64,000 nucleotides of DNA, from IMG/VR virus record IMGVR_UViG_3300037826_000058, positions 1 to 64,000 of that record; one strand, given 5' to 3'. The stretch comes from a virus. The notes beneath the pieces are model-generated. The model was not told the origin of the DNA. It did not search any database and worked only from the letters and a program-made list of their open reading frames with translations. Below are positions 1 through 64,000 of the stretch, one piece after another; position 1 is the stretch's first letter; the number at the start of each line of letters is the position of its first letter. Position numbers and translations under genes: made by a program.

Positions 1-70
1 TCTTACGACACCTAGCTGGTGTGGTGGGCATTAAAGGTTCACCCTCTTTTGAAATCACCGGTACTCGCAT
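1..70 (-). CDS. iscB: IscB RNA-guided nuclease, N-terminal fragment cut by the window edge
   Basis: Reading minus from ATG at 70, the first 23 codons give a short beta-strand segment followed by the tetrapeptide PLMP and then TTPARCR. PLMP followed by a P-A-R/C-R-K run is the signature of the N-terminal PLMP/RRXRR domain of IscB, the transposon-encoded ancestor of Cas9. The rest of the gene (RuvC, bridge helix, HNH) lies outside the window, so activity cannot be judged. The adjacent upstream sequence matches the HEARO omega-RNA that IscB uses as guide RNA, which strongly supports the call despite the small fragment. Confidence 0.8.
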   Translation of the reverse strand, partial: MRVPVISKEGEPLMPTTPARCRK

Positions 71-74
71 TTAT

Positions 75-345
75 CCTCTTGTCAGATTATTGCTGATAAA
101 CAGCCGAGCCTGACTACTCGTATATGTACCCTCGCCAATGCGACTGAACGTGATGTCCGGTCTTTACCCGCGTCCCCGACAAGAGAGGACTTACAGAGCC
201 AAAAACTGGGCAAGCATTCTTGGGTGTTACCATTCAGCGCGTAGCCCTTGACTATATCCTTGCGGAAACGGGCTTAGGCTAGTCAACCTTACTGACATCC
301 CTGTCCTGACAAGCTCCCCGCTTTAGCGGGGAGAAGTTGACATTT
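75..345 (-). ncRNA. HEARO omega-RNA of IscB
   Basis: The non-coding stretch directly upstream of the IscB start has HEARO hallmarks when read on the minus strand: AAGGATATAGTCAAGGGCT (243-261), GGGTAAAGACCGGACATCAC (150-169), and an 8-bp GC-rich hairpin at the far end. From memory, the second block resembles the AAAGACCGGAC segment of characterised IscB omega-RNAs. In IscB elements the guide is the sequence 5' of the scaffold, outside the element end. Here that would be the terminase 3' end (about 346-365). Exact RNA ends are inferred. Confidence 0.8.
314..333. repeat. Perfect hairpin at the end of the IscB element
   Basis: CTCCCCGC-TTTA-GCGGGGAG is a perfect 8-bp stem with a 4-nt loop. Subterminal hairpins of this kind mark the ends of IS200/IS605-type elements, to which IscB genes belong. 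It lies 13 bp from the terminase stop codon and probably marks the boundary between element and phage DNA. It could also serve as terminator for the terminase transcript. Confidence 0.65.
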
Positions 346-346
346 T

Positions 347-1993
347 TCATAACATCGGGTTCCATTTATTCCTTTGGTATCGCTCATATCGCGAACGATA
401 CGGCATTTGTGACATGTGATCGGGCAAGCGAGACGCTTCTTGTGACCCGCCAATGAATGCATACCTCAGAGCATCCGGTGAATTATCAAACCTTTTCTCC
501 GGTCTGTCTCTGTCAAACCCCCCATCGGGTTTCCGCTTGCACTGATAACCTTTATCCAGTGCGTAGATTAACTTCTTGCAACGGGGGTCTACAAATAATG
601 ACGTGATACCCTGGGCATCCAAAAAAGCGTCACGTATTTGACCAACTCCATACATAATACTGCGTTTGTCCTTGCTAACAATCTTGCCGTTCAAACCTAT
701 ACGACGCCAATCCTCAGCCTCATCACCAGCAGCGGCCTCCATCCAATATACATCAACCATCTTGCCAAACCGCTTCTCAATATCGCGTCGCATCTCAAAT
801 GCAGCCTCTCGAATGCGAGACGGGGTAGAGTTATTGTCCGCCCACTCGTCAACAACCCAGCGTAGGCGACGACCATTTTTTAAGACCTTGGGGGCTTCAG
901 CTATAATGACCACCCGCCCCTTGGTGCGAAGGTCTACCCCACCAAAGAACTTCCACGCCGATATATCTGCACCCTCTGGTGGGAATTCCTTAACGTGCGT
1001 ATCAGTAGAGAACTGGCTGTAGACTAATCCCTCAGATGTCCCACGCATCATGAACATCTGCAAAACAAATAGCTCTACATCTGTCGATACCAAAAACTTG
1101 TCTACCGCGTCACTGTAAGGATAGTACCCTCGCGACCTGGCACCACGCCCCCTGCAAAGCTCTTCCTCCTTCTGTGTGAATGGATTTGTCCAGATATAGA
1201 ACGGGCACCCCTCACATTCTTTGGGGTAAGAGCGTCCGCACGGCTCAATAATGTCTAAGAGATCATATTCGTAGACCTCAATTCCTCGTTCGTCTGCCGA
1301 TTCAACAAGTGTTTGTAGTGTTCCATAATACTCATACTGCGACGACCCCATCAGGATGGTCGATGAATAAGGGCCACGACTAATCGGCATCTGTAAGGCA
1401 ATGTTCAGCGTGTCTAAATCAATATGGTCTAACTCGTCTATTCCCAACAGATTGGGGTGAGGCCCCGATACAGACTTCTTGCTTCCCCCTGTTCTAATCT
1501 CTAGCCTGCTACCATTTTTCAGGGCGGTCTTGCTGACCATCGGTTCGCCGGCTAAATTGTCATTAAACGCCGGTCTTCTAATAAAACCAGCCTCACCCTC
1601 CTTTTTGGGGTCGCCAGCATAATAGGCATACCCCTTCTGAGATTGTTGCTCTGTCCCGCCCACATGCACAATCTCAAAATCAGACTTGAAAACGGTGTTG
1701 AGTAAATAAATAATAGAAAACCCCAGTGTTTTGCCACCACCACGACAAGCCCTGATAAGCCCCTTGCTTATATCTCCAAAATAAGCATCAGCGATGAATT
1801 CAAACAGCGGACGGTGACCAGGAGCAGTAACAGTGCGGGGTATCTTGTATCCCAAAACATCACGTATCCACTCCCAGAGTTCATCTCTGGTAGTAGGTCT
1901 TTGGGATGCCTTCTCAAGCGCACGGCGTTTTTGCTCGTCCTTCAGGTCAGAGAGGGCGGCTTCCAGCAATGCTTGGGCCTGAGGATTACTCAT
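347..1993 (-). CDS. terL: Terminase large subunit
   Basis: 548-residue DNA-packaging motor of tailed phages: an N-terminal ATPase translocates DNA into the prohead and a C-terminal RNase H-like nuclease cuts the concatemer. A Walker A-type CRGGGKT is at residues 83-89 and Walker B LLGIDE at 182-187. The C-terminal half has FGGVDLR and a final NSPDALRYAF segment, consistent with nuclease aspartates. Length is normal. The ATG overlaps the end of the preceding small-subunit-like gene by 8 bp (translational coupling). The stop (TGA, 347-349) abuts the end of the IscB element, so the C-terminus appears intact. Confidence 0.93.
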   Translation of the reverse strand: MSNPQAQALLEAALSDLKDEQKRRALEKASQRPTTRDELWEWIRDVLGYKIPRTVTAPGHRPLFEFIADAYFGDISKGLIRACRGGGKTLGFSIIYLLNTVFKSDFEIVHVGGTEQQSQKGYAYYAGDPKKEGEAGFIRRPAFNDNLAGEPMVSKTALKNGSRLEIRTGGSKKSVSGPHPNLLGIDELDHIDLDTLNIALQMPISRGPYSSTILMGSSQYEYYGTLQTLVESADERGIEVYEYDLLDIIEPCGRSYPKECEGCPFYIWTNPFTQKEEELCRGRGARSRGYYPYSDAVDKFLVSTDVELFVLQMFMMRGTSEGLVYSQFSTDTHVKEFPPEGADISAWKFFGGVDLRTKGRVVIIAEAPKVLKNGRRLRWVVDEWADNNSTPSRIREAAFEMRRDIEKRFGKMVDVYWMEAAAGDEAEDWRRIGLNGKIVSKDKRSIMYGVGQIRDAFLDAQGITSLFVDPRCKKLIYALDKGYQCKRKPDGGFDRDRPEKRFDNSPDALRYAFIGGSQEASRLPDHMSQMPYRSRYERYQRNKWNPML

Positions 1994-2543
1994 CTACTTC
2001 CTCGTAACTTCCATCAATAACTTGCTGAATGTCTTCGGTGTCACCACTTCTAAGCATTCCTGTGATTTTATCAATAGCGTCTGACAGTTCTCTATCCCCC
2101 ATTCCCTGAAAATTGAAAACAGCCGTTTGACTTGGAGGCTTTTTATTTGCCGCTTCACCCTGGCTGATCTTTCTGATAGTATCTACTACTTCCACAGGGT
2201 CTTTCTTAGTTAAGGGAAGACCCTCACGCTTTCGAGCGTCTATGACGCTCTCCAGCATTTTCTGCAAGGCGGCTATCTGCGCCATGGGGTCATCCATATA
2301 AATGTTCTCTCGTAAACGCCGCTCCTTTTCTCTGGTAAATGCAGGGTGATGACCACAATCCATCTGCGACAAATATGATACATCACACCCCAATCTTTCT
2401 GCAATCTTCGTTTTTTCCCCATGAGGTACAATGCCACCATATTCCTCAAGAACAATATCCAAATATTGCTCCTGAAGCTCTGTAAGTTCCTTTTTACCAG
2501 ACCTTTTTTCCTGTAAAGCAACTAACGCCATACTATCCCCCAC
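1986..2543 (-). CDS. Probable terminase small subunit (HTH protein)
   Basis: 185 residues, mostly helical, with an N-terminal helix-turn-helix-like segment (KTKIAERLGCDVSYLSQM, about residues 45-62) and a basic centre. Its position directly upstream of and overlapping the large subunit, plus the N-terminal HTH, fits a small terminase subunit that recognises the packaging site. Small subunits diverge too far for motif proof, so function is inferred from context. The frame opens with GTG at 2543; ATG at 2531 has a GGGGG Shine-Dalgarno 6 nt upstream and may be the real start. Confidence 0.6.
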   Translation of the reverse strand: MGDSMALVALQEKRSGKKELTELQEQYLDIVLEEYGGIVPHGEKTKIAERLGCDVSYLSQMDCGHHPAFTREKERRLRENIYMDDPMAQIAALQKMLESVIDARKREGLPLTKKDPVEVVDTIRKISQGEAANKKPPSQTAVFNFQGMGDRELSDAIDKITGMLRSGDTEDIQQVIDGSYEEVDE

Positions 2544-2567
2544 TTAATTTTTTTACAACTGTACCAA

Positions 2568-2596
2568 ACTTATCATTCAATAATAACAAACGTCAA
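2568..2596 (-). promoter_or_regulatory. Probable promoter for the terminase genes
   Basis: Minus-strand -35 TTGACG (2591-2596) with a weak -10 (TGATAA or ATAAGT, 15-17 bp away). It diverges from the plus-strand promoter at 2606. Confidence 0.4.
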
Positions 2597-2610
2597 GGTT
2601 CTTCCTTGAC
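2592..2610. promoter_or_regulatory. Inverted repeat spanning both divergent -35 elements
   Basis: GTCAAGG-TTCTT-CCTTGAC: 7-bp arms around a 5-bp centre. Each arm contains the -35 box of one of two divergent promoters, so one dimeric repressor could close both operons. Confidence 0.45.
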
Positions 2611-2634
2611 AAAATGGTACGCATCTGATATAAT
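2606..2634 (+). promoter_or_regulatory. Sigma70-type promoter of the recombination operon
   Basis: Perfect TTGACA (2606-2611), 17-bp spacer, perfect TATAAT (2629-2634). The first gene starts at 2668. Confidence 0.8.
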
Positions 2635-2667
2635 GTATTCCTAGAGAGTACATAGAGAGTTGTTAAA

Positions 2668-3018
2668 ATGGGAAAGAGAGGCGACAAGGGTAGAGAGTAC
2701 AACCAAAAAACGTGGGCAACCACAATTACCAGAGACAAGGGTAAATGCCAAGTCTGTGGTAGTAAAGCGTCCGATGTACACGAAATCGTGTCACGGGCGC
2801 ATTTCGGCTCAAGAACACAACACCTATGCTATGCACTGAAAAACAGGTGTTGTGTTTGCGATTCTTGTCACAGAAAAGTACAAGGACAAGAAAAATGGAT
2901 GGTGTGGTTACTGGTAAAGATGCGTAACAAATATGGTTACAAATATCCTGAACCCACCTTCCAAAGATATTTGCGGTTAGAGGGGTTCTATACACATGCA
3001 AACAACGCTGGCGGTTAA
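2668..3018 (+). CDS. HNH-type zinc-binding endonuclease-like protein
   Basis: 116 residues. Cys pairs CQVC (about 29-32) and CVCDSCH (about 62-68) frame a VHEIVSRAHFG segment, the usual layout of small phage HNH nucleases, where a His of the beta-hairpin and a C-terminal His bind the metal. HNH proteins commonly sit next to terminase genes and assist packaging cleavage. Here the gene is divergent from the terminase across a shared control region and leads the recombination operon. The catalytic assignment is by pattern only. Confidence 0.65.
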   Translation: MGKRGDKGREYNQKTWATTITRDKGKCQVCGSKASDVHEIVSRAHFGSRTQHLCYALKNRCCVCDSCHRKVQGQEKWMVWLLVKMRNKYGYKYPEPTFQRYLRLEGFYTHANNAGG

Positions 3019-3355
3019 AGGTACTATATCCGACGATTACCATGATGATGCATTCTTTTATAGCGCACAAAGGTTACAAACAAGGATAGGTACTAACTTG
3101 GTCGCCGTTATAGAGCGACTAGGTGGCAAGGCTGTGGTTGACCTGCGGTATGAGGAAAATCATCACGACAGCATCTGTTACCCAAAAACAGAGGTAGTGC
3201 TACGGGCTATCATCAGCACACCACAAGATCATCTACCAGAAAGCCCGTCCAGATATAGAGGATACCCTGCTGTCTGGGTATGCGGTAAGTGTGGATTGCT
3301 CACCCAAGAAGATCGATGCCCAGAGTGCAATACCCCACGATCTGTCTACCGATAG
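2996..3355 (+). CDS. Hypothetical protein with C-terminal zinc ribbon
   Basis: 119 residues; not recognised. The last third carries CGKCGLLTQEDRCPEC, a treble-clef or rubredoxin-like zinc ribbon. The N-terminal part alternates beta and helix. It overlaps the HNH gene by 23 bp; an AGAGGGG upstream of the ATG can act as Shine-Dalgarno. The gene ends in the codons TAC CGA TAG inside the small hairpin TCTA-CCGA-TAGA, shared with the end of the gene at 37288-37485. Confidence 0.65.
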   Translation: MQTTLAVKGTISDDYHDDAFFYSAQRLQTRIGTNLVAVIERLGGKAVVDLRYEENHHDSICYPKTEVVLRAIISTPQDHLPESPSRYRGYPAVWVCGKCGLLTQEDRCPECNTPRSVYR

Positions 3356-3356
3356 A
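3345..3356. repeat. TCTA-CCGA-TAGA mini-hairpin (copy 1)
   Basis: 4-bp stem and CCGA tetraloop containing the TAG stop of the upstream gene, 2 nt before the next ATG. Related hairpins occur at 29733-29752, 37475-37486 and (ATCTA-TCGC-TAGAT) 46441-46454. Confidence 0.35.
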
Positions 3357-3357
3357 T

Positions 3358-3873
3358 ATGGCTCACGAGAGAGGTATGGCGGATGCGGAGTGTGGTAAAA
3401 GCATGCGTGATTGGGGCTGGTTCGCTTACAAGAAGGGTGATGCTATGTATTGCCCGCACTGTGGAAAATTGGTGTTGCCAGGAGCCGCTTCTGGTACATG
3501 GGATTTTCCAAAGGTTGGTGTCCCCGCGTGGAGCAAGCGAGAAAGCATCTTCATCGACGTAGAAGTAAAAGCCGGAAACACCAGCATACCCTTCGGGGAT
3601 TTAAGAGATAATCAGCGCCAGTGGGCAGAGGACAACCCAGAGCGCGAAAAATGGCTCTGGTTTTGTATTGGCAAGAATCGAGTGAACTCAACACATCACG
3701 CTCGTAGAACGTGGTTGTTTCCTTACAATGTTTTTCTGGAATGGGAACAACAGCTAGAGCGAAAATCTTTGCCATACTGCTACGAACCAATGATGGTTTA
3801 CGTTCTGGAGTGGGTAGGAGATGGTATTTGGACAGTGCCAGAACGACACCCGATATATAGTTACTTGAGGTAA
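3358..3873 (+). CDS. PD-(D/E)XK-type nuclease (VRR-NUC or Holliday-junction resolvase-like)
   Basis: 171 residues from ATG 3358; 3376 is an alternative start. An N-terminal CPHC pair (about 32-35) precedes IFIDVEVKAG (65-73), whose E-x-K triad plus the following LRDNQRQW is the core of restriction-endonuclease-fold nucleases such as VRR-NUC and phage resolvases. Next to RecA and SSB it most likely cleaves branched DNA during recombination or before packaging. Starts upstream of 3358 would overlap the preceding gene and add a Cys/Pro-rich run unlike the rest of the protein, so they are less likely. Confidence 0.6.
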   Translation: MAHERGMADAECGKSMRDWGWFAYKKGDAMYCPHCGKLVLPGAASGTWDFPKVGVPAWSKRESIFIDVEVKAGNTSIPFGDLRDNQRQWAEDNPEREKWLWFCIGKNRVNSTHHARRTWLFPYNVFLEWEQQLERKSLPYCYEPMMVYVLEWVGDGIWTVPERHPIYSYLR

Positions 3874-3875
3874 AA

Positions 3876-4124
3876 ATGCCATCCCCATATTCGATAAGAT
3901 TCGAGCCTGAAATCAGAGAGAAACTGGATGCCGAAGTAGAGCGTCGTCAAATGGACTCGCTAGCATCACTTCTCAACCTGATTATCAGTGAGTGGTTCCG
4001 TCGTAGAGAAGAACCGCAAACACAGATATACGAAGCTCCAAACGGTGTGATGATAGAGGTAGCGTTCTACAACGACACGTCTGGAGTAGAGATTGTAGGA
4101 GTCAAACCATTATGCAAGGATTAA
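3876..4124 (+). CDS. Ribbon-helix-helix DNA-binding protein
   Basis: 82 residues. YSIRFEPEIREKLDAEVERR followed by SLASLLNLIISEWF matches an MetJ/Arc-type ribbon-helix-helix (strand, helix A, helix B), normally a dimeric operator-binding repressor. The C-terminal 30 residues look like an added beta-rich tail. It sits 2 bp after the nuclease gene and overlaps recA by 13 bp. It could bind one of the palindromic sites in this genome, but nothing in the sequence shows which. Confidence 0.6.
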   Translation: MPSPYSIRFEPEIREKLDAEVERRQMDSLASLLNLIISEWFRRREEPQTQIYEAPNGVMIEVAFYNDTSGVEIVGVKPLCKD

Positions 4125-5143
4125 GTAAAATAGAAAGAAAATACCCAGGTGTAGTCACAACGTTCAACGACTATCCAGATGTTGATGTCATATCAACAGG
4201 TTCCATCAAACTGGATAGAGCCATCGGGGCAAAAGACAAACTACTTGGTGTTCCCCTGGGAAGAATCACAATCCTGTGGGGAGAGAAAGGTAGCGGTAAA
4301 ACCAGTGTGTCTTTGTCAATAGTTGCACAAGCCCAGAAAATGGGGCTTAAATGTGCCTACGTAGATGTAGAATTCGCCCTAGACCACACCTACGCCCAAA
4401 AGTGTGGTGTGAATCTAGACGACCTAATCAGGATAAAGCCAGTAGAGGAAAGCACGGGTTCCCTTCTTCCCATGGAGGGGGTTTGGGAGATTATCGAGGG
4501 GCTAGCAAGAAGTAACAAAATAGACCTTATCATCCTTGATTCCCTCGACGCCCTCACCCCCAAGGCGGAGATAGAAGGAGAGGTAGGGGAATCCCACGTG
4601 GGTCTCAAAGCACGTATCAATGCACAGGCTATGAGAAAAATAGTCGGCCCGCTGATGATTAACAATACAGCCCTTATTGTAACAGGGCAAAGAAGGTACA
4701 AGATTGGTGGCTGGGGAAATCCAGAGACCATGAGTGGCGGACAAGCCATTCAACATGCCGCCAGTCTAAGAATTGATTTGTCCCCCCGAAAACCCACAAA
4801 GGACAAAGACGGTAAACCTGTTCGCCAGCCCACTCACTGTTATGTGAAATGGAGCAAAATCGCACCACCCAGCCACAGTGCTACCATTGTGATAGAATAT
4901 GGGCGAGGCATTTGTATCGAGGAAGAAGTGCTTGATCTTGGGGAAGAGCTAGGGGTGTTTGAAAAGAATGGAGCTTACTACTACTTCACAGAAAGTGAAT
5001 CCCCAGACGCGCACGGCTCGTTTGGAGCCACCGTTTTCCTGAGAGACCACCAAGACATTTTAAGCGAATTACTAGACGAAATAAGGAAAAAGCTAAATGG
5101 TACTGAGGATGAAACAAGCAGCAGAGAAATTGAGGAAGAATAA
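4112..5143 (+). CDS. recA: RecA/UvsX-family recombinase
   Basis: 343 residues, close to bacterial RecA length. Walker A GEKGSGKT at 57-64, Walker B LIILD at 139-143. TGQRRYKIGGWGNPETMSGG matches the L2/ATP-sensing region of RecA (INQIR-type Q, then GNPET.GG). It forms the strand-exchange filament for recombination-dependent replication or repair. The acidic C-terminal tail (DETSSREIEEE) is also RecA-like. It is coupled to the RHH gene upstream, and the stop overlaps the next start at 5143. Confidence 0.92.
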   Translation: MQGLSKIERKYPGVVTTFNDYPDVDVISTGSIKLDRAIGAKDKLLGVPLGRITILWGEKGSGKTSVSLSIVAQAQKMGLKCAYVDVEFALDHTYAQKCGVNLDDLIRIKPVEESTGSLLPMEGVWEIIEGLARSNKIDLIILDSLDALTPKAEIEGEVGESHVGLKARINAQAMRKIVGPLMINNTALIVTGQRRYKIGGWGNPETMSGGQAIQHAASLRIDLSPRKPTKDKDGKPVRQPTHCYVKWSKIAPPSHSATIVIEYGRGICIEEEVLDLGEELGVFEKNGAYYYFTESESPDAHGSFGATVFLRDHQDILSELLDEIRKKLNGTEDETSSREIEEE

Positions 5144-5568
5144 TGGATTGGAAAGACTTCAAAGAAAGAGAAGACATGCACCTTTGGGGGCCACGCCTCT
5201 TGGAACTAAGAAAAACTGGGAACGTGTTTACATATTCACAGATAGCAAAAATGTGGGGGGTAGAATCGTCATGGTTGACCATCACGGTATGGGCACGCCG
5301 ATATGATTGCGTTACCATAGATCAATCTACGAAACCACACCAAATCACTTTCGACTGGAATGGTCTAGAGATTGAAGAAAAAGTCGATGTAAAACCGCAA
5401 ACCAAATGGAATATCGAACAAAGAATCCACGAGCCAGTTGAAAGCACCAATCAACACGAAGGATGGAATGTTGAACGTCAACGAGGTAGATTGACAGTTA
5501 ATGATAAGTGGGTTGTATTCGTGGACAACGGGGTTGTTGTTAGCAAAACGTTGCTAGAAAATGCCTAA
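5143..5568 (+). CDS. Hypothetical protein, HTH-like N-terminus
   Basis: 141 residues; not recognised. Residues 19-50 (LLELRKTGNVFTYSQIAKMW then SSWLTITVWARRY) read like a winged or homeodomain-type HTH. The C-terminal half is basic to neutral and low in structure cues. The start overlaps the recA stop (TAATG), implying coupled translation with RecA. Confidence 0.6.
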   Translation: MDWKDFKEREDMHLWGPRLLELRKTGNVFTYSQIAKMWGVESSWLTITVWARRYDCVTIDQSTKPHQITFDWNGLEIEEKVDVKPQTKWNIEQRIHEPVESTNQHEGWNVERQRGRLTVNDKWVVFVDNGVVVSKTLLENA

Positions 5569-6190
5569 CTATAAGACACACAAAAAAGCATCCGTTGTTC
5601 TGGCGGGCGGATGCGCAATAATGACTTGGGTAGCCACTGGTGGTCACCTGAGCTGGAACCATGAAACGGCGTTTGGGGTTGTGGTGTCCGGTGTCGTTGC
5701 AATAGGTTGTTACGCTGGGGGTACATTCTTCTCACCCGACTTAGACCTCCCCAGTACACCCTATAACAACTGGAAGCTGGCACGGTTACTATGGCTTCCA
5801 TATCAAATATTCACCGGACATCGCAGCCCAGTGTCACATTGGCCCATCATGGGGGCCATGATACAGCAATTTTACTTGCTGTTTATGCTCACGTTATTAT
5901 CTATAGCAGGTACGCTAGCATGGAACCTGGTGTTTGTACCCTACACCGATCTAGGGCGTCTGTATGGTGCTACCAGGACAGCATGGACTATCAAAGACAT
6001 TCTAGGTATCATGATCAGCCCTCTGAAAAGCCCCGCTTATTGGGTCTTTATCGGGGGGCAAAGCATCGGCTCGGCTTTTCACTGTATCATGGATTGGGCC
6101 GATAGTAAGCGTCGTCGTCATTATCAAGGACAACCAATGGGGCCTGATGACGAGGATGAAAAAGCAAACGTTAGAGGATTATGGGGGTAA
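5561..6190 (+). CDS. DUF2227/YdjM-like membrane protein with metal-binding motif
   Basis: 209 residues with about four hydrophobic segments (about 12-30, 37-57, 103-125, 150-175). SPDLDL followed by GHRSPVSHW is the conserved Asp/His pattern of DUF2227 and YdjM-type membrane proteins (putative metal-dependent hydrolases of the inner membrane). Its role in a phage replication operon is unknown; membrane anchoring or envelope modification are possible. It overlaps the previous gene by 8 bp. Confidence 0.65.
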   Translation: MPNYKTHKKASVVLAGGCAIMTWVATGGHLSWNHETAFGVVVSGVVAIGCYAGGTFFSPDLDLPSTPYNNWKLARLLWLPYQIFTGHRSPVSHWPIMGAMIQQFYLLFMLTLLSIAGTLAWNLVFVPYTDLGRLYGATRTAWTIKDILGIMISPLKSPAYWVFIGGQSIGSAFHCIMDWADSKRRRHYQGQPMGPDDEDEKANVRGLWG

Positions 6191-6193
6191 GAT

Positions 6194-6562
6194 ATGGGCT
6201 ATCAAAAAATTGTCATTGTGGGGCACATTGGAAAGGACGCCGAGCTGCGCTACTTAGGAGACGGTACACCAGTTGCCAATTTCAACGTCGCTGTCTCTGA
6301 CTACAAAGACAAGACCATTTGGTTTAGAGTCGCTGTCTGGAGAGACAGGGCCGAGAACCTAGCAGGATACCTCACCAAGGGAAAACAAGTCTTGGTAGAG
6401 GGGAAAATGAACGAACCTAATGCATGGATAAAAGGAGATGAAGCAAAAGCATCGCTAGAAATGACAGGGTATCGTATAGAATTCTTGGGAGGAGGAAACG
6501 ACAACAACAAAAAAGAAACAACGAAGGGGAACAATGGTTCCGAGGAGGATATTCCGTTTTGA
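6194..6562 (+). CDS. ssb: Single-stranded DNA-binding protein
   Basis: 122 residues: an OB-fold opening with IVGHIGKDAELRYLGDGTPV and FNVAVSDY...TIWFRVAVW, typical of bacterial and phage SSB, then a low-complexity Asn/Lys linker and the acidic tip EEDIPF that recruits partner proteins. The gene lies 3 bp after its neighbour and its tail contains the Shine-Dalgarno of the next gene. Confidence 0.95.
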   Translation: MGYQKIVIVGHIGKDAELRYLGDGTPVANFNVAVSDYKDKTIWFRVAVWRDRAENLAGYLTKGKQVLVEGKMNEPNAWIKGDEAKASLEMTGYRIEFLGGGNDNNKKETTKGNNGSEEDIPF

Positions 6563-6993
6563 CAAGAATAGTCTTTGACAAATATGCACCTGACGCAAGT
6601 TCAGGCTCGTGGATATACAGCACGTTGCCGTACCCTGAAGCAATCATTAAGAAAACCTATGCGGCGGTTGAGACATTCAGTACAGAGGTCAATAAAATGA
6701 GCGTTAAGGTAAACAAGTCTCAGGAGGACAAAATGAATACACGTAGATTGGTAGAAGTAATAGTGATTGACCCGGATTCTAGAGTGCCGGATGACAAAGC
6801 GTTATTGCTACACACCCACCCCTTCTTGACAGACGCCAGCGACAAAGCAATATTCTATGAGCACGGGCTGGCTGAGCTACTCAAGGAACACAACAAAGTC
6901 AGGGAAGGGCTTGACCTACCCCCCGTCACACTAGACGATATTGTGTTCAAAGTAAATACGTTGAACACAACATATCTAACTCACACCGACTAA
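6559..6993 (+). CDS. Hypothetical protein with TTG start
   Basis: 144 residues; not recognised. The start is TTG at 6559, chosen because GAGGAGGA (6542-6549) lies at ideal spacing inside the ssb tail and no ATG follows nearby. The protein is helix-rich with a central basic patch (MSVKVNKSQEDKMNTRRLV) and no catalytic motif that I can see. It overlaps ssb by 4 bp and the next gene by 1 bp (TAATG). Confidence 0.65.
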   Translation: MTRIVFDKYAPDASSGSWIYSTLPYPEAIIKKTYAAVETFSTEVNKMSVKVNKSQEDKMNTRRLVEVIVIDPDSRVPDDKALLLHTHPFLTDASDKAIFYEHGLAELLKEHNKVREGLDLPPVTLDDIVFKVNTLNTTYLTHTD

Positions 6994-8381
6994 TGCTAGA
7001 AGAGAGCACTGTCAACAAGCTGAACAAGGCTGCCACCATCATAGAGGCGGCTTGCTACGACGCTGGGGTTCCGATCATCATAGACAGTAACGGTATCTCG
7101 GCACTTGGCAACCAGTGTCGGTTCTATGCACGACCCGCAAGGTCGTCGCGTGATTTAGGCGAGCTGAAGAAAAGGTTAAAGCTAAACAGTATACATTATG
7201 GTAAAGATGCGTTTAGGAACCTCTCTACGCTTAGAAAAAGTGCAGCTGACCCCATCAGGGCCGGTTTAATGCTACCCAGGGCTGCAGGATTTACCATAGA
7301 TATATCGCAGGGTATGGTAGTTTTTGACTTCTCTCTATCTGACCTGGTAGGCAGTGATGTATTTGCTTACCTGGACATCAGTGATTTACCATATCCGGAA
7401 AAAAACGCTATTCCCATGGGGGTAACCCTTGAGGGGGAGACAGTCGTCTTCGACCCCACACATCCCAACCACTGCCACGCCCTGATTGCAGGTATTACTG
7501 GTTCTGGAAAGACAGTGCTCTCAAATACAATCATCGCTGGTTTGGTGCGAGCCTACACACCCGATGAGTTAAAGATGTTTATGTCATCTGGAAAACCAGA
7601 AGATGTTAGAATATGGGACGGACTCCCACACCTCCTAGCTCCTCCTACATACGAACCCCACAAAGCGTTCTCTATGCTGAAATGGGTAGAAGAGGAGCGA
7701 CGCCAACGAGCTGAAAAGGTAAACGGGGATAAGGATGGTCTGCCCCTAATCGTAGTATATATCGGTGAGGTTAGCGTGTTAACCGACCTCAACCCCACCA
7801 AGTTCGGAGACTTGTTAGAAAACTTGACCCGCCTTGGTCGTAGCGATAGAATCATGCTAATCTGTGCAACGCAAAGACCACGTGGTGACCAGATTGGCAA
7901 CATTGTCGCTAAATCGCAAATACCACTGGTCATCTGTGGCAAGGTACAGAACCCGCAAGATTCTTACCTGGCCTTGGGTAAGGGCAGTGGGGGGGCCGAA
8001 ACCCTTCCTGGGCGTGGTTCGTTTATCACAAATAACTTAGTGAAGTTTCAAGCCGCTTTCACCTGTGACGATAACAAACCCGACCGTGCCGAACAAATCA
8101 TAAACGGGTACGCCAGAAAATGGGATGCCGAATACGTAGAGTTACCAGACGACGACATCGAGGCTACTGGTACTGCACGCGACAGCGAAGTGCATGAGGT
8201 TATAGCATGGTTCAAGCAAGACACTATAGAAGAAACGTCTATATCCCATATCATGAGAAATATGAACTGGGGATACCCTAGAGCGTCAAGGGTATATGAA
8301 GCATTAGAGGATATGAACGTTGTCAGCGAAGAAAGAAACGACAACCGAAGAGCACCAGTGTTTTTGGAGAAAATAGAATGA
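6993..8381 (+). CDS. FtsK/SpoIIIE-like DNA translocase ATPase
   Basis: 462 residues. Walker A GITGSGKT at 167-174 and the sensor segment ICATQRPRGD (about 290-299) are FtsK-type. The Walker B strand is LIVVYIGEV (252-260), with Gly where FtsK proteins carry Asp, while the catalytic Glu is kept. A C-terminal winged helix (from about 405: HEVIAWFKQD...) resembles a DNA-binding gamma-type domain. A possible role is moving DNA or sorting the genome. The TAATG junction couples it to the preceding gene. A second FtsK-like protein is at 34663. Confidence 0.8.
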   Translation: MLEESTVNKLNKAATIIEAACYDAGVPIIIDSNGISALGNQCRFYARPARSSRDLGELKKRLKLNSIHYGKDAFRNLSTLRKSAADPIRAGLMLPRAAGFTIDISQGMVVFDFSLSDLVGSDVFAYLDISDLPYPEKNAIPMGVTLEGETVVFDPTHPNHCHALIAGITGSGKTVLSNTIIAGLVRAYTPDELKMFMSSGKPEDVRIWDGLPHLLAPPTYEPHKAFSMLKWVEEERRQRAEKVNGDKDGLPLIVVYIGEVSVLTDLNPTKFGDLLENLTRLGRSDRIMLICATQRPRGDQIGNIVAKSQIPLVICGKVQNPQDSYLALGKGSGGAETLPGRGSFITNNLVKFQAAFTCDDNKPDRAEQIINGYARKWDAEYVELPDDDIEATGTARDSEVHEVIAWFKQDTIEETSISHIMRNMNWGYPRASRVYEALEDMNVVSEERNDNRRAPVFLEKIE

Positions 8382-8539
8382 TCCCTTGGATAGTGGCAAC
8401 CTTGGCGGTGGGTATCTTGGTTGGGTTTGTAGCTGGTACTTTTTTTGGATGGAAGGTTTGGGGGGCAAGGGAAAAGCCCGCATCGGTATCCACTCAACAA
8501 AGCACACAGCCTAAACGCAACGTAAGAATACCAGCCTGA
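8378..8539 (+). CDS. Small single-pass membrane protein, 53 residues
   Basis: ATG at 8378 overlaps the TGA of the FtsK-like gene (ATGA) and the gene's own TGA overlaps the next ATG (TGATG), so it sits in the operon without a spare base. One N-terminal transmembrane helix (IVATLAVGILVGFVAGTFFG) is followed by a short polar basic tail. Function unknown. The perfect junctions on both sides are the main evidence that it is translated. Confidence 0.7.
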   Translation: MIPWIVATLAVGILVGFVAGTFFGWKVWGAREKPASVSTQQSTQPKRNVRIPA

Positions 8540-9084
8540 TGGAACAAGAACGAATTGTGTGGCGACGTTGCTTCATCGCGGTATTGCGAGATATAAGGCA
8601 CTCACTCTTGTTTGTCATCACTACGACGATCTTTACAACAATGATGACGATTAAAGTGTTCTCGCCTTACTTACAATATGCAACTATCACCCCCATCACA
8701 ATAGCGTTTTTAATGGCGTTTTATACGATACCCGTGATTGCAATTATCATTTTTGGGTTTGACCTTAGAGACGCGACAGATGAAAAATACGAAATCACAG
8801 AGGATGGTAAAATCAGTATCCTTTACAGAAAGTGGGCTACATTCTATAGCCCTCGCTCTGGTGATGTGAGCAGAGTTGATACTGGATACATCATCCAAGA
8901 CGGGCTGTTGGCAAATCTTTTCAACTATGGAGACGTTTTCTTGCAAGTGGGTTGGAGCAAGACACCGTTCAAAATCACCGAGGTTAATAACCCACAAAAA
9001 GTATTGAGAACTATACTAGAAAGAGCTAAGGCCCCATCCGCAGAGGAAGGGGAGAGCGCTCTAGGGAATATAATGTATGGGTAA
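8539..9084 (+). CDS. Membrane protein with bacterial PH-like domain
   Basis: 181 residues. Two transmembrane helices (about 20-45 and 55-75) are followed by a soluble beta-rich part beginning KYEITEDGKISILYRKWATF. This fits the layout of bacterial PH (DUF304-type) proteins: two helices, then a strand-rich domain starting with Y-x-I-T. Such domains are adaptors in membrane complexes. It stands in a run of four membrane proteins. Confidence 0.6.
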   Translation: MEQERIVWRRCFIAVLRDIRHSLLFVITTTIFTTMMTIKVFSPYLQYATITPITIAFLMAFYTIPVIAIIIFGFDLRDATDEKYEITEDGKISILYRKWATFYSPRSGDVSRVDTGYIIQDGLLANLFNYGDVFLQVGWSKTPFKITEVNNPQKVLRTILERAKAPSAEEGESALGNIMYG

Positions 9085-9775
9085 GAATGGTGGTGGGCTT
9101 TTTATCTTCTTATTATTAGCAGCTATCATTGTAGCTGTAGCATGGGGAATCGTGCGCGGGATTGGTACGATGGCACACGCTAGAGCCGATATGTACAGAG
9201 AGCAAAAATCCGTCGAGATAGAATCGGATGAGTTCGATCTTTCTGTCAGAAAAGAAAAGTGGGACGCCATCCAAGACGAGTGGCAAACCTCTATGGAAAA
9301 CTTTGTCAACTCTGTTGCATGGACAGTTAAATGGGGATTCAAGGTGGTTGCTACCGCGACAATCATTACCCTTTCACTTACCGTCGTGGTGTTGGGGATA
9401 GGGTTTTCATACAATTTCTTCCAAAGGAAAACCATGGAAGCACATCAGGTATTACCAGATCGAGCTATCCTGTTTCCAGGGCACAACATCTACGACGCAA
9501 GACTGGGTACGTCTAACGACTACACTCAGCCGGTAAGCATGCCACCAGAAGACAGAGCTAGGTCTCTGGCCGACTACCGATCAACGGTAATGAATGGATA
9601 CTCAGAGATTGTCACAGCGGCCCTAACACGCATTCAAACAAGAGGGTTTGCTACGGTGGGTGAACAACACCTCCTGGAAAAACTGGGTATAAAAGAGAAG
9701 GAGGTTCTAGACGGGCAATGGAAGGAAATATCAGAGTCGGAAGCCAGAAAGAAGCTGATTAACATGGGAGACTAG
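9077..9775 (+). CDS. Membrane protein, unknown function
   Basis: 232 residues; not recognised. Transmembrane segments at about 8-28 and 85-110 flank a charged helical linker. The C-terminal 110 residues are soluble and helical. It overlaps the PH-like gene by 8 bp and ends 2 bp before the next gene, so it probably works in the same membrane assembly. Confidence 0.65.
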   Translation: MGKNGGGLFIFLLLAAIIVAVAWGIVRGIGTMAHARADMYREQKSVEIESDEFDLSVRKEKWDAIQDEWQTSMENFVNSVAWTVKWGFKVVATATIITLSLTVVVLGIGFSYNFFQRKTMEAHQVLPDRAILFPGHNIYDARLGTSNDYTQPVSMPPEDRARSLADYRSTVMNGYSEIVTAALTRIQTRGFATVGEQHLLEKLGIKEKEVLDGQWKEISESEARKKLINMGD

Positions 9776-9777
9776 AG

Positions 9778-10653
9778 ATGGAAAAAACTATTGATAAGCT
9801 ACGCGCCCTCTCTCGTACATCAGAGAGCACCATGGCAACCCTGGAAACTGTACTAGTTAGCATCGTGGGGCGGTTGGCATGCTGGTTGGCCCCTATCCCA
9901 TCAGCCTTGCTCGTAAGCCGAGCAAGCAAAGAGATATTCTCATTATCTCTTGTCGAAGGGTTAATCATCGCTGTTGTGATTGAGATGGTGGGCCTGGTTA
10001 CATCTAATCTTTGGCTCACATTCAAGGAATGGAATACCACCAAACTAAAGTCAGAGGCTGGTGCTAACGAAAATCTAGCGCTGGGTTTAATGATGGGGTA
10101 CTTTGTAATATCATTCTTGCTTTTGTTAGGAATGGAATTACCAACAGTAATCAATGAAGGAAAAGTCCAGAACCTCATCGCCCTTTCGTTTCCAGGCTTA
10201 AGCGCCATTGGCGTCATATCGCTCAACCAGCGTGTTACTCATTTCCACCGCGTGAATGAAGCGGAAAGAGAGGCCGAGGAAAGAGCCAGAAGGCGGAAAG
10301 AGAGAAGTGAATCAAGGGAGATGAAAAAAGCGCAAAGGAAAGCCGAAGAAGCCGAAAGGAAGGCTAAGGAAGCTGAAGAGAAAGCCAAGGAAGCACAAAG
10401 GAAAATAGAGAAAGCCGAGAGGAAGGTTGAGGACGCGCAAAGGAAAAAACAGGAAGTTAGAAAGGCACTAATGGAAACGCTAGGAACTGAGAAGGAAACA
10501 CTAGGATACTATATGGAAAACCCTAGCGCACCCCAAAGCCAAGCAGCGGAAAGCATAGGAGTAACACCACGCACAATCAGGAATCACCTACAAATCTTGG
10601 AGGAATCTAAGATAATCAAGAAAAACGGGGACGGTATAGAAATCTTGATCTAA
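9778..10653 (+). CDS. Membrane-anchored coiled-coil protein with C-terminal winged HTH
   Basis: 291 residues in three parts: four hydrophobic segments (about 25-145); a long charged coiled coil (about 160-235) built of repeated K-A-E-E-A units; and a C-terminal HTH (about 255-291) with AESIGVTPRTIRNHLQILEE, an ArsR/MarR-like recognition helix. A DNA-binding domain on a membrane-rooted stalk could tether phage DNA or a promoter to the cell membrane. I know of no family with this exact layout. It is the last gene of the operon, followed by a terminator. Confidence 0.7.
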   Translation: MEKTIDKLRALSRTSESTMATLETVLVSIVGRLACWLAPIPSALLVSRASKEIFSLSLVEGLIIAVVIEMVGLVTSNLWLTFKEWNTTKLKSEAGANENLALGLMMGYFVISFLLLLGMELPTVINEGKVQNLIALSFPGLSAIGVISLNQRVTHFHRVNEAEREAEERARRRKERSESREMKKAQRKAEEAERKAKEAEEKAKEAQRKIEKAERKVEDAQRKKQEVRKALMETLGTEKETLGYYMENPSAPQSQAAESIGVTPRTIRNHLQILEESKIIKKNGDGIEILI

Positions 10654-10657
10654 ACAA

Positions 10658-10686
10658 AAAGCCCTGGGTAACAATCCCAGGGCTTT
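10658..10686. terminator. Bidirectional intrinsic terminator
   Basis: AAAGCCCTGGG-TAACAAT-CCCAGGGCTTT: 11-bp perfect stem with A and T runs on both sides, between convergent genes ending at 10653 (+) and 10705 (-). Confidence 0.9.
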
Positions 10687-10697
10687 CGCTTTTCTAG

Positions 10698-10714
10698 TGT
10701 AACATCATGTTACA
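10698..10714. promoter_or_regulatory. Palindrome TGTAACATCATGTTACA (copy 1 of 7)
   Basis: Perfect 8-bp arms around C. The minus-strand stop codon of the exonuclease gene (TGA, 10705-10707) lies in its centre. It is the only copy not placed before a start codon. Confidence 0.75.
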
Positions 10715-11430
10715 GCAGGATAGTGCTCCATCCAATCGTAGAACTCTTCTCGCTTGAATGGATTATCCATCCAGCTCGTATCTGGAAGCGGTAGCCCATA
10801 CGCTTCCTCGACAGGCAAAAAGCGCTTGCTGGGCTGCCATACCGAACTTTTCCCCGACCGAGTAATCCATTCCACAGCTCCACGCTCATTCATCTTTTCC
10901 CAAGCACGGGCTGTCAGCAATGCGTCGTGTTTAACATACTCAATGACTTCCAGTTGCTCCTCGAAACCCAGCGACCATTTCTCTACAGCCTCTAGCCCGT
11001 CCATTGTCTTAACCCCTAAGTCGTTGACCTCCGCATAAGACCCAAGGCCAATCATAAAACCTTTCTCACAAAGCATGTGGAAAGCGGGGTCATAACTTCC
11101 CCAGGCTATGGTTTCGACGCGCTCTTTGTAACGAGCGCTGGCATTACCCGCTAAGACAGGAAAATCGAACCCCATCCCGTTCCAAGATACAATTTGGTAT
11201 CCCTGCTTGTAATGTTCCCAAAGCCAGCAGACAACACGATTTATGTGTAACTCCTTCATTACCTCAAATCCTACCCCCTGAACAAAATCCCCATAGAAGG
11301 AGGATTTGAGGGTATGTTGTTCTCCACTAATGTAGTAGCCTACACACGTAATATCTAACTTCCCGATGCTTGCCCTGTCATCGGGGGCTTTCTGCGAGGT
11401 TTCGATGTCAAACGCGACGTACTTTTCCAT
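10705..11430 (-). CDS. DEDDy-type 3'-5' exonuclease
   Basis: 241 residues. DIE at 8-10 (Exo I), SWNGMGFD with N84 and D89 (Exo II), and YVKHD at 165-169 (Exo III, Y-x3-D) are the catalytic signature of the DnaQ-like DEDDy group, as in proofreading domains. No polymerase domain follows, so it is stand-alone. It probably trims 3' ends in replication or recombination. It overlaps the upstream HTH gene by 23 bp. Its stop codon is embedded in the recurring 17-bp palindrome. Confidence 0.85.
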   Translation of the reverse strand: MEKYVAFDIETSQKAPDDRASIGKLDITCVGYYISGEQHTLKSSFYGDFVQGVGFEVMKELHINRVVCWLWEHYKQGYQIVSWNGMGFDFPVLAGNASARYKERVETIAWGSYDPAFHMLCEKGFMIGLGSYAEVNDLGVKTMDGLEAVEKWSLGFEEQLEVIEYVKHDALLTARAWEKMNERGAVEWITRSGKSSVWQPSKRFLPVEEAYGLPLPDTSWMDNPFKREEFYDWMEHYPAVT

Positions 11431-11851
11431 TATAATACCTTACCTTATACCGACTGAAAAAATGTGGCCCTAGACCGCGAGCCACAATACCATCTACTTC
11501 TACCATACCCACCCCCTCACAAGGGGCTGGTAGAGCCAAGCTGCGTATTCTGCCACACACTTCTTGATACTGACATCTCCCACAGGGCTTAGGGGGTACT
11601 GCGGGGTGCAGCACCAGTGTGTTTATCCACACCCCCCAGTATTCCCCAGCCTTGTATGGAGATGTACCGAAAAGGTCAGCAATATCATATATCATATCGC
11701 GACCGGGGGTTCCGGTTAAAGACAGTGACTTGGCACTGTCTACCCAACGCCATACCGTCCTGGGTTCAACCCCCAGCCTGCTTCCTACTTCCTCAATACC
11801 CCATCCTCGCTTTTCCATCTCGACTTGAAGGTCAAATCCCTTCCCAGTCAT
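11408..11851 (-). CDS. HTH protein with cysteine cluster
   Basis: 147 residues. The N-terminal 40 residues contain WGIEEVGSRLGVEPRTVWRW, a clear helix-turn-helix. The middle contains CGRCQYQEVC followed by a further Cys, a possible metal site. The C-terminus is basic. It may be a phage transcription regulator; the target is unknown. It overlaps its neighbours by about 20 bp on both sides. Confidence 0.65.
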   Translation of the reverse strand: MTGKGFDLQVEMEKRGWGIEEVGSRLGVEPRTVWRWVDSAKSLSLTGTPGRDMIYDIADLFGTSPYKAGEYWGVWINTLVLHPAVPPKPCGRCQYQEVCGRIRSLALPAPCEGVGMVEVDGIVARGLGPHFFSRYKVRYYNGKVRRV

Positions 11852-12233
11852 CGATTAAATCCCCCATCAGGCGCTCTAGTCTGTAATCAGCAAGGTCTTT
11901 CTCAACCCCAGATGACGTGAAGTATTCCATCAAGGCATTATAACTATTGCTAATATGGTGCGTCAATACCATAGATAGTAGATTCACATACTCTTCCACC
12001 ATCTCTTTAGGCACATCTTCCTCTCGCCCCGATAGCTGAAGAGTTATCCTAACTAGGGCATCTGACAGACCTGCGCCTAAATATGCGCACATTTCATCTA
12101 CGTTTTGGGATTTGCTTACCAGAACCAAGCACTGCTTCCCCCCACGCAGATAATAAGCACTAGCCACTTCACCCTTCTTAACATTCGTCAAATCCATCCC
12201 CAACCTAAACATAGTATTGGCGCTTTTATTCAT
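11832..12233 (-). CDS. Hypothetical protein
   Basis: 133 residues; not recognised. An alpha/beta N-terminus (FRLGMDLTNVKKGEVASAYY) leads into a helical C-terminal half. No cysteines or charged motifs suggest an enzyme. It overlaps the next upstream gene by 1 bp and the HTH gene by 20 bp. Confidence 0.6.
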   Translation of the reverse strand: MNKSANTMFRLGMDLTNVKKGEVASAYYLRGGKQCLVLVSKSQNVDEMCAYLGAGLSDALVRITLQLSGREEDVPKEMVEEYVNLLSMVLTHHISNSYNALMEYFTSSGVEKDLADYRLERLMGDLIDDWEGI

Positions 12234-12475
12234 CAGAACACCCTTGCTTGAGAAGCATCTACCTTAACGCGCACCCCACAGACGTTAAGCAAATTAACAA
12301 CAGCTACTTGGGGGTTGTTGCCATAACCTTTATACTGCTTCCCATCGATTTTTGTTTCAGCACACCACCCCTCACTATCTCGATAAACCTCAATTTCTTG
12401 GATGGGCACCAGCCCCTCAGACAGCGCAGCTTCTTCTACGCTGTCAAACCCGCCAGTGACAAACTGCACTTTCAT
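12233..12475 (-). CDS. Hypothetical protein, 80 residues
   Basis: The open frame continues upstream, but ATG 12475 is preceded by GGAGGATAGG and sits 1 bp after the dCTP deaminase stop, so this start is preferred. The sequence (IQEIEVYRDSEGWCAETKI) suggests a small beta-rich fold of the DUF1902 or antitoxin-like type; no partner toxin is visible. It is placed in the dcd transcription unit. Confidence 0.6.
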   Translation of the reverse strand: MKVQFVTGGFDSVEEAALSEGLVPIQEIEVYRDSEGWCAETKIDGKQYKGYGNNPQVAVVNLLNVCGVRVKVDASQARVF

Positions 12476-12476
12476 C

Positions 12477-13031
12477 CTATCCTCCTGTAAACGGCAAAAC
12501 AATACCCTTTTGATGCTGATACCGTCCCTTGCGATCAGCATACGATACATCGCAAATCTCATCAGCACTAAGGAAAACGAGCTGCGCAATTCCCTCACCA
12601 GCATAAACCTTAGCCGGAAGGGGTGTTGTGTTGCTAATTTCAATGGTGATGTAGCCCTTCCACTCCGGCTCTAAGGGGGTCACGTTCACTACAATACCGC
12701 ACCGCGCATACGTGCTTTTCCCCAAGCATATCACCATGATGTCTCTGGGTACTTCAACCCACTCTAATGACCTTGCTAAAGCAAAAGAGTTGGGGGGAAT
12801 AATGCAATACCCTGCTGAGTTAAGGGATACAAAGGATGCATCTGGAAACCGCTTGGGGTCTACACACTTCCACGGTACTCCAGCGCAAACCCTAAATTCG
12901 TTGGCTACTCGGATGTCGTAACCGTAAGAAGAAAGACCATAGGATATTGCTCCACCCTCGCTAACTTGATGGTCAACAAAGGGGGTAATCATCCCCTCTC
13001 TTAATTTAATCTGCTTGTCACTCAGTGGCAT
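12477..13031 (-). CDS. dcd: dCTP deaminase / dUTPase family enzyme
   Basis: 184 residues, the usual Dcd length. [28 protein letters not shown] (with the catalytic Glu in ITIE) and [10 protein letters not shown] are the trimeric dCTP deaminase/dUTPase motifs. The N-terminal SYGYDIRV is also Dcd-specific. It converts dCTP to dUTP (or to dUMP if bifunctional), feeding dTMP synthesis for phage DNA. With the class II RNR at 40.9 kb it forms the nucleotide-supply set. Confidence 0.9.
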
Positions 13032-13278
13032 CAGACCTCCATATCACTTTGTATCCGCTACCCAGATTGTTTATCACAGTGTTCATGCTCTCCGACGTGG
13101 GTTGTACAACAAATTGTATCTCATCACCCGCATCAGTTGCAATCAGAGCAACTATATCAGAGGAATTTGACGTTGCTACAGTCAACCCCTCTCCAATATT
13201 CCTGGTGTTTAACTGTACCTTCTCACCACTGATAAAACGTATGTTCACACGCGTGCTCGCCGGCCTAAACAACATCAA
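13018..13278 (-). CDS. Hypothetical protein, 86 residues
   Basis: Predominantly beta, with no recognisable family. It overlaps dcd by 14 bp and the zinc-rich gene by 4 bp (ATGA-type), so it is translated with them. Confidence 0.6.
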
Positions 13279-13841
13279 ACCATCCTCCTTTCAGTGGAAA
13301 CCTTGCAACGAGGGCAATAATAATACTCTTCTTCTACTACCTCCTTCTCCGTATACCTATAGACAAGGTGCTTTTCCATCGACCTCATGCAACGGTCACA
13401 AATTACGTTTGTACCATGCCTAAGCGGTGCTAGCCATGCATTTTTTCCGAATTTCTCTAGTTGATAACAACTACACCCCAGATCAACAATAGGAGCACAA
13501 TCACCTTCATTGTTACCCCAATTCCATTCACACTCTGGACACGGGGTCTGTCCTTCGGTAAAACCAAGATATTCTTGTTCACCAAACTCATGTCCACAAC
13601 GTGGGCACTCGCCCAGGCAAGCATCACATAGCTCCTCAACTTGCATAGGCCAGTATCCCGCACCATGTGGAGCACCATTCTCCGTATAAACCACAACACC
13701 AGTTGCTCCACACTCACGACAGTAATCGGGGTAATTAGCCTCATATTCTCTGAGGCGAGCAACCTGCCCGTCATAGGCAGTGTTACATGCTGTCGTGTGT
13801 CTGTCTCTATTCCTCACGATGGGACTCCCTTTCGCCTTCAT
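13275..13841 (-). CDS. Zinc-ribbon protein with multiple CxxC pairs
   Basis: 188 residues from ATG 13841 (AGAGGA upstream; the frame continues to 13919). CRECG, CDACLGECPRCG, CPEC, CDRC and CPRC give five or more metal-binding pairs, resembling the repeated treble clefs of DnaJ zinc domains or small DNA/RNA-binding phage proteins. No enzyme core is visible. It overlaps the membrane-protein gene by 35 bp. Confidence 0.6.
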   Translation of the reverse strand: MKAKGSPIVRNRDRHTTACNTAYDGQVARLREYEANYPDYCRECGATGVVVYTENGAPHGAGYWPMQVEELCDACLGECPRCGHEFGEQEYLGFTEGQTPCPECEWNWGNNEGDCAPIVDLGCSCYQLEKFGKNAWLAPLRHGTNVICDRCMRSMEKHLVYRYTEKEVVEEEYYYCPRCKVSTERRMV

Positions 13842-14088
13842 GGCGCATCCTCTCGAATTCAACTCCCTTAGCAAACCCCCATCCCCTAAACCGTGCCGTG
13901 GTGTTTTTGTATACGACATTCATAACCTGTGATACAGTGACTAAGAGAGCAACACCTATCACCATGTGAAGAATGTGAGAAAGATTAGGGGTTGCATCCC
14001 ATATGTTTCCGATGACGACCCCCACCAAATATCCCGCTATCACGGACATTACGCCCAGGTTTTCCTCTACATAAGCCTTGACAATCAC
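13807..14088 (-). CDS. Small membrane protein, GTG start
   Basis: 93 residues from GTG 14088, chosen because GGAGG lies 5 nt upstream and the codon overlaps the upstream stop (GTGA). Two hydrophobic helices (AGYLVGVVIGNIW and LHMVIGVALLVTVSQVM) are followed by a basic tail. Function unknown. Confidence 0.6.
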   Translation of the reverse strand: MIVKAYVEENLGVMSVIAGYLVGVVIGNIWDATPNLSHILHMVIGVALLVTVSQVMNVVYKNTTARFRGWGFAKGVEFERMRHEGERESHREE

Positions 14089-14441
14089 TTTAACCTCCAA
14101 ATAACAGATGATGCCCATCCATACAATATGACCCAGGGAATAATAATCCCAGAGCCATATGTATCCATTAATGCCCCAAGGGGCATTAACACAAGATATA
14201 ACAACGTTCCGCAAAGAATCAACCTTAGAACTATGCTAACACCCTCTTTTTCTTCAGGCTCTGGCTCGGTTTCCGGTTCTTCTTGGGAAAACAAGAAAAG
14301 GATTATCGTACCCATTACCCATGCAGACACAGCCAAGACTGTACCTGTCTTTGACCACGCCTTGTGGGCTACGAGTACGTAACCCCCAGCGATGCTCGCC
14401 ATAACAACCTTAAAAACCCATGGTGCCAACTTCTCACTCAC
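14085..14441 (-). CDS. Membrane protein, four predicted helices
   Basis: 118 residues. Hydrophobic segments fall at about 8-28, 34-50, 68-88 and 95-115, with an acidic loop (EEPETEPEPEEKEG) between the second and third. It is coupled to the downstream membrane gene by overlap. It could be holin-like or a superinfection factor; nothing proves either. Confidence 0.6.
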   Translation of the reverse strand: MSEKLAPWVFKVVMASIAGGYVLVAHKAWSKTGTVLAVSAWVMGTIILFLFSQEEPETEPEPEEKEGVSIVLRLILCGTLLYLVLMPLGALMDTYGSGIIIPWVILYGWASSVIWRLK

Positions 14442-14688
14442 CTAATACCGCCTCGATTATACGCCCCTTCCATTCATACCCCCCATCCTCAGCGTTGTCC
14501 AAGACATCTTGATAACACTTTGGGCATAACGGAATATCAATTCTCCTTGCGCAGGGTTCCCGCTCTACCTCGTAGGATACAAGGTAGTTGTGAGTGCACG
14601 GGAAACATATATCCGCCCCGCACTTTACGCACTCTTGACGCGACAGTGCGTTCATGCATGCATCACAAACACGTACTTTCTTTAACAT
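14434..14688 (-). CDS. Small zinc-finger protein
   Basis: 84 residues with CDAC, CVKCGADICFPC and CPKC, a RING or FYVE-like cross-brace spacing of cysteines. GAGGAGG precedes the ATG. It is the first gene after the promoter at 14708-14736. Confidence 0.65.
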   Translation of the reverse strand: MLKKVRVCDACMNALSRQECVKCGADICFPCTHNYLVSYEVEREPCARRIDIPLCPKCYQDVLDNAEDGGYEWKGRIIEAVLGE

Positions 14689-14707
14689 TTTTACCTCCTC
14701 ACTGACA

Positions 14708-14736
14708 ATTATACACTATCCAGCACCCACTGTCAA
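14708..14736 (-). promoter_or_regulatory. Sigma70-type promoter (minus)
   Basis: Minus strand TTGACA (14731-14736), 17-bp spacer, TATAAT (14708-14713). It drives the genes from 14688 downward. Confidence 0.8.
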
Positions 14737-14747
14737 GAAGAAAAACC

Positions 14748-15392
14748 TTAAAGTCTCTCAAACCTATCTGGAAGGTCTACTGGAATACCTTCCATGGTTC
14801 CTAACCACTCCCGTCTCGATTTGTTGTTCCGCCTCCTCTGTTCAAAATACCAATCAAAAAAGCCGGAACGATGGTACAACATATGCAGAATCCCTACCGC
14901 CGCCTTACCGAGGTCATTGTCGAACTCGATGAACTCATCAACACTCGTGTCCCAATAAACACGACCCAAGACATAGCACCACCGATAGCACACTACTCTG
15001 CCCACCAAATTCCTTTGTCTATCGGTAGACAGGTGTGAAATGTGTCTGTCACGAATAGGCAACCCGCCACAACGCTTGCGAAGACCATTGCAACACGTCA
15101 TGTTGCGTCTTCCGATGTCACTGTGAAACGGGCAAAGCAACCCGTCCTTCCAGGTTAAGTATAGAGGCCCCCAGTCCCCGTGAAACCAAGAATGCAACGT
15201 CGCTAGAGTGGGTACGCAACGCACTTCATGTTCGGGGACAATGATTTTATATTCGTAGCGGTTGCCCCCACCCCACTCTCCTTTTTCCTTGTATCTAGCC
15301 CTCATCTCATTGAACTGTTGCTTGGTCATCCTGAGACTACCAGGGCGCATCGTGATAACCCGCTCAGGGATGGTCTTCATGTATGATTCCAT
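14748..15392 (-). CDS. Hypothetical protein, 214 residues
   Basis: Not recognised. HSDIGRRNMTCCNGLRKRCGG is a Cys/His-rich centre that may bind metal. The C-terminus is rich in Trp, Arg and Phe. The start overlaps the upstream stop by one base. The rare aromatic-basic composition suggests nucleic-acid contact, but that is inference. Confidence 0.6.
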   Translation of the reverse strand: MESYMKTIPERVITMRPGSLRMTKQQFNEMRARYKEKGEWGGGNRYEYKIIVPEHEVRCVPTLATLHSWFHGDWGPLYLTWKDGLLCPFHSDIGRRNMTCCNGLRKRCGGLPIRDRHISHLSTDRQRNLVGRVVCYRWCYVLGRVYWDTSVDEFIEFDNDLGKAAVGILHMLYHRSGFFDWYFEQRRRNNKSRREWLGTMEGIPVDLPDRFERL

Positions 15393-15718
15393 TATGCCTT
15401 CTCCAAGTTCTTAACCTGCCACCAAGGGCCAAATGTAACACCCTCCGGCCATTCAACACACGCCATCAGCCGATGATTGCTTTCAAAGCGATACAGGATT
15501 TTTCCCGTAGGGTTTCCCTGTTCCTCGATAATCGCTTTGGCGTGCTGGCTCTCACAGTTACCAAGGTAAACCCTCACTCTGTCACCCGCCTTGAGGCGCA
15601 AGGATTCTATCTCTCTGTCTAGTTCTTCAATCATCACGTCAAGCACATCAATCGCCTCTTGACACGCCCTGGCGGTTTCCTCCATCTCCTCTTTCTCTCG
15701 AAGCCATGCGTCCATCAA
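15392..15718 (-). CDS. Coiled-coil protein with SH3-like C-terminus
   Basis: 108 residues. An acidic coiled coil (about 1-45) is followed by AGDRVRVYLG and a beta-rich tail, like small SH3/KOW-type domains. Unknown function. It overlaps the next gene by 4 bp. Confidence 0.6.
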   Translation of the reverse strand: MMDAWLREKEEMEETARACQEAIDVLDVMIEELDREIESLRLKAGDRVRVYLGNCESQHAKAIIEEQGNPTGKILYRFESNHRLMACVEWPEGVTFGPWWQVKNLEKA

Positions 15719-16050
15719 GCTTCCCTCCTAACTGTCATGTGGTTTTGCAATCTACTTATGAACACAGGACGCATCTTGGTGTTATCGACAGAGAACACCA
15801 CGTTACCGCCCAAGGTCGTACAATCCTTAACGGTCACACTTTGTTTCATACCCATATCTGTTGCCAGAGAAAGGATAAACTCTTGAACATCTCCCCTGTC
15901 ATCTGATGGGGCTGGCTCTGCAACATACTCTACGCAACCAAGCTCTCGATTCACAGTGAAGTAGTAATCTCCCTCCTCAATATCTACATCAGCGTGAATT
16001 ACAATTACCCCATCCTCTACCGACACAACCGTTCCGCTAAACTTAGTCAT
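15715..16050 (-). CDS. Hypothetical protein, 111 residues
   Basis: Beta-rich (TVVSVEDGVIVIHADVDIEE) with an acidic middle; not recognised. GGAGGGGTC stands before the ATG. The 125 bp upstream hold one hairpin and no gene. Confidence 0.6.
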   Translation of the reverse strand: MTKFSGTVVSVEDGVIVIHADVDIEEGDYYFTVNRELGCVEYVAEPAPSDDRGDVQEFILSLATDMGMKQSVTVKDCTTLGGNVVFSVDNTKMRPVFISRLQNHMTVRREA

Positions 16051-16140
16051 GACCCCTCCTAAGCAGGTTCTGTGGATACCACCGCTTTTCAGCTAAGCAG
16101 ATGGTATCATTTTGGGCATAGCCCACACGCGAGACATCTT

Positions 16141-16161
16141 AGGGTGTGCTTCAGACACCCT
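16141..16161 (-). terminator. Hairpin downstream of the 16175 gene
   Basis: AGGGTGT-GCTTCAG-ACACCCT, a 7-bp perfect stem 13 nt after the stop at 16175. No clear U-run follows on the minus strand, so termination is uncertain. Confidence 0.35.
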
Positions 16162-16174
16162 TGTACCACACACT

Positions 16175-16429
16175 CTACACATACTCGTGAACCACCTTGA
16201 TTCTCATCTCACCTAGATAATCCACGCTGTAAATAAATTCATCTCCAATATCGGTGTTTCCAACCACCTTTCCCTTTTTCAGCGTCACATACGGTGACAC
16301 AAAAGAGGGCGTGGGGAACAATTTCTGCTCCGATAAGTGGATGACTTTCTCACGCATGGTATAATGTGAAAATTCACCAGAGTCATGAGCATGCACTGCT
16401 GCCCATATATAAACTCGATACCCATACAT
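16175..16429 (-). CDS. Hypothetical protein, 84 residues
   Basis: Not recognised; beta-rich. Three in-frame ATGs exist (16444, 16435, 16429). 16429 is preferred because GGGAG lies 8 nt upstream. It follows the 16432 gene without a gap. Confidence 0.55.
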   Translation of the reverse strand: MYGYRVYIWAAVHAHDSGEFSHYTMREKVIHLSEQKLFPTPSFVSPYVTLKKGKVVGNTDIGDEFIYSVDYLGEMRIKVVHEYV

Positions 16430-16431
16430 TT

Positions 16432-16902
16432 TCATCGCTCCCATTGATAATCTGGATATGTTTCTCGCACCCTTTCTTGTACTTCAAGAGCGTCCACTGA
16501 TGGGAATAAACGTAGCAAAAAATTTATCTCATCACGAGCAGCCCTGATTGCATCATGGAGAGTGCAAGAGTGATAATAATCAACGTAGGGTGTTTTCCTA
16601 CAGAACATACGTCCCGTTTCCAAATAAACAGGACAGCCATCACACCCAGGATGCCCCATGCACAGAGCACAAGTGTGGATATTCCCGTCCTCAAGTGCAA
16701 CTAAATCACCGTGCTTGTGGGGTATTGACCAGGGGAGAAGAGCTTCTCCCCGCGCAATCAGCACCGCTTCTACGGACATCCACTTTTGCACAGACAACGC
16801 CCCCAACTCAGCGTCGGACATTCCCTCTACTTCAATGGGCACATCAGTGCTCATTCTAAGATTCCCGACCTTCACTGGCACTGGAATAAAATTAACTTTC
16901 AT
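16432..16902 (-). CDS. Cysteine-rich hypothetical protein
   Basis: 156 residues from ATG 16902 (GGAGGGAAG upstream; the frame continues to 16920). CALCMGHPGCDGCPVY with later Cys residues resembles the Cys cluster of small phage metal-binding proteins. The C-terminal ERVRETYPDYQW is helical. First gene of a promoter-driven unit. Confidence 0.6.
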   Translation of the reverse strand: MKVNFIPVPVKVGNLRMSTDVPIEVEGMSDAELGALSVQKWMSVEAVLIARGEALLPWSIPHKHGDLVALEDGNIHTCALCMGHPGCDGCPVYLETGRMFCRKTPYVDYYHSCTLHDAIRAARDEINFLLRLFPSVDALEVQERVRETYPDYQWER

Positions 16903-16921
16903 GTCTTCCCTCCATACCAAT

Positions 16922-16950
16922 ATGATACACGAAAACGCGGTCTATGTCAA
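16922..16950 (-). promoter_or_regulatory. Sigma70-type promoter (minus)
   Basis: Minus strand TTGACA (16945-16950), 17-bp spacer, TATCAT (16922-16927), just upstream of the 16902 start. Confidence 0.7.
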
Positions 16951-16961
16951 GAAGATTTTCC

Positions 16962-17177
16962 TTAAAAAAGATACGCTGTTCCTGACACAACCACTTCTAT
17001 CACCGTTATTACCAGCAGAATAACGGTTAGAACGGCAATGGGGTAGAACAGTAACCGTGTCACCTTTCCTAGTAAAACAAAGATGCTCTTCCCCATCTCA
17101 TAAGAGATAACGGTAGCCAACAGACACACCATCATCAAGCTTCCCACTACCATCATTACCCAATATAAAGCCATCAT
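16962..17177 (-). CDS. Small two-helix membrane protein
   Basis: 71 residues, almost entirely two hydrophobic helices (about 3-30 and 38-68) with a short basic loop. This is a holin- or antiholin-like shape, but the gene lies far from the lysis region. Its start overlaps the PP-loop gene stop by 4 bp. Confidence 0.6.
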   Translation of the reverse strand: MMALYWVMMVVGSLMMVCLLATVISYEMGKSIFVLLGKVTRLLFYPIAVLTVILLVITVIEVVVSGTAYLF

Positions 17178-17995
17178 ACTCCTCTGTAATAGATATTACC
17201 ATCGATACAAACCACAAAAGGGTGTGTTCTGGGTTGGCTTAATTTACCCTCTTGGGTATCCCCCTCCAGATTAGCGTCTTTGAGGGGTACACATTTTTGA
17301 TATATATACAACTCGTCAGCTGTACTTCCCCTCTCTGCGAGAGGGTTGTGTCTATTAGCCTCATCAAAAGCCACCGCCTCAGCAAACTCATCAGGGTAAT
17401 TTTGTTTCATGTCCAACCACTCACTGGAATGGCGGTAAGGACACCCAATACAAGAGCTCCTGATAGGAACCGGCATCTTTTTTCCTCTCAAATAGTCTAT
17501 ACAATCTTGGCGCGTCATCCCCTTCTCAATCAAAGGCCAGCGATTAACCTTGTACTGTTGTCTACTGGGCTTTGCCCTGCGCCACTCATCCCAAGATATT
17601 CCTATCCATACCTCTATCGCCCCAGGCGGTGGAGCCGGAGGGGAAGATGCATCAAAACCCACAAGCTCTCTCAATCGACGCTTAACCGGCTTGAGCTTAA
17701 ACTCAACCGTGCATTGGCGCTGTAAGGGGCCACCATCGGAAGTCCAAAAGGGTATGTGTATATGCTCTTCAGCACCTAAGACACGAATATTACCGGAAGA
17801 AACCCTCTCAACACGTATCCCGTGGTCTTCAAGCCAATCCCTATAAAATGCATAGGATTCATAGGTCTCCCTTCGTTCCCATTGTGTATCAGCAAAAATT
17901 GCGACATCGAGTAATGGCAAATCCCCCAAAGCACTCATAACCGCGAGGGTTGTAGATTGTACTCCACACCCCCAAGACAACGCTCTTAATTTCAC
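17174..17995 (-). CDS. PP-loop ATPase of the PAPS reductase / DndC-like superfamily
   Basis: 273 residues. SWGCGVQSTTLAV (7-19) is the S-x-G-x-x-S PP-loop that adenylates substrates. DVAIFADTQWE follows as in PAPS reductases, and CIGCPYRHSSEW (182-193) supplies a CxxC seen in phage and DndC-like members. The family activates sulfate or transfers sulfur to nucleic acids. No DndD/DndE or cysteine desulfurase partner is visible here, so the substrate is unknown. It is adjacent to many zinc-binding small proteins. Confidence 0.75.
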   Translation of the reverse strand: MKLRALSWGCGVQSTTLAVMSALGDLPLLDVAIFADTQWERRETYESYAFYRDWLEDHGIRVERVSSGNIRVLGAEEHIHIPFWTSDGGPLQRQCTVEFKLKPVKRRLRELVGFDASSPPAPPPGAIEVWIGISWDEWRRAKPSRQQYKVNRWPLIEKGMTRQDCIDYLRGKKMPVPIRSSCIGCPYRHSSEWLDMKQNYPDEFAEAVAFDEANRHNPLAERGSTADELYIYQKCVPLKDANLEGDTQEGKLSQPRTHPFVVCIDGNIYYRGV

Positions 17996-18198
17996 GTTTC
18001 CACCATAGATAATTGTTGAGGGCGCGGCGATAAATCAACACTGTACCGCACCCTAACCCACCTGCGAACTTCCTCGCGGGCATCATGCTCGTTGTTGTGA
18101 ACAGAAGACATAAAAGACCCATCCCCACTCACGCGAACGACAACACGATGCCCACGCTCGTCACGGGTAATTTCGAGGTCAAAATCCTTGGAATTCAT
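17992..18198 (-). CDS. Hypothetical protein, 68 residues
   Basis: Two-strand, one-helix composition (DFDLEITRDERGHRVVVRVS), not recognised. It overlaps the PP-loop ATPase start by 4 bp and is therefore coupled to it. Confidence 0.6.
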   Translation of the reverse strand: MNSKDFDLEITRDERGHRVVVRVSGDGSFMSSVHNNEHDAREEVRRWVRVRYSVDLSPRPQQLSMVET

Positions 18199-18526
18199 CC
18201 AAGTTAATGTATTCTCTCAAAGCCATTTGACCTACCTCAACCTCAACGCCATCCCCAATACTCAGTGCCTCGACACAGCCTAGCACAAAGTCGAGATCAA
18301 GAGCGACCCATGTAGTATTCTTCAATCTGACTTTGTACACCGTAACGTCATCGTCAAGAGCTTCCAGGCAATGAGGACACAAAGTCTCCTCATCGACAAC
18401 GGCGGGGTTGGGATTAACGACATGTTTTGCAATCCCAAGACCGCACAGCGTGTACGTCACTGATACATCGGGTACAAAAATGTGCAACCGCTTAAAATCA
18501 CCCTTCGCCAACGCGTATTCCATCAC
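18179..18526 (-). CDS. Hypothetical protein with CPHC motif
   Basis: 115 residues. CGLGIAKHVV and LCPHCLEAL form a possible zinc site like those of short actinophage-type proteins that begin with VTYTLCG. The C-terminal part is beta-rich. It overlaps both neighbours. Confidence 0.6.
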   Translation of the reverse strand: MMEYALAKGDFKRLHIFVPDVSVTYTLCGLGIAKHVVNPNPAVVDEETLCPHCLEALDDDVTVYKVRLKNTTWVALDLDFVLGCVEALSIGDGVEVEVGQMALREYINLDEFQGF

Positions 18527-18729
18527 TCCTCCTCAGACTCAAAAAAACCATCTTGGCAAGCCTGGCACATACCAGACAACTGATATTCTCGCTTGCTTAC
18601 TTGGTTAACAAACTCTTCCTCAACAACCTCTTTCCCACACATAGAGCAAACGCCAGTGGTGGGGTCATGAGGAACAATTTCTTTCAAAAAGCTAACTATA
18701 GCTGGATACTTGTCATCCCAAACGTTCAC
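18523..18729 (-). CDS. Small zinc-ribbon protein
   Basis: 68 residues with CSMC and CQAC separated by 29 residues, plus an acidic C-terminal tail. It overlaps neighbours by 4 bp on each side. Confidence 0.6.
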   Translation of the reverse strand: MNVWDDKYPAIVSFLKEIVPHDPTTGVCSMCGKEVVEEEFVNQVSKREYQLSGMCQACQDGFFESEEE

Positions 18730-19169
18730 GACTCCCCCTCAAGCCACTCAACAGCCTGTCTATGAACCTTGTATCTTATCCATGCCGCCCTTCTGCCCCC
18801 ACGGTCATCTTCCATCTCCACAAGCCTCTTTTCCCTTTTGGCTCTCTCACGATGATACTCAATCAACCGCCCCCTTTCTTCATTGCGGGCCTTTTCGAGA
18901 AGGCCCATAAACTCTCCATGCGCCATCTCTACAGGGGTCATTGGCATCTCTAGGGGCCACGGAGTGGTGGCCTCATCATCATCATAAATGGTCAGGGAAA
19001 CCTCATCACAAACCTCGACTTGTACAGAGACCTTCAACACCCTCTCACCAGCCCAAGCTATCCACGACTCTAGGGCTTTATTGACAATCTCTCTATCTGG
19101 ATTCTCTTCCATCTCTGTGATGGCATTGCCTAACGCCATCATCAGTTCCTCTCTAACAAAATCAGCCAT
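18726..19169 (-). CDS. Hypothetical helical protein
   Basis: 147 residues from ATG 19169 (the frame continues to 19181). Helical and highly charged, with an Arg/Glu-rich C-terminal coiled coil (about 95-140). Not recognised. Confidence 0.6.
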   Translation of the reverse strand: MADFVREELMMALGNAITEMEENPDREIVNKALESWIAWAGERVLKVSVQVEVCDEVSLTIYDDDEATTPWPLEMPMTPVEMAHGEFMGLLEKARNEERGRLIEYHRERAKREKRLVEMEDDRGGRRAAWIRYKVHRQAVEWLEGES

Positions 19170-19347
19170 TTTCTTCCTCACTTTCTAGGCTCTGGACATG
19201 TACAACTTGCTCTCTACCACCCCCCAAGATTATCTTGTAATGCGTCCCCTGGGGGTTGCATGCCCCAACCACAGTACCTTTTTCTCCACTCTCTGTTCTA
19301 ATCTTTTCCCCAGGAGTGAACCTAAGATGTCTTCCATCGTAAAGCAT
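19162..19347 (-). CDS. Small SH3-like protein, 61 residues
   Basis: FTPGEKIRTESGEKGTVVGA and a following beta repeat resemble small SH3/DUF1918-type folds. It overlaps the next gene by 8 bp. Role unknown. Confidence 0.55.
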   Translation of the reverse strand: MLYDGRHLRFTPGEKIRTESGEKGTVVGACNPQGTHYKIILGGGREQVVHVQSLESEEENG

Positions 19348-19349
19348 CG

Positions 19350-19607
19350 CTATTCCTCCATATAGGTTAATGTAACCCGCACTCGTACTGTACCACCAAA
19401 CTCGATAGGAGTACCGTTATCCAACAACTCTGACAACAACTCTTCCAAAAGGTAGTCAATCTCTCCCCAGTCTTGGAGTGATTCCCAACCCTTGAAATCC
19501 ATGAACGCGGTAATGGTGTTTGGTTGACAAACATCTGATTCTAAGCGTTCAATCTCATTTTCTAGTCGCTCGATTTTCTTTTCTAATGCAACTCTTGTCC
19601 TGGTCAT
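19350..19607 (-). CDS. Coiled-coil hypothetical protein, 85 residues
   Basis: The N-terminal heptad repeat (ALEKKIERLENEIERLES) predicts a coiled-coil dimer, followed by an acidic helix and a short beta tail. Not recognised. Confidence 0.55.
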   Translation of the reverse strand: MTRTRVALEKKIERLENEIERLESDVCQPNTITAFMDFKGWESLQDWGEIDYLLEELLSELLDNGTPIEFGGTVRVRVTLTYMEE

Positions 19608-19618
19608 GTAGAACCCCC

Positions 19619-19771
19619 CTAGAACGGAATGGCATTATCGCCAAACAATCTATGCATTTTATCGTATGGCATGCCATCCTCGACAGGATACACAAGCCAA
19701 ACACCATCCTCATAAATGTTTAGCCCCAGTAAACCCATCGCGCTCAGTGCTTTTGCCAGTAACAATTTCAC
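19619..19771 (-). CDS. 50-residue microprotein, paralog of the 20440 gene
   Basis: GTG start at 19771. The hydrophobic N-terminus MKLLLAKALSAMGLLGLNIY is followed by WLVYPVEDGMPYDKM and ends GDNAIPF. The gene at 20440-20589 has the same plan (MKLLLA, GLLGL, YPVE, DNA-V/I-PF) and also starts with GTG. Conservation between two copies is good evidence that both are real. It begins 2 bp after the stop of the 216-residue gene. Possibly a membrane-associated peptide. Confidence 0.65.
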   Translation of the reverse strand: MKLLLAKALSAMGLLGLNIYEDGVWLVYPVEDGMPYDKMHRLFGDNAIPF

Positions 19772-19773
19772 GT

Positions 19774-20424
19774 TCACTGCCCCCGTCTCTCTTTTCGTAT
19801 CTGTTCCATCTCTTGGCGCACCGCATCACAAATGTTCATATGTGGTGTAGTGTGCTCCAGCCTATTGATTACGTTGTAGGCGAGTTCTGCACCCTCAGCC
19901 CGTGCCCGCTCAAGAGCAGCATCTAGGTATTGCCAATCATCATCGCTTTCAATGACACCACAAGCCTCAATAATGGCATCGTTGATACTATCATACGACG
20001 GTGGTGCATTTGGGGTACTGCCTATGAGTTCTAGCACTTTATCCAGCTTGGCCTGAGCAGCCGCCGCCTCTTCTTCCAATTTCTCTATGCGCTCTACCAG
20101 CGCCTCCACCACTGCATACCACAAACCGCTTTCTGCAATATTGTTATCATATTCAAATACCAATTCCCAGGCGCTTTCTATGCGATCACGCTCCTCTCCC
20201 CTCGCTTGTTCCAGCTCCTGACGCAGCCGGTCACGCTCTACTTTCAGCTCTTCAATGCGTTCCAACAGCACCCCAACTTCTTCCGGTGTTGTAACGGGAA
20301 CCCATTCCCCGTCAAACTCACCGAGGTCATAGATAAAAGCACCATCCGTAACCTCGTTGTCAGAGGTTACAAAATAGATACTATCCTGCTCATCATCTCT
20401 ATACCACCAATATCCAGTCTTCAT
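19774..20424 (-). CDS. Coiled-coil hypothetical protein, 216 residues
   Basis: The N-terminal beta segment (MKTGYWWYRDDEQDSIYFVT) is followed by two coiled coils (about 50-80 and 105-135) and an acidic helical C-terminus. Not recognised. It stands between the two paralogous microprotein genes, which suggests that a gene pair duplicated here. Confidence 0.6.
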   Translation of the reverse strand: MKTGYWWYRDDEQDSIYFVTSDNEVTDGAFIYDLGEFDGEWVPVTTPEEVGVLLERIEELKVERDRLRQELEQARGEERDRIESAWELVFEYDNNIAESGLWYAVVEALVERIEKLEEEAAAAQAKLDKVLELIGSTPNAPPSYDSINDAIIEACGVIESDDDWQYLDAALERARAEGAELAYNVINRLEHTTPHMNICDAVRQEMEQIRKERRGQ

Positions 20425-20439
20425 CTGTTTCCTCGCTTT

Positions 20440-20589
20440 CTAAAACGGAACAGCGTTATCTCTGAATAGGAGACACATCACATTGTACGAAATGCCTCCC
20501 TCGACAGGGTACACGAACCAGCCACCACTATAAACCACTAGTCCCAGCAACCCTAGAGTTCTAAGAACCCTTGCCAGTAACAATTTCAC
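20440..20589 (-). CDS. 49-residue microprotein, paralog of the 19619 gene
   Basis: GTG at 20589; hydrophobic MKLLLARVLRTLGLLGLVVY, then WFVYPVEGG, ending DNAVPF. GAGGGAAGC precedes the start. Confidence 0.65.
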   Translation of the reverse strand: MKLLLARVLRTLGLLGLVVYSGGWFVYPVEGGISYNVMCLLFRDNAVPF

Positions 20590-20622
20590 GCTTCCCTCCC
20601 TGTTTCCTCGTTCCCTAGGAGA

Positions 20623-21150
20623 CTAGACATTAGCTGTCTCGCCTTCATCCTTACCCCAATCAGGCAAAGCCTCTAAATCCCCTTCCCACGTATGAAGCTC
20701 GTAAAATGCCCACAAAGCTTCCTTCAACGCAGACCATCTTTTAGCCTTAGTTCTGTAGACACAAACGGCATACAGAGTACGTGATAGCCTCTGCAACAGA
20801 TGGATTTCGTGGCTTTGTTCAACTGTGATGTCGGTGACAAGGTTTCTAAGCCCCTCAAACCCATGATATAGGTGTTGTAGATAATGGAGTAGAGAACTTC
20901 GCTTCTCATCATCTACCATATACAGAGTGAATATAGAAGCATACGTCCTCGCTACGTTGAAAGGGGTAATAGGGTGATGTCGTTCTCCTTCCCCCGCACC
21001 AATCATGACCCGCAAGCGAGAGGTCATGACTCTCTTGAAGTAGTAGAAAGCATCGTTGTATGGAGTATCTGGCCCCCTCGTAGCCGTGATAATGTTGTAC
21101 ACATGCCTATCCCTAGCTATCTCTCGTAACAAGCTCAATTTATTACTCAC
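20623..21150 (-). CDS. Hypothetical helical protein, 175 residues
   Basis: Not recognised. All-helical, rich in Arg, His and Tyr, with an acidic C-terminus. No catalytic motif. It overlaps the next gene by 8 bp. Confidence 0.6.
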   Translation of the reverse strand: MSNKLSLLREIARDRHVYNIITATRGPDTPYNDAFYYFKRVMTSRLRVMIGAGEGERHHPITPFNVARTYASIFTLYMVDDEKRSSLLHYLQHLYHGFEGLRNLVTDITVEQSHEIHLLQRLSRTLYAVCVYRTKAKRWSALKEALWAFYELHTWEGDLEALPDWGKDEGETANV

Positions 21151-21331
21151 TTCTGCCTCCCATACTTTTAATTAACCCTCTCAGAAGATGCAATTCTTCC
21201 GCTATCGCCACAAGCGCTTCAGCCTGAGCAACGGCCAGATTCCTGTCAAAGTTGCGCTCGCGCCTCACCGCCACCAAAAGACTTGCTTCTTCCAGGTGTT
21301 TCTTGGCGGTTTCTGTGTGCTTGTTACGCAT
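21143..21331 (-). CDS. Small helical protein, paralog of the 22245 gene
   Basis: 62 residues. The pattern NK-x-x-E-x-AK-x-HL and ERNFDR-x-L-x-x-A is shared with the product at 22245-22436, indicating duplication around the Dam methylase. Two amphipathic helices. Its ATG overlaps the preceding TAA. Confidence 0.6.
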   Translation of the reverse strand: MRNKHTETAKKHLEEASLLVAVRRERNFDRNLAVAQAEALVAIAEELHLLRGLIKSMGGRSE

Positions 21332-21480
21332 TATACTTCCTCCGCACGCTTAAGCGCACACAACATTAAAATTGAGGTTACTGCGCAAACCCCAATCATA
21401 ACTGTCGAGAATATACCCCATTCATGGGCAAGCGAAAGACCCAGAACAAACGCCCAAACCAGCGTGATTATTAAAGTCAT
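21331..21480 (-). CDS. 49-residue membrane protein
   Basis: ATG 21480 overlaps the Dam methylase stop (ATGA) and the TAA at 21331 overlaps the next ATG. Two hydrophobic helices (LIITLVWAFVLGLSLA and FSTVMIGVCAVTSILMLC) with a short charged end. Function unknown; both tight junctions support translation. Confidence 0.65.
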   Translation of the reverse strand: MTLIITLVWAFVLGLSLAHEWGIFSTVMIGVCAVTSILMLCALKRAEEV

Positions 21481-22241
21481 ATCACTCCTAAAGACAACTG
21501 TTGGGGGCGCAGAATAGTATAATCCGCATCTTGGTGAGCAAACAACCGCTCTACTCTATCCTCGCGCCCGTTCTTCCCTCGTATGTCGGTACGAGTAGAA
21601 TACTGAACGACACACTTAAAATCATCAGGGGCACGATACTCTGACACAATAACATCATGCCCCTGAGCAACCAACCCTCTAATCACTTCCCAAAATTTGG
21701 TGGTGCTCCAATTATCTATAGCATCATAGCCTGTAGTGGCTTTGTAGGGTGGGTCACAATAAATCAGGCACCGCTTTCCCTCTATGACACTTGGTAATCC
21801 TTCCAAGAAGTCATGGACAAAAAACACCGGATTGAGATGCGCAATCTCGTTTACCTTTGCTAGGAGACTGTTCCTAGCGTTTTGCGCATAATTCCTATCA
21901 GTGTTGTCTCTGGCGTACCCACCAAACCATTTACCACCCCAGCTACAACCAAATCCCACGAACGCCGTAAGCGCGGGGTTTTGATTGGGGTTCTCCTTAA
22001 CTCGATAATATTCATCCTCACTAACAACTTTGGGCGGCAACCATCCGTCCATTAGGGCTTTCCACAATGCAATCAGATACTCATTGGCATCACTGCAGAA
22101 AACAGGTGAAGTGTTAATGCGTGTCGTCACCCACGCCGCGCCCACGAAAGGCTCCCAATAAGCTTGGGCGGGGCGACGAATGGTATTTAACACACCACCA
22201 ATCTCATCCCTAAGCCGATACTTGCCGCCCAAATAATTCAT
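21477..22241 (-). CDS. dam: DNA adenine N6-methyltransferase, Dam (D12) class
   Basis: 254 residues. N-terminal YLGGKYRLR, then EPFVGAAW (30-37, AdoMet-binding motif I) and DPPY (163-166, catalytic motif IV) in alpha-class order. It probably methylates adenine in a GATC-like site, which would protect phage DNA from restriction or time gene expression. Motif I has Ala-Ala where many Dam proteins have Gly-Gly. GATC is prominent in the intergenic hairpins of this genome. Confidence 0.87.
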   Translation of the reverse strand: MNYLGGKYRLRDEIGGVLNTIRRPAQAYWEPFVGAAWVTTRINTSPVFCSDANEYLIALWKALMDGWLPPKVVSEDEYYRVKENPNQNPALTAFVGFGCSWGGKWFGGYARDNTDRNYAQNARNSLLAKVNEIAHLNPVFFVHDFLEGLPSVIEGKRCLIYCDPPYKATTGYDAIDNWSTTKFWEVIRGLVAQGHDVIVSEYRAPDDFKCVVQYSTRTDIRGKNGREDRVERLFAHQDADYTILRPQQLSLGVI

Positions 22242-22244
22242 AAT

Positions 22245-22436
22245 TCACCGCTCTCCCATATGATACAGCATTATATCCAAGGAAGCATTCAGGTCTCGCA
22301 TCTCTTCAGCCGCTCCCACCAGAGCCTTAACAGCAGCTATCTTCAAGGCCCTATCGAAGTTTCTCTCGTTAAGAGAGATAAAACTCTCCGCGTCCTTTAA
22401 GTGTTCCTTAGCTTCTTCGACGTACTTATTGTCCAT
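22245..22436 (-). CDS. Small helical protein, paralog of the 21143 gene
   Basis: 63 residues from ATG 22436. It shares AK-x-HL and ERNFDRAL with the product at 21143-21331. It is placed 3 bp upstream of dam and overlaps the preceding gene by 11 bp. Confidence 0.6.
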   Translation of the reverse strand: MDNKYVEEAKEHLKDAESFISLNERNFDRALKIAAVKALVGAAEEMRDLNASLDIMLYHMGER

Positions 22437-22818
22437 TTTTCCACCACTCCTTTGGTTTGTGAGGTGGGATGCTGTGATACAAACAGCACCCGTCGTTACA
22501 CACACTTACACTGGATAAGACGCGCCTGCCACACCTGGGACACTTCAGGCGCATCCGCTCCATACCGGTAGGTCTCTTCTCTTCCTGTGCTTCATTGTGG
22601 TCGATGTCAGGGGTTTGAGACCCGTCATAAACTCTACCGTCCCACCCCGCACACAGTCCCTGTTCTGTGTACCTTTCAGGGAGGTGATCAGGTAGATTGG
22701 ACAGAGGGTCATTTACTATAGGCTCTTTAGGCATTTGTCTGCCATGAACCTTACGGCAATCACCCCGACTACCTCTTGGGGTTCCTATCGCCATCGGGTC
22801 TCTAGAACAAGTGCTCAT
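22426..22818 (-). CDS. Zinc-ribbon hypothetical protein
   Basis: 130 residues from ATG 22818 (the frame continues to 22833). The C-terminal LKCPRCGRRVLSSVSVCNDG is a zinc ribbon; the middle is Pro/Asp-rich and probably disordered. Not recognised. Confidence 0.55.
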   Translation of the reverse strand: MSTCSRDPMAIGTPRGSRGDCRKVHGRQMPKEPIVNDPLSNLPDHLPERYTEQGLCAGWDGRVYDGSQTPDIDHNEAQEEKRPTGMERMRLKCPRCGRRVLSSVSVCNDGCCLYHSIPPHKPKEWWKNGQ

Positions 22819-23006
22819 CCTGTTTCTCCCCACGCCCTGTTGCCCTCTTCTACCCTTATCATCTGAGCAAGGCGCTCTGCCCCCCTCCTGATATATACTA
22901 GGTGAGAGTCCGGTATCTCAGAAATAATCTTACGAACCTGATCTTCCGTTTCAGGCTCTAATGCTAGCAAGAATGCATTGGCTTCTTCAAACCTAGTCAA
23001 CGTCAT
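22815..23006 (-). CDS. Hypothetical protein, 63 residues
   Basis: Helical, acidic N-terminal half. It overlaps neighbours by 4 and 14 bp. Not recognised. Confidence 0.55.
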   Translation of the reverse strand: MTLTRFEEANAFLLALEPETEDQVRKIISEIPDSHLVYIRRGAERLAQMIRVEEGNRAWGETG

Positions 23007-23193
23007 CGATAAACTCCAATCCCTGCACCTTCTTTTCCGGAAAATACCTTCTGTATGATGTTACAGTGTACTTCCCATTCGCCCAGAACTTCAAACGGTA
23101 CATCGCCGAAATCCCAGCAAGACGCCCTGTATGAATACCAGTGACCTCCCACTCGTGACCATCGTATTTGAATTTGTCACCAACCTTTACCAT
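22993..23193 (-). CDS. Small SH3-like protein, 66 residues
   Basis: VKVGDKFKYDGHEWEVTGIH and a basic C-terminus suggest a small beta-barrel. Not recognised. It overlaps the upstream gene by 7 bp. The coding sequence contains a half match to the 17-bp palindrome (23053-23065), probably by chance. Confidence 0.55.
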   Translation of the reverse strand: MVKVGDKFKYDGHEWEVTGIHTGRLAGISAMYRLKFWANGKYTVTSYRRYFPEKKVQGLEFIDDVD

Positions 23194-23594
23194 GCCCCCG
23201 TCCCCTTGAACACCCTAAACACCCTGTACCGCTCACCACTCTCGTTTATCCGATGAAGAAGCTTAACCCTGCGAGCGAAAAGAGTGTGACTAGGCCACGA
23301 CCATTGACCAAACGGCTCATCTAAATACATAGGCCTAACATAACCCTTGGGCCTGCGTGCCTGTAAAGGCTCACTAATCCCCATAGCCCAGGCTACCCAA
23401 ACTTCATGGTCTTCAAAGGTGAACAAAAGAGCCTTGGGCATCGCCCTAAACACGGTTAGATGATAACCCAAGCGTTGACACCACTCCGGAGCCTCAACAA
23501 ACCTATGAGGCTTGTACATTACCCTGGCAGGCCCCTCAGCCGTACTAGAAAACAACTTATCCCCTTCACGCGTCACTATCTTGTATACAACCAT
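23187..23594 (-). CDS. Hypothetical protein, 135 residues
   Basis: Not recognised. Mixed alpha/beta, rich in Arg and aromatic residues (RAMPKALLFTFEDHEVWVAW). It resembles the short domain-of-unknown-function proteins of large phages. Confidence 0.6.
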   Translation of the reverse strand: MVVYKIVTREGDKLFSSTAEGPARVMYKPHRFVEAPEWCQRLGYHLTVFRAMPKALLFTFEDHEVWVAWAMGISEPLQARRPKGYVRPMYLDEPFGQWSWPSHTLFARRVKLLHRINESGERYRVFRVFKGTGAW

Positions 23595-23602
23595 ACTACC
23601 CC

Positions 23603-23809
23603 CTAAAAATCGTACCTGTCGATAACCTTCTCCACCCCTTCTTCAAGTGCCCTAAGGGAACCCCTGAATGAGGAAATCCATTCGCCAATCTCGGCCCGCC
23701 TGTCGTTATTCCCGCAACCATCGTAATCTTGCTGGGCGTCGGCAATCTCGCTCCTGTACGCCTCTATGACCATATCAACTTGCTCACCTAACGTGGGTTC
23801 TGCGCTCAT
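23603..23809 (-). CDS. Hypothetical helical protein, first gene of the left operon
   Basis: 68 acidic residues forming two helices. It starts about 30 nt after the inferred transcription start of the promoter at 23847-23875. Confidence 0.6.
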   Translation of the reverse strand: MSAEPTLGEQVDMVIEAYRSEIADAQQDYDGCGNNDRRAEIGEWISSFRGSLRALEEGVEKVIDRYDF

Positions 23810-23846
23810 TAGTCACCCCCTTCAAACTGATTACCGTTACGATACA

Positions 23847-23875
23847 ATGATACACCAATTCATTGCGGTTGTCAA
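23847..23875 (-). promoter_or_regulatory. Main leftward promoter
   Basis: Minus strand TTGACA (23870-23875), 17-bp spacer, TATCAT (23847-23852). It heads the 13-kb leftward gene block. Confidence 0.75.
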
Positions 23876-24619
23876 GGGGGTAAACCTTAAAATCGTGCTA
23901 GAAACCCTTTCTACTCTATTCTAGAGGGGGGTGAGCGACGGTAAAAGGGGGGCAGGATGGTATATAAAGGGTCAGTAGGGTAGAACGGGGATGGGGTAGT
24001 TGGGGAGAGTACAATGGTTTTTATTGTTTGTGGATTTTGAGCACCGTCTTACACTTGCAAAATTCGGTGTAGGTTTTTTTGGGGGGTGCGTGGCCGTGTT
24101 GCAGGCTCGCTCGCTCGTTCACTCGCTCATGCAATTAATGCGCTATCAATTGCATAGACTATTGCATAATGCTGATGTATAATGAACGATTGACGCTGGT
24201 TTGCAACCGACTATTGCAATTTGACTGGTTACGGTTCGTTTATGCTATATTATGCGAAGTAAAACCGCTGTTTGTTGGCCTGGGTTGCGTATCGGGTTGT
24301 AGTCTGCAATTCATTATGACGTGGGGGTGGGATAGGGTTGGATAACTATATCGTAGATTATAAAAGACGCTTATCTATTTTATTATACTGACTATTCAAT
24401 AGAATTGTGATATATAAAGGTGCTTTTCAATTATAGAGTAGATGGTATCGGCAGGGTGCTGGCGTAGTAGTGGGTAAGGTATCGGCCTAGGGTGGCCATA
24501 GCGCGTTTAATGGCGTTTTATGGCGTTTTGCGGCGCAATAGGTAGTATGGTATAGGTATATCGATTTTAGCGCGTTTTAGGCTATGTTTTGGTGCCTGGC
24601 GATTTTAGGATTTTTTTAA
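23876..24619. other. Non-coding divergent control region, possible replication origin
   Basis: About 740 bp without a convincing gene at the point where gene direction switches. It is AT-richer than its surroundings in the second half. It contains the inverted repeat TGCAATT-N11-AATTGCA (24130-24154), direct repeats GACTATTGCA (24157-24166 and 24209-24218), a run of CTCGCTCG-like units (about 24106-24128) and G-rich plus-strand tracts (23927-24010). Strand switch, AT-rich DNA and short repeats fit an origin or early control region, but no known origin motif is certain. Confidence 0.4.
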
Positions 24620-24648
24620 TTGACAATTTTACTTTGAAATTGTAGAAT
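24620..24648 (+). promoter_or_regulatory. Rightward early-type promoter, TTGACAATTTTACTT family
   Basis: TTGACA (24620-24625), 17 bp, TAGAAT (24643-24648). The spacer begins ATTTTACTT, as in the promoters at 25315 and 28022, showing a repeated promoter cassette. Confidence 0.75.
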
Positions 24649-24682
24649 AAAATTGGTTTGGGAAAGTTACAAGGAGGGTAGG

Positions 24683-24802
24683 ATGATTGTAGTCGAAAAG
24701 CATGAGGTTGTGCGAATTATGATGGAATTGGCACAGCGTGGAATTGACGCTTTGGCCGTAGATGAAATTGATCAGATAGTGATTGTCATAGTGGGAGGGT
24801 AA
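24683..24802 (+). CDS. 39-residue hypothetical protein
   Basis: ATG 24683 is preceded by AAGGAGGG. An amphipathic helix (VVRIMMELAQRGIDALAV) and a beta end IVIVIVGG; its last codons form the Shine-Dalgarno of the next gene. First gene behind the rightward promoter. Function unknown. Confidence 0.6.
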   Translation: MIVVEKHEVVRIMMELAQRGIDALAVDEIDQIVIVIVGG

Positions 24803-24803
24803 C

Positions 24804-25118
24804 ATGTATTATATCAGACAAAAGTATGGGAAGCTAGTAGACGCGTCTAACCAATTACGCCAGCATGTCGAAGCTGGCGAAATGAACATGGCCAAATCGC
24901 TATACGTTAAGGTGACTGGCGAACAGCCGCCAGTCACAATCGATGATAAGGTTTGGTGGCGGTTCAATGCAGTCAATCACGTTAAAACCTCCCACGGGTT
25001 CACCGTGGAGGATTACGCCAGTGTATCCCATATAAACGGGCGGCGAAAGTATCGCCGTCTTTGTGCCATGGCCGAGGCGCGGGTGGGTGGCGAATGGGAG
25101 GTTGTTTACGAATACTGA
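24804..25118 (+). CDS. Hypothetical basic protein; mRNA rich in hairpins
   Basis: 104 residues, basic, not recognised. The start lies 1 bp after the previous stop. The coding DNA holds a perfect 10-bp inverted repeat, GTGACTGGCG-AACAGC-CGCCAGTCAC (24912-24937), a near-perfect CCTCC-CACGG/CCGTG-GAGG stem (about 24987-25010) and GGCGA/TCGCC (about 25041-25056). This is more structure than a random coding sequence of this length should hold. Confidence 0.6.
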   Translation: MYYIRQKYGKLVDASNQLRQHVEAGEMNMAKSLYVKVTGEQPPVTIDDKVWWRFNAVNHVKTSHGFTVEDYASVSHINGRRKYRRLCAMAEARVGGEWEVVYEY

Positions 25119-25130
25119 GTTTTGTTTGTG

Positions 25131-25165
25131 CCCTTGACCAGTACGACGCCAGTACTGGTCAAGGG
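25131..25165. repeat. Perfect 14-bp inverted repeat
   Basis: Arms CCCTTGACCAGTAC (25131-25144) and GTACTGGTCAAGGG (25152-25165), loop GACGCCA. No T-run follows, so it is not a classical terminator; a processing site or operator is possible. Confidence 0.6.
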
Positions 25166-25204
25166 TAAGTATTAAACGGAGGGTTACGTTTGGGAGGATT
25201 TACG

Positions 25205-25303
25205 ATGAAAGCGTTTGTGTTCGCCGTTTTATTCCTTGGTTTGGTTGGGGTGGTCTATTACATACTGGTTTACGTACCAACCATGGCCAGCTTGGGGTTT
25301 TAG
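25205..25303 (+). CDS. 32-residue single-helix membrane peptide
   Basis: GGGAGG then ATG 25205. Almost the whole peptide is one hydrophobic helix (FAVLFLGLVGVVYYILVYV). The next promoter begins 12 bp after its stop. Confidence 0.55.
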   Translation: MKAFVFAVLFLGLVGVVYYILVYVPTMASLGF

Positions 25304-25314
25304 GAAAGTTTTAG

Positions 25315-25343
25315 TTGACAATTTTACTTTGTTGGTGTACAAT
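25315..25343 (+). promoter_or_regulatory. Rightward promoter, TTGACAATTTTACTT family
   Basis: TTGACA (25315-25320), 17 bp, TACAAT (25338-25343). The following leader (AATTGGTTGGG..., AAGGAGGGT) repeats that of the 24620 promoter. Confidence 0.8.
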
Positions 25344-25377
25344 AGAATTGGTTGGGAAAAGTTTAAGGAGGGTTGAA

Positions 25378-25965
25378 ATGAGTGAAATCAAGGACTTGAA
25401 AGCAAAAGCAGAATGCGCTAAGGACACCTTAATCAGCATTCGCAAGGAGTCCGAACAGAAGCTGATGGATGCGGCAGCGATATTTGCTTCTGTTAAAGAA
25501 CAGAAGTTATACAAAGCGTGGGGCGACGGCTTCACGTTTAAGGATTTCTGCGAAATGACCGGGTGGTCACGCCAGCACGTCTATCGCATTATACGCATCT
25601 ACGCAAACGAGACCACCCGCGAAAATTTCGACCGTCTGGGCGTCTTGAAATCAGTTCGCATAGACCGAGCGAGTAGAAAGTTAGAAAGCATGGACGTTCC
25701 GGAAGACAAAGCCCAAGAAATCACTAACGAGCTGGTTGAATTCGCGGCGGAGAAGTCCGCGGTTCAATTAAAGGATAAGATTGAGCATGTGATAGCACAA
25801 ACGCAACCGGAACCGGAACCGGAACCGGAAGACAATGAGCTGAAGCGTCTATTGGAAAAGAAAAGCAGACTAGTGCAAAAGCGAGACCGGTTGCAAAACG
25901 AATTGGCAAGGTTGCAAGCAGACATCGCGCAGATTTCGCAGGACATTGACGCTCTTACCGAGTAG
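25378..25965 (+). CDS. HTH protein with coiled coil (DUF3102/KfrA-like layout)
   Basis: 195 residues from ATG 25378 (AAGGAGG upstream; an earlier in-frame TTG lies inside the promoter). Helical N-terminus; an HTH at about 52-75 (FKDFCEMTGWSRQHVYRIIR); a PEPEPEPED spacer encoded by CCGGAA repeats; then a C-terminal coiled coil of about 50 residues. Plasmid and phage proteins of this layout bind palindromic operators as regulators or partition factors. It is the best local candidate to bind the 17-bp palindrome that starts 22 bp behind it (inference). Confidence 0.65.
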   Translation: MSEIKDLKAKAECAKDTLISIRKESEQKLMDAAAIFASVKEQKLYKAWGDGFTFKDFCEMTGWSRQHVYRIIRIYANETTRENFDRLGVLKSVRIDRASRKLESMDVPEDKAQEITNELVEFAAEKSAVQLKDKIEHVIAQTQPEPEPEPEDNELKRLLEKKSRLVQKRDRLQNELARLQADIAQISQDIDALTE

Positions 25966-25970
25966 ATTAT

Positions 25971-26013
25971 CCGGATGATTGTAGCATTGTAACATGATGT
26001 TACAATCATCCGG
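25971..26013. repeat. Nested, mutually exclusive inverted repeats
   Basis: Outer arms CCGGATGATTGTA (25971-25983) and TACAATCATCCGG (26001-26013), 13 bp perfect. The inner palindrome ATTGTAACAT/ATGTTACAAT (25986-26006) shares the 3' arm. As RNA only one helix can form at a time, a switch-like arrangement 22 nt before the ATPase-zincin gene. Confidence 0.6.
25988..26004. promoter_or_regulatory. Palindrome TGTAACATGATGTTACA (copy 2 of 7)
   Basis: Perfect 17-mer, 31 nt before the start at 26036; the flanks extend it to 21 bp. Confidence 0.8.
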
Positions 26014-26035
26014 TAGAAAAGTAAAGGATAGGATA

Positions 26036-27436
26036 ATGAAAGAACAGATTGTACTACCAACAGATCATTTCAAAAGACGAGTCAGAAATCAGTATAGCCA
26101 GCTAGACTTAGCTATCCCACGGGAGGTGATACAAAACTCCCACGACGCCGGTGCCAACCGGATTGAGTTTTGTTTTACAAACCATGGCTTTCACGCAACT
26201 GACAATGGCAACGGTATCAATGGCATTGAAAAGTTTAGGGAAGTCTATTTGACGCTGGGTGGTAGCGAGAAATCCGATGGAGCCATAGGCAGTTTTGGGG
26301 CGGCGAAAGAACTTCTTTCGCTGGCCTGGTCAAGATGGTATGTTAAAAGCCAAGGTTTCAAGGTGGAGGGTGAAGCCGCGGCGCCTCCCACCTCTTACGC
26401 TGGCGCCGATCATGGCGTTGAAACCGGTTTCGTGATAGGCGCGGAGGATGATACCCTTGACGGCCTAGAAATCCGGTATCAGCTTGAAAAGCTAGTCGGA
26501 TTGTCACGGTTGCCAGGGATTGACGTCTACTCCGGCTTCAAGAACGCCAAAGCCGAACGGGTGCCACAGGGGCGAACGTTACGCTCCAACCAGAAAGTAA
26601 AGGAATTCGAATTTGGCACCCTATACGTTCATAAGTCCAGCCCAGGGCCATTTGAGAAGCCGGGTCAATTATACATTCGAACGCGGGGCCTTTACACGTG
26701 CTCCGAGCACGTGGGGGGGGATTACGTTTGGTATCTGGTTTTAGACGCTCCCAGCACCGAGGTCTTGACGGAGAATCGGGATAGCTTGCGCTATACCGTC
26801 AAGCGAGAGGTGCAAAAGTGTGTCCAAGACCTTGACCGTGGGCATCAGACCGAGACTATGGGCAATCCCACCTTAAAAGTATACACTGAGAAAGGTTGGG
26901 CATCCGAATCCGACGGGCAGGGAGGGTGGGAAACCAAGGGGAGCGACGGCCAACTTTTAGACGCTTCCCACGGTGAAAGCTATCATCGTTATTGGCGAAA
27001 GCCGTTCGCTATAGCGAATGATACCGGAAAGGATATATCATTGACCACGGCGTCCGGAAACCCGCGGCCCAGCATCACCAAGCCGCTAGAGGTTTACAGC
27101 CGGGCGCTGAAGATGATTGTAGCGGCGGCGGGCCTAGAGGATGAATACCTTGCGGGCCTTTACTACGGAGCTTCTGCTTGGGCGGTATTCGCGCCGTTCG
27201 CCGGCCACAGGGTGGTAGCGCTTTCACCGGAATTAATAGAACGTTCCGGCTATGAAATCGTAGATACCATCATTCATGAGCTGGCGCACAAGCGCTACAA
27301 ATACCATAACCAAGATTATGAATGCGCCAGAAGCGAGATTGCCAGCAAGATTGGCGATAGCATTATAGCAATCGTTTCGGAAGTCAACCGCTTACGAAAC
27401 GAACCGGCCCAGCGTGGTCGGTACTGGGAAAATTAA
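26036..27436 (+). CDS. GHKL-type ATPase fused to a zincin-like HExxH segment
   Basis: 466 residues from ATG 26036. The N-terminal 100 residues carry the Bergerat ATP-binding fold of MutL, Hsp90 and histidine kinases: REVIQNSHDAGA (29-40, N box), TDNGNGI (55-61, G1) and GAIGSFGAAKE (82-92, G2). No histidine-kinase phosphoacceptor domain is seen. Near the C-terminus IIHELAHKRYKYH holds HExxH at 414-418 with another His at 424, a zinc-protease pattern. An ATP-gated protease or a chaperone-like defence or anti-defence factor is possible. A joint ATPase-protease of this plan is unfamiliar to me. Confidence 0.75.
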   Translation: MKEQIVLPTDHFKRRVRNQYSQLDLAIPREVIQNSHDAGANRIEFCFTNHGFHATDNGNGINGIEKFREVYLTLGGSEKSDGAIGSFGAAKELLSLAWSRWYVKSQGFKVEGEAAAPPTSYAGADHGVETGFVIGAEDDTLDGLEIRYQLEKLVGLSRLPGIDVYSGFKNAKAERVPQGRTLRSNQKVKEFEFGTLYVHKSSPGPFEKPGQLYIRTRGLYTCSEHVGGDYVWYLVLDAPSTEVLTENRDSLRYTVKREVQKCVQDLDRGHQTETMGNPTLKVYTEKGWASESDGQGGWETKGSDGQLLDASHGESYHRYWRKPFAIANDTGKDISLTTASGNPRPSITKPLEVYSRALKMIVAAAGLEDEYLAGLYYGASAWAVFAPFAGHRVVALSPELIERSGYEIVDTIIHELAHKRYKYHNQDYECARSEIASKIGDSIIAIVSEVNRLRNEPAQRGRYWEN

Positions 27437-27447
27437 GAGGGTTTTAA

Positions 27448-27476
27448 GAGACAAGTTTACCTTGCCCGGCTATAAT
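27448..27476 (+). promoter_or_regulatory. Promoter, GAGACA / TATAAT
   Basis: GAGACA (27448-27453), 17 bp, TATAAT (27471-27476). The promoter at 28479 has the same GAGACA -35 and TTTTAA preceding context. It leads into a leader of about 230 nt. Confidence 0.65.
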
Positions 27477-27523
27477 AGAGATAGTCGGGCAAGGTTTTGA
27501 ACGGGCATAGGTGACGGGGGGAA

Positions 27524-27636
27524 TGGCGGCAGCCCAGCCCAAAAGACCGCCAGCGTGGGGGGCCATAGTCGGGAAAGCGCTTTGGAAAGCGGCCTTGACT
27601 CGGTGTCCGGCGCGGGTTCAAATCCCAAGCCCTCCA
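27524..27636 (+). other. Structured leader with tRNA-like 3' half
   Basis: Between the promoter and the 27708 gene the leader contains the stem TGGCGG/CCGCCA (27524-27552). It then has 7-bp acceptor-like pairing (GGGGGGC 27557-27563 with GCCCTCC 27629-27635) next to a T-arm-like GGGTTCAAATCCC (27614-27626). D and anticodon arms do not fold properly and the T-stem has only 3 pairs, so this is not a functional tRNA gene. It may be a tRNA relic or mimic. Confidence 0.3.
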
Positions 27637-27656
27637 AATCTGAAACAAAACGCGGG

Positions 27657-27673
27657 TGTAACATGATGTTACA
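27657..27673. promoter_or_regulatory. Palindrome TGTAACATGATGTTACA (copy 3 of 7)
   Basis: Perfect 17-mer (19 bp with flanking G/C), 34 nt before the start at 27708. Confidence 0.8.
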
Positions 27674-27707
27674 CTCAAGAAATCCAAAAGAAGGAAAGGA
27701 AAAGATC

Positions 27708-28004
27708 ATGACACACGTTAAGAAGCGACTACAGGAAAGGCTTCACCCAGCGTTTGGTTTGTCCGAACGCCAGGCCCGCCAGCTGATTGCGGATGCGTTA
27801 TACCTCATTCGCAAGCACCAGCTGGAGTCAGATTGTATCATCCAGCTGGCGGAAGCTGACCGCAAGGTCACACTTCCGGATGGTAGCAACGGCGACACGT
27901 TGCAATTGATTGTCCGGGGCGACCAGCCCCAGACGGTCTTGTTGCGGCGGTCAAGTCAACCGCCATTGTCCGGGCTACCGTTATATAAGCTAGTCCGGCG
28001 GTGA
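27708..28004 (+). CDS. Hypothetical protein, 98 residues
   Basis: ATG 27708 after GAAAGGAAAAG; the frame is open upstream only because it crosses the leader. Basic protein; the central HPAFGLSERQARQLIADAL helix is followed by beta segments (CIIQLAEADRKVTLPDG). Not recognised. Confidence 0.6.
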   Translation: MTHVKKRLQERLHPAFGLSERQARQLIADALYLIRKHQLESDCIIQLAEADRKVTLPDGSNGDTLQLIVRGDQPQTVLLRRSSQPPLSGLPLYKLVRR

Positions 28005-28021
28005 TTTTAAGGAATCTTTAG

Positions 28022-28050
28022 TTGACAATTTTACTTGGTTGTGGTAGTAT
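28022..28050 (+). promoter_or_regulatory. Rightward promoter, TTGACAATTTTACTT family
   Basis: TTGACA (28022-28027), 17 bp, TAGTAT (28045-28050); a TATAAT also lies at 28050-28055 but at 22-bp spacing. Confidence 0.7.
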
Positions 28051-28097
28051 ATAATCAGCACACACAACCAACAAGCGCATAATTAAAGGAGACAGAA

Positions 28098-28379
28098 ATG
28101 AGTGAAATAGTGAACAGCCGAAATGAAATCCCAGAGGCCCCGCTATACGTGTTGGCAAACGACGAATTCATGAGCGGGTGGGGTCACGCCAAGGGGAAGA
28201 CCAACGTGTGCGTCTGCCCATGCGAAACGCAGGAACAAGCCCAGAAGGTGCGGGCAAATCTGGAAGCGCGACCAGAGATGAAGCGAGTCCGCACCGTATG
28301 CAACAAGCCCCGGTTGACCACATGGAATCACCTTTACAGCCTCTTTTCGCCGGAGGACGCTCCGGCATTCTACGAATAG
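28098..28379 (+). CDS. Hypothetical protein, 93 residues
   Basis: Strong AAAGGAG upstream. CVCPCETQEQAQKVRANLEA suggests a beta-alpha unit seen in short phage and plasmid proteins. Not recognised. It is followed by copy 1 of the 74-nt repeat. Confidence 0.65.
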   Translation: MSEIVNSRNEIPEAPLYVLANDEFMSGWGHAKGKTNVCVCPCETQEQAQKVRANLEARPEMKRVRTVCNKPRLTTWNHLYSLFSPEDAPAFYE

Positions 28380-28386
28380 CGTCCAA

Positions 28387-28460
28387 GGGGCCTAAACCAG
28401 AGGTGGCTAGGCTTAAACGACGGTGACAATTCGCAAGGCGAATAACACCGCGCCCGATCT
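28387..28460 (+). repeat. 74-nt two-hairpin element, copy 1
   Basis: 67 of 74 positions match copy 2 (31077-31150). Hairpin A: GCCTA (28390-28394)/TAGGC (28408-28412) with inner CCA-GAGG-TGG. Hairpin B: CGGTG/CACCG (28421-28450) with inner ATTCGC-AAG-GCGAAT. It ends CCCGATCT. A C-G to T-A compensatory change in hairpin A between copies supports an RNA role. It lies at the end of one unit, 18 bp before the next promoter. Confidence 0.7.
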
Positions 28461-28478
28461 TTTCTAGGATGGTTTTAA

Positions 28479-28507
28479 GAGACATCTTTACCATCCTATG
28501 GTATAGT
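28479..28507 (+). promoter_or_regulatory. Promoter, GAGACA / TATAGT
   Basis: GAGACA (28479-28484), 17 bp, TATAGT (28502-28507); gene start at 28524. Confidence 0.65.
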
Positions 28508-28523
28508 AGAATGGAGAAAAGAA

Positions 28524-28694
28524 ATGGAAATCACAAAAGAACTTTTGGAACGCAGACTAAAAGACCTTGGAATTGAGAAAAGCGCCGATGAAGTGCTGAA
28601 AGAGTTTCGCCAGTATCGGCGCGGGGATGGAGAGGGGCCAACATACCCGTTTCCTATCGTTTGGATTGCGGCAGACTTAACAAAAGGGGAATGA
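28524..28694 (+). CDS. 56-residue hypothetical protein
   Basis: ATG 28524, 17 nt after the -10, so the leader is only about 10 nt with a weak GGAG. A charged helix ITKELLERRLKDLGIEKSA is followed by a short beta end. Its TGA overlaps the next ATG (ATGA). Confidence 0.6.
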   Translation: MEITKELLERRLKDLGIEKSADEVLKEFRQYRRGDGEGPTYPFPIVWIAADLTKGE

Positions 28695-29029
28695 TGGACT
28701 ATATCACGAAGTACAGACACCTGTGCAAGCCTTGCGCTTCAAAGGTTGCGTCCATCGCTGGCATGATGGACAGCGACATACTGGGGGATAGTCAGTATAC
28801 CGCAGACCCGGAAGGCCCCCTGATGTATGCCAGCGACCACAACCTCTTGTGCGGCGGTGCGCATTGCCGCGCTACCGCCGAAGGCGACCGGCCCAACACC
28901 GGCACCAAGGTCTTCACGTGCCACGGGCAAGCGACCGTCAAGGCGTGGCACGGGGACATGGGGCGCTACGAGGTTGTATTGTCCAACGGGCATTATTTCT
29001 ACGCCAGACCGACCAATATATCTTTGTAA
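28691..29029 (+). CDS. Cysteine-containing hypothetical protein
   Basis: 112 residues. CKPC near the N-terminus and CGGAHC may bind metal. The C-terminal beta region (FTCHGQATVKAWHGDMGRYE) is followed by VVLSNGHYFYARP. The start ATGATG at 28691 overlaps the previous stop, with AAGGGGA upstream. Its TAA stop lies inside palindrome copy 4. Confidence 0.6.
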   Translation: MMDYITKYRHLCKPCASKVASIAGMMDSDILGDSQYTADPEGPLMYASDHNLLCGGAHCRATAEGDRPNTGTKVFTCHGQATVKAWHGDMGRYEVVLSNGHYFYARPTNISL

Positions 29030-29041
29030 CATGATGTTACA
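29025..29041. promoter_or_regulatory. Palindrome TGTAACATGATGTTACA (copy 4 of 7)
   Basis: Perfect 17-mer containing the TAA stop (29027-29029) of the upstream gene, 20 nt before the start at 29062. Confidence 0.8.
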
Positions 29042-29061
29042 GTCAGGAAAAGGAGAGGGTG

Positions 29062-29694
29062 ATGAACAAGACATATAAAGGCTACAAGATAGTTGTCACA
29101 AGAGACCAATACCCGGAAAGCCCCAGGCGGTGGGGCAACCTGGGGACAATTGTCCATTGGCATAAACGATATGACTTTGGCGAGGAGCGGGTGAGATTTG
29201 AGACCCGCGAGGAGCACCGGCGGTTTGAGAAGCAAATGGGGGAGCACCCCGTAGCATTACCCCTTTACCTGTACGACCACAGCGTCCAGAGCATAAGCAC
29301 CCGAAGTTTCCATGGCCGCGCCCATCACGCGGCATGGGACTCTGGGCGGGTGGGCTACGTCTACGCCAGCCGGGAAGCGATTTTAGAATGGTTTCCGGGA
29401 TGGAAACGCATTACCAAGGCACGAAAGGAGCGCGTCCGGGAAATTCTTGAAAGTGAAATCGAAACGTTCGACATGTACATCCGCGGGGAGGTCTACGGCT
29501 ACCACATCGTAACCCCCAGTGGGGAGACCATCCCCGGTTGCTATGGGTTTTACGGGAATCCTGAGGAAAGCGGGCTTTTGGATGAAGCTAAGAGCATCGT
29601 AGACTACGAGGAAGAGAAAAGACAAGAAAGGGAACGGGAACAGGTAAGGGCATGGAATCGTAACAGTGGCTTTGCCCCCCTGTTCGCAAGGTAG
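29062..29694 (+). CDS. Hypothetical protein, 210 residues
   Basis: ATG 29062 after AGGAGAGGG. Similar in style to short plasmid and actinophage proteins: N-terminal YKGYKIVVTRDQYPESPRRW, then a charged body with RKERVREILESEIE and an acidic, Arg/Glu-rich coiled tail. No catalytic motif recognised. Confidence 0.65.
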   Translation: MNKTYKGYKIVVTRDQYPESPRRWGNLGTIVHWHKRYDFGEERVRFETREEHRRFEKQMGEHPVALPLYLYDHSVQSISTRSFHGRAHHAAWDSGRVGYVYASREAILEWFPGWKRITKARKERVREILESEIETFDMYIRGEVYGYHIVTPSGETIPGCYGFYGNPEESGLLDEAKSIVDYEEEKRQEREREQVRAWNRNSGFAPLFAR

Positions 29695-29701
29695 CAGAAA
29701 T

Positions 29702-29730
29702 GGCGGTGCTTACCCTAGCACCGCCGATCA
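29702..29730 (+). terminator. Hairpin followed by GATCA (GATC-type, copy 1)
   Basis: GGCGGTGCT-TACCCT-AGCACCGCC, 9-bp perfect stem, immediately followed by GATCA; no T-run. Probable end of the transcription unit. Confidence 0.55.
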
Positions 29731-29732
29731 CA

Positions 29733-29752
29733 TCTATCTACCGATAGATAGA
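29733..29752. repeat. TCTATCTA-CCGA-TAGATAGA hairpin
   Basis: 8-bp perfect stem with CCGA loop, 16 nt before ATG 29769; the longest member of the TCTA-CCGA-TAGA set. Confidence 0.5.
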
Positions 29753-29768
29753 AATCAAATAGTGAGGA

Positions 29769-29999
29769 ATGAAGACAATGAATATCACAAATGACGAATT
29801 AAGTAACTTTCCAACGTCCAAGCTCGTGGTAGCAGCACGACAAGCACGGCGAGCGGTTTACAGCAACGCCCGCCAGGGCGTCACCGGCGACAAGGTAGCT
29901 TGGGAAGCAGCACTTGAACGTGCCAGTTTGAGCAATAGACTAGCATCACGCGCCCGCGCTAGGTTCCGGCGCGGGAACTTGAAAATCCGGTTGGGTTAG
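29769..29999 (+). CDS. Small basic hypothetical protein
   Basis: 76 residues (ATG 29769 or 29778), helical, with an Arg-rich C-terminus (SRARARFRRGNLKIRLG) suited to nucleic-acid binding. Not recognised. Confidence 0.55.
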   Translation: MKTMNITNDELSNFPTSKLVVAARQARRAVYSNARQGVTGDKVAWEAALERASLSNRLASRARARFRRGNLKIRLG

Positions 30000-30017
30000 T
30001 AGTTAAAGGAGAGGGAA

Positions 30018-30500
30018 ATGTTACACGAAGCGCATGAAATGGGCAAGAAGTACCTAAAAGAGCACCCTGAACACCGGGGAAAGCGCGTTCGATTGGTCAC
30101 GGGGTTTCAATCCCCAGGATACAACGGATACACCGTTATCCGGAAACGGCCCCTAGGCCCGCGCCTAGGGCTAGGGGAATCCCGAAGGGTGGGAAGTGGG
30201 AACAACGGTGATTGCATCTACACCGTCAAGGTGGGCACCGTTGTAACAGTGGCCGTACACGGCAACGGCCCCATCAGCTACTATAGCTTTCCAGCCTTGC
30301 CCCACGACGAGTCCGGCGCTTACGCAGACCGCCGATGGGAGCACGGTTTCACGCTCAAAGAGCGCATTGAGAGCGTTGAATGGGCCATTGCCAACTGGCC
30401 CGCAGATAGCGACCCCGCGACGTTTTACGAGCTAGACCTAGAGGTTTTGGAATACCAGAAGGAACAAGAAAAGAAGTTTAAGGAGGAATGGGGCGAGTAA
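30018..30500 (+). CDS. Hypothetical protein, 160 residues
   Basis: GGAGAGGG before ATG 30018. Mixed alpha/beta with a basic centre and a charged helical C-terminus. Not recognised. It is followed by a GATC-type hairpin. Confidence 0.6.
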   Translation: MLHEAHEMGKKYLKEHPEHRGKRVRLVTGFQSPGYNGYTVIRKRPLGPRLGLGESRRVGSGNNGDCIYTVKVGTVVTVAVHGNGPISYYSFPALPHDESGAYADRRWEHGFTLKERIESVEWAIANWPADSDPATFYELDLEVLEYQKEQEKKFKEEWGE

Positions 30501-30506
30501 ACAAAG

Positions 30507-30536
30507 GGCGGGGGGGGGGCAATCCCCCGCCGATCA
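30507..30536 (+). terminator. Hairpin followed by GATCA (GATC-type, copy 2)
   Basis: GGCGGGGG (30507-30514) pairs with CCCCCGCC (30524-30531); GATCA follows at once. Confidence 0.5.
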
Positions 30537-30583
30537 GCTGGGCAATAGCTCAGTGCGTTTGGGTAAACAAATAAAGGAGGAAT

Positions 30584-31069
30584 ATGATGAATTGCTATAC
30601 GGTTACAAAGGGTGGTGGCGTAAAAGAGGGAATTGCGGCCTTTAAGAACGCGGATGGGCACACCGTCCATATAGGGGAGCCGGGAAGAGGACGCCAGTTA
30701 ACCGTTGTTCCCTTGCCCCAGGGGACAAAGGCGTCCAACGAACGGGTTACCTTCATCCCGACCAGTGGAGAGAGTGAGGTTGTAGTCGCTATCCGCGACC
30801 AAAGCGGTTACCGAGGAGGTTGGGCGGCGGACTTTCCCGAAGAGGTGACCGTTATCGCTGAGGGATTCTGTGCTCAAGGGGCCGCCGGTCGGATGGGCGG
30901 CGGCCCGGAGTATCTTATCCGTGGGCCGGTGGGTAGCACATTCACTATCCGGCGAAAGGGGCGGTTGTATGGCGCACCCGCCGAGCTGAACGTGACGCTT
31001 GGAGCTCCCCCAAGCGTCACCGACGCAAAGGCCGCTGAAAGAAGTAGGGAGGCGGCTAGTCGGTTCTAG
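30584..31069 (+). CDS. Hypothetical beta-rich protein
   Basis: 161 residues. AAAGGAGGAAT precedes ATGATG at 30584. Gly-rich beta sandwich composition (TFIPTSGESEVVVAIRDQSG) without Cys pairs or enzyme motifs. Not recognised. Confidence 0.6.
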   Translation: MMNCYTVTKGGGVKEGIAAFKNADGHTVHIGEPGRGRQLTVVPLPQGTKASNERVTFIPTSGESEVVVAIRDQSGYRGGWAADFPEEVTVIAEGFCAQGAAGRMGGGPEYLIRGPVGSTFTIRRKGRLYGAPAELNVTLGAPPSVTDAKAAERSREAASRF

Positions 31070-31076
31070 ACTTTCT

Positions 31077-31150
31077 GGGGCCTAGGCTAGAGGTAGCTAG
31101 GCTTAAACGACGGTGACGGTTCGCAAAGCGAATAACACCGCGCCCGATCT
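31077..31150 (+). repeat. 74-nt two-hairpin element, copy 2
   Basis: Hairpin A GCCTA (31080-31084)/TAGGC (31098-31102) with inner CTA-GAGG-TAG, where copy 1 has CCA-GAGG-TGG. Hairpin B CGGTG/CACCG (31111-31140) with TTCGC-AAA-GCGAA. It ends CCCGATCT, 15 bp before a promoter, the same setting as copy 1. Confidence 0.7.
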
Positions 31151-31165
31151 CTAGGAAAGTTTTAG

Positions 31166-31194
31166 TTGACATATTAACCCTGTTGTGGTAGTAT
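31166..31194 (+). promoter_or_regulatory. Promoter of the structured leader
   Basis: TTGACA (31166-31171), 17 bp, TAGTAT (31189-31194), with TATAAT at 31192-31197. Transcription would start within a few bases of the leader helix. Confidence 0.7.
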
Positions 31195-31207
31195 AATAGT
31201 AGGACAT

Positions 31208-31387
31208 TAACAGCCAAACTGGGCGCTATCAGACACGGGTGAGCAGGTCTTATCAGCCTGCATCAAACGTGCCCGATGCTCACAAACGGCAAGGCGGCCA
31301 CCGCATAAGCGGGTGGCGGGCCTGATAAACCCGCCACAGGCTCAGTCCCTAGAGTCGGGTTGCTGATAGCGCCTAGTTTGGTTGTTA
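31208..31387 (+). ncRNA. Highly structured leader RNA closed by a 25-bp helix
   Basis: Bases 31208-31232 pair with 31363-31387 over 25 consecutive pairs (two G-U). Enclosed are GCAGG/CCTGC (31243-31260), GTGAGC/GCTCAC (about 31239-31282), GCCACC-GC/GC-GGGTGGC (31297-31316 with one bulge) and GGCGGG/CCCGCC (31315-31335). It begins about 7 nt after the promoter and ends 3 nt before palindrome copy 5, upstream of the 441-residue coiled-coil gene. It could be a cis-regulatory aptamer, a packaging or decoy RNA, or a stable sRNA; no known class recognised. Confidence 0.75.
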
Positions 31388-31390
31388 GTT

Positions 31391-31407
31391 TGTAACATGA
31401 TGTTACA
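31391..31407. promoter_or_regulatory. Palindrome TGTAACATGATGTTACA (copy 5 of 7)
   Basis: Perfect 17-mer between the structured leader and the start at 31425 (17 nt). Confidence 0.8.
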
Positions 31408-31424
31408 TCAAAAGGAAAGGAAAG

Positions 31425-32750
31425 ATGATTATCCATCTGCCGGGAGAGGGAACACCCAAAAGCGAAAGTGCCGCAATAAGGTACGTCAAAGCCGCATCTC
31501 ATCGTTACGAGCGCACCCGCCGGCGGGCTATGGAGGCCCTGGAGTTTGGGGCGTCCATAAAAGAAATCGAAGAGGAGCGGGAAGAGTTACTCACCCGCAT
31601 TGAGGAGCTCACCCGCCGGTTTGTCGTGGTGGAGTGGGCCACCCGCCCAGAGAGCGAGCAGGGAAGGACGGGGTTCAAAAGAGCGGTCAAGAAGTCTTCG
31701 GGTGGGCACTACAACGACGTTGGAAGGGCAGTAGACCGAGCGTCCGCATATCACAACCATATTTGGTCACTAGAGGAAACCGTCGCACAAGAGGTTTCCA
31801 GGCGCGACATAGCGACCCAACACATGGAAAGACACCCTCAATCAATTCTTAACGCACGGGAAGAGATTGAGGAAATACGGTCTCGGATGCGGCAGAAGGA
31901 TTATTCGCCCCGCTATATGAAGACGTTACGGGGGCGCGTCCGGAACCTAAAAGAGAAAATTGAGGAGCTGCATGGGCAACTTAGGAACGCGCCCCAAGAA
32001 ATCCTGCTATACACCAAGAAAATCGCCTCGCTGAAAGAAATTCAAGCCCAAACAAAGGTCTTCGACGGAGAACGGTCAGAGATTGACCATCTCCGAGAAG
32101 AGGCGGTCAAGGCAGCCGAAGAGTGGGCAGCGCTAGAACAACCGTTGGAGAATGCCAAAGCCCTCCAACGGTTGCAAGAAGTCAACCGTGAAGAGGCCAA
32201 CAAAGTCATAGACGGTGCTTCCAGGGTGCTCCGGATAGAGCGCCCAGAGGACACAAAGGTTGTCAATATGGCAACCGATGTGAAAGTGACGGGCACCTAC
32301 TACAACGAAGTAACCTTCCAGACCTCGATGTCCATTGAGGTTCTGGGGGCACACCTAGAACCTATCCTGAAGGCCGTCAAGGAGAACAGCAGCCGTGGCG
32401 GTGGTGATGGTGAAAAGGACTTCGAGAAGGAACGGGAACTGGAGGTTGTAGACTGGGGGACAGTCTGGTTTGACCCCCAAGACTTGTGGGAAGCGCTGAA
32501 GCACCTAGGGGCCAACGACTCGGTAAGACTGGTTTCAAGCGACTTAAACACAGAGTTCGATGCCGTTATCCGCACCGGCAACCTGCGGGATTTCATCCGG
32601 GTCGCCAAAGGACAACGGCAAGGAGTGGAGGCCACCACCAACGAGAGTGGCGCCCTTGTATTCAAGGGCGAAACCGACGACGGGATGCGTTACGTAACGT
32701 CTTGGGTATCCCAAGACGAGGAACCCAAGGCAACAGTCACATTCAAATAA
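31425..32750 (+). CDS. Long coiled-coil protein, 441 residues
   Basis: AAGGAAAGGAAAG precedes ATG 31425. Residues about 15-260 are nearly continuous charged coiled coil with Glu/Arg heptads and a short break near 100. The C-terminal 150 residues form an alpha/beta domain with a Gly-rich hinge (SRGGGDGEKD, about 325-334). It looks like an SMC-like or structural scaffold but has no Walker motifs. Function unknown; it is the only gene governed by the structured leader. Confidence 0.65.
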   Translation: MIIHLPGEGTPKSESAAIRYVKAASHRYERTRRRAMEALEFGASIKEIEEEREELLTRIEELTRRFVVVEWATRPESEQGRTGFKRAVKKSSGGHYNDVGRAVDRASAYHNHIWSLEETVAQEVSRRDIATQHMERHPQSILNAREEIEEIRSRMRQKDYSPRYMKTLRGRVRNLKEKIEELHGQLRNAPQEILLYTKKIASLKEIQAQTKVFDGERSEIDHLREEAVKAAEEWAALEQPLENAKALQRLQEVNREEANKVIDGASRVLRIERPEDTKVVNMATDVKVTGTYYNEVTFQTSMSIEVLGAHLEPILKAVKENSSRGGGDGEKDFEKERELEVVDWGTVWFDPQDLWEALKHLGANDSVRLVSSDLNTEFDAVIRTGNLRDFIRVAKGQRQGVEATTNESGALVFKGETDDGMRYVTSWVSQDEEPKATVTFK

Positions 32751-32751
32751 C

Positions 32752-32785
32752 TTGACAAACCGCCCAAGATGTGTTATACTTGGGC
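32752..32785 (+). promoter_or_regulatory. Promoter with inverted repeat over the -10
   Basis: TTGACA (32752-32757), 17 bp, TATACT (32775-32780). GCCCAAG (32762-32768) and CTTGGGC (32779-32785) flank the -10, an operator-like layout. Confidence 0.7.
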
Positions 32786-32803
32786 AACAGAAAGGAGAGA
32801 GAC

Positions 32804-33244
32804 ATGGCTCATATATTTAAGACGCCGTTTGGGGTAAAAGTAGACAACCTTCTGAAAAGACTACGCCGGAAACGGCGACCCCACCCTACGGCACAAGACT
32901 GGTACGATAACAACACTTGCCCGGCGTGCGGGCGGGTGAACAACACGGGCAAACTGTGCCAGAACGTGACGCGCTGCAAACTGTGCGGCGCGGTTCAATG
33001 CCAGAATCCGGGTGGCACGTGCAAGCTGTGCGGGGTGGGTTTGCTAGCCGGGTACTACACCCACGATGACCCCTGCGATTATGCAGGGTGTGATAACGAG
33101 GGTGTGGCCCGTGGCAAACGCGGAAAGAAGCGGGTGTGTTGGAAGCACGCCCGACACCAGTATGGAGAGGATATACCGTCAGACGAAGAAGTCCAAGCCG
33201 CCATGCACACTTGGACGTGGAAGGAGGCCATCAATGAAGCCTAA
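32804..33244 (+). CDS. Cysteine-rich zinc-binding protein
   Basis: 146 residues from ATG 32804 (AAAGGAGAG upstream). After a basic N-terminus it carries CPACG, CKLCG, CKLCGVG, CDYAGC and CWKH, at least four metal-binding knuckles. Multi-zinc-ribbon phage proteins often bind nucleic acids or RNA polymerase. Not recognised beyond this. Confidence 0.6.
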   Translation: MAHIFKTPFGVKVDNLLKRLRRKRRPHPTAQDWYDNNTCPACGRVNNTGKLCQNVTRCKLCGAVQCQNPGGTCKLCGVGLLAGYYTHDDPCDYAGCDNEGVARGKRGKKRVCWKHARHQYGEDIPSDEEVQAAMHTWTWKEAINEA

Positions 33245-33524
33245 AAAAGACATAGACATCTGGGACATCCTCATAGACGCCACGATGAGGGTTACTATCA
33301 GAACCCTCTTGGAAAACAACGAGGAAATTGATAAAGGCAAATTGGTGAACGCCATTCGCCAGGAGGTCAGGGGAGCAATCCCCCGCCTGATGGATGAGTG
33401 GAGCGATATGCTAGAAGTCAACCTGAACGAGTTATGGCTACGAAGGGCGGTCAACATTCAAGCCCACGAGCTGGCCGCCCAGTCCATTCAAGTTTACCAC
33501 GAAAGGAAAGGAAAAGATGATTAA
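33234..33524 (+). CDS. Hypothetical helical protein, 96 residues
   Basis: ATG 33234 after GGAGG, overlapping the zinc-protein stop by 11 bp. All helical, acidic N-terminal half and basic C-terminus. Not recognised. Confidence 0.6.
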   Translation: MKPKKDIDIWDILIDATMRVTIRTLLENNEEIDKGKLVNAIRQEVRGAIPRLMDEWSDMLEVNLNELWLRRAVNIQAHELAAQSIQVYHERKGKDD

Positions 33525-34386
33525 GGAGCTCGAAAATAGGTTTCCTGAAACGCAGTTTATCCTAGACGAGGGCGGACTAGCCGCCATGCGCGGGGATGAC
33601 CACGCCGAAATCCCCGACCCCAATTTTTACGGCGACCTAGACGCACTGGCGCGGGAAATCCGACGCCAGTTTGATTCTCAGACCTTGGAAGAATACGTCC
33701 GGAACAAATACCCTAGCCCCAAACCGAACGACAGCGACTGGGAGTTTTACTCCCAGTGGGGCTACAACGAGTGGTTAAAACGACGGTTTAAGAAGAACCT
33801 GGAACAGCTATGCATCTTGCATAGCCATGAGCACAACATGACGCAAGCGGGGCAATTCCTTGAGGGGAAGGGGGCAGAATCCCTCAAGGGTTGTCCAATC
33901 GTTAGGGCGAGGGGGATTGTGTCCCGCTTCTTAATGGGACGCGCCCATAAGGGAAGCACGGGCATCGCCCTGTGGAAAACCGCAGAAGGTGAAGTGTTTT
34001 GCTGGTTCCCTTCAGCAGCAGGGATGCTTTCCAAGGTCGGGGTGATGGGCCTGTTTGACCCCGACGAGGTAGAATTCGTTGGGGAGCACTTCAAGGACAT
34101 CCAGCACCTTGAAAGTTTCCATAGCCCCGTGGGCATTGCCCACAGGTTCGAGACCCACGAGAAATTTGTCACGTTCCCCAACGACGACGAAGTTTACTAC
34201 GTGTTTAGGTCGCACGGGGACTATTGCCAGAGATACACCTTTTGGGTGGCCCCCGCCGAAGAGGGCACCACCGTAAAGTATCTTGTGCCCCAAGTATCGA
34301 AAGGGAACCAGAAGCAAAAGTATCTGAAACTCAAGGATTTCCCTCAAATTGAGGTGGTCGCCGACAAGGGGGAAAGAAAAGATTAA
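33517..34386 (+). CDS. Hypothetical protein, 289 residues
   Basis: It overlaps the previous gene by 8 bp. Helical N-terminal half rich in Asp/Glu/Arg, then a beta-rich half with aromatic and His-rich stretches (LCILHSHEHNMTQAGQF, VYYVFRSHGDYCQRYTFWVA). The clustered His could bind metal. No family recognised. Confidence 0.6.
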   Translation: MIKELENRFPETQFILDEGGLAAMRGDDHAEIPDPNFYGDLDALAREIRRQFDSQTLEEYVRNKYPSPKPNDSDWEFYSQWGYNEWLKRRFKKNLEQLCILHSHEHNMTQAGQFLEGKGAESLKGCPIVRARGIVSRFLMGRAHKGSTGIALWKTAEGEVFCWFPSAAGMLSKVGVMGLFDPDEVEFVGEHFKDIQHLESFHSPVGIAHRFETHEKFVTFPNDDEVYYVFRSHGDYCQRYTFWVAPAEEGTTVKYLVPQVSKGNQKQKYLKLKDFPQIEVVADKGERKD

Positions 34387-34583
34387 TGGAATATATAAAG
34401 GGTGAGTTTGACGATGAAAGAGGGGTGGCAAAAGTAGAGCTCACCGATGGAAGCGTCGGTGAATGGGACGGGACTTACTTTTTACCTTTAGAACCATCCC
34501 CGCTACGTTGCAAGTATTGCGGGGCGGACGTGGAGGAGTCCGCCCTGTGCCCCTATTGCGGGCACGACGTAGGGGCATACTAG
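34386..34583 (+). CDS. Small zinc-ribbon protein, 65 residues
   Basis: The ATG overlaps the preceding TAA (TAATG). The C-terminal RCKYCGADVEESALCPYCGH is a textbook zinc ribbon; the N-terminal half is a small beta domain. Confidence 0.65.
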   Translation: MEYIKGEFDDERGVAKVELTDGSVGEWDGTYFLPLEPSPLRCKYCGADVEESALCPYCGHDVGAY

Positions 34584-34592
34584 TAGCAACCG

Positions 34593-34615
34593 GCCCACCT
34601 TCGGGTGGGCGATCA
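34593..34615 (+). terminator. UUCG-loop hairpin followed by GATCA (GATC-type, copy 3)
   Basis: GCCCACC-TTCG-GGTGGGC, a very stable UUCG tetraloop hairpin, directly followed by GATCA, 5 bp before palindrome copy 6. Confidence 0.55.
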
Positions 34616-34619
34616 CGAG

Positions 34620-34636
34620 TGTAACATGATGTTACA
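34620..34636. promoter_or_regulatory. Palindrome TGTAACATGATGTTACA (copy 6 of 7)
   Basis: Perfect 17-mer (19 bp with flanks), 26 nt before the start at 34663. Confidence 0.8.
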
Positions 34637-34662
34637 CTAAAACCTAAAGGGAAGGGGAGTGT

Positions 34663-35718
34663 ATGGACGCCACAGCAATGAGAATCGAAGAGGTGTGCCG
34701 TGACCTTTACCGGCCCGTCACGGTGTTTGATATAGAACGTGGCCCACAGGCCACGACGTACTATATCAGCGCCGAAAGGCGCATCTTAGCAAGCGGTAAA
34801 CCCGGAAAACTAACACGCCTAAGCACACTGGGCCGCTACGCCGAGGACATCGGCGCGGCCTTGGGCGTGGCTGGTGTCCAAGTAACCGTGAACGGGCACG
34901 CCGCAATTATTGTGCCCAAGAAGCGGTCAGAAATAATACAACTTGAAAGCATCACTCCCCCCACGGGCTTCATTCCCATTGCCCTAGGGGTGGGCTTAGA
35001 AAATCAAACAGTGTCAGTTGACCTAGGGGGGAATGATCCCCACCTAATGGTCGCTGGGGCCACAGGTTCCGGCAAGTCGGTGGCGTTGCATAACGCCATC
35101 GGGCAACTGGCGGGGCGCTTCTCCCCTGACGAGTTAGGTTTCGTCTTCATCGACGTTAAGCGTGTCGAAATGGCGAGCTATCGCTATATGCCCCACAATC
35201 TGGCGCGGGGTAAGGCGATAGACACTGCCGAAAAAGCAGTAGAGGCGGTGAGTGCATTGGTAACGGAAACGGAAAGCCGTTACCAGAAGATGCAGCGCCA
35301 GGGAGCACGACACATTGCACAGATGCAAATGAAGCGTATTATCCTTGTTGTAGATGAGCTTGCCGACTTGCTCCTCTACGACAGGGGTTTAAGAAAAGAA
35401 ATCGAAGAAGCGCTAGTAAGGTTGGCCCAAATCGGACGGGCTGCTGGGGTTCACGTAATTGTTGCTACCCAGCGCCCCAGCGCCGATGTCGTAACAGGCA
35501 TCTTGAAGGCAAATATCCCCACCCGCATTGCCTTCAAGGTGGCAACTGGAGTAGACAGCAGGGTTATCCTTGACCAGTCCGGGGCTGAAAGGCTTCAGGG
35601 GGCTGGTGACGGGCTGCTGTTGAAAGAGGGTCAGTTAACACGCTTCCAAGGCGTGTTAGCTAAGCCTCAAGAATACGAGCGCCCTAGTTTTTTCAAGCGC
35701 ATCTTTGGGGGAGGATGA
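34663..35718 (+). CDS. FtsK/SpoIIIE-family DNA translocase ATPase (second copy)
   Basis: 351 residues. Walker A GATGSGKS (132-139), Walker B ILVVDE (227-232), sensor VIVATQRPSADV and an SRVILDQSGAERLQGAGDGL motif place it firmly in the FtsK core family. No membrane helices and no gamma domain, so it is a soluble hexameric motor. Plasmid Tra/FtsK-like and phage versions move or pump DNA. Unlike the copy at 6993 it keeps the Walker B Asp. Confidence 0.87.
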   Translation: MDATAMRIEEVCRDLYRPVTVFDIERGPQATTYYISAERRILASGKPGKLTRLSTLGRYAEDIGAALGVAGVQVTVNGHAAIIVPKKRSEIIQLESITPPTGFIPIALGVGLENQTVSVDLGGNDPHLMVAGATGSGKSVALHNAIGQLAGRFSPDELGFVFIDVKRVEMASYRYMPHNLARGKAIDTAEKAVEAVSALVTETESRYQKMQRQGARHIAQMQMKRIILVVDELADLLLYDRGLRKEIEEALVRLAQIGRAAGVHVIVATQRPSADVVTGILKANIPTRIAFKVATGVDSRVILDQSGAERLQGAGDGLLLKEGQLTRFQGVLAKPQEYERPSFFKRIFGGG

Positions 35719-35719
35719 A

Positions 35720-36061
35720 ATGAACAACATCGTCTACGAAATTAACGAAGACTGGAAAGAGCACTCTTGGGGGATGCTAGAATGGTTCCAAGCAAGCATA
35801 GAACCATTCAAGGATGACGCCCCCAGCACAGAACCGAACGACTATGACTATATTCAAGTTATACCTGATGAGTCAGCGTCGGCGTACCCATTCGGAAACG
35901 ACGGAGCACAGGGGTTCCGACACCGAGAAACAGGCTGGACGTTCCCCGACCATTGCAGACAAAACGGGGGACGCCCAGAATTATGGCACCAAGATGATAT
36001 GAACAAACCGCATCTATCAATTAATGGGCCTATCAGTAGTTTCATTGTGAGGGAACTATGA
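35720..36061 (+). CDS. Hypothetical protein, 113 residues
   Basis: GGGGGAGG precedes ATG 35720, 1 bp after the FtsK-like stop. Acidic, with tyrosine- and proline-rich centre; not recognised. It overlaps the next gene by 4 bp. Confidence 0.6.
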   Translation: MNNIVYEINEDWKEHSWGMLEWFQASIEPFKDDAPSTEPNDYDYIQVIPDESASAYPFGNDGAQGFRHRETGWTFPDHCRQNGGRPELWHQDDMNKPHLSINGPISSFIVREL

Positions 36062-36279
36062 TTGAAGAAAAGTGGGGTGAGAACTCAATAGCAATCCTAG
36101 ACGAGGAAAATCTAAACCCGGACGGTGAACCCATCATTCTAGCCATCGCTGACGCCGACCCAAGGACACTCCCTAGCGGTTTAGAGTATCCCCGCCGAAC
36201 ATTCAAGATTGAGATACGGACGGGGTGTCCAGAAAGCGTCCAAAAGAGATGCTTGGAATTCATTCGAGAACGAATGTAA
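36058..36279 (+). CDS. Hypothetical protein, 73 residues
   Basis: Beta-alpha-beta composition (SIAILDEENLNPDGEPIILA), coupled to the previous gene by ATGA. Not recognised. Confidence 0.55.
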   Translation: MIEEKWGENSIAILDEENLNPDGEPIILAIADADPRTLPSGLEYPRRTFKIEIRTGCPESVQKRCLEFIRERM

Positions 36280-36288
36280 AGGAGAAAT

Positions 36289-36552
36289 ATGTTTCAAGAA
36301 AAGATTCTCGTAAGCGGTGATTTACATCAAGCACAGAATAGTGCTTGGTACGGAAACGTTAGCATCACTGTCAAAGAATTCCTCGACGGTGGTGACCTGG
36401 ACATCAAGGAAGCGGTTGACAAATTTATAGCCGCCTATCCAAATGTGTTCGGTGAGCACGCACCGGTCTACAAGATGGAAATGACCGGCAGCACCCACTC
36501 GCTCAGGGAATTGCTAGTCGGATACCTAGAGCGTATTACCGAGGAGGAGTGA
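36289..36552 (+). CDS. Hypothetical protein, 87 residues
   Basis: AAAGGAGAA before ATG 36289. Alpha/beta; not recognised. Its TGA overlaps the next ATG. Confidence 0.55.
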   Translation: MFQEKILVSGDLHQAQNSAWYGNVSITVKEFLDGGDLDIKEAVDKFIAAYPNVFGEHAPVYKMEMTGSTHSLRELLVGYLERITEEE

Positions 36553-36983
36553 TGAAGAAATTACCGAACGGTCTAAGGGTCTTCAACGCCACACCTCACC
36601 CCGTCCGCTTTTGGCGAGAAGGGTGGGAGAAGCCAGTCGAAGTCAAACCCGACGAGGTTATATCAGCCGACGTTAAAGAGAAACTGGCGGGGTACATATC
36701 CTGCCCAACGTGCGGGCGCAAGGTAGAACACGAATATGACTGCCCAAACAACGTGCCTAGCACCCCCATCAAGACCGTAAAAACGGTCTTCAATCCCACC
36801 GACGCCGGAGGAGAAATCATCCGGCGGGCCAAAGAGGGTGGCGCTGACGTGATTGTGGGGTCTATTATCGCCGCCCAAGCGTACCCAGGGCAGGTGATCG
36901 CAATGACACCGGCCCCAGGATACGAACGCGTACCGCCCGCCCAAAAGCGGGTAAACCCGGATAAGTTTACTGTATTTGAGTAA
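36552..36983 (+). CDS. Hypothetical protein with TPHPV and zinc knuckle
   Basis: 143 residues; ATG 36552 preferred over GTG 36549 because of GGAGG spacing. N-terminal RVFNATPHPVRFW resembles the N-x-TPH-x-V/I opening of a widespread phage and actinobacterial protein family. CPTCGRKVEHEYDC is a zinc knuckle inserted at about 57-70. The C-terminal IVGSIIAAQAYPGQV is strand-rich. Function unknown. Confidence 0.6.
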   Translation: MKKLPNGLRVFNATPHPVRFWREGWEKPVEVKPDEVISADVKEKLAGYISCPTCGRKVEHEYDCPNNVPSTPIKTVKTVFNPTDAGGEIIRRAKEGGADVIVGSIIAAQAYPGQVIAMTPAPGYERVPPAQKRVNPDKFTVFE

Positions 36984-36994
36984 CCAACAAACAG

Positions 36995-37021
36995 GCCCCG
37001 CTCGCCCACAGCGGGCGGGGC
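36995..37021 (+). repeat. GCCCCGC hairpin, copy 1
   Basis: GCCCCGC (36995-37001)/GCGGGGC (37015-37021) with inner CGC/GCG. Nearly the same hairpin recurs at 37246-37274; each stands 13-19 nt before a start codon. Confidence 0.55.
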
Positions 37022-37040
37022 AATAGAAAGGGAGAGACAA

Positions 37041-37232
37041 GTGCCAAAAATTTCAATAGGAGATAAGGTCAGGATAAAGGAATCGCCCTTCGCAGAAGAT
37101 GAAGACCGAGTGCCTCTACCGGTAGATGAAGGATGGGAGGGGTACGTTGAGGCCAAAGGGGTTTGTGGATATACTTTCATAGTAGGCGGCTATGGCTTTT
37201 TCGCGGACGAGGTTGTCCGCGTAGAAGACTGA
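37041..37232 (+). CDS. Small SH3-like protein, GTG start
   Basis: 63 residues. GGGAGAG precedes GTG 37041. ISIGDKVRIKESPF and later Gly-rich strands suggest a small SH3/KOW barrel. Flanked on both sides by the GCCCCGC hairpin. Confidence 0.55.
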   Translation: MPKISIGDKVRIKESPFAEDEDRVPLPVDEGWEGYVEAKGVCGYTFIVGGYGFFADEVVRVED

Positions 37233-37245
37233 CAATTTAGCATAG

Positions 37246-37274
37246 GCCCCGCTCGCCCAACAAGCGGGCGGGGC
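37246..37274 (+). repeat. GCCCCGC hairpin, copy 2
   Basis: GCCCCGC (37246-37252)/GCGGGGC (37268-37274), 13 nt before ATG 37288. Confidence 0.55.
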
Positions 37275-37287
37275 AAAGGAAAAGAAC

Positions 37288-37485
37288 ATGATTCTTTCAG
37301 AAAACAAGTATCATTACATACAGGAGAACCGCTTGCTATGTGGTCTCCCCATTCCAAGGGGGGCAAACGGGCGAACGCTAATCGACAGAACAACCGTGAA
37401 AAAGCGTAGCGAACTTTTCCATGGAGAGATTTGCCCAAAGTGTCGCGCCCTCAAGAGTACCGCTGACCAAGTTATCTACCGATAG
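37288..37485 (+). CDS. Small protein with CPKC motif
   Basis: 65 residues; a Cys near residue 18 plus CPKC near 49-52 could bind zinc, resembling short phage proteins beginning HYI...LCG. It ends in TAC CGA TAG within a TCTA-CCGA-TAGA hairpin (37475-37486). Confidence 0.55.
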   Translation: MILSENKYHYIQENRLLCGLPIPRGANGRTLIDRTTVKKRSELFHGEICPKCRALKSTADQVIYR

Positions 37486-37486
37486 A
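37475..37486. repeat. TCTA-CCGA-TAGA mini-hairpin
   Basis: Contains the TAG stop of the upstream gene, as at 3345-3356; the next promoter starts 11 bp later. Confidence 0.35.
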
Positions 37487-37496
37487 CACGAGAAGC

Positions 37497-37525
37497 TTGA
37501 CAAAGCAAGGCGCTTGGTATATCAT
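37497..37525 (+). promoter_or_regulatory. Promoter with near-leaderless start
   Basis: TTGACA (37497-37502), 17 bp, TATCAT (37520-37525). The ATG at 37537 is about 5 nt after the expected transcription start, leaving no room for a Shine-Dalgarno. Confidence 0.7.
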
Positions 37526-37536
37526 AGGGGGTGATT

Positions 37537-37968
37537 ATGAAATGCGATTGCTGTTACGGTGAAGCAAGCAGGTTACATCTAGTTTACACGGGGTGTCCCT
37601 CCCAGGCATACGAGAGATATTGCACCCCGTGTTGGGAACCCCTCAAAGAGGACATCAAAAACACCACAGTGCCAAAAATTCAAGCAATATTGGACGCCTA
37701 CGAGGACACCACCGGTCACCCCTACTATAGGGCGGGTGACTTGGAAGACATCCGGTACGTGAAGGGTTGGTATCCTCTTCGCATTGGAAACCTAGGATTG
37801 AGAAGGGGGTTAGTAGGCTTTCCCTTCGAGGGGGCAATCATCGAGGTCAGTATCTCCAACCCCGAAGCAGCGCAAAAAATAATTCAAGAAGAGCAGAGAA
37901 TCCGAGAAGGCATGGTGCAAGACTATCACAACTTGTGCCATGCCTTTTCGCATTCTTGCGAAAGGTAA
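37537..37968 (+). CDS. Hypothetical protein with N-terminal zinc site
   Basis: 143 residues. CDCCYGEASRLHLVYTGC and CTPC form a treble-clef-like pair at the N-terminus; the rest is alpha/beta with a helical C-terminus (QKIIQEEQRIREGMVQDYH). Start context GGTGATTATGAAA is the same as at 39784. Not recognised. Confidence 0.6.
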   Translation: MKCDCCYGEASRLHLVYTGCPSQAYERYCTPCWEPLKEDIKNTTVPKIQAILDAYEDTTGHPYYRAGDLEDIRYVKGWYPLRIGNLGLRRGLVGFPFEGAIIEVSISNPEAAQKIIQEEQRIREGMVQDYHNLCHAFSHSCER

Positions 37969-37980
37969 ATTAAATATTAA

Positions 37981-38561
37981 ATGGGTGGCGGCCCTTATCA
38001 CGCCAGCTACACGGCGAAGCTGCTTAAACACCGTGACTGTCTCTGAAAGCATCCCTTGGGAATCTCCGATTAACCTGGGGTGTAGGTGCCAACTAATTCC
38101 TTTCGCTTCCTAGCGGGAGCGAGCCGCGTTGGTCAGCGCTTTTTCTCTCAAGGACTAGAGTGTTCCTCTTCGGTCTGAGAAAAAGTGAACCGAAAGTGTA
38201 GGGCGCTTCAAGCCCCCCCATATCCTCCAACTAGATGGGGTTCGCCACAGAAGGCGATACAAGCGAGTAGGGGTGCAATGCTCAAACGACCTCACTTTGC
38301 AACGAGCCTTGTGTCCGCTATGCCTAGAGCAAAATCAATTGGCGGGGGAGATGGTATAGGCGGCGATTCTTGCTTTTTGTTTGCAAGAGAATCTGGAATT
38401 GGGCACAAATATCGCAACCGCAAACTGCATGGGAGTGGCTTAGGTAATTGAATCCAAGGTTTGAAGGGAGCGGTATTAGTGACACGGGTGGGCATAAAAG
38501 AGATAGGTTATAGCCCGCCCGACAATCCAAGAGGGTATAGCAAAAGGATGGTAAGACGCCG
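37981..38561 (+). ncRNA. Large multi-helix non-coding RNA candidate
   Basis: About 580 nt with no convincing gene but many helices: CAGCT/AGCTG (38004-38022); ACACC/GGTGT (38028-38083); an 11-bp CGCTTTTTCTC/GAGAAAAAGTG (38137-38187); CCCCAT/ATGGGG (38216-38240); TCGCC/GGCGA (38242-38257); GATTCTTGC/GCAAG-AG-AATC (38365-38393); CGGGTGGGC/GCCCGCCCG (38485-38521). ATCCCTTGGG...GGTGTAGGTG and AAAAAGTGAACCGAAAG recall TnpB/Cas12f-type guide scaffolds. The total size recalls ornate phage RNAs such as GOLLD and ROOL. Identity unproven; ends approximate. Confidence 0.6.
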
Positions 38562-38990
38562 ATGGGTACAACGATAAGTTCACTCTTGATGATTTGTATT
38601 GCCTTGACAGGCAACGCCACCGTTTGTCTGGAGCAACAATCGGGATACATAATCCAACACGGACAAACGGCTTCTCAGTACGATGCGGGTATTATGCCTA
38701 CCGTCGTACAATATAGATTGGAAGCCGGCGAGGTTGCACCAATAGGTGTTGATGGTTATGTGGCGTACCATGAATGCCAACATATAGGTGCTCTTGTGTT
38801 CCTCAGATTCGACGAGACCGGCTATCGCCCTTATATGATAGCCGACTGCGGTTCACCAGAAGCGAACCAATGGATGAAGGGTGGTGGAATTGTGGTAGAA
38901 GTAGACCACCAAACGGCAAAGCGCCACGGCTTCGTGGGTCGTGGTGCTTCAGTTGATGCAATTATCGTGGAGCCAGGATGGAAGGAATAG
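38562..38990 (+). CDS. Secreted protein, possible double-psi beta-barrel
   Basis: 142 residues. Residues 1-20 form a signal-peptide-like hydrophobic start. VDGYVAYHECQHIG, then MIADCGSPEA and VVEVDHQTAKRHGFVGRGAS resemble the DPBB fold of RlpA-like or endolysin-associated proteins (D-C-G, then G-R-G). It may act in the cell wall or periplasm. The start is weakly supported by GGATGG; the upstream non-coding RNA runs up to it. Confidence 0.55.
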   Translation: MGTTISSLLMICIALTGNATVCLEQQSGYIIQHGQTASQYDAGIMPTVVQYRLEAGEVAPIGVDGYVAYHECQHIGALVFLRFDETGYRPYMIADCGSPEANQWMKGGGIVVEVDHQTAKRHGFVGRGASVDAIIVEPGWKE

Positions 38991-39394
38991 TGGTGTTACT
39001 TGGTATTATCCTCCTAGGCTGCGTACCCGCAGTCATATGGTGGTCAATAGTCTTTGATGGTAACCGCAGAGCGGGGGGGGAGATAGCGTGGTGGAAACCA
39101 TTGTGGCTTTTGGTGTTATACGAGGCTATGATGTCATTTCACCTGCTCGCTTGGGTTGCACAATATCGCCCCACAAACTTCGATACATTGTGGTTGAAGA
39201 TTGCGGTTATAGGGCCTACGGTAATGGGTATAGTGACCGCTGTGCCGGGCTTTGCTGTGGCTCGATTGTGGCCTTGGTACTGGAAAAGTGCGGTGCTTGA
39301 GAAATCCAAGAGAAAGGGGCGGTGGGGTATACTATTCTTAACGGTCGTTCTGGCATTAGGAATAGGGTTAATGGTAGTTGCGCTTAGCTTCTAA
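38978..39394 (+). CDS. Membrane protein, four helices
   Basis: 138 residues with hydrophobic stretches at about 3-25, 37-57, 65-88 and 108-135. It overlaps the secreted-protein gene by 13 bp. Function unknown. Confidence 0.6.
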   Translation: MEGIVVLLGIILLGCVPAVIWWSIVFDGNRRAGGEIAWWKPLWLLVLYEAMMSFHLLAWVAQYRPTNFDTLWLKIAVIGPTVMGIVTAVPGFAVARLWPWYWKSAVLEKSKRKGRWGILFLTVVLALGIGLMVVALSF

Positions 39395-39405
39395 GGAGAG
39401 AAAGA

Positions 39406-39699
39406 ATGAACAACTTGGGTCGCTATATCGATAAGGATGAAGTCGTGGTCATCGAGTACGACACCATGGAGGATGAGTACAACAAGGTGTCCGAAAGGTG
39501 CTTTGTCGTCAAGAAGGGGGGAGGAATGACCCCCGACATGCGAGACGAAAGGTTGAAAGGACACTGGCTGGATGATGAATTTCGTCGCTCGACCCTCACG
39601 TTCGGGGGGAATATTTCCCAGAGCGAAACCGAGGCCCTGCAGTCTGACTTAGGGAAAACCCCCTCGATAGAGGAGGTTGAAGACTGGGAACGAGAGTAG
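39406..39699 (+). CDS. Hypothetical acidic protein, 97 residues
   Basis: AAGGAGAG before ATG 39406. Beta-rich N-terminus, acidic C-terminal helix. Not recognised. Confidence 0.6.
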   Translation: MNNLGRYIDKDEVVVIEYDTMEDEYNKVSERCFVVKKGGGMTPDMRDERLKGHWLDDEFRRSTLTFGGNISQSETEALQSDLGKTPSIEEVEDWERE

Positions 39700-39709
39700 G
39701 GAGGACGGG

Positions 39710-39729
39710 GGGGGGAGACCCCCCGATCA
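39710..39729 (+). terminator. Hairpin followed by GATCA (GATC-type, copy 4)
   Basis: GGGGGG-AGA-CCCCCC directly followed by GATCA; the next promoter starts 14 bp later. Confidence 0.5.
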
Positions 39730-39743
39730 TTGTATCGAATCAC

Positions 39744-39772
39744 TTGACAAGGCTGATGTCTTAGTGTATAAT
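39744..39772 (+). promoter_or_regulatory. Strong promoter with near-leaderless start
   Basis: TTGACA (39744-39749), 17 bp, TATAAT (39767-39772); ATG at 39784 about 5 nt after the expected transcription start. Confidence 0.8.
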
Positions 39773-39783
39773 AGGTGGTGATT

Positions 39784-40254
39784 ATGAAAACTAAATGGAT
39801 GGAAATGGGACTCACAGAAGAAGAGTTTATCGAAATTTTGGAAGATCGCTCCAGGTGGGAAGAAATCATGGGTGACGGGGGGTATACTTCTGATGGTATA
39901 CATTTCCACTGTCGCCGCTATGGGGTGTCTCACCCTACCGGCCCGTACTCTCCCGCTCAGGATATGAGCCGTGAGGAGTGGGAAGAGTTGCTTGAAGAGG
40001 GGCTAACCGTCTCCGCTATGGCAGATCGGTTGGGTTCGTCGGAGGGCACAATCAGGAAGTATATGGAGGAGGCGGGTCTAGAACCCCCCTCAACCAAATG
40101 GCAAAGGGCGGGATTATCGGAGGAGGAATTGCGGAATCTGTTGGCCCGTCCAATGGATGCTGCAATCCAAGCGGTTCAGGAAGCGACCCGTCATCTTCCT
40201 GACGGGCCGTACTCTTCTCGCCAAGTTTATCGCCTTAAGAAAGAGTTTGTTTAA
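39784..40254 (+). CDS. HTH-containing regulator-like protein
   Basis: 156 residues from ATG 39784. A middle HTH (about 70-95: LTVSAMADRLGSSEGTIRKYM) is flanked by two acidic repeats that both contain L-T/S-EEE-x-x-x-x-L and GPYS. The repeat suggests internal duplication. It might regulate this region. A terminator follows. Confidence 0.65.
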   Translation: MKTKWMEMGLTEEEFIEILEDRSRWEEIMGDGGYTSDGIHFHCRRYGVSHPTGPYSPAQDMSREEWEELLEEGLTVSAMADRLGSSEGTIRKYMEEAGLEPPSTKWQRAGLSEEELRNLLARPMDAAIQAVQEATRHLPDGPYSSRQVYRLKKEFV

Positions 40255-40260
40255 CCCCAA

Positions 40261-40297
40261 CGCCGAGAGGTTTTTCCTTTCCTTTCCCCTCTCGGCG
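40261..40297. terminator. Intrinsic terminator-like hairpin
   Basis: CGCCGAGAGG (40261-40270)/CCTCTCGGCG (40288-40297), 10-bp perfect stem with a 17-nt pyrimidine loop, 7 bp after the gene end. Confidence 0.6.
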
Positions 40298-40374
40298 TGG
40301 AATAATTTAGTTTAATAAGAAAACCACGAGGTAGGCTCCCTGTTTGTGCTTTCAGGAGTCCTAAAGGAGAAAAA

Positions 40375-40626
40375 ATGAGAATTGATTGTGAGTGTGGTGA
40401 CCGAGAGTGCGACTTGGTGCTGGATTTGGAAGCAAAGCGGTATGCTGAGTTAGCCCTGCACAGCTGCCTGGTAGTGCATCCAAGGTGTGCTGCACCACTA
40501 GGGGAGCACAGAAGTGTGTTGGTGTCGTATGAAGATGCTATCCTGGTTGAGGATGAAAGGCTGGTTGAAGTGTTGACCAACCTTGATAAGCAATTTGAAA
40601 AGGTGTATAATATTCTTGGCTTGTAG
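40375..40626 (+). CDS. Hypothetical protein, 83 residues
   Basis: AAAGGAG before ATG 40375. CECGDRECDL at the N-terminus and later Cys residues may form a metal site; the rest is helical. Not recognised. Confidence 0.6.
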   Translation: MRIDCECGDRECDLVLDLEAKRYAELALHSCLVVHPRCAAPLGEHRSVLVSYEDAILVEDERLVEVLTNLDKQFEKVYNILGL

Positions 40627-40637
40627 GGGGGGGCAAA

Positions 40638-40808
40638 GTGAAAAACCGTAGTGAACAGCAAGAAAAATGTAAATACTGTGACAACCCTGTGACCGGCAAA
40701 CGTGAACTTTGCCAATACCATCGTGACATGACACAAGCGCTTCAGGATTGGAGGGTAGAAAACGACGAAGAATGGATTGGGCGTTTCGCGAATCTGATGA
40801 GACCTTGA
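40638..40808 (+). CDS. 56-residue zinc-knuckle protein, GTG start
   Basis: GTG at 40638 preceded by a G-run. CKYCDNPVTGKRELCQYH is a compact C-x2-C...C-x2-H knuckle, then a Trp-containing helix. Its TGA overlaps the -35 of the promoter at 40805. Confidence 0.6.
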   Translation: MKNRSEQQEKCKYCDNPVTGKRELCQYHRDMTQALQDWRVENDEEWIGRFANLMRP

Positions 40809-40834
40809 CCAGAGATTAATACCTCTGGTATAGT
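40805..40834 (+). promoter_or_regulatory. Possible promoter with palindromic spacer before the RNR gene
   Basis: TTGACC (40805-40810), 18 bp, TATAGT (40829-40834). CCAGAG (40809-40814) and CTCTGG (40823-40828) form an operator-like inverted repeat in the spacer. Confidence 0.5.
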
Positions 40835-40853
40835 GAAAGGAGTTTGAGATTAT

Positions 40854-40885
40854 AAGCCCGCTGGCATCCCCGCCGGCGGGCTTTT
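40854..40885 (+). terminator. Intrinsic terminator between promoter and RNR gene
   Basis: AAGCCCGCTGGC (40854-40865) pairs with GCCGGCGGGCTT (40872-40883), 12 bp with one G-U, followed by TT. It ends the upstream unit or, if the 40805 promoter is used, would sit about 13 nt after its start as an attenuator. Confidence 0.7.
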
Positions 40886-40912
40886 ACCCCCCTAATAAAG
40901 AGGCAAAAAAGT

Positions 40913-43783
40913 ATGAATGAAAAATCGTTACTGCAACAACGCTATCTTCAGCCTGGCGAGGAGACCTTCGCTGATCTGGCACGAAGGGTTGCTGACTGGG
41001 TTGAAATCAAAGAGGTCTATGAAGCCATAAAAAGCAAGTGTTTTATCCCCTCTCGGATGCCCTACATGGGCACCGAGTTTCCTTTTTCCAGTAGCTGTTT
41101 CGTCCTCGGCCCCATTGAGGACGATTTGGCGTCCATTATGAATACGCTGAGGGACGCGACGCTGGTGCAGAAGATGGGCGGGGGCTGTATTGGTGGTGAG
41201 AGTGTTGTTATCACCGACCAAGGCCCTATGCCAATAAAGCAGCTAGTAGCTAGGAAAGACCCTGATATTAAAGTTCTTTCCTACAACCCAGACAGCAAGA
41301 CCATGGAGTATTCCACGGTGACCAAGTGGCACACTGTGGACACAGAACCGAAACGAGTTTACAAAATTAACTTTTCTCATGGTAATGGGCATGGTGTTCA
41401 GGCTAGCATGACGGTTAGTGATTGGCACCCGTTCTTTGTTTTTGACGGTGAACAAGTGATACAGGTAAGGGCTGATGACTTAGAGCCTGGCATGGTTATT
41501 ATAGGTTCGTCAGAGTATCGTCATGAATATGACGAGTGGGGTTGGGCTTTGGGTTACATAGCTGGTGATGGTGCTATTGACTACAGCAAAAAGGAAAAAT
41601 ACCCAAGAGTTAGAATATGTGACGACAGTGAGGAGGCTGTTAGTCGTGTTGCCAAGATCATGGGGGTTCCATATTCTCGGTCTAAGGATAAACGATTTCA
41701 GGTTGATATGTGGGAGTGTGCTAGCTACTCCGATGTGGCGGGTAGGATTAGAGACAGTTTTGGAGGATACAAGACTTGTTACGATAAATGTATCCCCGAA
41801 GAAGTTTGGAGCAGCTCACCGTCATGTCGGTTTTCATTCATAGTGGGGCACCTAGATGCAGACGGATGGTATAATGAGGGAAAGAGCCGCTTCCAAGCCT
41901 CGACTGTGAGTAAGAAACTTGCCTTTGGTTTAATGGCCTTGGCTGGAAGCCTCGGCATACGCACCAAGGTCAGGTTTAGAGAATCACGCCATGAAAACGA
42001 ACAGCCCATTTGGGAAGTACGATATATGACCACTCAATCTTTCATTGAATCTGTAATGGACTGCAGTGCTAAGTACAATGACATAAAACCTCCGTGTCAG
42101 GTAATGGGGTCGCTACAATTATCAATGACGTGGCGAAAGGGTTTGTCAAGCAACGGAATAGAACTAGGTACTCAAGCATGGCGTGCTCGAACCCCACTGC
42201 TGGGCAGAGAGCAATCGCTTATAAACTGGCTACAAAACGGGATTGCCACAAGGGACGTTGCTGGTGATATAATTGAGGCTTGCAACGAGCCTGAGCTGGC
42301 TCAGTCTGTGCGAGCATGTCAAATTGTCCATTCTGTGGAGCAAGAAGATGGTGACATCTTGTACGACTTAACTGTTCCCAGCAATCAAACATATCTTGCA
42401 TCTCCTCCAGGTACAGGGGCTTTTGTAGTGGTACATAACACTGGATACAGCTTCTCTAGGTTACGTCCAGAGGGTGATCTTATCCGAAAGAGCGGTGGAG
42501 AGGCGTCCGGCCCAGTCTCCTTTATGAGACTCTACCACGAGGCGATGACCGTGGTGAAGCGGGCTGGCAAGAAGCACGCCGCTCAAATGGGAATACTCAA
42601 TGTATCTCACCCTGACATCGTGAAATTTGTCAGGTGCAAGGAAGAAGAGGGTCGCCTTAGCACTTTCAATATCAGCGTGGCGGTCTCCGATGATTTTATG
42701 GAAGCTGTTCGCAATGATAGTGATTGGGACTTAACCTTTGGCGGGAAAGTATATGATACCATCCCCGCCAAGGAGCTATATCATTTGATCGCAGAGCACG
42801 CCTGGAGGAACGGTGAGCCGGGTGTGATATTCATAGACGAGATCAATCGCCAGAATCCATTCCCCGTGCCTATTGAGGCATGCAATGCGTGCGGAGAAAA
42901 GCCTCTGCCGTATAATTGCAGTTGCAACCTTGCATCAATAAACTTGTCCAAGTTTGTTGATGATAATGGTATCATAGACTGGAATGGAATAGAGGAACAC
43001 ACCCGCTTGGGTGTAAGATTCCTTGACGTTGCCATTGATAGGGCGTGGTGGCCCCTTGAGGAAGTAGAAAGAAACACCAAGAAGTATCGTAACATCGGCC
43101 TAGGAGTGATGGGCTGGGCCGATATGCTCATCAAGATGAGAATCCCCTACGACAGCGACACCGCTGTCGCCTTGGCATCCGGCTTGATGGCTTTCATCAA
43201 TGACGTAGCCCACGATGAAAGTCAGGGGCGTAACACCACCTTAACATCAATCGCCCCGACGGGAAGCATATCCATGCTTGCCGGTTGCTCCCCATCGATA
43301 GAACCCCTGTTCGGGTTGGTCACAAACAAACAGACCAATCTAGGTCTATCCCAAGAGATACATTCTGAGTTTAAGAAGCGTGCCGAGGAATTGGGCATTG
43401 CATCGGAGGCTTTGTGGGCCGATGTATCAGCCCAGCAATCTGTCCAACATTTAGACATACCTCAGGGCGACAAGGAAATTTTCAAAACCGCAATGGAAAT
43501 TCCTTGGGAGAGGCACCTTATGATGCAAGCCGCTTTTCAAGAAAGCGTTGATTCGGCGGTCTCCAAGACGATCAACTTGGAAAACTCGGCTACAATCCAA
43601 GACGTAAAGGACGCCATTATGTTGGCCGAAGCACTGGGGTGCAAGTCCTTAACGCTTTACAGAGATGGTAGCCGTAGTGAGCAGGTATACGTGCGCACCT
43701 GCCCCGATTGTGAGGCTGAACTTGTGTCAGAGTCGGGGTGCTGGTCGTGCCCTGATTGTGGTTATTCGCTCTGCAGCTTGTAA
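40913..43783 (+). CDS. nrdJ: Class II (B12-dependent) ribonucleotide reductase with intein
   Basis: 956 residues; 538 after intein removal. Extein motifs: SSSCFVLGPIED (first redox Cys, C62), GGG/TGYSFSRLRPEGD, NACGEKPL (Asn, thiyl Cys, Glu), SCNLASINL (second Cys), IAPTGSISMLAG and ENSATIQD. The C-terminus ends in a CPDC...CPDC zinc/redox tail. It lacks the ATP-cone and is short for NrdJ. It makes dNTPs by an adenosylcobalamin radical, needing no oxygen. Palindrome copy 7 overlaps its stop codon. An intrinsic terminator precedes the gene. No B12 riboswitch is seen. Confidence 0.88.
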   Translation: MNEKSLLQQRYLQPGEETFADLARRVADWVEIKEVYEAIKSKCFIPSRMPYMGTEFPFSSSCFVLGPIEDDLASIMNTLRDATLVQKMGGGCIGGESVVITDQGPMPIKQLVARKDPDIKVLSYNPDSKTMEYSTVTKWHTVDTEPKRVYKINFSHGNGHGVQASMTVSDWHPFFVFDGEQVIQVRADDLEPGMVIIGSSEYRHEYDEWGWALGYIAGDGAIDYSKKEKYPRVRICDDSEEAVSRVAKIMGVPYSRSKDKRFQVDMWECASYSDVAGRIRDSFGGYKTCYDKCIPEEVWSSSPSCRFSFIVGHLDADGWYNEGKSRFQASTVSKKLAFGLMALAGSLGIRTKVRFRESRHENEQPIWEVRYMTTQSFIESVMDCSAKYNDIKPPCQVMGSLQLSMTWRKGLSSNGIELGTQAWRARTPLLGREQSLINWLQNGIATRDVAGDIIEACNEPELAQSVRACQIVHSVEQEDGDILYDLTVPSNQTYLASPPGTGAFVVVHNTGYSFSRLRPEGDLIRKSGGEASGPVSFMRLYHEAMTVVKRAGKKHAAQMGILNVSHPDIVKFVRCKEEEGRLSTFNISVAVSDDFMEAVRNDSDWDLTFGGKVYDTIPAKELYHLIAEHAWRNGEPGVIFIDEINRQNPFPVPIEACNACGEKPLPYNCSCNLASINLSKFVDDNGIIDWNGIEEHTRLGVRFLDVAIDRAWWPLEEVERNTKKYRNIGLGVMGWADMLIKMRIPYDSDTAVALASGLMAFINDVAHDESQGRNTTLTSIAPTGSISMLAGCSPSIEPLFGLVTNKQTNLGLSQEIHSEFKKRAEELGIASEALWADVSAQQSVQHLDIPQGDKEIFKTAMEIPWERHLMMQAAFQESVDSAVSKTINLENSATIQDVKDAIMLAEALGCKSLTLYRDGSRSEQVYVRTCPDCEAELVSESGCWSCPDCGYSLCSL
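41186..42439 (+). other. Intein with LAGLIDADG homing endonuclease in nrdJ
   Basis: 418 residues, from Cys92 to Asn509 of the precursor, inserted between GGG and TGYSF of the RNR active-site region. Block A begins CIGGESVVI; the C-terminal splice block is FVVVHN followed by Thr as the +1 residue. Two LAGLIDADG-type helices, LGYIAGDGA and VGHLDADGW, indicate a full homing endonuclease. All splice residues are present, so it should self-excise and can invade intein-free nrdJ alleles. Confidence 0.9.
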
Positions 43784-43795
43784 CATCATGTTACA
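43779..43795. promoter_or_regulatory. Palindrome TGTAACATCATGTTACA (copy 7 of 7)
   Basis: Perfect 17-mer (19 bp with flanking T/A) containing the nrdJ TAA stop (43781-43783), 11 nt before the next start. Confidence 0.8.
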
Positions 43796-43806
43796 ACGGG
43801 AAGGGG

Positions 43807-44274
43807 ATGGATAAGATAGACGAAAGGTACGTGTCTCAGCTTCCTTTGATTGAAATGGATTTGGAAGAACCAGAACCAAAGGAAGAAGAGAGGGTTGTTA
43901 GCCCTGTCCACAGTCTGGCGGCGTGGTTCTGGGCTAATATCTTAGAGCGCGAGGAAGACCCGTGGACGTGTATGGGTACGTTCAAGCGCTATCTTAAAGA
44001 AGCGTCAATGGTGTTGAAGCAATACAATCTTGACCCTGAAATCGTCAAGGTTGCTCTCAGAATGATGAAGTCCAAGGGTTTAGAGGTAAGGTCGATTCAC
44101 CTTCCGATAAACTGGTCTGTTACCACGAACGGGCCATCGTGGTATGACAAGGCTAGGCAATGGTACGAGAACGGCCCCCCGATCTATCAGCGGCACGACT
44201 TCAAGGTCTGGTGCAAGATGACAGATCGGATGGATTTGTGGGAGGAGGTGCATGGCAGACAAGACGCTTCTTGA
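43807..44274 (+). CDS. Hypothetical protein upstream of DnaB (possible helicase-loader position)
   Basis: 155 residues from ATG 43807 (GGAAGGGG upstream; the open frame extends back through the palindrome). Acidic N-terminus EEPEPKEEER followed by a helical, tryptophan-rich body. Its place directly before and overlapping dnaB is where many phages keep a loader or primosomal factor, but no motif shows it. Confidence 0.55.
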   Translation: MDKIDERYVSQLPLIEMDLEEPEPKEEERVVSPVHSLAAWFWANILEREEDPWTCMGTFKRYLKEASMVLKQYNLDPEIVKVALRMMKSKGLEVRSIHLPINWSVTTNGPSWYDKARQWYENGPPIYQRHDFKVWCKMTDRMDLWEEVHGRQDAS

Positions 44275-45691
44275 ATCCCAACAAGTCATCGTTAGAGCAA
44301 TCATTGATGACTTGTCAAGTGGGCATGACAAGATAATCCAACGCCTGACAGATGACGTAGGGTTATCGGCTGACGTGATGCCCAACCATCATCTGAGCAC
44401 GTTTTATCGTGCCGCGCAACGTGTGTGGCTCGACAGTATAGGTGGTGACGCATCCTACACGATACCCAACGTGCTCACAGAGGTAGAGCAGGTCTATCGG
44501 CACAATGGGTATGCCAAGGAAGCCGAGTCCTTGGTGCAAGGATGGCGTGCTAAGATGGGGAGTGTTGACATTGGTGGTGATCCCGTGAAGCACGCCAAAA
44601 TCCTCAAGGATGCCAAAGCCAGAGAGAAGGCCAAACAAATTCTAAAAAAATACCAACCTAAAATCCACGAAAGTCGAAACATTGATCTCGTAGTGGCTGA
44701 TTTGATTGAGTCGCTACGGGGGTTATCTTCTGAGAGGGGGCACGCCATGACCCTCGATGAGGTTATTGAACAGGAGAGGGCTGGACACTCTGCTCCTCAG
44801 TCCTGTGGGTATAAGCGCCTAGATGGCAAGGGCATAACTGGCCCATTGGCTGTCAAGGGTTACCCTTCTGGGGGTTGGACTGCGGGCAGGCTAGTGACCT
44901 GCGTCGGTGCTCCTGGTGTGGGTAAGTCTAGCCTGGGGGCAAACTTTGTTGCCCGAAGGACAGAGATGGGAAAGCCCAGTGTTGTCCATTCGTTCGAGTT
45001 GGATAAAGCCTCTATCTACCGAACGATTATTTGCTCCATGTCGGGGTGTACTCCCAATCAGGCCTTTAGCCCAACTGATGATTTGGACAAAGAGATTGGG
45101 GCTGCTGTGGAGTGGTCAAGGGAAGTCATACGTGAGTTAGTTGTGGTCTATGACGAGCCTACTAACATTGCGGGCTTGAAGCGGCGGTTTCAAAGGCACC
45201 AGACGGGCTTCTCAGGTGAGTTAGTTCTGCATGTGGTAGACCACCTGGGGGCCTTTGCTGGGCGTCAATCCGGTAGGATTTGGGAACAGTTCATCACGCT
45301 AGGGCGAGTCTTCAAAGAGGACTTAGCGTCAGCTCATGACGCGGCTGTTTTCCTTTTGGCTCATGGTTCCCCGAAAATGGAAAACGAGTTCAGGGAAAAC
45401 AATCGTGTCAGTGGTAATACAGTGGACGCCTACGGCGGACAGGCTATCCGACAGTGGTCGGACGTACTGTTTGCTGTAGGGCGTCACAACGGTGACACAG
45501 AGTTTGGTAAAGACCCAAACCTTGCTACCGCGACGGTGATTCAAGGAATCAAAAACCGTCAAGGTAAAGGGCATGATGATACGTGGGTAGTCTTCGACTA
45601 TGACCCACGAAGTGATTATCTCAGCAACAAGGTTCTTGCTGATGACCATGCTGAGTTATTCGAGGAGAGACCCGATGACCCGGCTTTCTGA
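44252..45691 (+). CDS. dnaB: DnaB-type replicative helicase
   Basis: 479 residues. An N-terminal helical domain (1-150), linker, and RecA-like motor: Walker A GAPGVGKS (219-226), SFELDK (H1a, about 247-252), Walker B VVDHL (328-332), and the HGSP/NRQGKG segments of DnaB family enzymes. It unwinds DNA 5'-3' as a hexamer at the phage replication fork. It overlaps the upstream gene by 23 bp and the downstream zinc gene by 17 bp. Confidence 0.88.
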   Translation: MADKTLLESQQVIVRAIIDDLSSGHDKIIQRLTDDVGLSADVMPNHHLSTFYRAAQRVWLDSIGGDASYTIPNVLTEVEQVYRHNGYAKEAESLVQGWRAKMGSVDIGGDPVKHAKILKDAKAREKAKQILKKYQPKIHESRNIDLVVADLIESLRGLSSERGHAMTLDEVIEQERAGHSAPQSCGYKRLDGKGITGPLAVKGYPSGGWTAGRLVTCVGAPGVGKSSLGANFVARRTEMGKPSVVHSFELDKASIYRTIICSMSGCTPNQAFSPTDDLDKEIGAAVEWSREVIRELVVVYDEPTNIAGLKRRFQRHQTGFSGELVLHVVDHLGAFAGRQSGRIWEQFITLGRVFKEDLASAHDAAVFLLAHGSPKMENEFRENNRVSGNTVDAYGGQAIRQWSDVLFAVGRHNGDTEFGKDPNLATATVIQGIKNRQGKGHDDTWVVFDYDPRSDYLSNKVLADDHAELFEERPDDPAF

Positions 45692-46154
45692 TCTGGAATA
45701 CGAAATAGAAAACCTACGTGCTGGTTTTGCAAACCTTCAGGACGAATGTCGCGATAACAATGAATACCCCCCCTTTTGTCGTGTAAGGCAGGCCAATGCT
45801 GTGAAGGCCCATCGTGCCTACATGAAGAGCGCGGCTAAGGTTGCTGATGATTGGGAAGAGAAAAAAGAAACCCCCTGTCGCTGTGGAGGCGACCATAATC
45901 TCATTCGTTTTCAGGGGGATGGGGTATGGTACAGTATATGCCCCATCAAATATTACATACTGAGGTGTTGGAAAGCCGTTCATAGAAACATGCCAGTGCC
46001 ATCCAGAGAAGAAATCCTTGGCAATATTATTAGTGATGAAAACGAGAAGGGGCAATGCCAAGTGTGCAAAGGGATGGGATACGTCAGACGAGATGTAGCA
46101 AGAGACGATGAAGACTTTGGTAAGTTGCACAAATGTTCCTCTTGTGCAAAATAA
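45675..46154 (+). CDS. Zinc-binding protein with DnaJ-like knuckle
   Basis: 159 residues from ATG 45675 (GAGGAGAG upstream, inside dnaB). CRCGG in the middle and CQVCKGMGYVR...CSSC at the C-terminus; the C-x2-C-x-G-x-G pattern matches DnaJ zinc repeats and phage primosomal proteins. A coiled N-terminus. It may be a DnaB partner or primase accessory (inference from position). Confidence 0.6.
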   Translation: MTRLSDLEYEIENLRAGFANLQDECRDNNEYPPFCRVRQANAVKAHRAYMKSAAKVADDWEEKKETPCRCGGDHNLIRFQGDGVWYSICPIKYYILRCWKAVHRNMPVPSREEILGNIISDENEKGQCQVCKGMGYVRRDVARDDEDFGKLHKCSSCAK

Positions 46155-46181
46155 TTAACTGCACGGTATTGAATTTTACGA

Positions 46182-46363
46182 ACCCCATATATGGGGTCAG
46201 GGCTTTCGACACCCCCATATGTGGGTTGCGAAGGAGTAATTAGATTGCAAATAAGTATGCTGTAATCTCAGTGCTGTTTTATACCCCCATATATGGGGGT
46301 ATAACAGGGTCGATACCCCTACATATAGGGGTTTAGGTCAAGTCTGTACTACGACGTAGTACA
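46182..46363. promoter_or_regulatory. Cluster of five palindromes upstream of the Rad52-like gene
   Basis: Four related sites built on CCCCATATATGGGG: a perfect 16-mer (46182-46197), an imperfect one centred on CATATG (46211-46226), a perfect 26-bp palindrome (46279-46304) and ACCCCTA-CATA-TAGGGGT (46315-46332). A fifth, unrelated 19-bp palindrome follows, TGTACTACG-A-CGTAGTACA (46345-46363). The 317-bp gap holds no gene. This is likely a multi-site operator or replication-initiator array. Confidence 0.65.
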
Positions 46364-46409
46364 ACCCGCGTTGTGAGAGAGACCTTCTGGTGGCTCCACT
46401 TGGTTTGAT

Positions 46410-46438
46410 TTGCAAGTTTGATGTTGTTATGATATAAT
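46410..46438 (+). promoter_or_regulatory. Promoter of the Rad52-like gene
   Basis: TTGCAA (46410-46415), 17 bp, TATAAT (46433-46438). The hairpin or operator ATCTA-TCGC-TAGAT (46441-46454) covers the expected transcription start. Confidence 0.7.
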
Positions 46439-46470
46439 GCATCTATCGCTAGATAAGTAAGGAGAAAAAA

Positions 46471-47604
46471 ATGAGTGATGAAAAAACGTTAGACTGGTTG
46501 CCTGCGGTGACGGGGGTTCTTCGGGAAGACATGCCCGAAGAAGCCTTAAGCTCGGACACGTCTCGCGGGTTTGAGCTGACAAGCATTAAGGCGGCGTTCG
46601 TCATTGAACGCCTCAATGAGTCTTTCGGGCTGGCAGGTTATGGCTGGCGGTATGTTCACTGTCCCGCCAAGGTCACGGATGGTGGAGAGCTTATCATTCA
46701 AGTGGCATTGCAGTACCGCGTCGGTCAAGAGGTAGGTATTTGGCCGATATTTTGGAATAGACCGCAGAGTCAGTGGGAATATGTCGAATCTGGGGCAGCA
46801 GTTTGGAGCGAACCAATTTTTGCCTTTGGTGGAAAGAAGCCCAGGGGTGGCGGTTCCCCGCAGGCTGATGCCCACAAATCGGCCCTGACGGACGCCCTGA
46901 CGAAGGCCGCCAGCATGCTGGGTGTAGGGCACAAGATATTTAAGGGGCAGGTCAGGTTGGGGTCAGGGGCTTCGTCACGTCATGAAGCACCTGTAGAAAA
47001 CATCGATGACCCCGGCAAGGTCAAGATTCCTTTTGGGAAGCATAAAGGGAAAACCCTAGCCCAGGTATGGGGTGAAGATGAGCAATACTTTGAATGGCTG
47101 GCTGGGGAAGCGGAAATCCGAGACCCCAAAGTGAGAAAGGCGGTGGAGCTATTCAGTGCCCCGGCCCCGGTTAAGAAAAGCGAGAAGAAGACCAATACAC
47201 CCCCCCTGACCAGCGAGGAATTGCAACAGGCACAAACTGCCGAATTCATGCTGACCGCCCGGCAGGCGGCAGACAGAGGGATTAAGGTGGGTAAATACGT
47301 AAAGCACATACTTAATCTTCTCTTGGAGGCGGGCTATGAGAATGAACACCACCGAAAGAATCTGCGTGAACAGGTCTTCGGTGAGACTGACATGAAGAAA
47401 TGGCATATGGGGTGGTTCCAGTTGTTGGAACAATATGCTCTTCATGTTAGGAATGAATTGAAGGAGGGGGGAGAACCCCATGAAGTGAAGGAAGAGGGCA
47501 AAACCATCGTGGCAATTGGGGTGACAAAACAGATTTCGTGGTGGGATGCCCTAGAGATTTACCAAGACAATGAAAGACAAGAAACTAACGAAATACCTAT
47601 CTGA
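46471..47604 (+). CDS. Rad52-type single-strand annealing protein with ExoX-like C-terminal segment
   Basis: 377 residues. FELTSIKAAFVIERLNESFGLAGYGWRY (33-60) and AVWSEPIFAFGGKK...ADAHKSALTDALTKAASMLGVG fit the Rad52/Sak annealing core, which forms rings on ssDNA. KIPFGKHKGKTLAQVWGEDE plus YFEWLA (185-210) is the small FGK-x-KG-x-T module found at exonuclease X C-termini. A helical tail follows. With the RecA at 4.1 kb the phage has two recombination systems. Confidence 0.75.
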   Translation: MSDEKTLDWLPAVTGVLREDMPEEALSSDTSRGFELTSIKAAFVIERLNESFGLAGYGWRYVHCPAKVTDGGELIIQVALQYRVGQEVGIWPIFWNRPQSQWEYVESGAAVWSEPIFAFGGKKPRGGGSPQADAHKSALTDALTKAASMLGVGHKIFKGQVRLGSGASSRHEAPVENIDDPGKVKIPFGKHKGKTLAQVWGEDEQYFEWLAGEAEIRDPKVRKAVELFSAPAPVKKSEKKTNTPPLTSEELQQAQTAEFMLTARQAADRGIKVGKYVKHILNLLLEAGYENEHHRKNLREQVFGETDMKKWHMGWFQLLEQYALHVRNELKEGGEPHEVKEEGKTIVAIGVTKQISWWDALEIYQDNERQETNEIPI

Positions 47605-48511
47605 GAAAGGTCACAAGGCAAATGCATTGGTAGCCGATTGGCATGCTCCGTATCCTCAATCTAATATCGACGTGAACCTAAACAGCTTTGCCCAAGCGTG
47701 TCGATACATGAAAGAGAAAAAGATGGAGGCCCAGTTCTGGTTCTCTCATCTAATTCTGTCTCAACAATGGAAAGAAGCCAAGATATGGTATAATCACGTC
47801 CTAGACGAAGAGTACGAAGAAGAGGGCGCGATACCAGAACACGTGAAGGTAACGACATCTTTGCGCCAAAGATGGACTTCGCAGGAACAGTTCATCAAAT
47901 GGTGCGAGAATAATATTCCTGGGTTTAAGCGCTCTACATTTTGGAGGAGGCACGTCCACATTGACAAGTTCATAGAGCTGGGGATGAGCTTGCCAACCGC
48001 CACGAAAATCGTGGCTGGGCTGTCAGTATGGTCGGCTTCCGAACAAATCCAGAGAATATTTCAATACACCGATGAGCACGTCGTGGTAGGGGTAGACTCA
48101 GAGAAAGCTAACCGTCTTCCTGGGCTAGAGGACAATCCCATCGAAGAAGACGAAGACCCTGATGAGGCACTAGAAAGAGCGAAAGAAGCAGCGATAGAAT
48201 ATGCAATAGAGAAATCTATCGCAGTGGAAGAGGGTGAGCACGCTAGGAACATAGCAACAGAAGTGAAACGAAAAATTCACCGTCGCCCTCAAATTGCTAT
48301 ATTTCGGTCAGAGCTACCCGAATTCCATTACATTGTAGAGCTGACAACATACGATGATGACAACGACAACGGATATGGGGATGGGGAGGTGGAACATTTT
48401 GCCATCCTGTTGACGAAAATGGATGGCACTGTTTTAGGGAAAATACCGGATAGGCTCGAAGTGCTAGAAAATCGCCTAAGGGTAAGAAAACCGCCTGGCA
48501 TAAAAAGCTAG
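47570..48511 (+). CDS. Hypothetical protein, 313 residues
   Basis: It overlaps the annealing-protein gene by 35 bp. Helical N-terminal half with WFSHLILSQQWKEAKIWYNH and an HTH-like KRSTFWRRHVHIDKFIELG (about 120-140); acidic centre EEDEDPDEALERAKEAAIEY; beta-rich end. Possibly a DNA-binding accessory of recombination; not recognised. Confidence 0.6.
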   Translation: MKDKKLTKYLSEKGHKANALVADWHAPYPQSNIDVNLNSFAQACRYMKEKKMEAQFWFSHLILSQQWKEAKIWYNHVLDEEYEEEGAIPEHVKVTTSLRQRWTSQEQFIKWCENNIPGFKRSTFWRRHVHIDKFIELGMSLPTATKIVAGLSVWSASEQIQRIFQYTDEHVVVGVDSEKANRLPGLEDNPIEEDEDPDEALERAKEAAIEYAIEKSIAVEEGEHARNIATEVKRKIHRRPQIAIFRSELPEFHYIVELTTYDDDNDNGYGDGEVEHFAILLTKMDGTVLGKIPDRLEVLENRLRVRKPPGIKS

Positions 48512-48520
48512 TAGAAACAC

Positions 48521-48554
48521 AAAAGCGCGGCTCGTTTAATCAAGCCGCGCTTTT
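48521..48554. terminator. Bidirectional intrinsic terminator
   Basis: AAAAGCGCGGCT (48521-48532)/AGCCGCGCTTTT (48543-48554), 12-bp perfect stem with A/T tails, between convergent genes. Confidence 0.92.
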
Positions 48555-48570
48555 TGCATGTCACTGCTGT

Positions 48571-48858
48571 TTATTGCTTGCGTACAAGATTTGCTACAAC
48601 TTCATCACGGCCCACGGAGAACCAACCTGGGATAGCCGTAGCATACGATAAAACCCTCACGATCATTGTCACAATCTCTGTGGCTTGATTGCTTAGGTAT
48701 CCGGCACCCAGCACTTCTGCCGTTGCCAAGAGAACCGTTCCAACCAGAAGCGCAATTCCCATTGTTACCTTGGAATCAGGCTCCCAAAACAGCTTTATTG
48801 TTTGCACGATCCCAACGACTAGAGCAGCGACCTCTACAGTTCCAATTGTAATATCCAT
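48571..48858 (-). CDS. Holin-like membrane protein
   Basis: 95 residues with three hydrophobic segments (about 8-24, 33-52, 62-82) and a short basic C-terminal tail; size and topology fit class I/III holins that perforate the membrane at lysis. It is the last gene of the tail and lysis operon and its start touches the gene encoding a glycosidase-like protein. Confidence 0.65.
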   Translation of the reverse strand: MDITIGTVEVAALVVGIVQTIKLFWEPDSKVTMGIALLVGTVLLATAEVLGAGYLSNQATEIVTMIVRVLSYATAIPGWFSVGRDEVVANLVRKQ

Positions 48859-49631
48859 CAGAACCCCCTATCCCGAATCACCTTCGGGATTTCGTTTAAC
48901 GCCCCACTTTCCCCTCGCCATGTTTCAAATTTATGTTCTTCCAATGGTGACGAGATGCAAAACGAGAGAGCGGCAAATACATTCTCTCGGTTGTTCAGCT
49001 CTCTATAGAATTCCAGATACTCACTTGCTTTATCTTCTTTACTCACGATTGCCGATGAGTTTGAGAAGATAACTATTACCGGTATATCAAAGTGAGCTAG
49101 ATAGGAATCTATTCTAAAAATCGCCTGACGCATACCACCACGCTGACTCCAGTGAGCGCGTAGTTGGTAGTAATCGGCTGTATCCTGTGCTTTGTAGATA
49201 GCCTCCGAATGCAGCTTCCACACCTCGTTTATCTTCTTGGCGCTACCGAACAGGCTATTATCTTGCCTGCCATACCAGAAAGGCGGTAAGATAAACTTGG
49301 CTTCTGGGAAGTGCTTTTTCATCTGAGACACAATACCTGCCCACCACGCCCCGTATTGCTTCCCATCCCACCACCACTCTCTGTATCCTCCTCCTAGAGA
49401 GTTGGGACATTGATGTATCACGAAATAGCGAAAGCCCTTGTCATACGCATCCGCTACTCGCAATGCACATTTATCGTCCGCCTCAGGGTGGTAAATCAAG
49501 CGTGTATCTGACAGAGTAGGATTATATGATGTTTGCACTATGTCCAGGTGAGCAAAGGTTATAACGTCTTTGTCTAGATCATTGAGTGGCTCAGACTGTC
49601 TCCCCATCGCTCCCACTAGCATGTTTACCAT
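48858..49631 (-). CDS. TIM-barrel-like glycosidase candidate (possible endolysin)
   Basis: 257 residues. DVITFAHLDIVQTSYNP, KGFRYFVIHQCPNSLGG and the later strands VIVIFSNSS and FAALSFCIS give a beta/alpha rhythm like glycosyl hydrolase barrels. The position next to the holin suggests endolysin, but no catalytic Glu pair is certain. A TATAAT (49630-49635) with -35 TTGCTT overlaps the first ATG; if it is active, translation would start at 49607 after GGGAG. Confidence 0.55.
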   Translation of the reverse strand: MVNMLVGAMGRQSEPLNDLDKDVITFAHLDIVQTSYNPTLSDTRLIYHPEADDKCALRVADAYDKGFRYFVIHQCPNSLGGGYREWWWDGKQYGAWWAGIVSQMKKHFPEAKFILPPFWYGRQDNSLFGSAKKINEVWKLHSEAIYKAQDTADYYQLRAHWSQRGGMRQAIFRIDSYLAHFDIPVIVIFSNSSAIVSKEDKASEYLEFYRELNNRENVFAALSFCISSPLEEHKFETWRGESGALNEIPKVIRDRGF

Positions 49632-49649
49632 TATACCTTTTTCGACACG

Positions 49650-52600
49650 TCAAGCAAGGTTTTGTATAGCTTTCAGGATAGCGTGTTGATTTTCAAGCCC
49701 AAACGGGGCTTGGTCACCCGCTTCTTGGTAACGATAGAACACTGCGTCCATGCCAAGTGACCTGATATACACACCAGCCTCTTCAACCCACTCTGTGTTG
49801 TCGTTTTCCCACCCCAATTCACCGTTTCCCTTGCGTTGGGGGTTTAGCTCTGTGACTATGACTGGCAAGCCATGCCATTTAGGGGGTATCCAAGAGACCT
49901 GATCTTCCAGCGTCTTTAGATGTAGATACCTGCCCAACAATGGCGCATGGCTGAATTGTTCCTCAGACCATACTTGCGCAGGGTCATTGCCCTGTGTTTT
50001 GGCGTGAAGTGCTATGAAGGTCATTTTAATTGCACCTTCATAGATTACCCTGGCCCAATCAGCGGGGTCTCCTGTAACCCCAAACTCCTGTGCTACCACA
50101 TTGTAGGAGTCTAGTGATGCTGGCGTTACGTTGGCATCTAACCCGTTGACGATATTGTTGTATACCGATAGATAGTGTTCTGGTGTGATGACCTCGGATG
50201 GGTTGGGGTAGCCTCCCGGCCACTCGGTCGGGTTGTTAATCTCGTTGCCGATAATCCATCCGGCAACTCCTCTAGAGTGCTTGATACTTTCTCGCACCAC
50301 GTCAATCCAACGAGACACCTTGTTTGACGGTGGGATAGTGCCTGTTCCAGCGTACCCCCAGTTAATGCGCACATAAGTTTCAATGCCGTGGTCTTTGAAT
50401 TCTCGACAATCAATTCCCACTGGTGTATCTGTAACTTGATGTAGAGCCAAACAAACCCCTTTCATATTATGACGTTGCATCCATGCGCCACCAGCTAGGT
50501 CGTGTAAACCAAACTTAGACTTCCCAACTGGTGGCGTTGGACTAGGGTTTGGTGTATGCCCTGCTATGTGAACAGCCCTGATTCCTCCAGCCTGATTCCA
50601 TCTCCACGTTTTATCCCTACCATCCCAAGTGTCTGTGATAATGAGATTCCCGTTGCGTATCTCTTTCAGATAAACATAGTGCTTGTAGTCTGAGCGTGGT
50701 AAGATGATTTCCCACCCGTTATCCATTAGAGATTGCAGTTCTGATGCGCTGTGTGCTCTGTTTATGTGCTTGACATCATCGAAATACGATGGGAACACAT
50801 CAACGATATTACCCCAAAGCATGAAATGGTCATTGTCAAACATCATTCGGCTATCTGTGAAGAGTTTATCCATGAGGTCGGGTGTAATATCTATACCGTA
50901 TCGCCGGCGGAAAATCATGGTCACACCAGTCATGAAGCACCCGTAGGCTCCTATAGTACCACCTCCTGGGTGCTCACCAAAGTCGTAGTCACGCCATGGC
51001 AACCAGTTTTGCCCCACTCGCCAATCTTCACCTTCTGGTAACGGGGGCAGTATCATCATTGCAGCTTCCCAGGGGGTTTCAGCATAGACGGGCACGAAAA
51101 TTGTACCTGGGTAGTGCTTGTCGTACCATGCCTGTGTTAGCCCTGTACCAATCTCATTTGGGTTAATAGCTAGAACCCTGCGGGTCTTTGGCCCCCATAG
51201 CCCAGCGTCATCGGCGCTCATTCCAACCGTGCGTTGTGTCTTGCTTGCGCCTATAGACACACCTTGATACCATTCCTTGTCGTGCAACAGAACATAGGTT
51301 CTATCATATGGCACTCTTGGTTCGTGTGGTTGTGGCGGTGGGAGTGTAGTTGTAGTGCTCGACGGTTTCTGAGCATAATCATCATAGTTGAATGGTGTGG
51401 TTGGAGAGGATTGAATGGTAGCAATCAAGTCGTCAGCAGCCTCGGTTCCAGCCACGTCGAAGTCTGCCCATGCCCCTCCATAATTGCCCCAACAGAACAG
51501 ACAGCACCCTACAACATACGGGTCTTTTGCCAACTCACTGGCGTACCAGCGAACTTGTTCTGCATAGTATGAAGCGGCGTCACCGGTATAGGGTATAGGC
51601 CCGTCATGATTATTTTTCCAGAAATCTCCTAACCCTTTCCACGTACCAAATGGCACATTGTCATATTTGTTAGCAAGTGGGTCAACCCCACACTCGGCTA
51701 TCACAATAGGAACAGTTAATCCTTCTGGCTGAAACCACTGTCGGTAAACCTTGCGATACCGAAAGGTCAACCACCCCTCGTCGTCTTCATTCCCCCCATC
51801 GGGTTGATAAGGCCCATAGCAACCCCATATCCAGGGGTGGGAATATTCGTGCAGACCTAGTATTGCTTTGTAATCCCAAGCAGCCCTGATTGCTGGCATG
51901 AAGTGTTCCCAGAGATGTAGTGGTGGTGTACCTGTAGAGAAGTTGCCAATGCAGCACCGCATACCCAAATCATCCATCAATTTCATACGCTCTATCTCGA
52001 ATTGAGCGTACCATGCCATAGCATCAGCGTCATCGTAGTCATCGCCCCACAAAACCGGCTCGTTGTGCGCTGTCATGTAAACGATTCCGGGGTTGTTCTC
52101 CCAGATATGTTTGTCACGCTCGACAATCTCTCTCGCTGATTCCTGTGGTGATTTTCCGGACTTATATTGTGCTTGTGCGGATGGATTGCCCTGCGCTGGG
52201 GCACCTATACAGAGGGTATTAGAATGGGCTTCATTTGATATACCCCAAGTCCCATTCAGGAGTAACGTGGCAGCCCCCGCTTTAGCCATTCTAAGCGTGT
52301 CTGGGTGCTCTTTAAGACAATACCCACCTATCTTAGTAGAACCCGTGATAGGGGGTAACGTTGTGGTTGTCGATGTGTCATCCTCTTTCTTTTTTAAGGT
52401 CAGGCCGTCTAGGAAAAACCCGTTATTGTCAAGCCCCCACTTTGCTTCCATTTCTATTGCAATAGTGACCTGGCTGGTAGTAGGAGTGAACTCAAACTTT
52501 AGGTGGTGTTTGTTTAGATAGAAGTTATCTACCTCACCTTCGCTATACCAATCAGTTGCATTCAAATCAGAAAGACTAGCGTTGCGAGGCCCATATAGTA

Positions 52601-52976
52601 ATCGAACACGCGCTGCGTAACTTCCTTTTTCTGGCTTTTTCTTTTCCCCAACCCACCTGAATGTATCCACGAACACAGGGATAACTGCGGTATACGTCTG
52701 GTGTGGCTCCAAGGATATAGATTGTTGCAGCCAGACGTGTATAGGTGCATGAGCTTTGAATACTTTGAAACAGTGTTCACCGTCAGTAAAATAGAGATGA
52801 TGCTCGCTGGGAGGAACATCTACCTTGCGTTTTATATTGGTTTCTGGTTGTTGTGTCCTTCCCCCTCCGAGGTTTTCCCCTTCAGTGAAGTTAAACCCCC
52901 AGTGAACGGGCACCTGCCCCGTTACTTCATCACGGTGCCCTTTCTCAAAGGAGCCGTTTAAGAATAAGTTGGTCAT
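49650..52976 (-). CDS. Multi-enzyme tail lysin: carbohydrate-binding, two GH-like and one C39-like peptidase domain
   Basis: 1108 residues. A beta-sandwich carbohydrate-binding N-terminus (1-195) and the linker TSTTTTLPP. GH-like barrel 1 (about 213-535) has HNEP (E306) and IAECG (E428) as an acid/base and nucleophile pair. A second Thr/Pro linker (539-550) follows. A C39-like peptidase (about 655-800) has GAYGC (C680), H766 and D782. GH-like barrel 2 (about 820-1108) has GNEIN (E912) and VTELNP. It probably cuts host surface glycan and wall peptide during entry. GAGGTAAAA precedes the ATG. Confidence 0.75.
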   Translation of the reverse strand: MTNLFLNGSFEKGHRDEVTGQVPVHWGFNFTEGENLGGGRTQQPETNIKRKVDVPPSEHHLYFTDGEHCFKVFKAHAPIHVWLQQSISLEPHQTYTAVIPVFVDTFRWVGEKKKPEKGSYAARVRLLYGPRNASLSDLNATDWYSEGEVDNFYLNKHHLKFEFTPTTSQVTIAIEMEAKWGLDNNGFFLDGLTLKKKEDDTSTTTTLPPITGSTKIGGYCLKEHPDTLRMAKAGAATLLLNGTWGISNEAHSNTLCIGAPAQGNPSAQAQYKSGKSPQESAREIVERDKHIWENNPGIVYMTAHNEPVLWGDDYDDADAMAWYAQFEIERMKLMDDLGMRCCIGNFSTGTPPLHLWEHFMPAIRAAWDYKAILGLHEYSHPWIWGCYGPYQPDGGNEDDEGWLTFRYRKVYRQWFQPEGLTVPIVIAECGVDPLANKYDNVPFGTWKGLGDFWKNNHDGPIPYTGDAASYYAEQVRWYASELAKDPYVVGCCLFCWGNYGGAWADFDVAGTEAADDLIATIQSSPTTPFNYDDYAQKPSSTTTTLPPPQPHEPRVPYDRTYVLLHDKEWYQGVSIGASKTQRTVGMSADDAGLWGPKTRRVLAINPNEIGTGLTQAWYDKHYPGTIFVPVYAETPWEAAMMILPPLPEGEDWRVGQNWLPWRDYDFGEHPGGGTIGAYGCFMTGVTMIFRRRYGIDITPDLMDKLFTDSRMMFDNDHFMLWGNIVDVFPSYFDDVKHINRAHSASELQSLMDNGWEIILPRSDYKHYVYLKEIRNGNLIITDTWDGRDKTWRWNQAGGIRAVHIAGHTPNPSPTPPVGKSKFGLHDLAGGAWMQRHNMKGVCLALHQVTDTPVGIDCREFKDHGIETYVRINWGYAGTGTIPPSNKVSRWIDVVRESIKHSRGVAGWIIGNEINNPTEWPGGYPNPSEVITPEHYLSVYNNIVNGLDANVTPASLDSYNVVAQEFGVTGDPADWARVIYEGAIKMTFIALHAKTQGNDPAQVWSEEQFSHAPLLGRYLHLKTLEDQVSWIPPKWHGLPVIVTELNPQRKGNGELGWENDNTEWVEEAGVYIRSLGMDAVFYRYQEAGDQAPFGLENQHAILKAIQNLA

Positions 52977-52986
52977 TTTTACCTCT

Positions 52987-53247
52987 TTAATCCATTAACA
53001 CTTGTCCTAGAAACTCCCCAAATGGTTGAACAGATTCACCGCAAGCATTAGTACCACCCTTTACCAGGATTTCTCCGGCTAGTGGTGTAGGATGGTTGTC
53101 TGACACGGTGTACGCGGAATAAACTGAATTCTCACTTCCGCATGTCATATACTCAAAGACATCGTAAACGTAAACATTATCAAATTGCGGTGCCCACGTA
53201 TTCACCATCCACTCTGAGAACTGGCGATCATAGGCTGTATCGTTCAT
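52987..53247 (-). CDS. SGNH hydrolase, C-terminal part after an in-frame UGA
   Basis: 86 residues in the same frame as 53254-53724. Two codons (CCT CAC) separate the UGA from ATG 53247. NDTAYDRQFSEWM and FDNVYVYD continue the SGNH pattern. DNHPT (D50, H52) is block V with the catalytic Asp/His. It has no Shine-Dalgarno of its own that I can see, so it depends on readthrough or re-initiation, or the gene is broken. Confidence 0.6.
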   Translation of the reverse strand: MNDTAYDRQFSEWMVNTWAPQFDNVYVYDVFEYMTCGSENSVYSAYTVSDNHPTPLAGEILVKGGTNACGESVQPFGEFLGQVLMD

Positions 53248-53253
53248 GTGAGG

Positions 53254-53724
53254 TCACAGTGTCCAGAACACAAACTTAACATCAGACTGAGCAAGCACGG
53301 AGCCGAGGTTGTTGTAAGCACCCTGATACGATTGCAATTCATTAGCGCTAATCTGACTATTTACGAAACAGTGTTTGAGTACCACAGTGTCATAATCACC
53401 GAACTGGTCAGGGTTGCAAACTGTCCCTACTTCACTGTGGTCACTTCCATTGCTAGGTCTGGCTTCACTACAGGCTCCCCCCGCCAGAATGTTGTTATGG
53501 TCTGTTGGATAATTACCATCATATCCAGGCCACCAAACCTCACCTATCGTAACATCACCCCCGTAATTGTTGTATAACCAACGTGGCAGAGCTTCACACG
53601 AACCGTCTGAGCAATCGCTGTCTACATATTCGTCAAAGTCGTACAAATTCCAAATAGGGTCATGGTCATGTGCATATACTCTGTCACCGGTGCTATGGTG
53701 TGTGGATAAGATGCGCTCACTCAC
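53254..53724 (-). CDS. SGNH/GDSL-type hydrolase, N-terminal part ending at UGA
   Basis: 156 residues. HHSTGD (Ser11) is the block I variant of a bacterial SGNH esterase group. YDTVVLKHCFVNSQI resembles its KSCFP...I block, and KFVFWTL precedes the stop. The stop is CTG TGA CCT; UGA followed by C is a readthrough-prone context. The catalytic Asp/His lie in the downstream frame piece (52987-53247), so this part alone cannot be active. Likely role: deacetylating or de-esterifying host surface sugar from the virion. Confidence 0.6.
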   Translation of the reverse strand: MSERILSTHHSTGDRVYAHDHDPIWNLYDFDEYVDSDCSDGSCEALPRWLYNNYGGDVTIGEVWWPGYDGNYPTDHNNILAGGACSEARPSNGSDHSEVGTVCNPDQFGDYDTVVLKHCFVNSQISANELQSYQGAYNNLGSVLAQSDVKFVFWTL

Positions 53725-53786
53725 TTCCCCGCTTGGCGTTGGTGCAGGCGTATACGATTATCCCGGCTAGGATATATAATGTGTGC

Positions 53787-54128
53787 TTATGCATTTAGTT
53801 CTTCCTCCATATTCATATCTAGTTGCTGATAGATGTCTGCAATTTCTTCATAACGTCCAGCTGTCCATCCTTGGAACGACCTCACAGATTGTTGCATGAT
53901 TGCTTTGCATTCATTCGGTACTTCTACAGTAAAGACTCTTTGAGTGTCATCCCAAAACACTCTTCCCCTATCGTCAATCTGTAATCCTACTTCTTCTGTT
54001 TCTTGAGGTGTTAATTCTAGCGCTTTAAGTATCTTATTCCCCAAGTACATAACTTGTAAGTTTCCTTGCACTTGCCCTACAGCTATCGACAATGTTACTC
54101 GTTGCCAGGTGTTTAATTTGAGTTTCAC
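53787..54128 (-). CDS. Hypothetical tail-region protein, GTG start
   Basis: 113 residues from GTG 54128, preceded by AGGAGGGTTGAAA; the frame continues to another GTG at 54158 inside the large tail gene. Strand-rich first half, helical acidic end (ADIYQQLDMNMEEELN). It may be a tail-fibre chaperone by position; not recognised. Confidence 0.6.
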   Translation of the reverse strand: MKLKLNTWQRVTLSIAVGQVQGNLQVMYLGNKILKALELTPQETEEVGLQIDDRGRVFWDDTQRVFTVEVPNECKAIMQQSVRSFQGWTAGRYEEIADIYQQLDMNMEEELNA

Positions 54129-54139
54129 TTTCAACCCTC

Positions 54140-57100
54140 CTAGTCTAATTGTACCCACGATGAACCATTATACCATTCAATATGAGTACCATTTCTCCTT
54201 AATCTATATGTGCTACTGTTAAAATGAATTTCACCAGCATTAGGCTCGTCTGACGATGACCCTCCAACATTAAGACCTCCGCTAATAAAAGTGTTTCCCC
54301 CTGTAAGAAACATTGCTGTGCTTCCATCAAGCGAAAAACTTATAGAAGGCGCTGAACTTAAAGTAATTAAAGCCCCAGCAGTTGATGTATTCAAACTAGT
54401 TGCCTGTATTCTTATTGACGATGTGTTGTCACCTGTAAGATAAGCGTTTACAGAACGAATATACATTGTTTGGCTACCGGTGTGTCGGCACTGAATGTAT
54501 GCAGAGGCGTCTTCTGCGCTTCCCCATCTGATGCTATTATATGGATATAGGTGGTCGTTTGCTAGCTTGATACCATCTTCGTCTAAAGTAACAGCTCCTC
54601 CCCCACAATATGCTTCACCGTTACTTGCGTTGATGTAGAACTGTCTTACATTGTTACTGTCATATCCCGCTATTTGGGTATCTGTAATCTCTATTCTAGC
54701 ACCACTAGTTGAGCTTCGTAAATCAAAAGCGCCATCTGTAATTGTCAAATCAGCACTGGCTATGTACAGATTGCCTTCGGCGGTGACCCTGAATTTCTTA
54801 CTGGCCTGAGTCCCCAGCCAGAATAGGTCTTGTGCTCCTGTAGCCGTAGGAATAACGCTACCACGAACATTTCCGCTGTTGTCCCACCACTCTTGTTCTG
54901 CACCGTATATTGCCAACCTGTAGTTGCTCATCACAATATGGTTGGCTGTGCTGCTACTCAAATCACTGCTTACCGCTATGCCATACTCATCATCAGGCTG
55001 TGTCGGTGGCTCGGTGAATATCCCCAAACCGCTTAGAATACCCATTCTAACGTGCAACGTCGCGTCTGTCCAAGGCTCTCCAGAATGTGTGGCTATGTCG
55101 ATGTATGGAGAATCTGCTGCATCACTGGTCATTTTGATGTACCCGCTTCCAGATTGACCATAATTGACAACGGCAGTACCACTAGGGAATGTACCAGCAG
55201 TGCCATCCATGCGCTCTACAACATAAGAATGGTAATCGTCTCCCCCAGATTCTACGCTATGAATCTTCAGCCAATTATCAAGCACGTTGGTTCCATCGAA
55301 AGCCTTCATACGCAGTATGTCACTGACCGCAAAAAGCTGTGCGCCAGAAACGGAGTCTTTCACGTCCATACGGAATTGCCCAGAAGCAAGCGTTGTGGTG
55401 GTTGACGTGGTAGTTATGCTGGTCGTGGTCGTGGTGGTTGTGGTTGTTGTGGTAGTTGTGGTGCCTGTTGCCACTGGCCCAATGGCGTCACCGTCGTCGT
55501 TGGCCCTGATCTCGTCAACGGAGACAGTACCGTTGAAACGCCGGGCGTTTTCTGGTCCTACTACGAAGACATCGGTGCTCTCAAATAGGTTATAATTCTC
55601 CAGCCCAGTAAGGCTCTCCTGAAGCACGTCGTGAATGTAGAAATCCACCTGTCCGTCACTAGCACCGTCAGAACTTTCACGCTGAATATAAATCTCTACG
55701 AATTCTTCAACATCAGTGTCGGTCTGATACGATGATGATGATACTGATGAAAGCCCACCATCTTGGTAAGCTGTGACTCTGAGCTTGGTGATTCCAGTGC
55801 CTTCGTCTGACGAAGCAAAGATAAAAAATCTCAACAGCAGGTTGACGACCCCACCACTACCATCCCCCTCACCCACCCATATTGGGAAGGACTCGACCAA
55901 CTGATAATCGCGTATCGTGTCGTGCGGGTGGAAATAGAGCCTGAATCTGAGATCGGCAGAGGGGTTAATGTCCTTCCATACTCGGCAGTCTGTTCCACCA
56001 TCACCATCACCTAATATTTCCAGTCCATAATTAGTCCCTGCTAGGGCTGAAGAAGCATTTATGCTGATGTCACTACCGGCAGACCCATCCCACCAATCTG
56101 AAACGTTGCCATATTCGTGAGTGATGTTAAAGAGCTCGCCAGATGCAAGGGTTGTTGTTGTGCTGGTGGTTGATGTGCTGGTAGTTGTTGTCGTTGTAGT
56201 TGAGGTTGTGGTGGTTGACGTGGTGGTTGTGGTCGTAGTAGTTGTTGTTGTCGTTGTGGTCGTAGTAAGAGGCCCAATCTCTGTACCAGTAGTGTTTCCT
56301 ACGACCTCATCCATATAGAGTGTACCAGATGTTCCCGCGTCGATGCCCCAGATTGGGCCAACCCAGATACCATCAATAACACCAAAAGCATCATAGTTGT
56401 CGAGATTGGAAATCGTATCTTCAAGTGACCCGTCAACCCACATGCGCAACCTGCCATCGCCAGCAGTGCTATTTGATGCTCTTTCTAAGTGAATCTCTAC
56501 ATAGTGTGAAGCATCGGTAATCGTGACCCAGCTTCCGTAATGCTCGGTGTAATCATCTTCTTCAGCATAGGTTCTAATCTGGTAGTCAGAACCATTGTAA
56601 CCCAGTGTTATATCAGCAATCTCGTGTGGAGCTGAGCTACAATGCACCTGGAATGTCCAGAACCATTCATCGGTTCCGAAGGTCATCGAGTTGGGGTCAA
56701 TATAGAATCGGATACGCAGGTCGGTTGATGGAGCGGAAAAGTTCTTTATCCCATAGATATTATCTGTGTTGTCTATGAGTATGTTCAATCCATAATTTGT
56801 ACCCGCAAGCGCGGCGGCTGCTGCGACTGTTAGGTCACCCCCACCCGTTTCTGTAACGTCATAATCTGATAAATCACCCTCTTCGTGATCTATGCAGAAT
56901 ATCGTGCTTGTTGTCGTGGTGGTCGTAGATGTTGTTGTGGTTGTTGTAGTGGTGGTCAGGCTAGTGGTCGTTGTGGAGGTGGTTGTGCTAGTTGTGCTTG
57001 TTGTCGTGGTAGTTGTAGTCGTTGTCGTGGTCGTGGTGGTTGTCGTGGTCGTCGTGGTCGTGGTAGCCTCTCCAATGGAATCACCGCTACTGTTGGCATA

Positions 57101-59710
57101 TATTTCGTCAAAGTAGTAGCTTCCATATTCGTCCATCGCGCCAGAGCCAGGCTTGCCAAACTTGGCGCTTACCAGAGATGAGCTGCTGTTGCTCAGGCTT
57201 GTTAGGCTTAAATCAGGGCTACCGCTCACGTCATCAACCCAGAGCTTCATAAACCCATCGCCATCACCAGCGTACCAATCTATCTCAATCCAGTGGGGTT
57301 CATCTGTTATATTATGCCAGTATGCCCACCCTCCGGCGCTTTCGTAGATTGCCAAACGATGTGTTGAGGAAGCATAGTCTATTTGCATCCTGACAATGCC
57401 CGTTCCACCAGAGTTTTCCATTTGGAAAACAGTGTTCTCGTCAAAGTCAATGCTGTTGGGGTCTAGGTAGAAGCGTAATCTGACTCGTGTTTGACTGCTG
57501 AAATCCACCTGTCCAAACACAACACCCGACCCCGACGGTGCGACATCCATACCATAATCTGTGCTTGCCATGGCTGCCGTGGCATTTGCCGCAAGCGTAC
57601 CGTCTGTGGTGTCAGTGGAGTCAAATTCTGAGAGATCACCCTCCTCAAAATCAATATCGAAAAGGGATGCTAGGGTTGTTGTGGTCGTGGTGCTCGTGGT
57701 GGTGGTGCTTGTTGTTGTTGTCGTCGTTGTGGTAGTTGTCGTCGTTGTAGTTGTAGTGCTTGTGGTAGTCGTCGTCGTACTTGTTGTGGTCGTAGTGGTT
57801 GTTGTCGTGGTTGTGGTGGTTGTCGTGGTCGTCGTGGTCGTAGCGATACCTATCTCATCCCCGCTATCATTTGCCTCGAATTCGTCCATGTAGAACGTAC
57901 CAGATGTACCCGTGTCGATACCCCACGAAGGGCCAAAGTTCATCCAGGTAATACCCTCGAATCCAGCGTAGTTGTCTAGGCTGCTTATGCTATAATGGAA
58001 AATACCATCTACATATAGTCTTACTTCACCGTCTTCTGAGCTAGACGTACCAGCTCTTGAGACCCATACTTCTACATAGTGTGACGCATCACTGATGTTT
58101 CTCCAGCTACTGGTGTGATAAGTACCATCATCTTCTTTGGTTCTTGTTGCTATGCTATGTGAACCACTACCACTACTATCGTAGCTCATCAAAACCTCTA
58201 CGAAGTCGTGGTTGTTCGCGTTGGATGAACGAACGAGCACAATGGTAAAGTATTCTCCGTCAGCCATAGTCAAGCTGTTGGGGTCAACATAAATTCTGAA
58301 CCGCAAGTTTTGCGTGTCTACGGTGACATTTTTGCGACCATACATTGTTTCTTGGTCATCAATGACATATTGAACACCGTAATTTGTACCACCTAGCGCG
58401 GCCCCAGCAGCAACGGACATATCACCGCTCGCCGTATCGGCGCTGTCATATTCGCTTAGATCATTACCTTCGTGGGTAATGACAAAGAGTCGTCCTGTTG
58501 GAGCTAGGGTAGTTGTTGAAGTAGTGGTTGTACTGGTGGTTGTTGTCGTGGTGCTGGTGGTCGTTGTACTTGTCGTGCTGACTGTAGTAGTGCTGGTGGT
58601 GCTAACCGTAGTCGTGCTAGTGGTTGTTGTCGTGGTGGTTGTTGTTGTAGTTGTCGTTGTGCTAGTACCGCTTACATACTCATAGGCCCCAATATCATAA
58701 GCGTACCCTTGGGGGCGAGAATAGTCGTCGTAATCATCCGTTACTTCGGCTATGGTATCACCGCTGTCAATAGCAGGAGAACTAGACTGCAAATGATAAT
58801 CGCTACCCACACTTACAAACTGAGGATTGATGTATTGTGAGTGATCGCCATTGCTGGTGTTGGCAACATATTGAGATACGCTGTAGTAGCTGCCACCCCA
58901 GTAAATGGGGCTACTCACACCATAATAAATGTTGTAGTCGCTACTGACCTGACCCGTGCTGTGCGAGCCGACCTTCAATCCAATCTGTCCACCCGTTAGA
59001 TAAAAAATGTTGTTCTTGATGGTGGCATTGGTCACACCATCGATGCCTGACCCGGCTTCGTAGAAATCAATCGCCACATCGCAATCATAGAAAGTGTTAT
59101 TATAAATCTCGATGTCTTGGGCACCATCCGTCATGATCACGCCCCAATGTCCACCTTCGATGATGTTATTGTAAACCTTCAGCCCGTTGACATTGGTGTC
59201 GTGCCAACCGTGGATACTACCAGCGGTCGTGTTCCAAAAGTGGCAGCCCCGGATAGTCACATCGCCTACGTTGTTGCCCCCGGTGTAGATATGGTGGTCT
59301 TGATTGGTGTCGCTTCCGTTGTCGTGCATATCGAGGTCTTCGAGAATGATATGCCATGCACCGTTGTTGAGCAGGATTGCCCCGTTGCCCCACTGGTCAT
59401 CGTAGTTCCTAATTGTAAGACCAATGATGTGCAAATAATTCGACTGTAAGTATAGACACTCTCCTATGGAGTTTTGTCCATCGAAGATTGGTGTTTCACC
59501 GGGATAATTACGGAAGGTGATATAAGCACCACTTGTACCATCACCGCTTGACCAATCAGTTCCTCCTTGTCCATAGTACACACCCCCACGCGCATATAGA
59601 GTGTCACCTGGGCTAAGATATGTTGAGGCGTGCCCAAAGGTTCTCCATGGGTCATTGATTGTCCCGCTTCCACCGTCGTTCCCGCTAGGGGATATGTAAT
59701 AATTAGCCAT
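54140..59710 (-). CDS. Giant tail protein: beta-helix, four LamG-like modules, five poly-Thr linkers
   Basis: 1856 residues. N-terminal right-handed beta-helix (about 1-345) with pectate-lyase/PL9 and DUF1565 features (YYISPSGNDGGSGT opening, repeats of x-I-x-N-N-x-F/I). Four concanavalin-like modules (about 403-621, 681-881, 936-1146, 1189-1411) each open with a H-E-x-G-D/N-L/V-S motif and end M/D-E-x-x-x-N. They are separated by threonine linkers of about 30-60 residues. The C-terminal part (1441-1856) resembles repetitive tail-fibre or tail-tip sequence ending in a trimerisation-like segment. Probably the main host-surface glycan-binding and -degrading fibre. Confidence 0.8.
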   Translation of the reverse strand: MANYYISPSGNDGGSGTINDPWRTFGHASTYLSPGDTLYARGGVYYGQGGTDWSSGDGTSGAYITFRNYPGETPIFDGQNSIGECLYLQSNYLHIIGLTIRNYDDQWGNGAILLNNGAWHIILEDLDMHDNGSDTNQDHHIYTGGNNVGDVTIRGCHFWNTTAGSIHGWHDTNVNGLKVYNNIIEGGHWGVIMTDGAQDIEIYNNTFYDCDVAIDFYEAGSGIDGVTNATIKNNIFYLTGGQIGLKVGSHSTGQVSSDYNIYYGVSSPIYWGGSYYSVSQYVANTSNGDHSQYINPQFVSVGSDYHLQSSSPAIDSGDTIAEVTDDYDDYSRPQGYAYDIGAYEYVSGTSTTTTTTTTTTTTTTSTTTVSTTSTTTVSTTSTTTTSTTTTTTSTTTTSTTTLAPTGRLFVITHEGNDLSEYDSADTASGDMSVAAGAALGGTNYGVQYVIDDQETMYGRKNVTVDTQNLRFRIYVDPNSLTMADGEYFTIVLVRSSNANNHDFVEVLMSYDSSGSGSHSIATRTKEDDGTYHTSSWRNISDASHYVEVWVSRAGTSSSEDGEVRLYVDGIFHYSISSLDNYAGFEGITWMNFGPSWGIDTGTSGTFYMDEFEANDSGDEIGIATTTTTTTTTTTTTTTTTTTTSTTTTTTSTTTTTTTTTTTTTTTTSTTTTSTTTTTTLASLFDIDFEEGDLSEFDSTDTTDGTLAANATAAMASTDYGMDVAPSGSGVVFGQVDFSSQTRVRLRFYLDPNSIDFDENTVFQMENSGGTGIVRMQIDYASSTHRLAIYESAGGWAYWHNITDEPHWIEIDWYAGDGDGFMKLWVDDVSGSPDLSLTSLSNSSSSLVSAKFGKPGSGAMDEYGSYYFDEIYANSSGDSIGEATTTTTTTTTTTTTTTTTTTTTTSTTSTTTSTTTTSLTTTTTTTTTSTTTTTTSTIFCIDHEEGDLSDYDVTETGGGDLTVAAAAALAGTNYGLNILIDNTDNIYGIKNFSAPSTDLRIRFYIDPNSMTFGTDEWFWTFQVHCSSAPHEIADITLGYNGSDYQIRTYAEEDDYTEHYGSWVTITDASHYVEIHLERASNSTAGDGRLRMWVDGSLEDTISNLDNYDAFGVIDGIWVGPIWGIDAGTSGTLYMDEVVGNTTGTEIGPLTTTTTTTTTTTTTTTTSTTTTSTTTTTTTSTSTTSTTTTLASGELFNITHEYGNVSDWWDGSAGSDISINASSALAGTNYGLEILGDGDGGTDCRVWKDINPSADLRFRLYFHPHDTIRDYQLVESFPIWVGEGDGSGGVVNLLLRFFIFASSDEGTGITKLRVTAYQDGGLSSVSSSSYQTDTDVEEFVEIYIQRESSDGASDGQVDFYIHDVLQESLTGLENYNLFESTDVFVVGPENARRFNGTVSVDEIRANDDGDAIGPVATGTTTTTTTTTTTTTTSITTTSTTTTLASGQFRMDVKDSVSGAQLFAVSDILRMKAFDGTNVLDNWLKIHSVESGGDDYHSYVVERMDGTAGTFPSGTAVVNYGQSGSGYIKMTSDAADSPYIDIATHSGEPWTDATLHVRMGILSGLGIFTEPPTQPDDEYGIAVSSDLSSSTANHIVMSNYRLAIYGAEQEWWDNSGNVRGSVIPTATGAQDLFWLGTQASKKFRVTAEGNLYIASADLTITDGAFDLRSSTSGARIEITDTQIAGYDSNNVRQFYINASNGEAYCGGGAVTLDEDGIKLANDHLYPYNSIRWGSAEDASAYIQCRHTGSQTMYIRSVNAYLTGDNTSSIRIQATSLNTSTAGALITLSSAPSISFSLDGSTAMFLTGGNTFISGGLNVGGSSSDEPNAGEIHFNSSTYRLRRNGTHIEWYNGSSWVQLD
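55395..55470 (-). repeat. Poly-Thr linker 5 (triplet repeat)
   Basis: Minus-strand ACN-rich triplets coding Thr with rare Ser/Ile, between module 4 and the C-terminal part. Confidence 0.8.
56145..56270 (-). repeat. Poly-Thr linker 4 (triplet repeat)
   Basis: About 42 codons of Thr with spaced Ser, between modules 3 and 4. Confidence 0.8.
56905..57065 (-). repeat. Poly-Thr linker 3 (triplet repeat)
   Basis: About 53 codons of Thr with spaced Ser and one Leu, between modules 2 and 3. Confidence 0.8.
57671..57845 (-). repeat. Poly-Thr linker 2 (triplet repeat)
   Basis: About 58 codons of Thr with spaced Ser, between modules 1 and 2. Confidence 0.8.
58503..58668 (-). repeat. Poly-Thr linker 1 (triplet repeat)
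   Basis: About 55 codons of Thr/Ser with two VST units, between the beta-helix and module 1. Confidence 0.8.
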
Positions 59711-59722
59711 ACTTGCCTCTTT

Positions 59723-60406
59723 TTAGTTAGTAGGTCTTAATGTTTCCCAGTTTGTAGGGAGAATAGAAGGGCGCCCTTTATATATTCCCCCTGTGAGAAC
59801 GGAGTTTTCTCCGAAATGATAGCAATATACACCTTTGATGTATCCCACCTGGTATCCTAAACGCCTAGCCCAACTGCACATTGTCATTTGCGGAGCTGTT
59901 CCTAAATCATGGCGGTGAGGGGTGCTCATCTGCCTACTGCATTTGCGTCTGATGAAGCTAAAGGTTCCCCCCACCACCTGACACACAACAACATCACCAC
60001 GATCTTCCTTTGTCACACGCTTGGCCCCAGGGTGGTCGAGGGCCATAATGCCTAAATCTTTGTGTTTTCTAATGGTTTGAATACCCTGTGATAACCAGTC
60101 CGGTTCGACATTAGGGCATAACATGTCATCATCAACATGTACGTAAACTGGTGATGCCCCAATGCGTGACTCTTGCATCAGGTTGTTCATCTGCCCCTGT
60201 TGTTCCTGATGCAACGTGATTGTTTCGAGCACCCCCTGTTGAAACAGACTAATTACATATTCTGTTGTACCGTCGCTTGATGCGTCATCAATAATGTGTA
60301 GCTTGTACGGTGACTTTGTGCAACGCCTTATGCGATTGAGTGTTCGTTTGAGATAGTCTATACGATTGGTTGTAGTGACAATGATGTCAATTGGTTCTAC
60401 ACCCAT
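59723..60406 (-). CDS. Family 2 glycosyltransferase (GT-A fold)
   Basis: 227 residues. PIDIIVTTTNRIDYLKRTL opening, IIDDASSDGTTEYV (nucleotide-binding Asp pair) and VHVDDDMLCP (DxD metal site) are diagnostic of GT2 enzymes. It transfers a sugar from a nucleotide-sugar donor. Soluble, no membrane helices. It overlaps the next glycosyltransferase gene by 10 bp and ends 13 bp before the giant tail gene, suggesting that it modifies a virion protein. Confidence 0.85.
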   Translation of the reverse strand: MGVEPIDIIVTTTNRIDYLKRTLNRIRRCTKSPYKLHIIDDASSDGTTEYVISLFQQGVLETITLHQEQQGQMNNLMQESRIGASPVYVHVDDDMLCPNVEPDWLSQGIQTIRKHKDLGIMALDHPGAKRVTKEDRGDVVVCQVVGGTFSFIRRKCSRQMSTPHRHDLGTAPQMTMCSWARRLGYQVGYIKGVYCYHFGENSVLTGGIYKGRPSILPTNWETLRPTN

Positions 60407-61041
60407 CTGCTTTCAAACAACTGTTTGTTATGCACATATATTTCGTGTTGCCCCTTCAACTTCCCCCAGCTGGCGTTACCGACATGATTGACATGCCCCA
60501 CCTTCCGAAAGCGATATCCAGCTTGTTCGATGCGCTCCCACAAATCACGATCTTCAAACATACCCATCTGGTATCTTTCGTCTAGGATACCCACACGATT
60601 GATAACTTCACGCCTAGTCATCCACAGGGCTCCGAACATATGCCCCTTGGGGGCCTCCTCAATTCCCACCCTCCGCTTGGGGTCATGGTCTAGCAGATGC
60701 GAACTGATAGCACCAATACCGTCAATCCAAGCATGCTGTGCTTGTTCTATCCAATTATCTAGTATCTCGATGTCGTTGTTGGAAACTACTATCCAGTGAG
60801 AGGAAGATGCTTCTATGCCTTGATTAACCGCTGGCCCATATCCCCTGTTGGTTTTGTTTCTGATGTAAAAATCACTTACCGCTTTCATATAGGATATGCC
60901 TATAGTGGATGCGTTGTCAACAATGATAATATTGTGCTGGGGGCAATATTCTCTGAAACTGTCAACGCATCGCTTGGTATAACCTAGCAACTCCCTGTCT
61001 ATAATCCAGCATGGGATTATGATGTCAGCTCGGTTGTCCAT
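60397..61041 (-). CDS. Family 2 glycosyltransferase (rhamnosyl/galactosyl-like)
   Basis: 214 residues from ATG 61041 (GAGGGGG upstream; the frame continues to 61086). DIIIPCWI, IIIVDNASTIGISYM, VSNNDIEIL (DxD equivalent) and GILDERYQMGMFEDRDLWER are the GT2 pattern of dTDP-rhamnose/galactose transferases. Soluble. Second member of the glycosyltransferase trio. Confidence 0.85.
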   Translation of the reverse strand: MDNRADIIIPCWIIDRELLGYTKRCVDSFREYCPQHNIIIVDNASTIGISYMKAVSDFYIRNKTNRGYGPAVNQGIEASSSHWIVVSNNDIEILDNWIEQAQHAWIDGIGAISSHLLDHDPKRRVGIEEAPKGHMFGALWMTRREVINRVGILDERYQMGMFEDRDLWERIEQAGYRFRKVGHVNHVGNASWGKLKGQHEIYVHNKQLFESRWV

Positions 61042-62293
61042 GAACCCCCTCGATAGCGGAATGTAAGTTGTGTCGCCACACCGCATCTAGGCTGCGTGTA
61101 AGCCTTGCCCTTTGATGCGCTTTCATTATGGGGCTGTGTTCCATTTGTCGTTTAATGCACAACGCTACCCAATGCATATAGTCATTGCGGTTGCCGTACT
61201 CGGTTATTGTATCCCCTGGCATACCGTTGTTCAAATTGATGGATGAGCTGAATTTTGCCATTTGTGCATATCCTGCGTATTGATGGAATACAGATAGGTC
61301 GTAGTTGAGCATCAACCCCATACGTTTCCACATAGCCTCATGCAATATCAAGGGGTCGCTCTCGCTACGCGAGGGGTGTACCATTACGTCACCTACTTCC
61401 ATCAAGTCCATGACTACCCTGTGAGGTACGCTGTATCCTTTGTGGTCAGAGGTAAACAATACAATGTCTCCATAGTCCTCCTTGATTTTTTCACGGTAGC
61501 GCTTCTTGTCGCCCGCCGTGCTGTGAAAGTCACATATTACCACCTTTACACGCGCCCCCATTTGTTTAAGATGTTCAAATATTTCACAGATAATATGAGG
61601 TTGCTTGCCCCGATCTAGTCTACAGGGATAAACAGCGATAATGTCCATTTGCATCAGATCACTATCGTGTACAATTTCTTGTGAAAGGGGGTGCATCTCT
61701 CCCAAAAAATCAATTGGGTTTGGAATCACCAATACTTGGTCGCGTTCATATCCATACAATTGGCGCTTTCGCTCTATTTCCTCAGCATGCATCGCCACTA
61801 GATAAGAATACGGAAATTGCCCTACCAGCTCTTGCCCTAGTGTTTTGTCTAGTTGCATAACGCGGTCGGGTGTGCCCATGTTGGTTGCGCTGTGTACCCA
61901 ATGCAACCAGCGCATATCGGGTCGCTTCTTGGCTATTCTTCTTGCTGCTATATGGTGTTTCCACATATCTGGCTGATAAATCAGGTCGTGCGTCAAGACT
62001 ACATTAACATTAGATAGCGCATTCCCCATTTGCTCTTCGATGATGTCTATCTCCTTTTCGCTTTGTTGTGATATAACCTCAACACGGTTTTTACCAAAGC
62101 GACCAGATTCTATTTTGACAACCTCGGCACCGGGATAGTGTTTTGCATCATTATCGTTGAAATGCTCTCTTACCAGTAATTTATATTGATATCCTGCACG
62201 GTGGAGCATCTTTCCTTGGTCTCGTACCACTCGACACAGCGAGTAAGCGTTATCAAAATTAACGAAATCAGTTACTATTGCTACCTTTTTCAT
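61025..62293 (-). CDS. GT4-like glycosyltransferase (GT-B fold)
   Basis: 422 residues. Two Rossmann-like halves; the second has IIAVYPCRLDRGKQPHIICE, then HPSRSESDPLILHEAMW, the E-x7-E-like donor site of GT4 enzymes. The N-terminal half starts VAIVTDFVNFDNAYSLCR. It overlaps the next gene by 17 bp and the upstream tail-fibre gene by 4 bp. Confidence 0.8.
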   Translation of the reverse strand: MKKVAIVTDFVNFDNAYSLCRVVRDQGKMLHRAGYQYKLLVREHFNDNDAKHYPGAEVVKIESGRFGKNRVEVISQQSEKEIDIIEEQMGNALSNVNVVLTHDLIYQPDMWKHHIAARRIAKKRPDMRWLHWVHSATNMGTPDRVMQLDKTLGQELVGQFPYSYLVAMHAEEIERKRQLYGYERDQVLVIPNPIDFLGEMHPLSQEIVHDSDLMQMDIIAVYPCRLDRGKQPHIICEIFEHLKQMGARVKVVICDFHSTAGDKKRYREKIKEDYGDIVLFTSDHKGYSVPHRVVMDLMEVGDVMVHPSRSESDPLILHEAMWKRMGLMLNYDLSVFHQYAGYAQMAKFSSSINLNNGMPGDTITEYGNRNDYMHWVALCIKRQMEHSPIMKAHQRARLTRSLDAVWRHNLHSAIEGVHGQPS

Positions 62294-63150
62294 ATAGTAG
62301 TTACCTCATTTTCTAATACCCCAGCCTCAAGTACCATAAACGTTCCTCCAGCCGCGTGTATCTCTTCCTTGACAAAAATGGACGCTCGAAGCTCGCCCCT
62401 GATGGTTACATCATGCAACTCGGCTGTTCCATCAGCGTTGATGCGCATTCCCTTCAAACCACTTGTGAAGTTGCTTGATTGAATACGCTTGTTGGGGCCA
62501 TCTATCTGTATCACCGGGGAACCTGTTCCCACAGTTACCACACCATCGACATCCAGTGTGCCTATGTGTCCAGCATTGGCGTCGATAGTACCTGTTATGT
62601 TCGCATTTGTTGCAGTAAAAGCTCCTCCTTTGGTTACTCTAAACGGTGCCGAACCCGCTGTGCTGTGTCCAACCCAGATGCGATATGTGGCATCTTGAGC
62701 GTCTAACCTCACAATATCTGTACCGCTACCAAGCTCTAAATACCCGTCGGAATGTAGCGTGGCATTGTTCTTTGCTAGGTTGTCAGAGTTGATTGTCCAC
62801 CCACCGATTGCACCGGCGGTTGCGGTAATTGTACCTGTAATCGTTGCACTTGATGCTACCAGGTTCCCGTCGCTATCTACACGGAAGGGAGCTGACGCGC
62901 GGGTGGCGTTACCTGCCCAGAACCTCCAATCTGTACCCGCTGTGACCTCGGAATTTAGGCCAACCTGTCCGTTATCTGAAATCAGAGTGTAGACGCCAAT
63001 CTCAAAGCCACCAACATGCCCCCCTAGCAGATTGTTACGACCGCTTCCAGTAACAGCGGTGTAACCACCCGTCTTAGAGCGTGAAGCTACATAGGGTCGC
63101 AATGCATCTACGTCCCCCCTGACATTCCTTTTGTGTGGTCTAAGTGTCAT
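62290..63150 (-). CDS. Tail-tip or fibre protein with repeated beta segments
   Basis: 286 residues. Repeats such as APFRVDSDGNLVASSATITG and APFRVTKGGAFTATNANITG are characteristic of phage tail-tip (J-like, DUF1983-type) and fibre proteins that trimerise through beta-strands. It is similar in style to the C-terminus of the giant tail protein. Coupled by ATGA-type overlaps to both neighbours. Confidence 0.7.
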   Translation of the reverse strand: MTLRPHKRNVRGDVDALRPYVASRSKTGGYTAVTGSGRNNLLGGHVGGFEIGVYTLISDNGQVGLNSEVTAGTDWRFWAGNATRASAPFRVDSDGNLVASSATITGTITATAGAIGGWTINSDNLAKNNATLHSDGYLELGSGTDIVRLDAQDATYRIWVGHSTAGSAPFRVTKGGAFTATNANITGTIDANAGHIGTLDVDGVVTVGTGSPVIQIDGPNKRIQSSNFTSGLKGMRINADGTAELHDVTIRGELRASIFVKEEIHAAGGTFMVLEAGVLENEVTTI

Positions 63151-64000
63151 CGTAAATCACTCATTCGTGCTACTAATGCGTCCAACGAGTCATCCTCTAG
63201 ATCAAGAACTATTCTGAGTTGATTATTGGTAGAACTATACTCCATAGAAGTCGCTTGTGAGCACTGCAATCTATCCCAACTTGAAGTTAATAAATCGGCT
63301 GTCGGTATTAAGTCTGAAATCTTGAAATAGCTTTTTGAATACTTTATAGGTGACCACAAGGGATAACGTTTATTGTAACTATCGAGAATATAACCTGACG
63401 ACAAAACTATACTCTTAGATAAAAGTGGGTTACTGAATTTTTCCCGATACAGCTCTGCGTAGTTTTCAGCAATAGCTCTTGTTGCGTCGCCTGCAGACAC
63501 GATAATTTCTCTTCGCCAGTAATCCGATATACTGGTTGTATCTGTGAGATAAGATATTTGCGGTTCTATGCTTATCACCCCATCATTTTCCATGTCTCTA
63601 TAAATGACTTTAACCGCATTCCTCATTTCTTGCACTGAACGCTCCATTACTCTAGAACTTGGTGCTAGCATGGAACGGTAGATACTCCAATCATACGTAC
63701 CATCATTGACCTGTGCTTTGAAATATGGTATTGGTTTCTGAGGGCTTGTACCATCAAATGCGGCGTTTTTCAACCAATAATTCCACTGATTATTTGAACT
63801 GTCGCTCCATGATGATAGCTTGTCAATCAATTCCCCTGGATACATTCCACCCTGTTCAATAGGTGGTTCCCAAAACCCCACTACGGTGTTTGTCTCATCT
63901 ATGTTGCTCTGATTGTCGCTAGCAAAGGGAACGTCATTTGTTAGAGCCTCTTTAATAACTTCGCTGGTGGTTTTATAGGCGTAGTTCTTTAGCGCTTGGT
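63147..64000 (-). CDS. Tail protein, 5' end cut by the window edge
   Basis: The frame is open from 63147 to the window edge with no stop, so the protein has at least 284 residues and a GTG at 63881 is probably internal. Helical and aromatic N-terminal part (SSNNQWNYWLKNAAF), then mixed alpha/beta. It directly precedes the fibre protein (ATGA overlap) and is likely a tail-tip or baseplate component; not recognised further. Confidence 0.6.
   Translation of the reverse strand, partial: QALKNYAYKTTSEVIKEALTNDVPFASDNQSNIDETNTVVGFWEPPIEQGGMYPGELIDKLSSWSDSSNNQWNYWLKNAAFDGTSPQKPIPYFKAQVNDGTYDWSIYRSMLAPSSRVMERSVQEMRNAVKVIYRDMENDGVISIEPQISYLTDTTSISDYWRREIIVSAGDATRAIAENYAELYREKFSNPLLSKSIVLSSGYILDSYNKRYPLWSPIKYSKSYFKISDLIPTADLLTSSWDRLQCSQATSMEYSSTNNQLRIVLDLEDDSLDALVARMSDLR

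Follow-up and report, generated by a model that had tools for sequence, protein, structure and literature searches.

In the purine riboswitch fold, a closing helix is combined with two arms that carry kissing loops. The leader–trailer helices of ribosomal RNA, which span 25–40 bp (27 bp in the E. coli pre-23S), are the sites at which RNase III cuts structured RNAs free from a common transcript (PMC10250234), and PMC3997798 describes uninterrupted duplexes as both favoured and cleaved by this enzyme. Stem-loops at the 5′ terminus that stabilise mRNAs are established in works cited in PMC3997798. Described phage RNAs that invite comparison include the HK022 putRNA (PMC9378689), the phi29 prohead RNA (PMC6765105) and ROOL and GOLLD, which are phage-associated RNAs whose function is not established (PMC12286853).

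The window analysed here, a stretch of 64,000 nt, covers the initial 64 kb of an IMG/VR record of 119,094 bp, which belongs to a divergent tailed phage: the major head protein shares ~41% identity with its counterparts in Arthrobacter phages, the FtsK-like protein is 38–39% identical to Mycobacterium phage proteins and the terminase is weakly similar to known terminases. In the non-coding gap before a 441-codon gene of this phage lies a leader RNA domain of ~185 nt (31206–31389, + strand; Table 1), which is very probably a real, strongly structured RNA-level element.

Table 1. Features of the leader locus and positions of the associated palindrome.
Feature	Position	Strand	Details
Non-coding element upstream of promoter	31078..31165	+	Region (to 31190) 82% identical to 28410-28503
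Sigma-70-type promoter	31166..31197	+	TTGACA 31166-31171, 17 nt, TAGTAT 31189-31194 (or TATAAT 31192-31197)
Closing helix P1, 5′ strand	31206..31232	+	Folding and helix scan
Arm P2	31234..31271	+	CACG/CGUG, then UGAGCAGG/CCUGC-UCA, 1 bulge; pair probabilities 0.8-1.0
Loop L1 UCUUAUCAG	31248..31256	+	UUAUCAG (31250-31256) complementary to L2
Small hairpin P3	31301..31312	+	CCGC-AUAA-GCGG; pair probabilities 0.96-0.99
Arm P4	31313..31337	+	GUGGCGGG/CCCGCCAC; pair probabilities ~0.8-1.0
Loop L2 CCUGAUAAA	31321..31329	+	CUGAUAA (31322-31328) complementary to L1
Closing helix P1, 3′ strand	31363..31389	+	Folding and helix scan
Palindrome TGTAACATGATGTTACA	31391..31407	.	Starts 2 nt beyond P1; exact copies elsewhere
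Ribosome-binding site AAGGAAAGG	31412..31420	+	Predicted mostly unpaired within leader
Downstream gene, 441 aa	31425..32750	+	Coiled coil made mostly of long helices; searches gave no relative
Palindrome copies, window	10698, 25988, 27657, 29025, 31391, 34620, 43779
Palindrome copies, record	71241, 99467, 110324

A long helix closes the RNA domain

The original prediction for this DNA was of a stable, autonomous RNA domain closed by an uninterrupted 25-bp helix. That core helix is present, with arms TAACAGCCAAACTGGGCGCTATCAG and CTGATAGCGCCTAGTTTGGTTGTTA (31208–31387), and in fact reaches 27 bp when its base is lengthened by a U-G and an A-U pair, yielding a closing helix (P1) with 24 Watson-Crick pairs and 3 G·U wobbles. 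The fold is as stable as proposed, the 180 nt of 31208–31387 reaching an MFE of −98.4 kcal/mol in RNA folding, against a mean of −62.3 kcal/mol for 200 dinucleotide shuffles of the same domain, none of which was as stable (0/200; z = −8.05). Autonomy is only partly supported: no intrinsic terminator could be recognised beyond the helix, so that, barring processing or a block to transcription, the domain is synthesised as the 5′ portion of an mRNA. The internal hairpins that had also been proposed are recovered as P2, P3 and P4, with pair probabilities of ~0.8–1.0, the remaining inner pairs being uncertain.

In a scan of every uninterrupted helix with a span of up to 350 nt over the 119,094-bp record, P1 ranks first in length, followed by helices of 22–21 bp on the + strand (in the region of an 1856-aa ORF) and of 17 bp on the − strand; the longest helix in first-order Markov sequences of the same length (n = 10) is 16–18 bp. 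P1 runs uninterrupted beyond the ~17–20 bp that characterise helices of the leader–trailer type and joins both ends of the domain, and its formation by chance is very unlikely. All three of its wobbles are G-U pairs in RNA of the + strand and A-C mismatches in RNA of the − strand, a one-sidedness that agrees with the direction of the promoter in 3/3 cases and would arise by luck 1 time in 8. The domain is unranked in a local-fold scan of the whole record in 45-base steps since P1 never had both of its arms inside a single step, and the helix scan is therefore the fair comparison.

Two arms with complementary loops

Independent evidence for a selected fold, absent from the original prediction, is the complementarity between loops: P2 and P4 are each capped by a 9-nt loop, and the two loops contain a perfect 7-nt complement (UUAUCAG/CUGAUAA), with a predicted duplex energy of −6.6 kcal/mol. 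Loop shuffles give P = 0.0018 for the L1/L2 pair and P = 0.0033 for any pair among the loops considered, and a complement of this type occurs in 1 of 337 neighbouring hairpin pairs of the record, the − strand match in this count being the same element in reverse. The sequence complement suggests a kissing interaction between L1 and L2.

Additional pairings can be drawn within the domain. The inner end of P1 carries a near-repeat of the loop words (CUAUCAG/CUGAUAG), so that P1 could pair transiently with either loop, which we offer as a possibility read from the sequence rather than as a demonstrated switch. The 5′ strand of P4 can pair instead with GCCAC at 31297–31301 (P3alt), an arrangement that costs the full leader only 2.7 kcal/mol in stability; co-transcriptional prefix folds predict P3alt first and then P3 and P4, that is, a strand exchange.

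Promoter, downstream gene and genomic setting

The promoter that had been proposed just upstream of the domain has consensus support in both of its elements (Table 1). Its predicted transcription start is at 31201–31204, and P1 begins 2–5 nt later. Two sister promoters of near-identical sequence (25315 and 28022) form a small family with it; they lack the insert, and the RNA domain is single-copy in the record. No plausible gene was found in the gap 31070–31424 (the previous gene ends at 31069), nor was a terminator-like site found between the domain and the 441-codon gene. The ribosome-binding site is mostly unpaired in the predicted leader, which argues that the leader is not simply a translation block. 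For the 441-aa protein, we found no relative in IMG/VR, in phages or in 84,980 genomes, and no usable family or structure match. Downstream of the leader, a + strand gene block runs from 31425 to ~48511, with a further strong promoter at 32752–32780, 1.3 kb past the start codon of the 441-codon gene.

The region ahead of the promoter belongs to a duplicated ~90-bp non-coding element (28410–28503 and 31078–31190) with hairpins that end in CGCCCGATCT, each copy standing before a promoter; similar GC hairpins followed by GATC are found at the ends of other genes (29702–29730, 30505–30538 and 34588–34615). A second type of promoter (TTTTAAGAGACA...TATAAT) is present in 27448–27660 and at 28479. 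The leader in 27448–27660 ends in a stretch that resembles a tRNA T-arm (GCGGGTTCAAATCCC), in which ARAGORN and Rfam both report no tRNA.

Elsewhere, the record displays several further elements. A HEARO RNA (RF02033, 91.7 bits; 120–341, − strand) at the contig edge lies immediately beyond the stop codon of the ORF for the terminase large subunit (347–1993, − strand), as though a mobile HEARO had inserted at this gene. The ribonucleotide reductase large subunit (40913–43783) is split by an intein that contains a homing endonuclease of the LAGLIDADG type, and a long intergenic gap at 46155–46470 features a perfect 26-bp palindrome (46279–46304) and local folding that is strong relative to the rest of the record. 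A − strand island at 94.5–104.7 kb of the record encodes more than 30 phage tRNAs covering most amino acids, and a TnpB/IS605-type gene lies at ~87.2–88.4 kb.

A repeated palindrome next to the domain

The palindrome at 31391–31407, copy 5 in the original prediction, is the fifth of 7 exact copies in the window. Across the record, this 17-bp sequence (TGTAACATSATGTTACA) has 10 exact copies, most of which lie within ~50 nt upstream of a start codon and several far from any promoter; one copy is inside a tRNA cluster and one follows a convergent terminator. The centre base is G or C regardless of direction. Several other IMG/VR phages carry identical or paired copies (~72 bp apart), and distant phages with a homolog of the ATPase gene (26036–27436) also hold one exact copy. 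This placement and the indifferent centre base would be expected of an operator or stoperator-like site in DNA and not of a piece of this RNA. Because the palindrome also stands upstream of many genes without such a leader, it is most likely a separate element, at which a protein would bind.

A two-gene unit in the window encodes an HTH protein (25315–25965) and then a HATPase-like protein (26036–27436) with a C-terminal HELAH metallopeptidase-like motif; the same gene order is found in two distant phages (~31–36% identity), both of which have the palindrome. A leader of similar length before the third palindrome copy (27481–27672) was considered as a second RNA of this kind and rejected, its fold being not unusually stable (z = −0.5).

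Searches for relatives

The original prediction recognised no known riboswitch or phage RNA class, and Rfam 15 likewise gave no gathering-level match at the locus, just two chance-level matches appearing at E up to 5. No RNA homolog was found by blastn in phages and plasmids, by pattern searches of IMG/VR with the ends of P1 and with both loops, or with a single-sequence covariance model run on 39 loci and 16 whole records. The sole match to the P1 pattern in IMG/VR is attributable to chance, since it is apparently coding sequence and has no fold (z ~ 0). Relatives identified through the capsid protein are a near-identical strain or ~60% relatives, and are fragments without a counterpart of the early region. 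A search with the ATPase gene (26 kb) returned only two distant phages, both without the RNA. Long-span helices (loops of at least 60 nt) in relatives reach at most 18 bp. With no homolog found in these searches, the element must be of very recent origin, evolve very fast or belong to a group of phages that is poorly sampled.

A retron ncRNA (msr-msd) is ruled out, because the 119-kb record has no reverse transcriptase (no PF00078 match, with positive controls detected). The domain is claimed by no known family and is an orphan among structured phage leader RNAs; we do not regard it as a categorically new system, since nothing yet shows what the domain does.

A proposed processed leader and the alternatives

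We tentatively favour a reading in which the domain is a structured 5′ leader of the 441-codon mRNA and P1, by analogy, acts like an rRNA leader–trailer helix that is processed by RNase III. We infer this because a promoter, an end-to-end stem, complementary loops and an open ribosome-binding site occur together, with no terminator-like site found after the domain. The promoter would fire into the domain, and the transcript would constitute the 5′ leader of the 441-codon mRNA, the long P1 stem masking its 5′ end against end-dependent decay. The domain would fold and L1 and L2 would then kiss, a contact, probably intramolecular, that would keep the core compact. Host RNase III, the presence of which we assume, would cut within P1, releasing the kissing-loop core (~130–150 nt) as a stable RNA and leaving a trimmed 441-codon mRNA. 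RNase III needs only a duplex, and the elaborate core and its kissing loops are thus unexplained by processing. If real, this would be an orphan phage RNA of unusually clean architecture (a long closing stem, two arms and 7-bp kissing loops), whose small size would let it be probed chemically and studied structurally in a direct way, and a case of a phage using an rRNA-like processing stem so that a single promoter supplies both an RNA and an mRNA.

The leader might instead act during transcription. As a cis-acting leader like HK022 putRNA or the EAR-type leaders, the nascent RNA, beside RNA polymerase or together with a phage or host protein, would override terminators or pauses downstream (31425–~48511). 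A folded RNA a few bases after a strong promoter and before a long same-strand gene block has a parallel in putL (PMC9378689), and the ordered strand exchange from P3alt to P3 and P4 in the prefix folds is consistent with such a role. We nevertheless consider it unlikely: putRNA is ~70 nt with two stem-loops and without a closing helix (PMC9378689), a size and architecture that the domain does not share, P1 closes only after ~185 nt and the next strong promoter follows merely 1.3 kb after the start codon.

Mutually exclusive hairpins just 2.7 kcal/mol apart, along with kissing loops on two arms, would be compatible with a ligand- or protein-responsive leader (riboswitch-like or autoregulatory) of the 441-aa gene that switches between P4 and P3alt. 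Such a leader is quite unlikely, as there is no Rfam riboswitch match at E up to 5, the ribosome-binding site is not sequestered, no terminator hairpin is linked to the switch and the 27-bp P1 is too stable for a switching helix.

Very doubtful, in our estimate, is a new compact class of phage RNA, in which the mRNA leader would be cut out via the 27-bp stem and its loops would then kiss to form dimers, rings or chains, or the core would bind a phage or host protein during takeover. Self-assembly as such, in which the complementary loops of different molecules would pair, as in the rings of phi29 pRNA or the cages of ROOL and GOLLD, and the RNA would serve as a particle or scaffold, is improbable. 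The domain does have two arms with complementary loops (7 nt in L1/L2) on a long end-to-end helix, approximating the architecture of pRNA (PMC6765105), and phage ROOL and GOLLD assemble partly via kissing loops (PMC12286853). However, L1 and L2 can equally pair inside one molecule, the domain is made as part of an mRNA, and its size and sequence are unlike those of pRNA, ROOL and GOLLD; Rfam gives no match at the locus, and the ROOL/GOLLD profile and length (600–800 nt) are both lacking.

We give even less weight to a MITE-like remnant of a mobile element that would have inserted between the promoter and the gene, with the 25-bp arms as its terminal inverted repeats. These repeats are 92% identical, and the insert sits in just one leader of the record and is absent at the sister promoters, but there is no second copy in the record or in the phage, plasmid and IMG/VR searches, the flanks lack a target-site duplication, and neither loop complementarity nor one-sided wobbles are expected of such a remnant. 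The slimmest prospect is a roadblock, in which a repressor on the palindrome that begins 2 nt after P1 would halt polymerase to leave a discrete ~180-nt RNA, like mycobacteriophage stoperators: the 10 exact copies, mostly just upstream of start codons and several far from promoters, would suit such a protein, but the palindrome precedes many genes without such an RNA, no repressor is identified and in mycobacteriophages the stoperator has an asymmetric sequence (PMC9283540).

Comparison with known systems

Like ROOL, GOLLD and OLE, the domain is strongly structured with candidate kissing loops (PMC12286853), but it is 4–5 times smaller, lies away from the tRNA island (94–105 kb here) and has no Rfam match. 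The phi29 prohead RNA is closer in size (174 nt versus ~185 nt) and also bears complementary-loop arms on an end-to-end helix (PMC6765105); it has no detectable relation to the domain and comes from another type of phage, and the RNA described here is made with an mRNA, its oligomers being only hypothetical. HK022 putRNA is likewise the leader RNA of a phage, starts immediately downstream of an early promoter close to the front of a gene block and has two main stem-loops (PMC9378689); it differs in sequence, size and the closing helix, none being described for it. With the purine riboswitch fold, the domain shares a P1 helix plus two arms potentially joined through kissing loops, whereas its P1 and joining segments are much longer and Rfam yields no match. 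Compared with the rRNA leader–trailer helix, P1 encloses ~130 nt that are not rRNA and stands at the 5′ end of a phage mRNA, and its processing is proposed by analogy; what the two have in common is a long, near-perfect helix that joins both ends of a structured RNA within a longer transcript.
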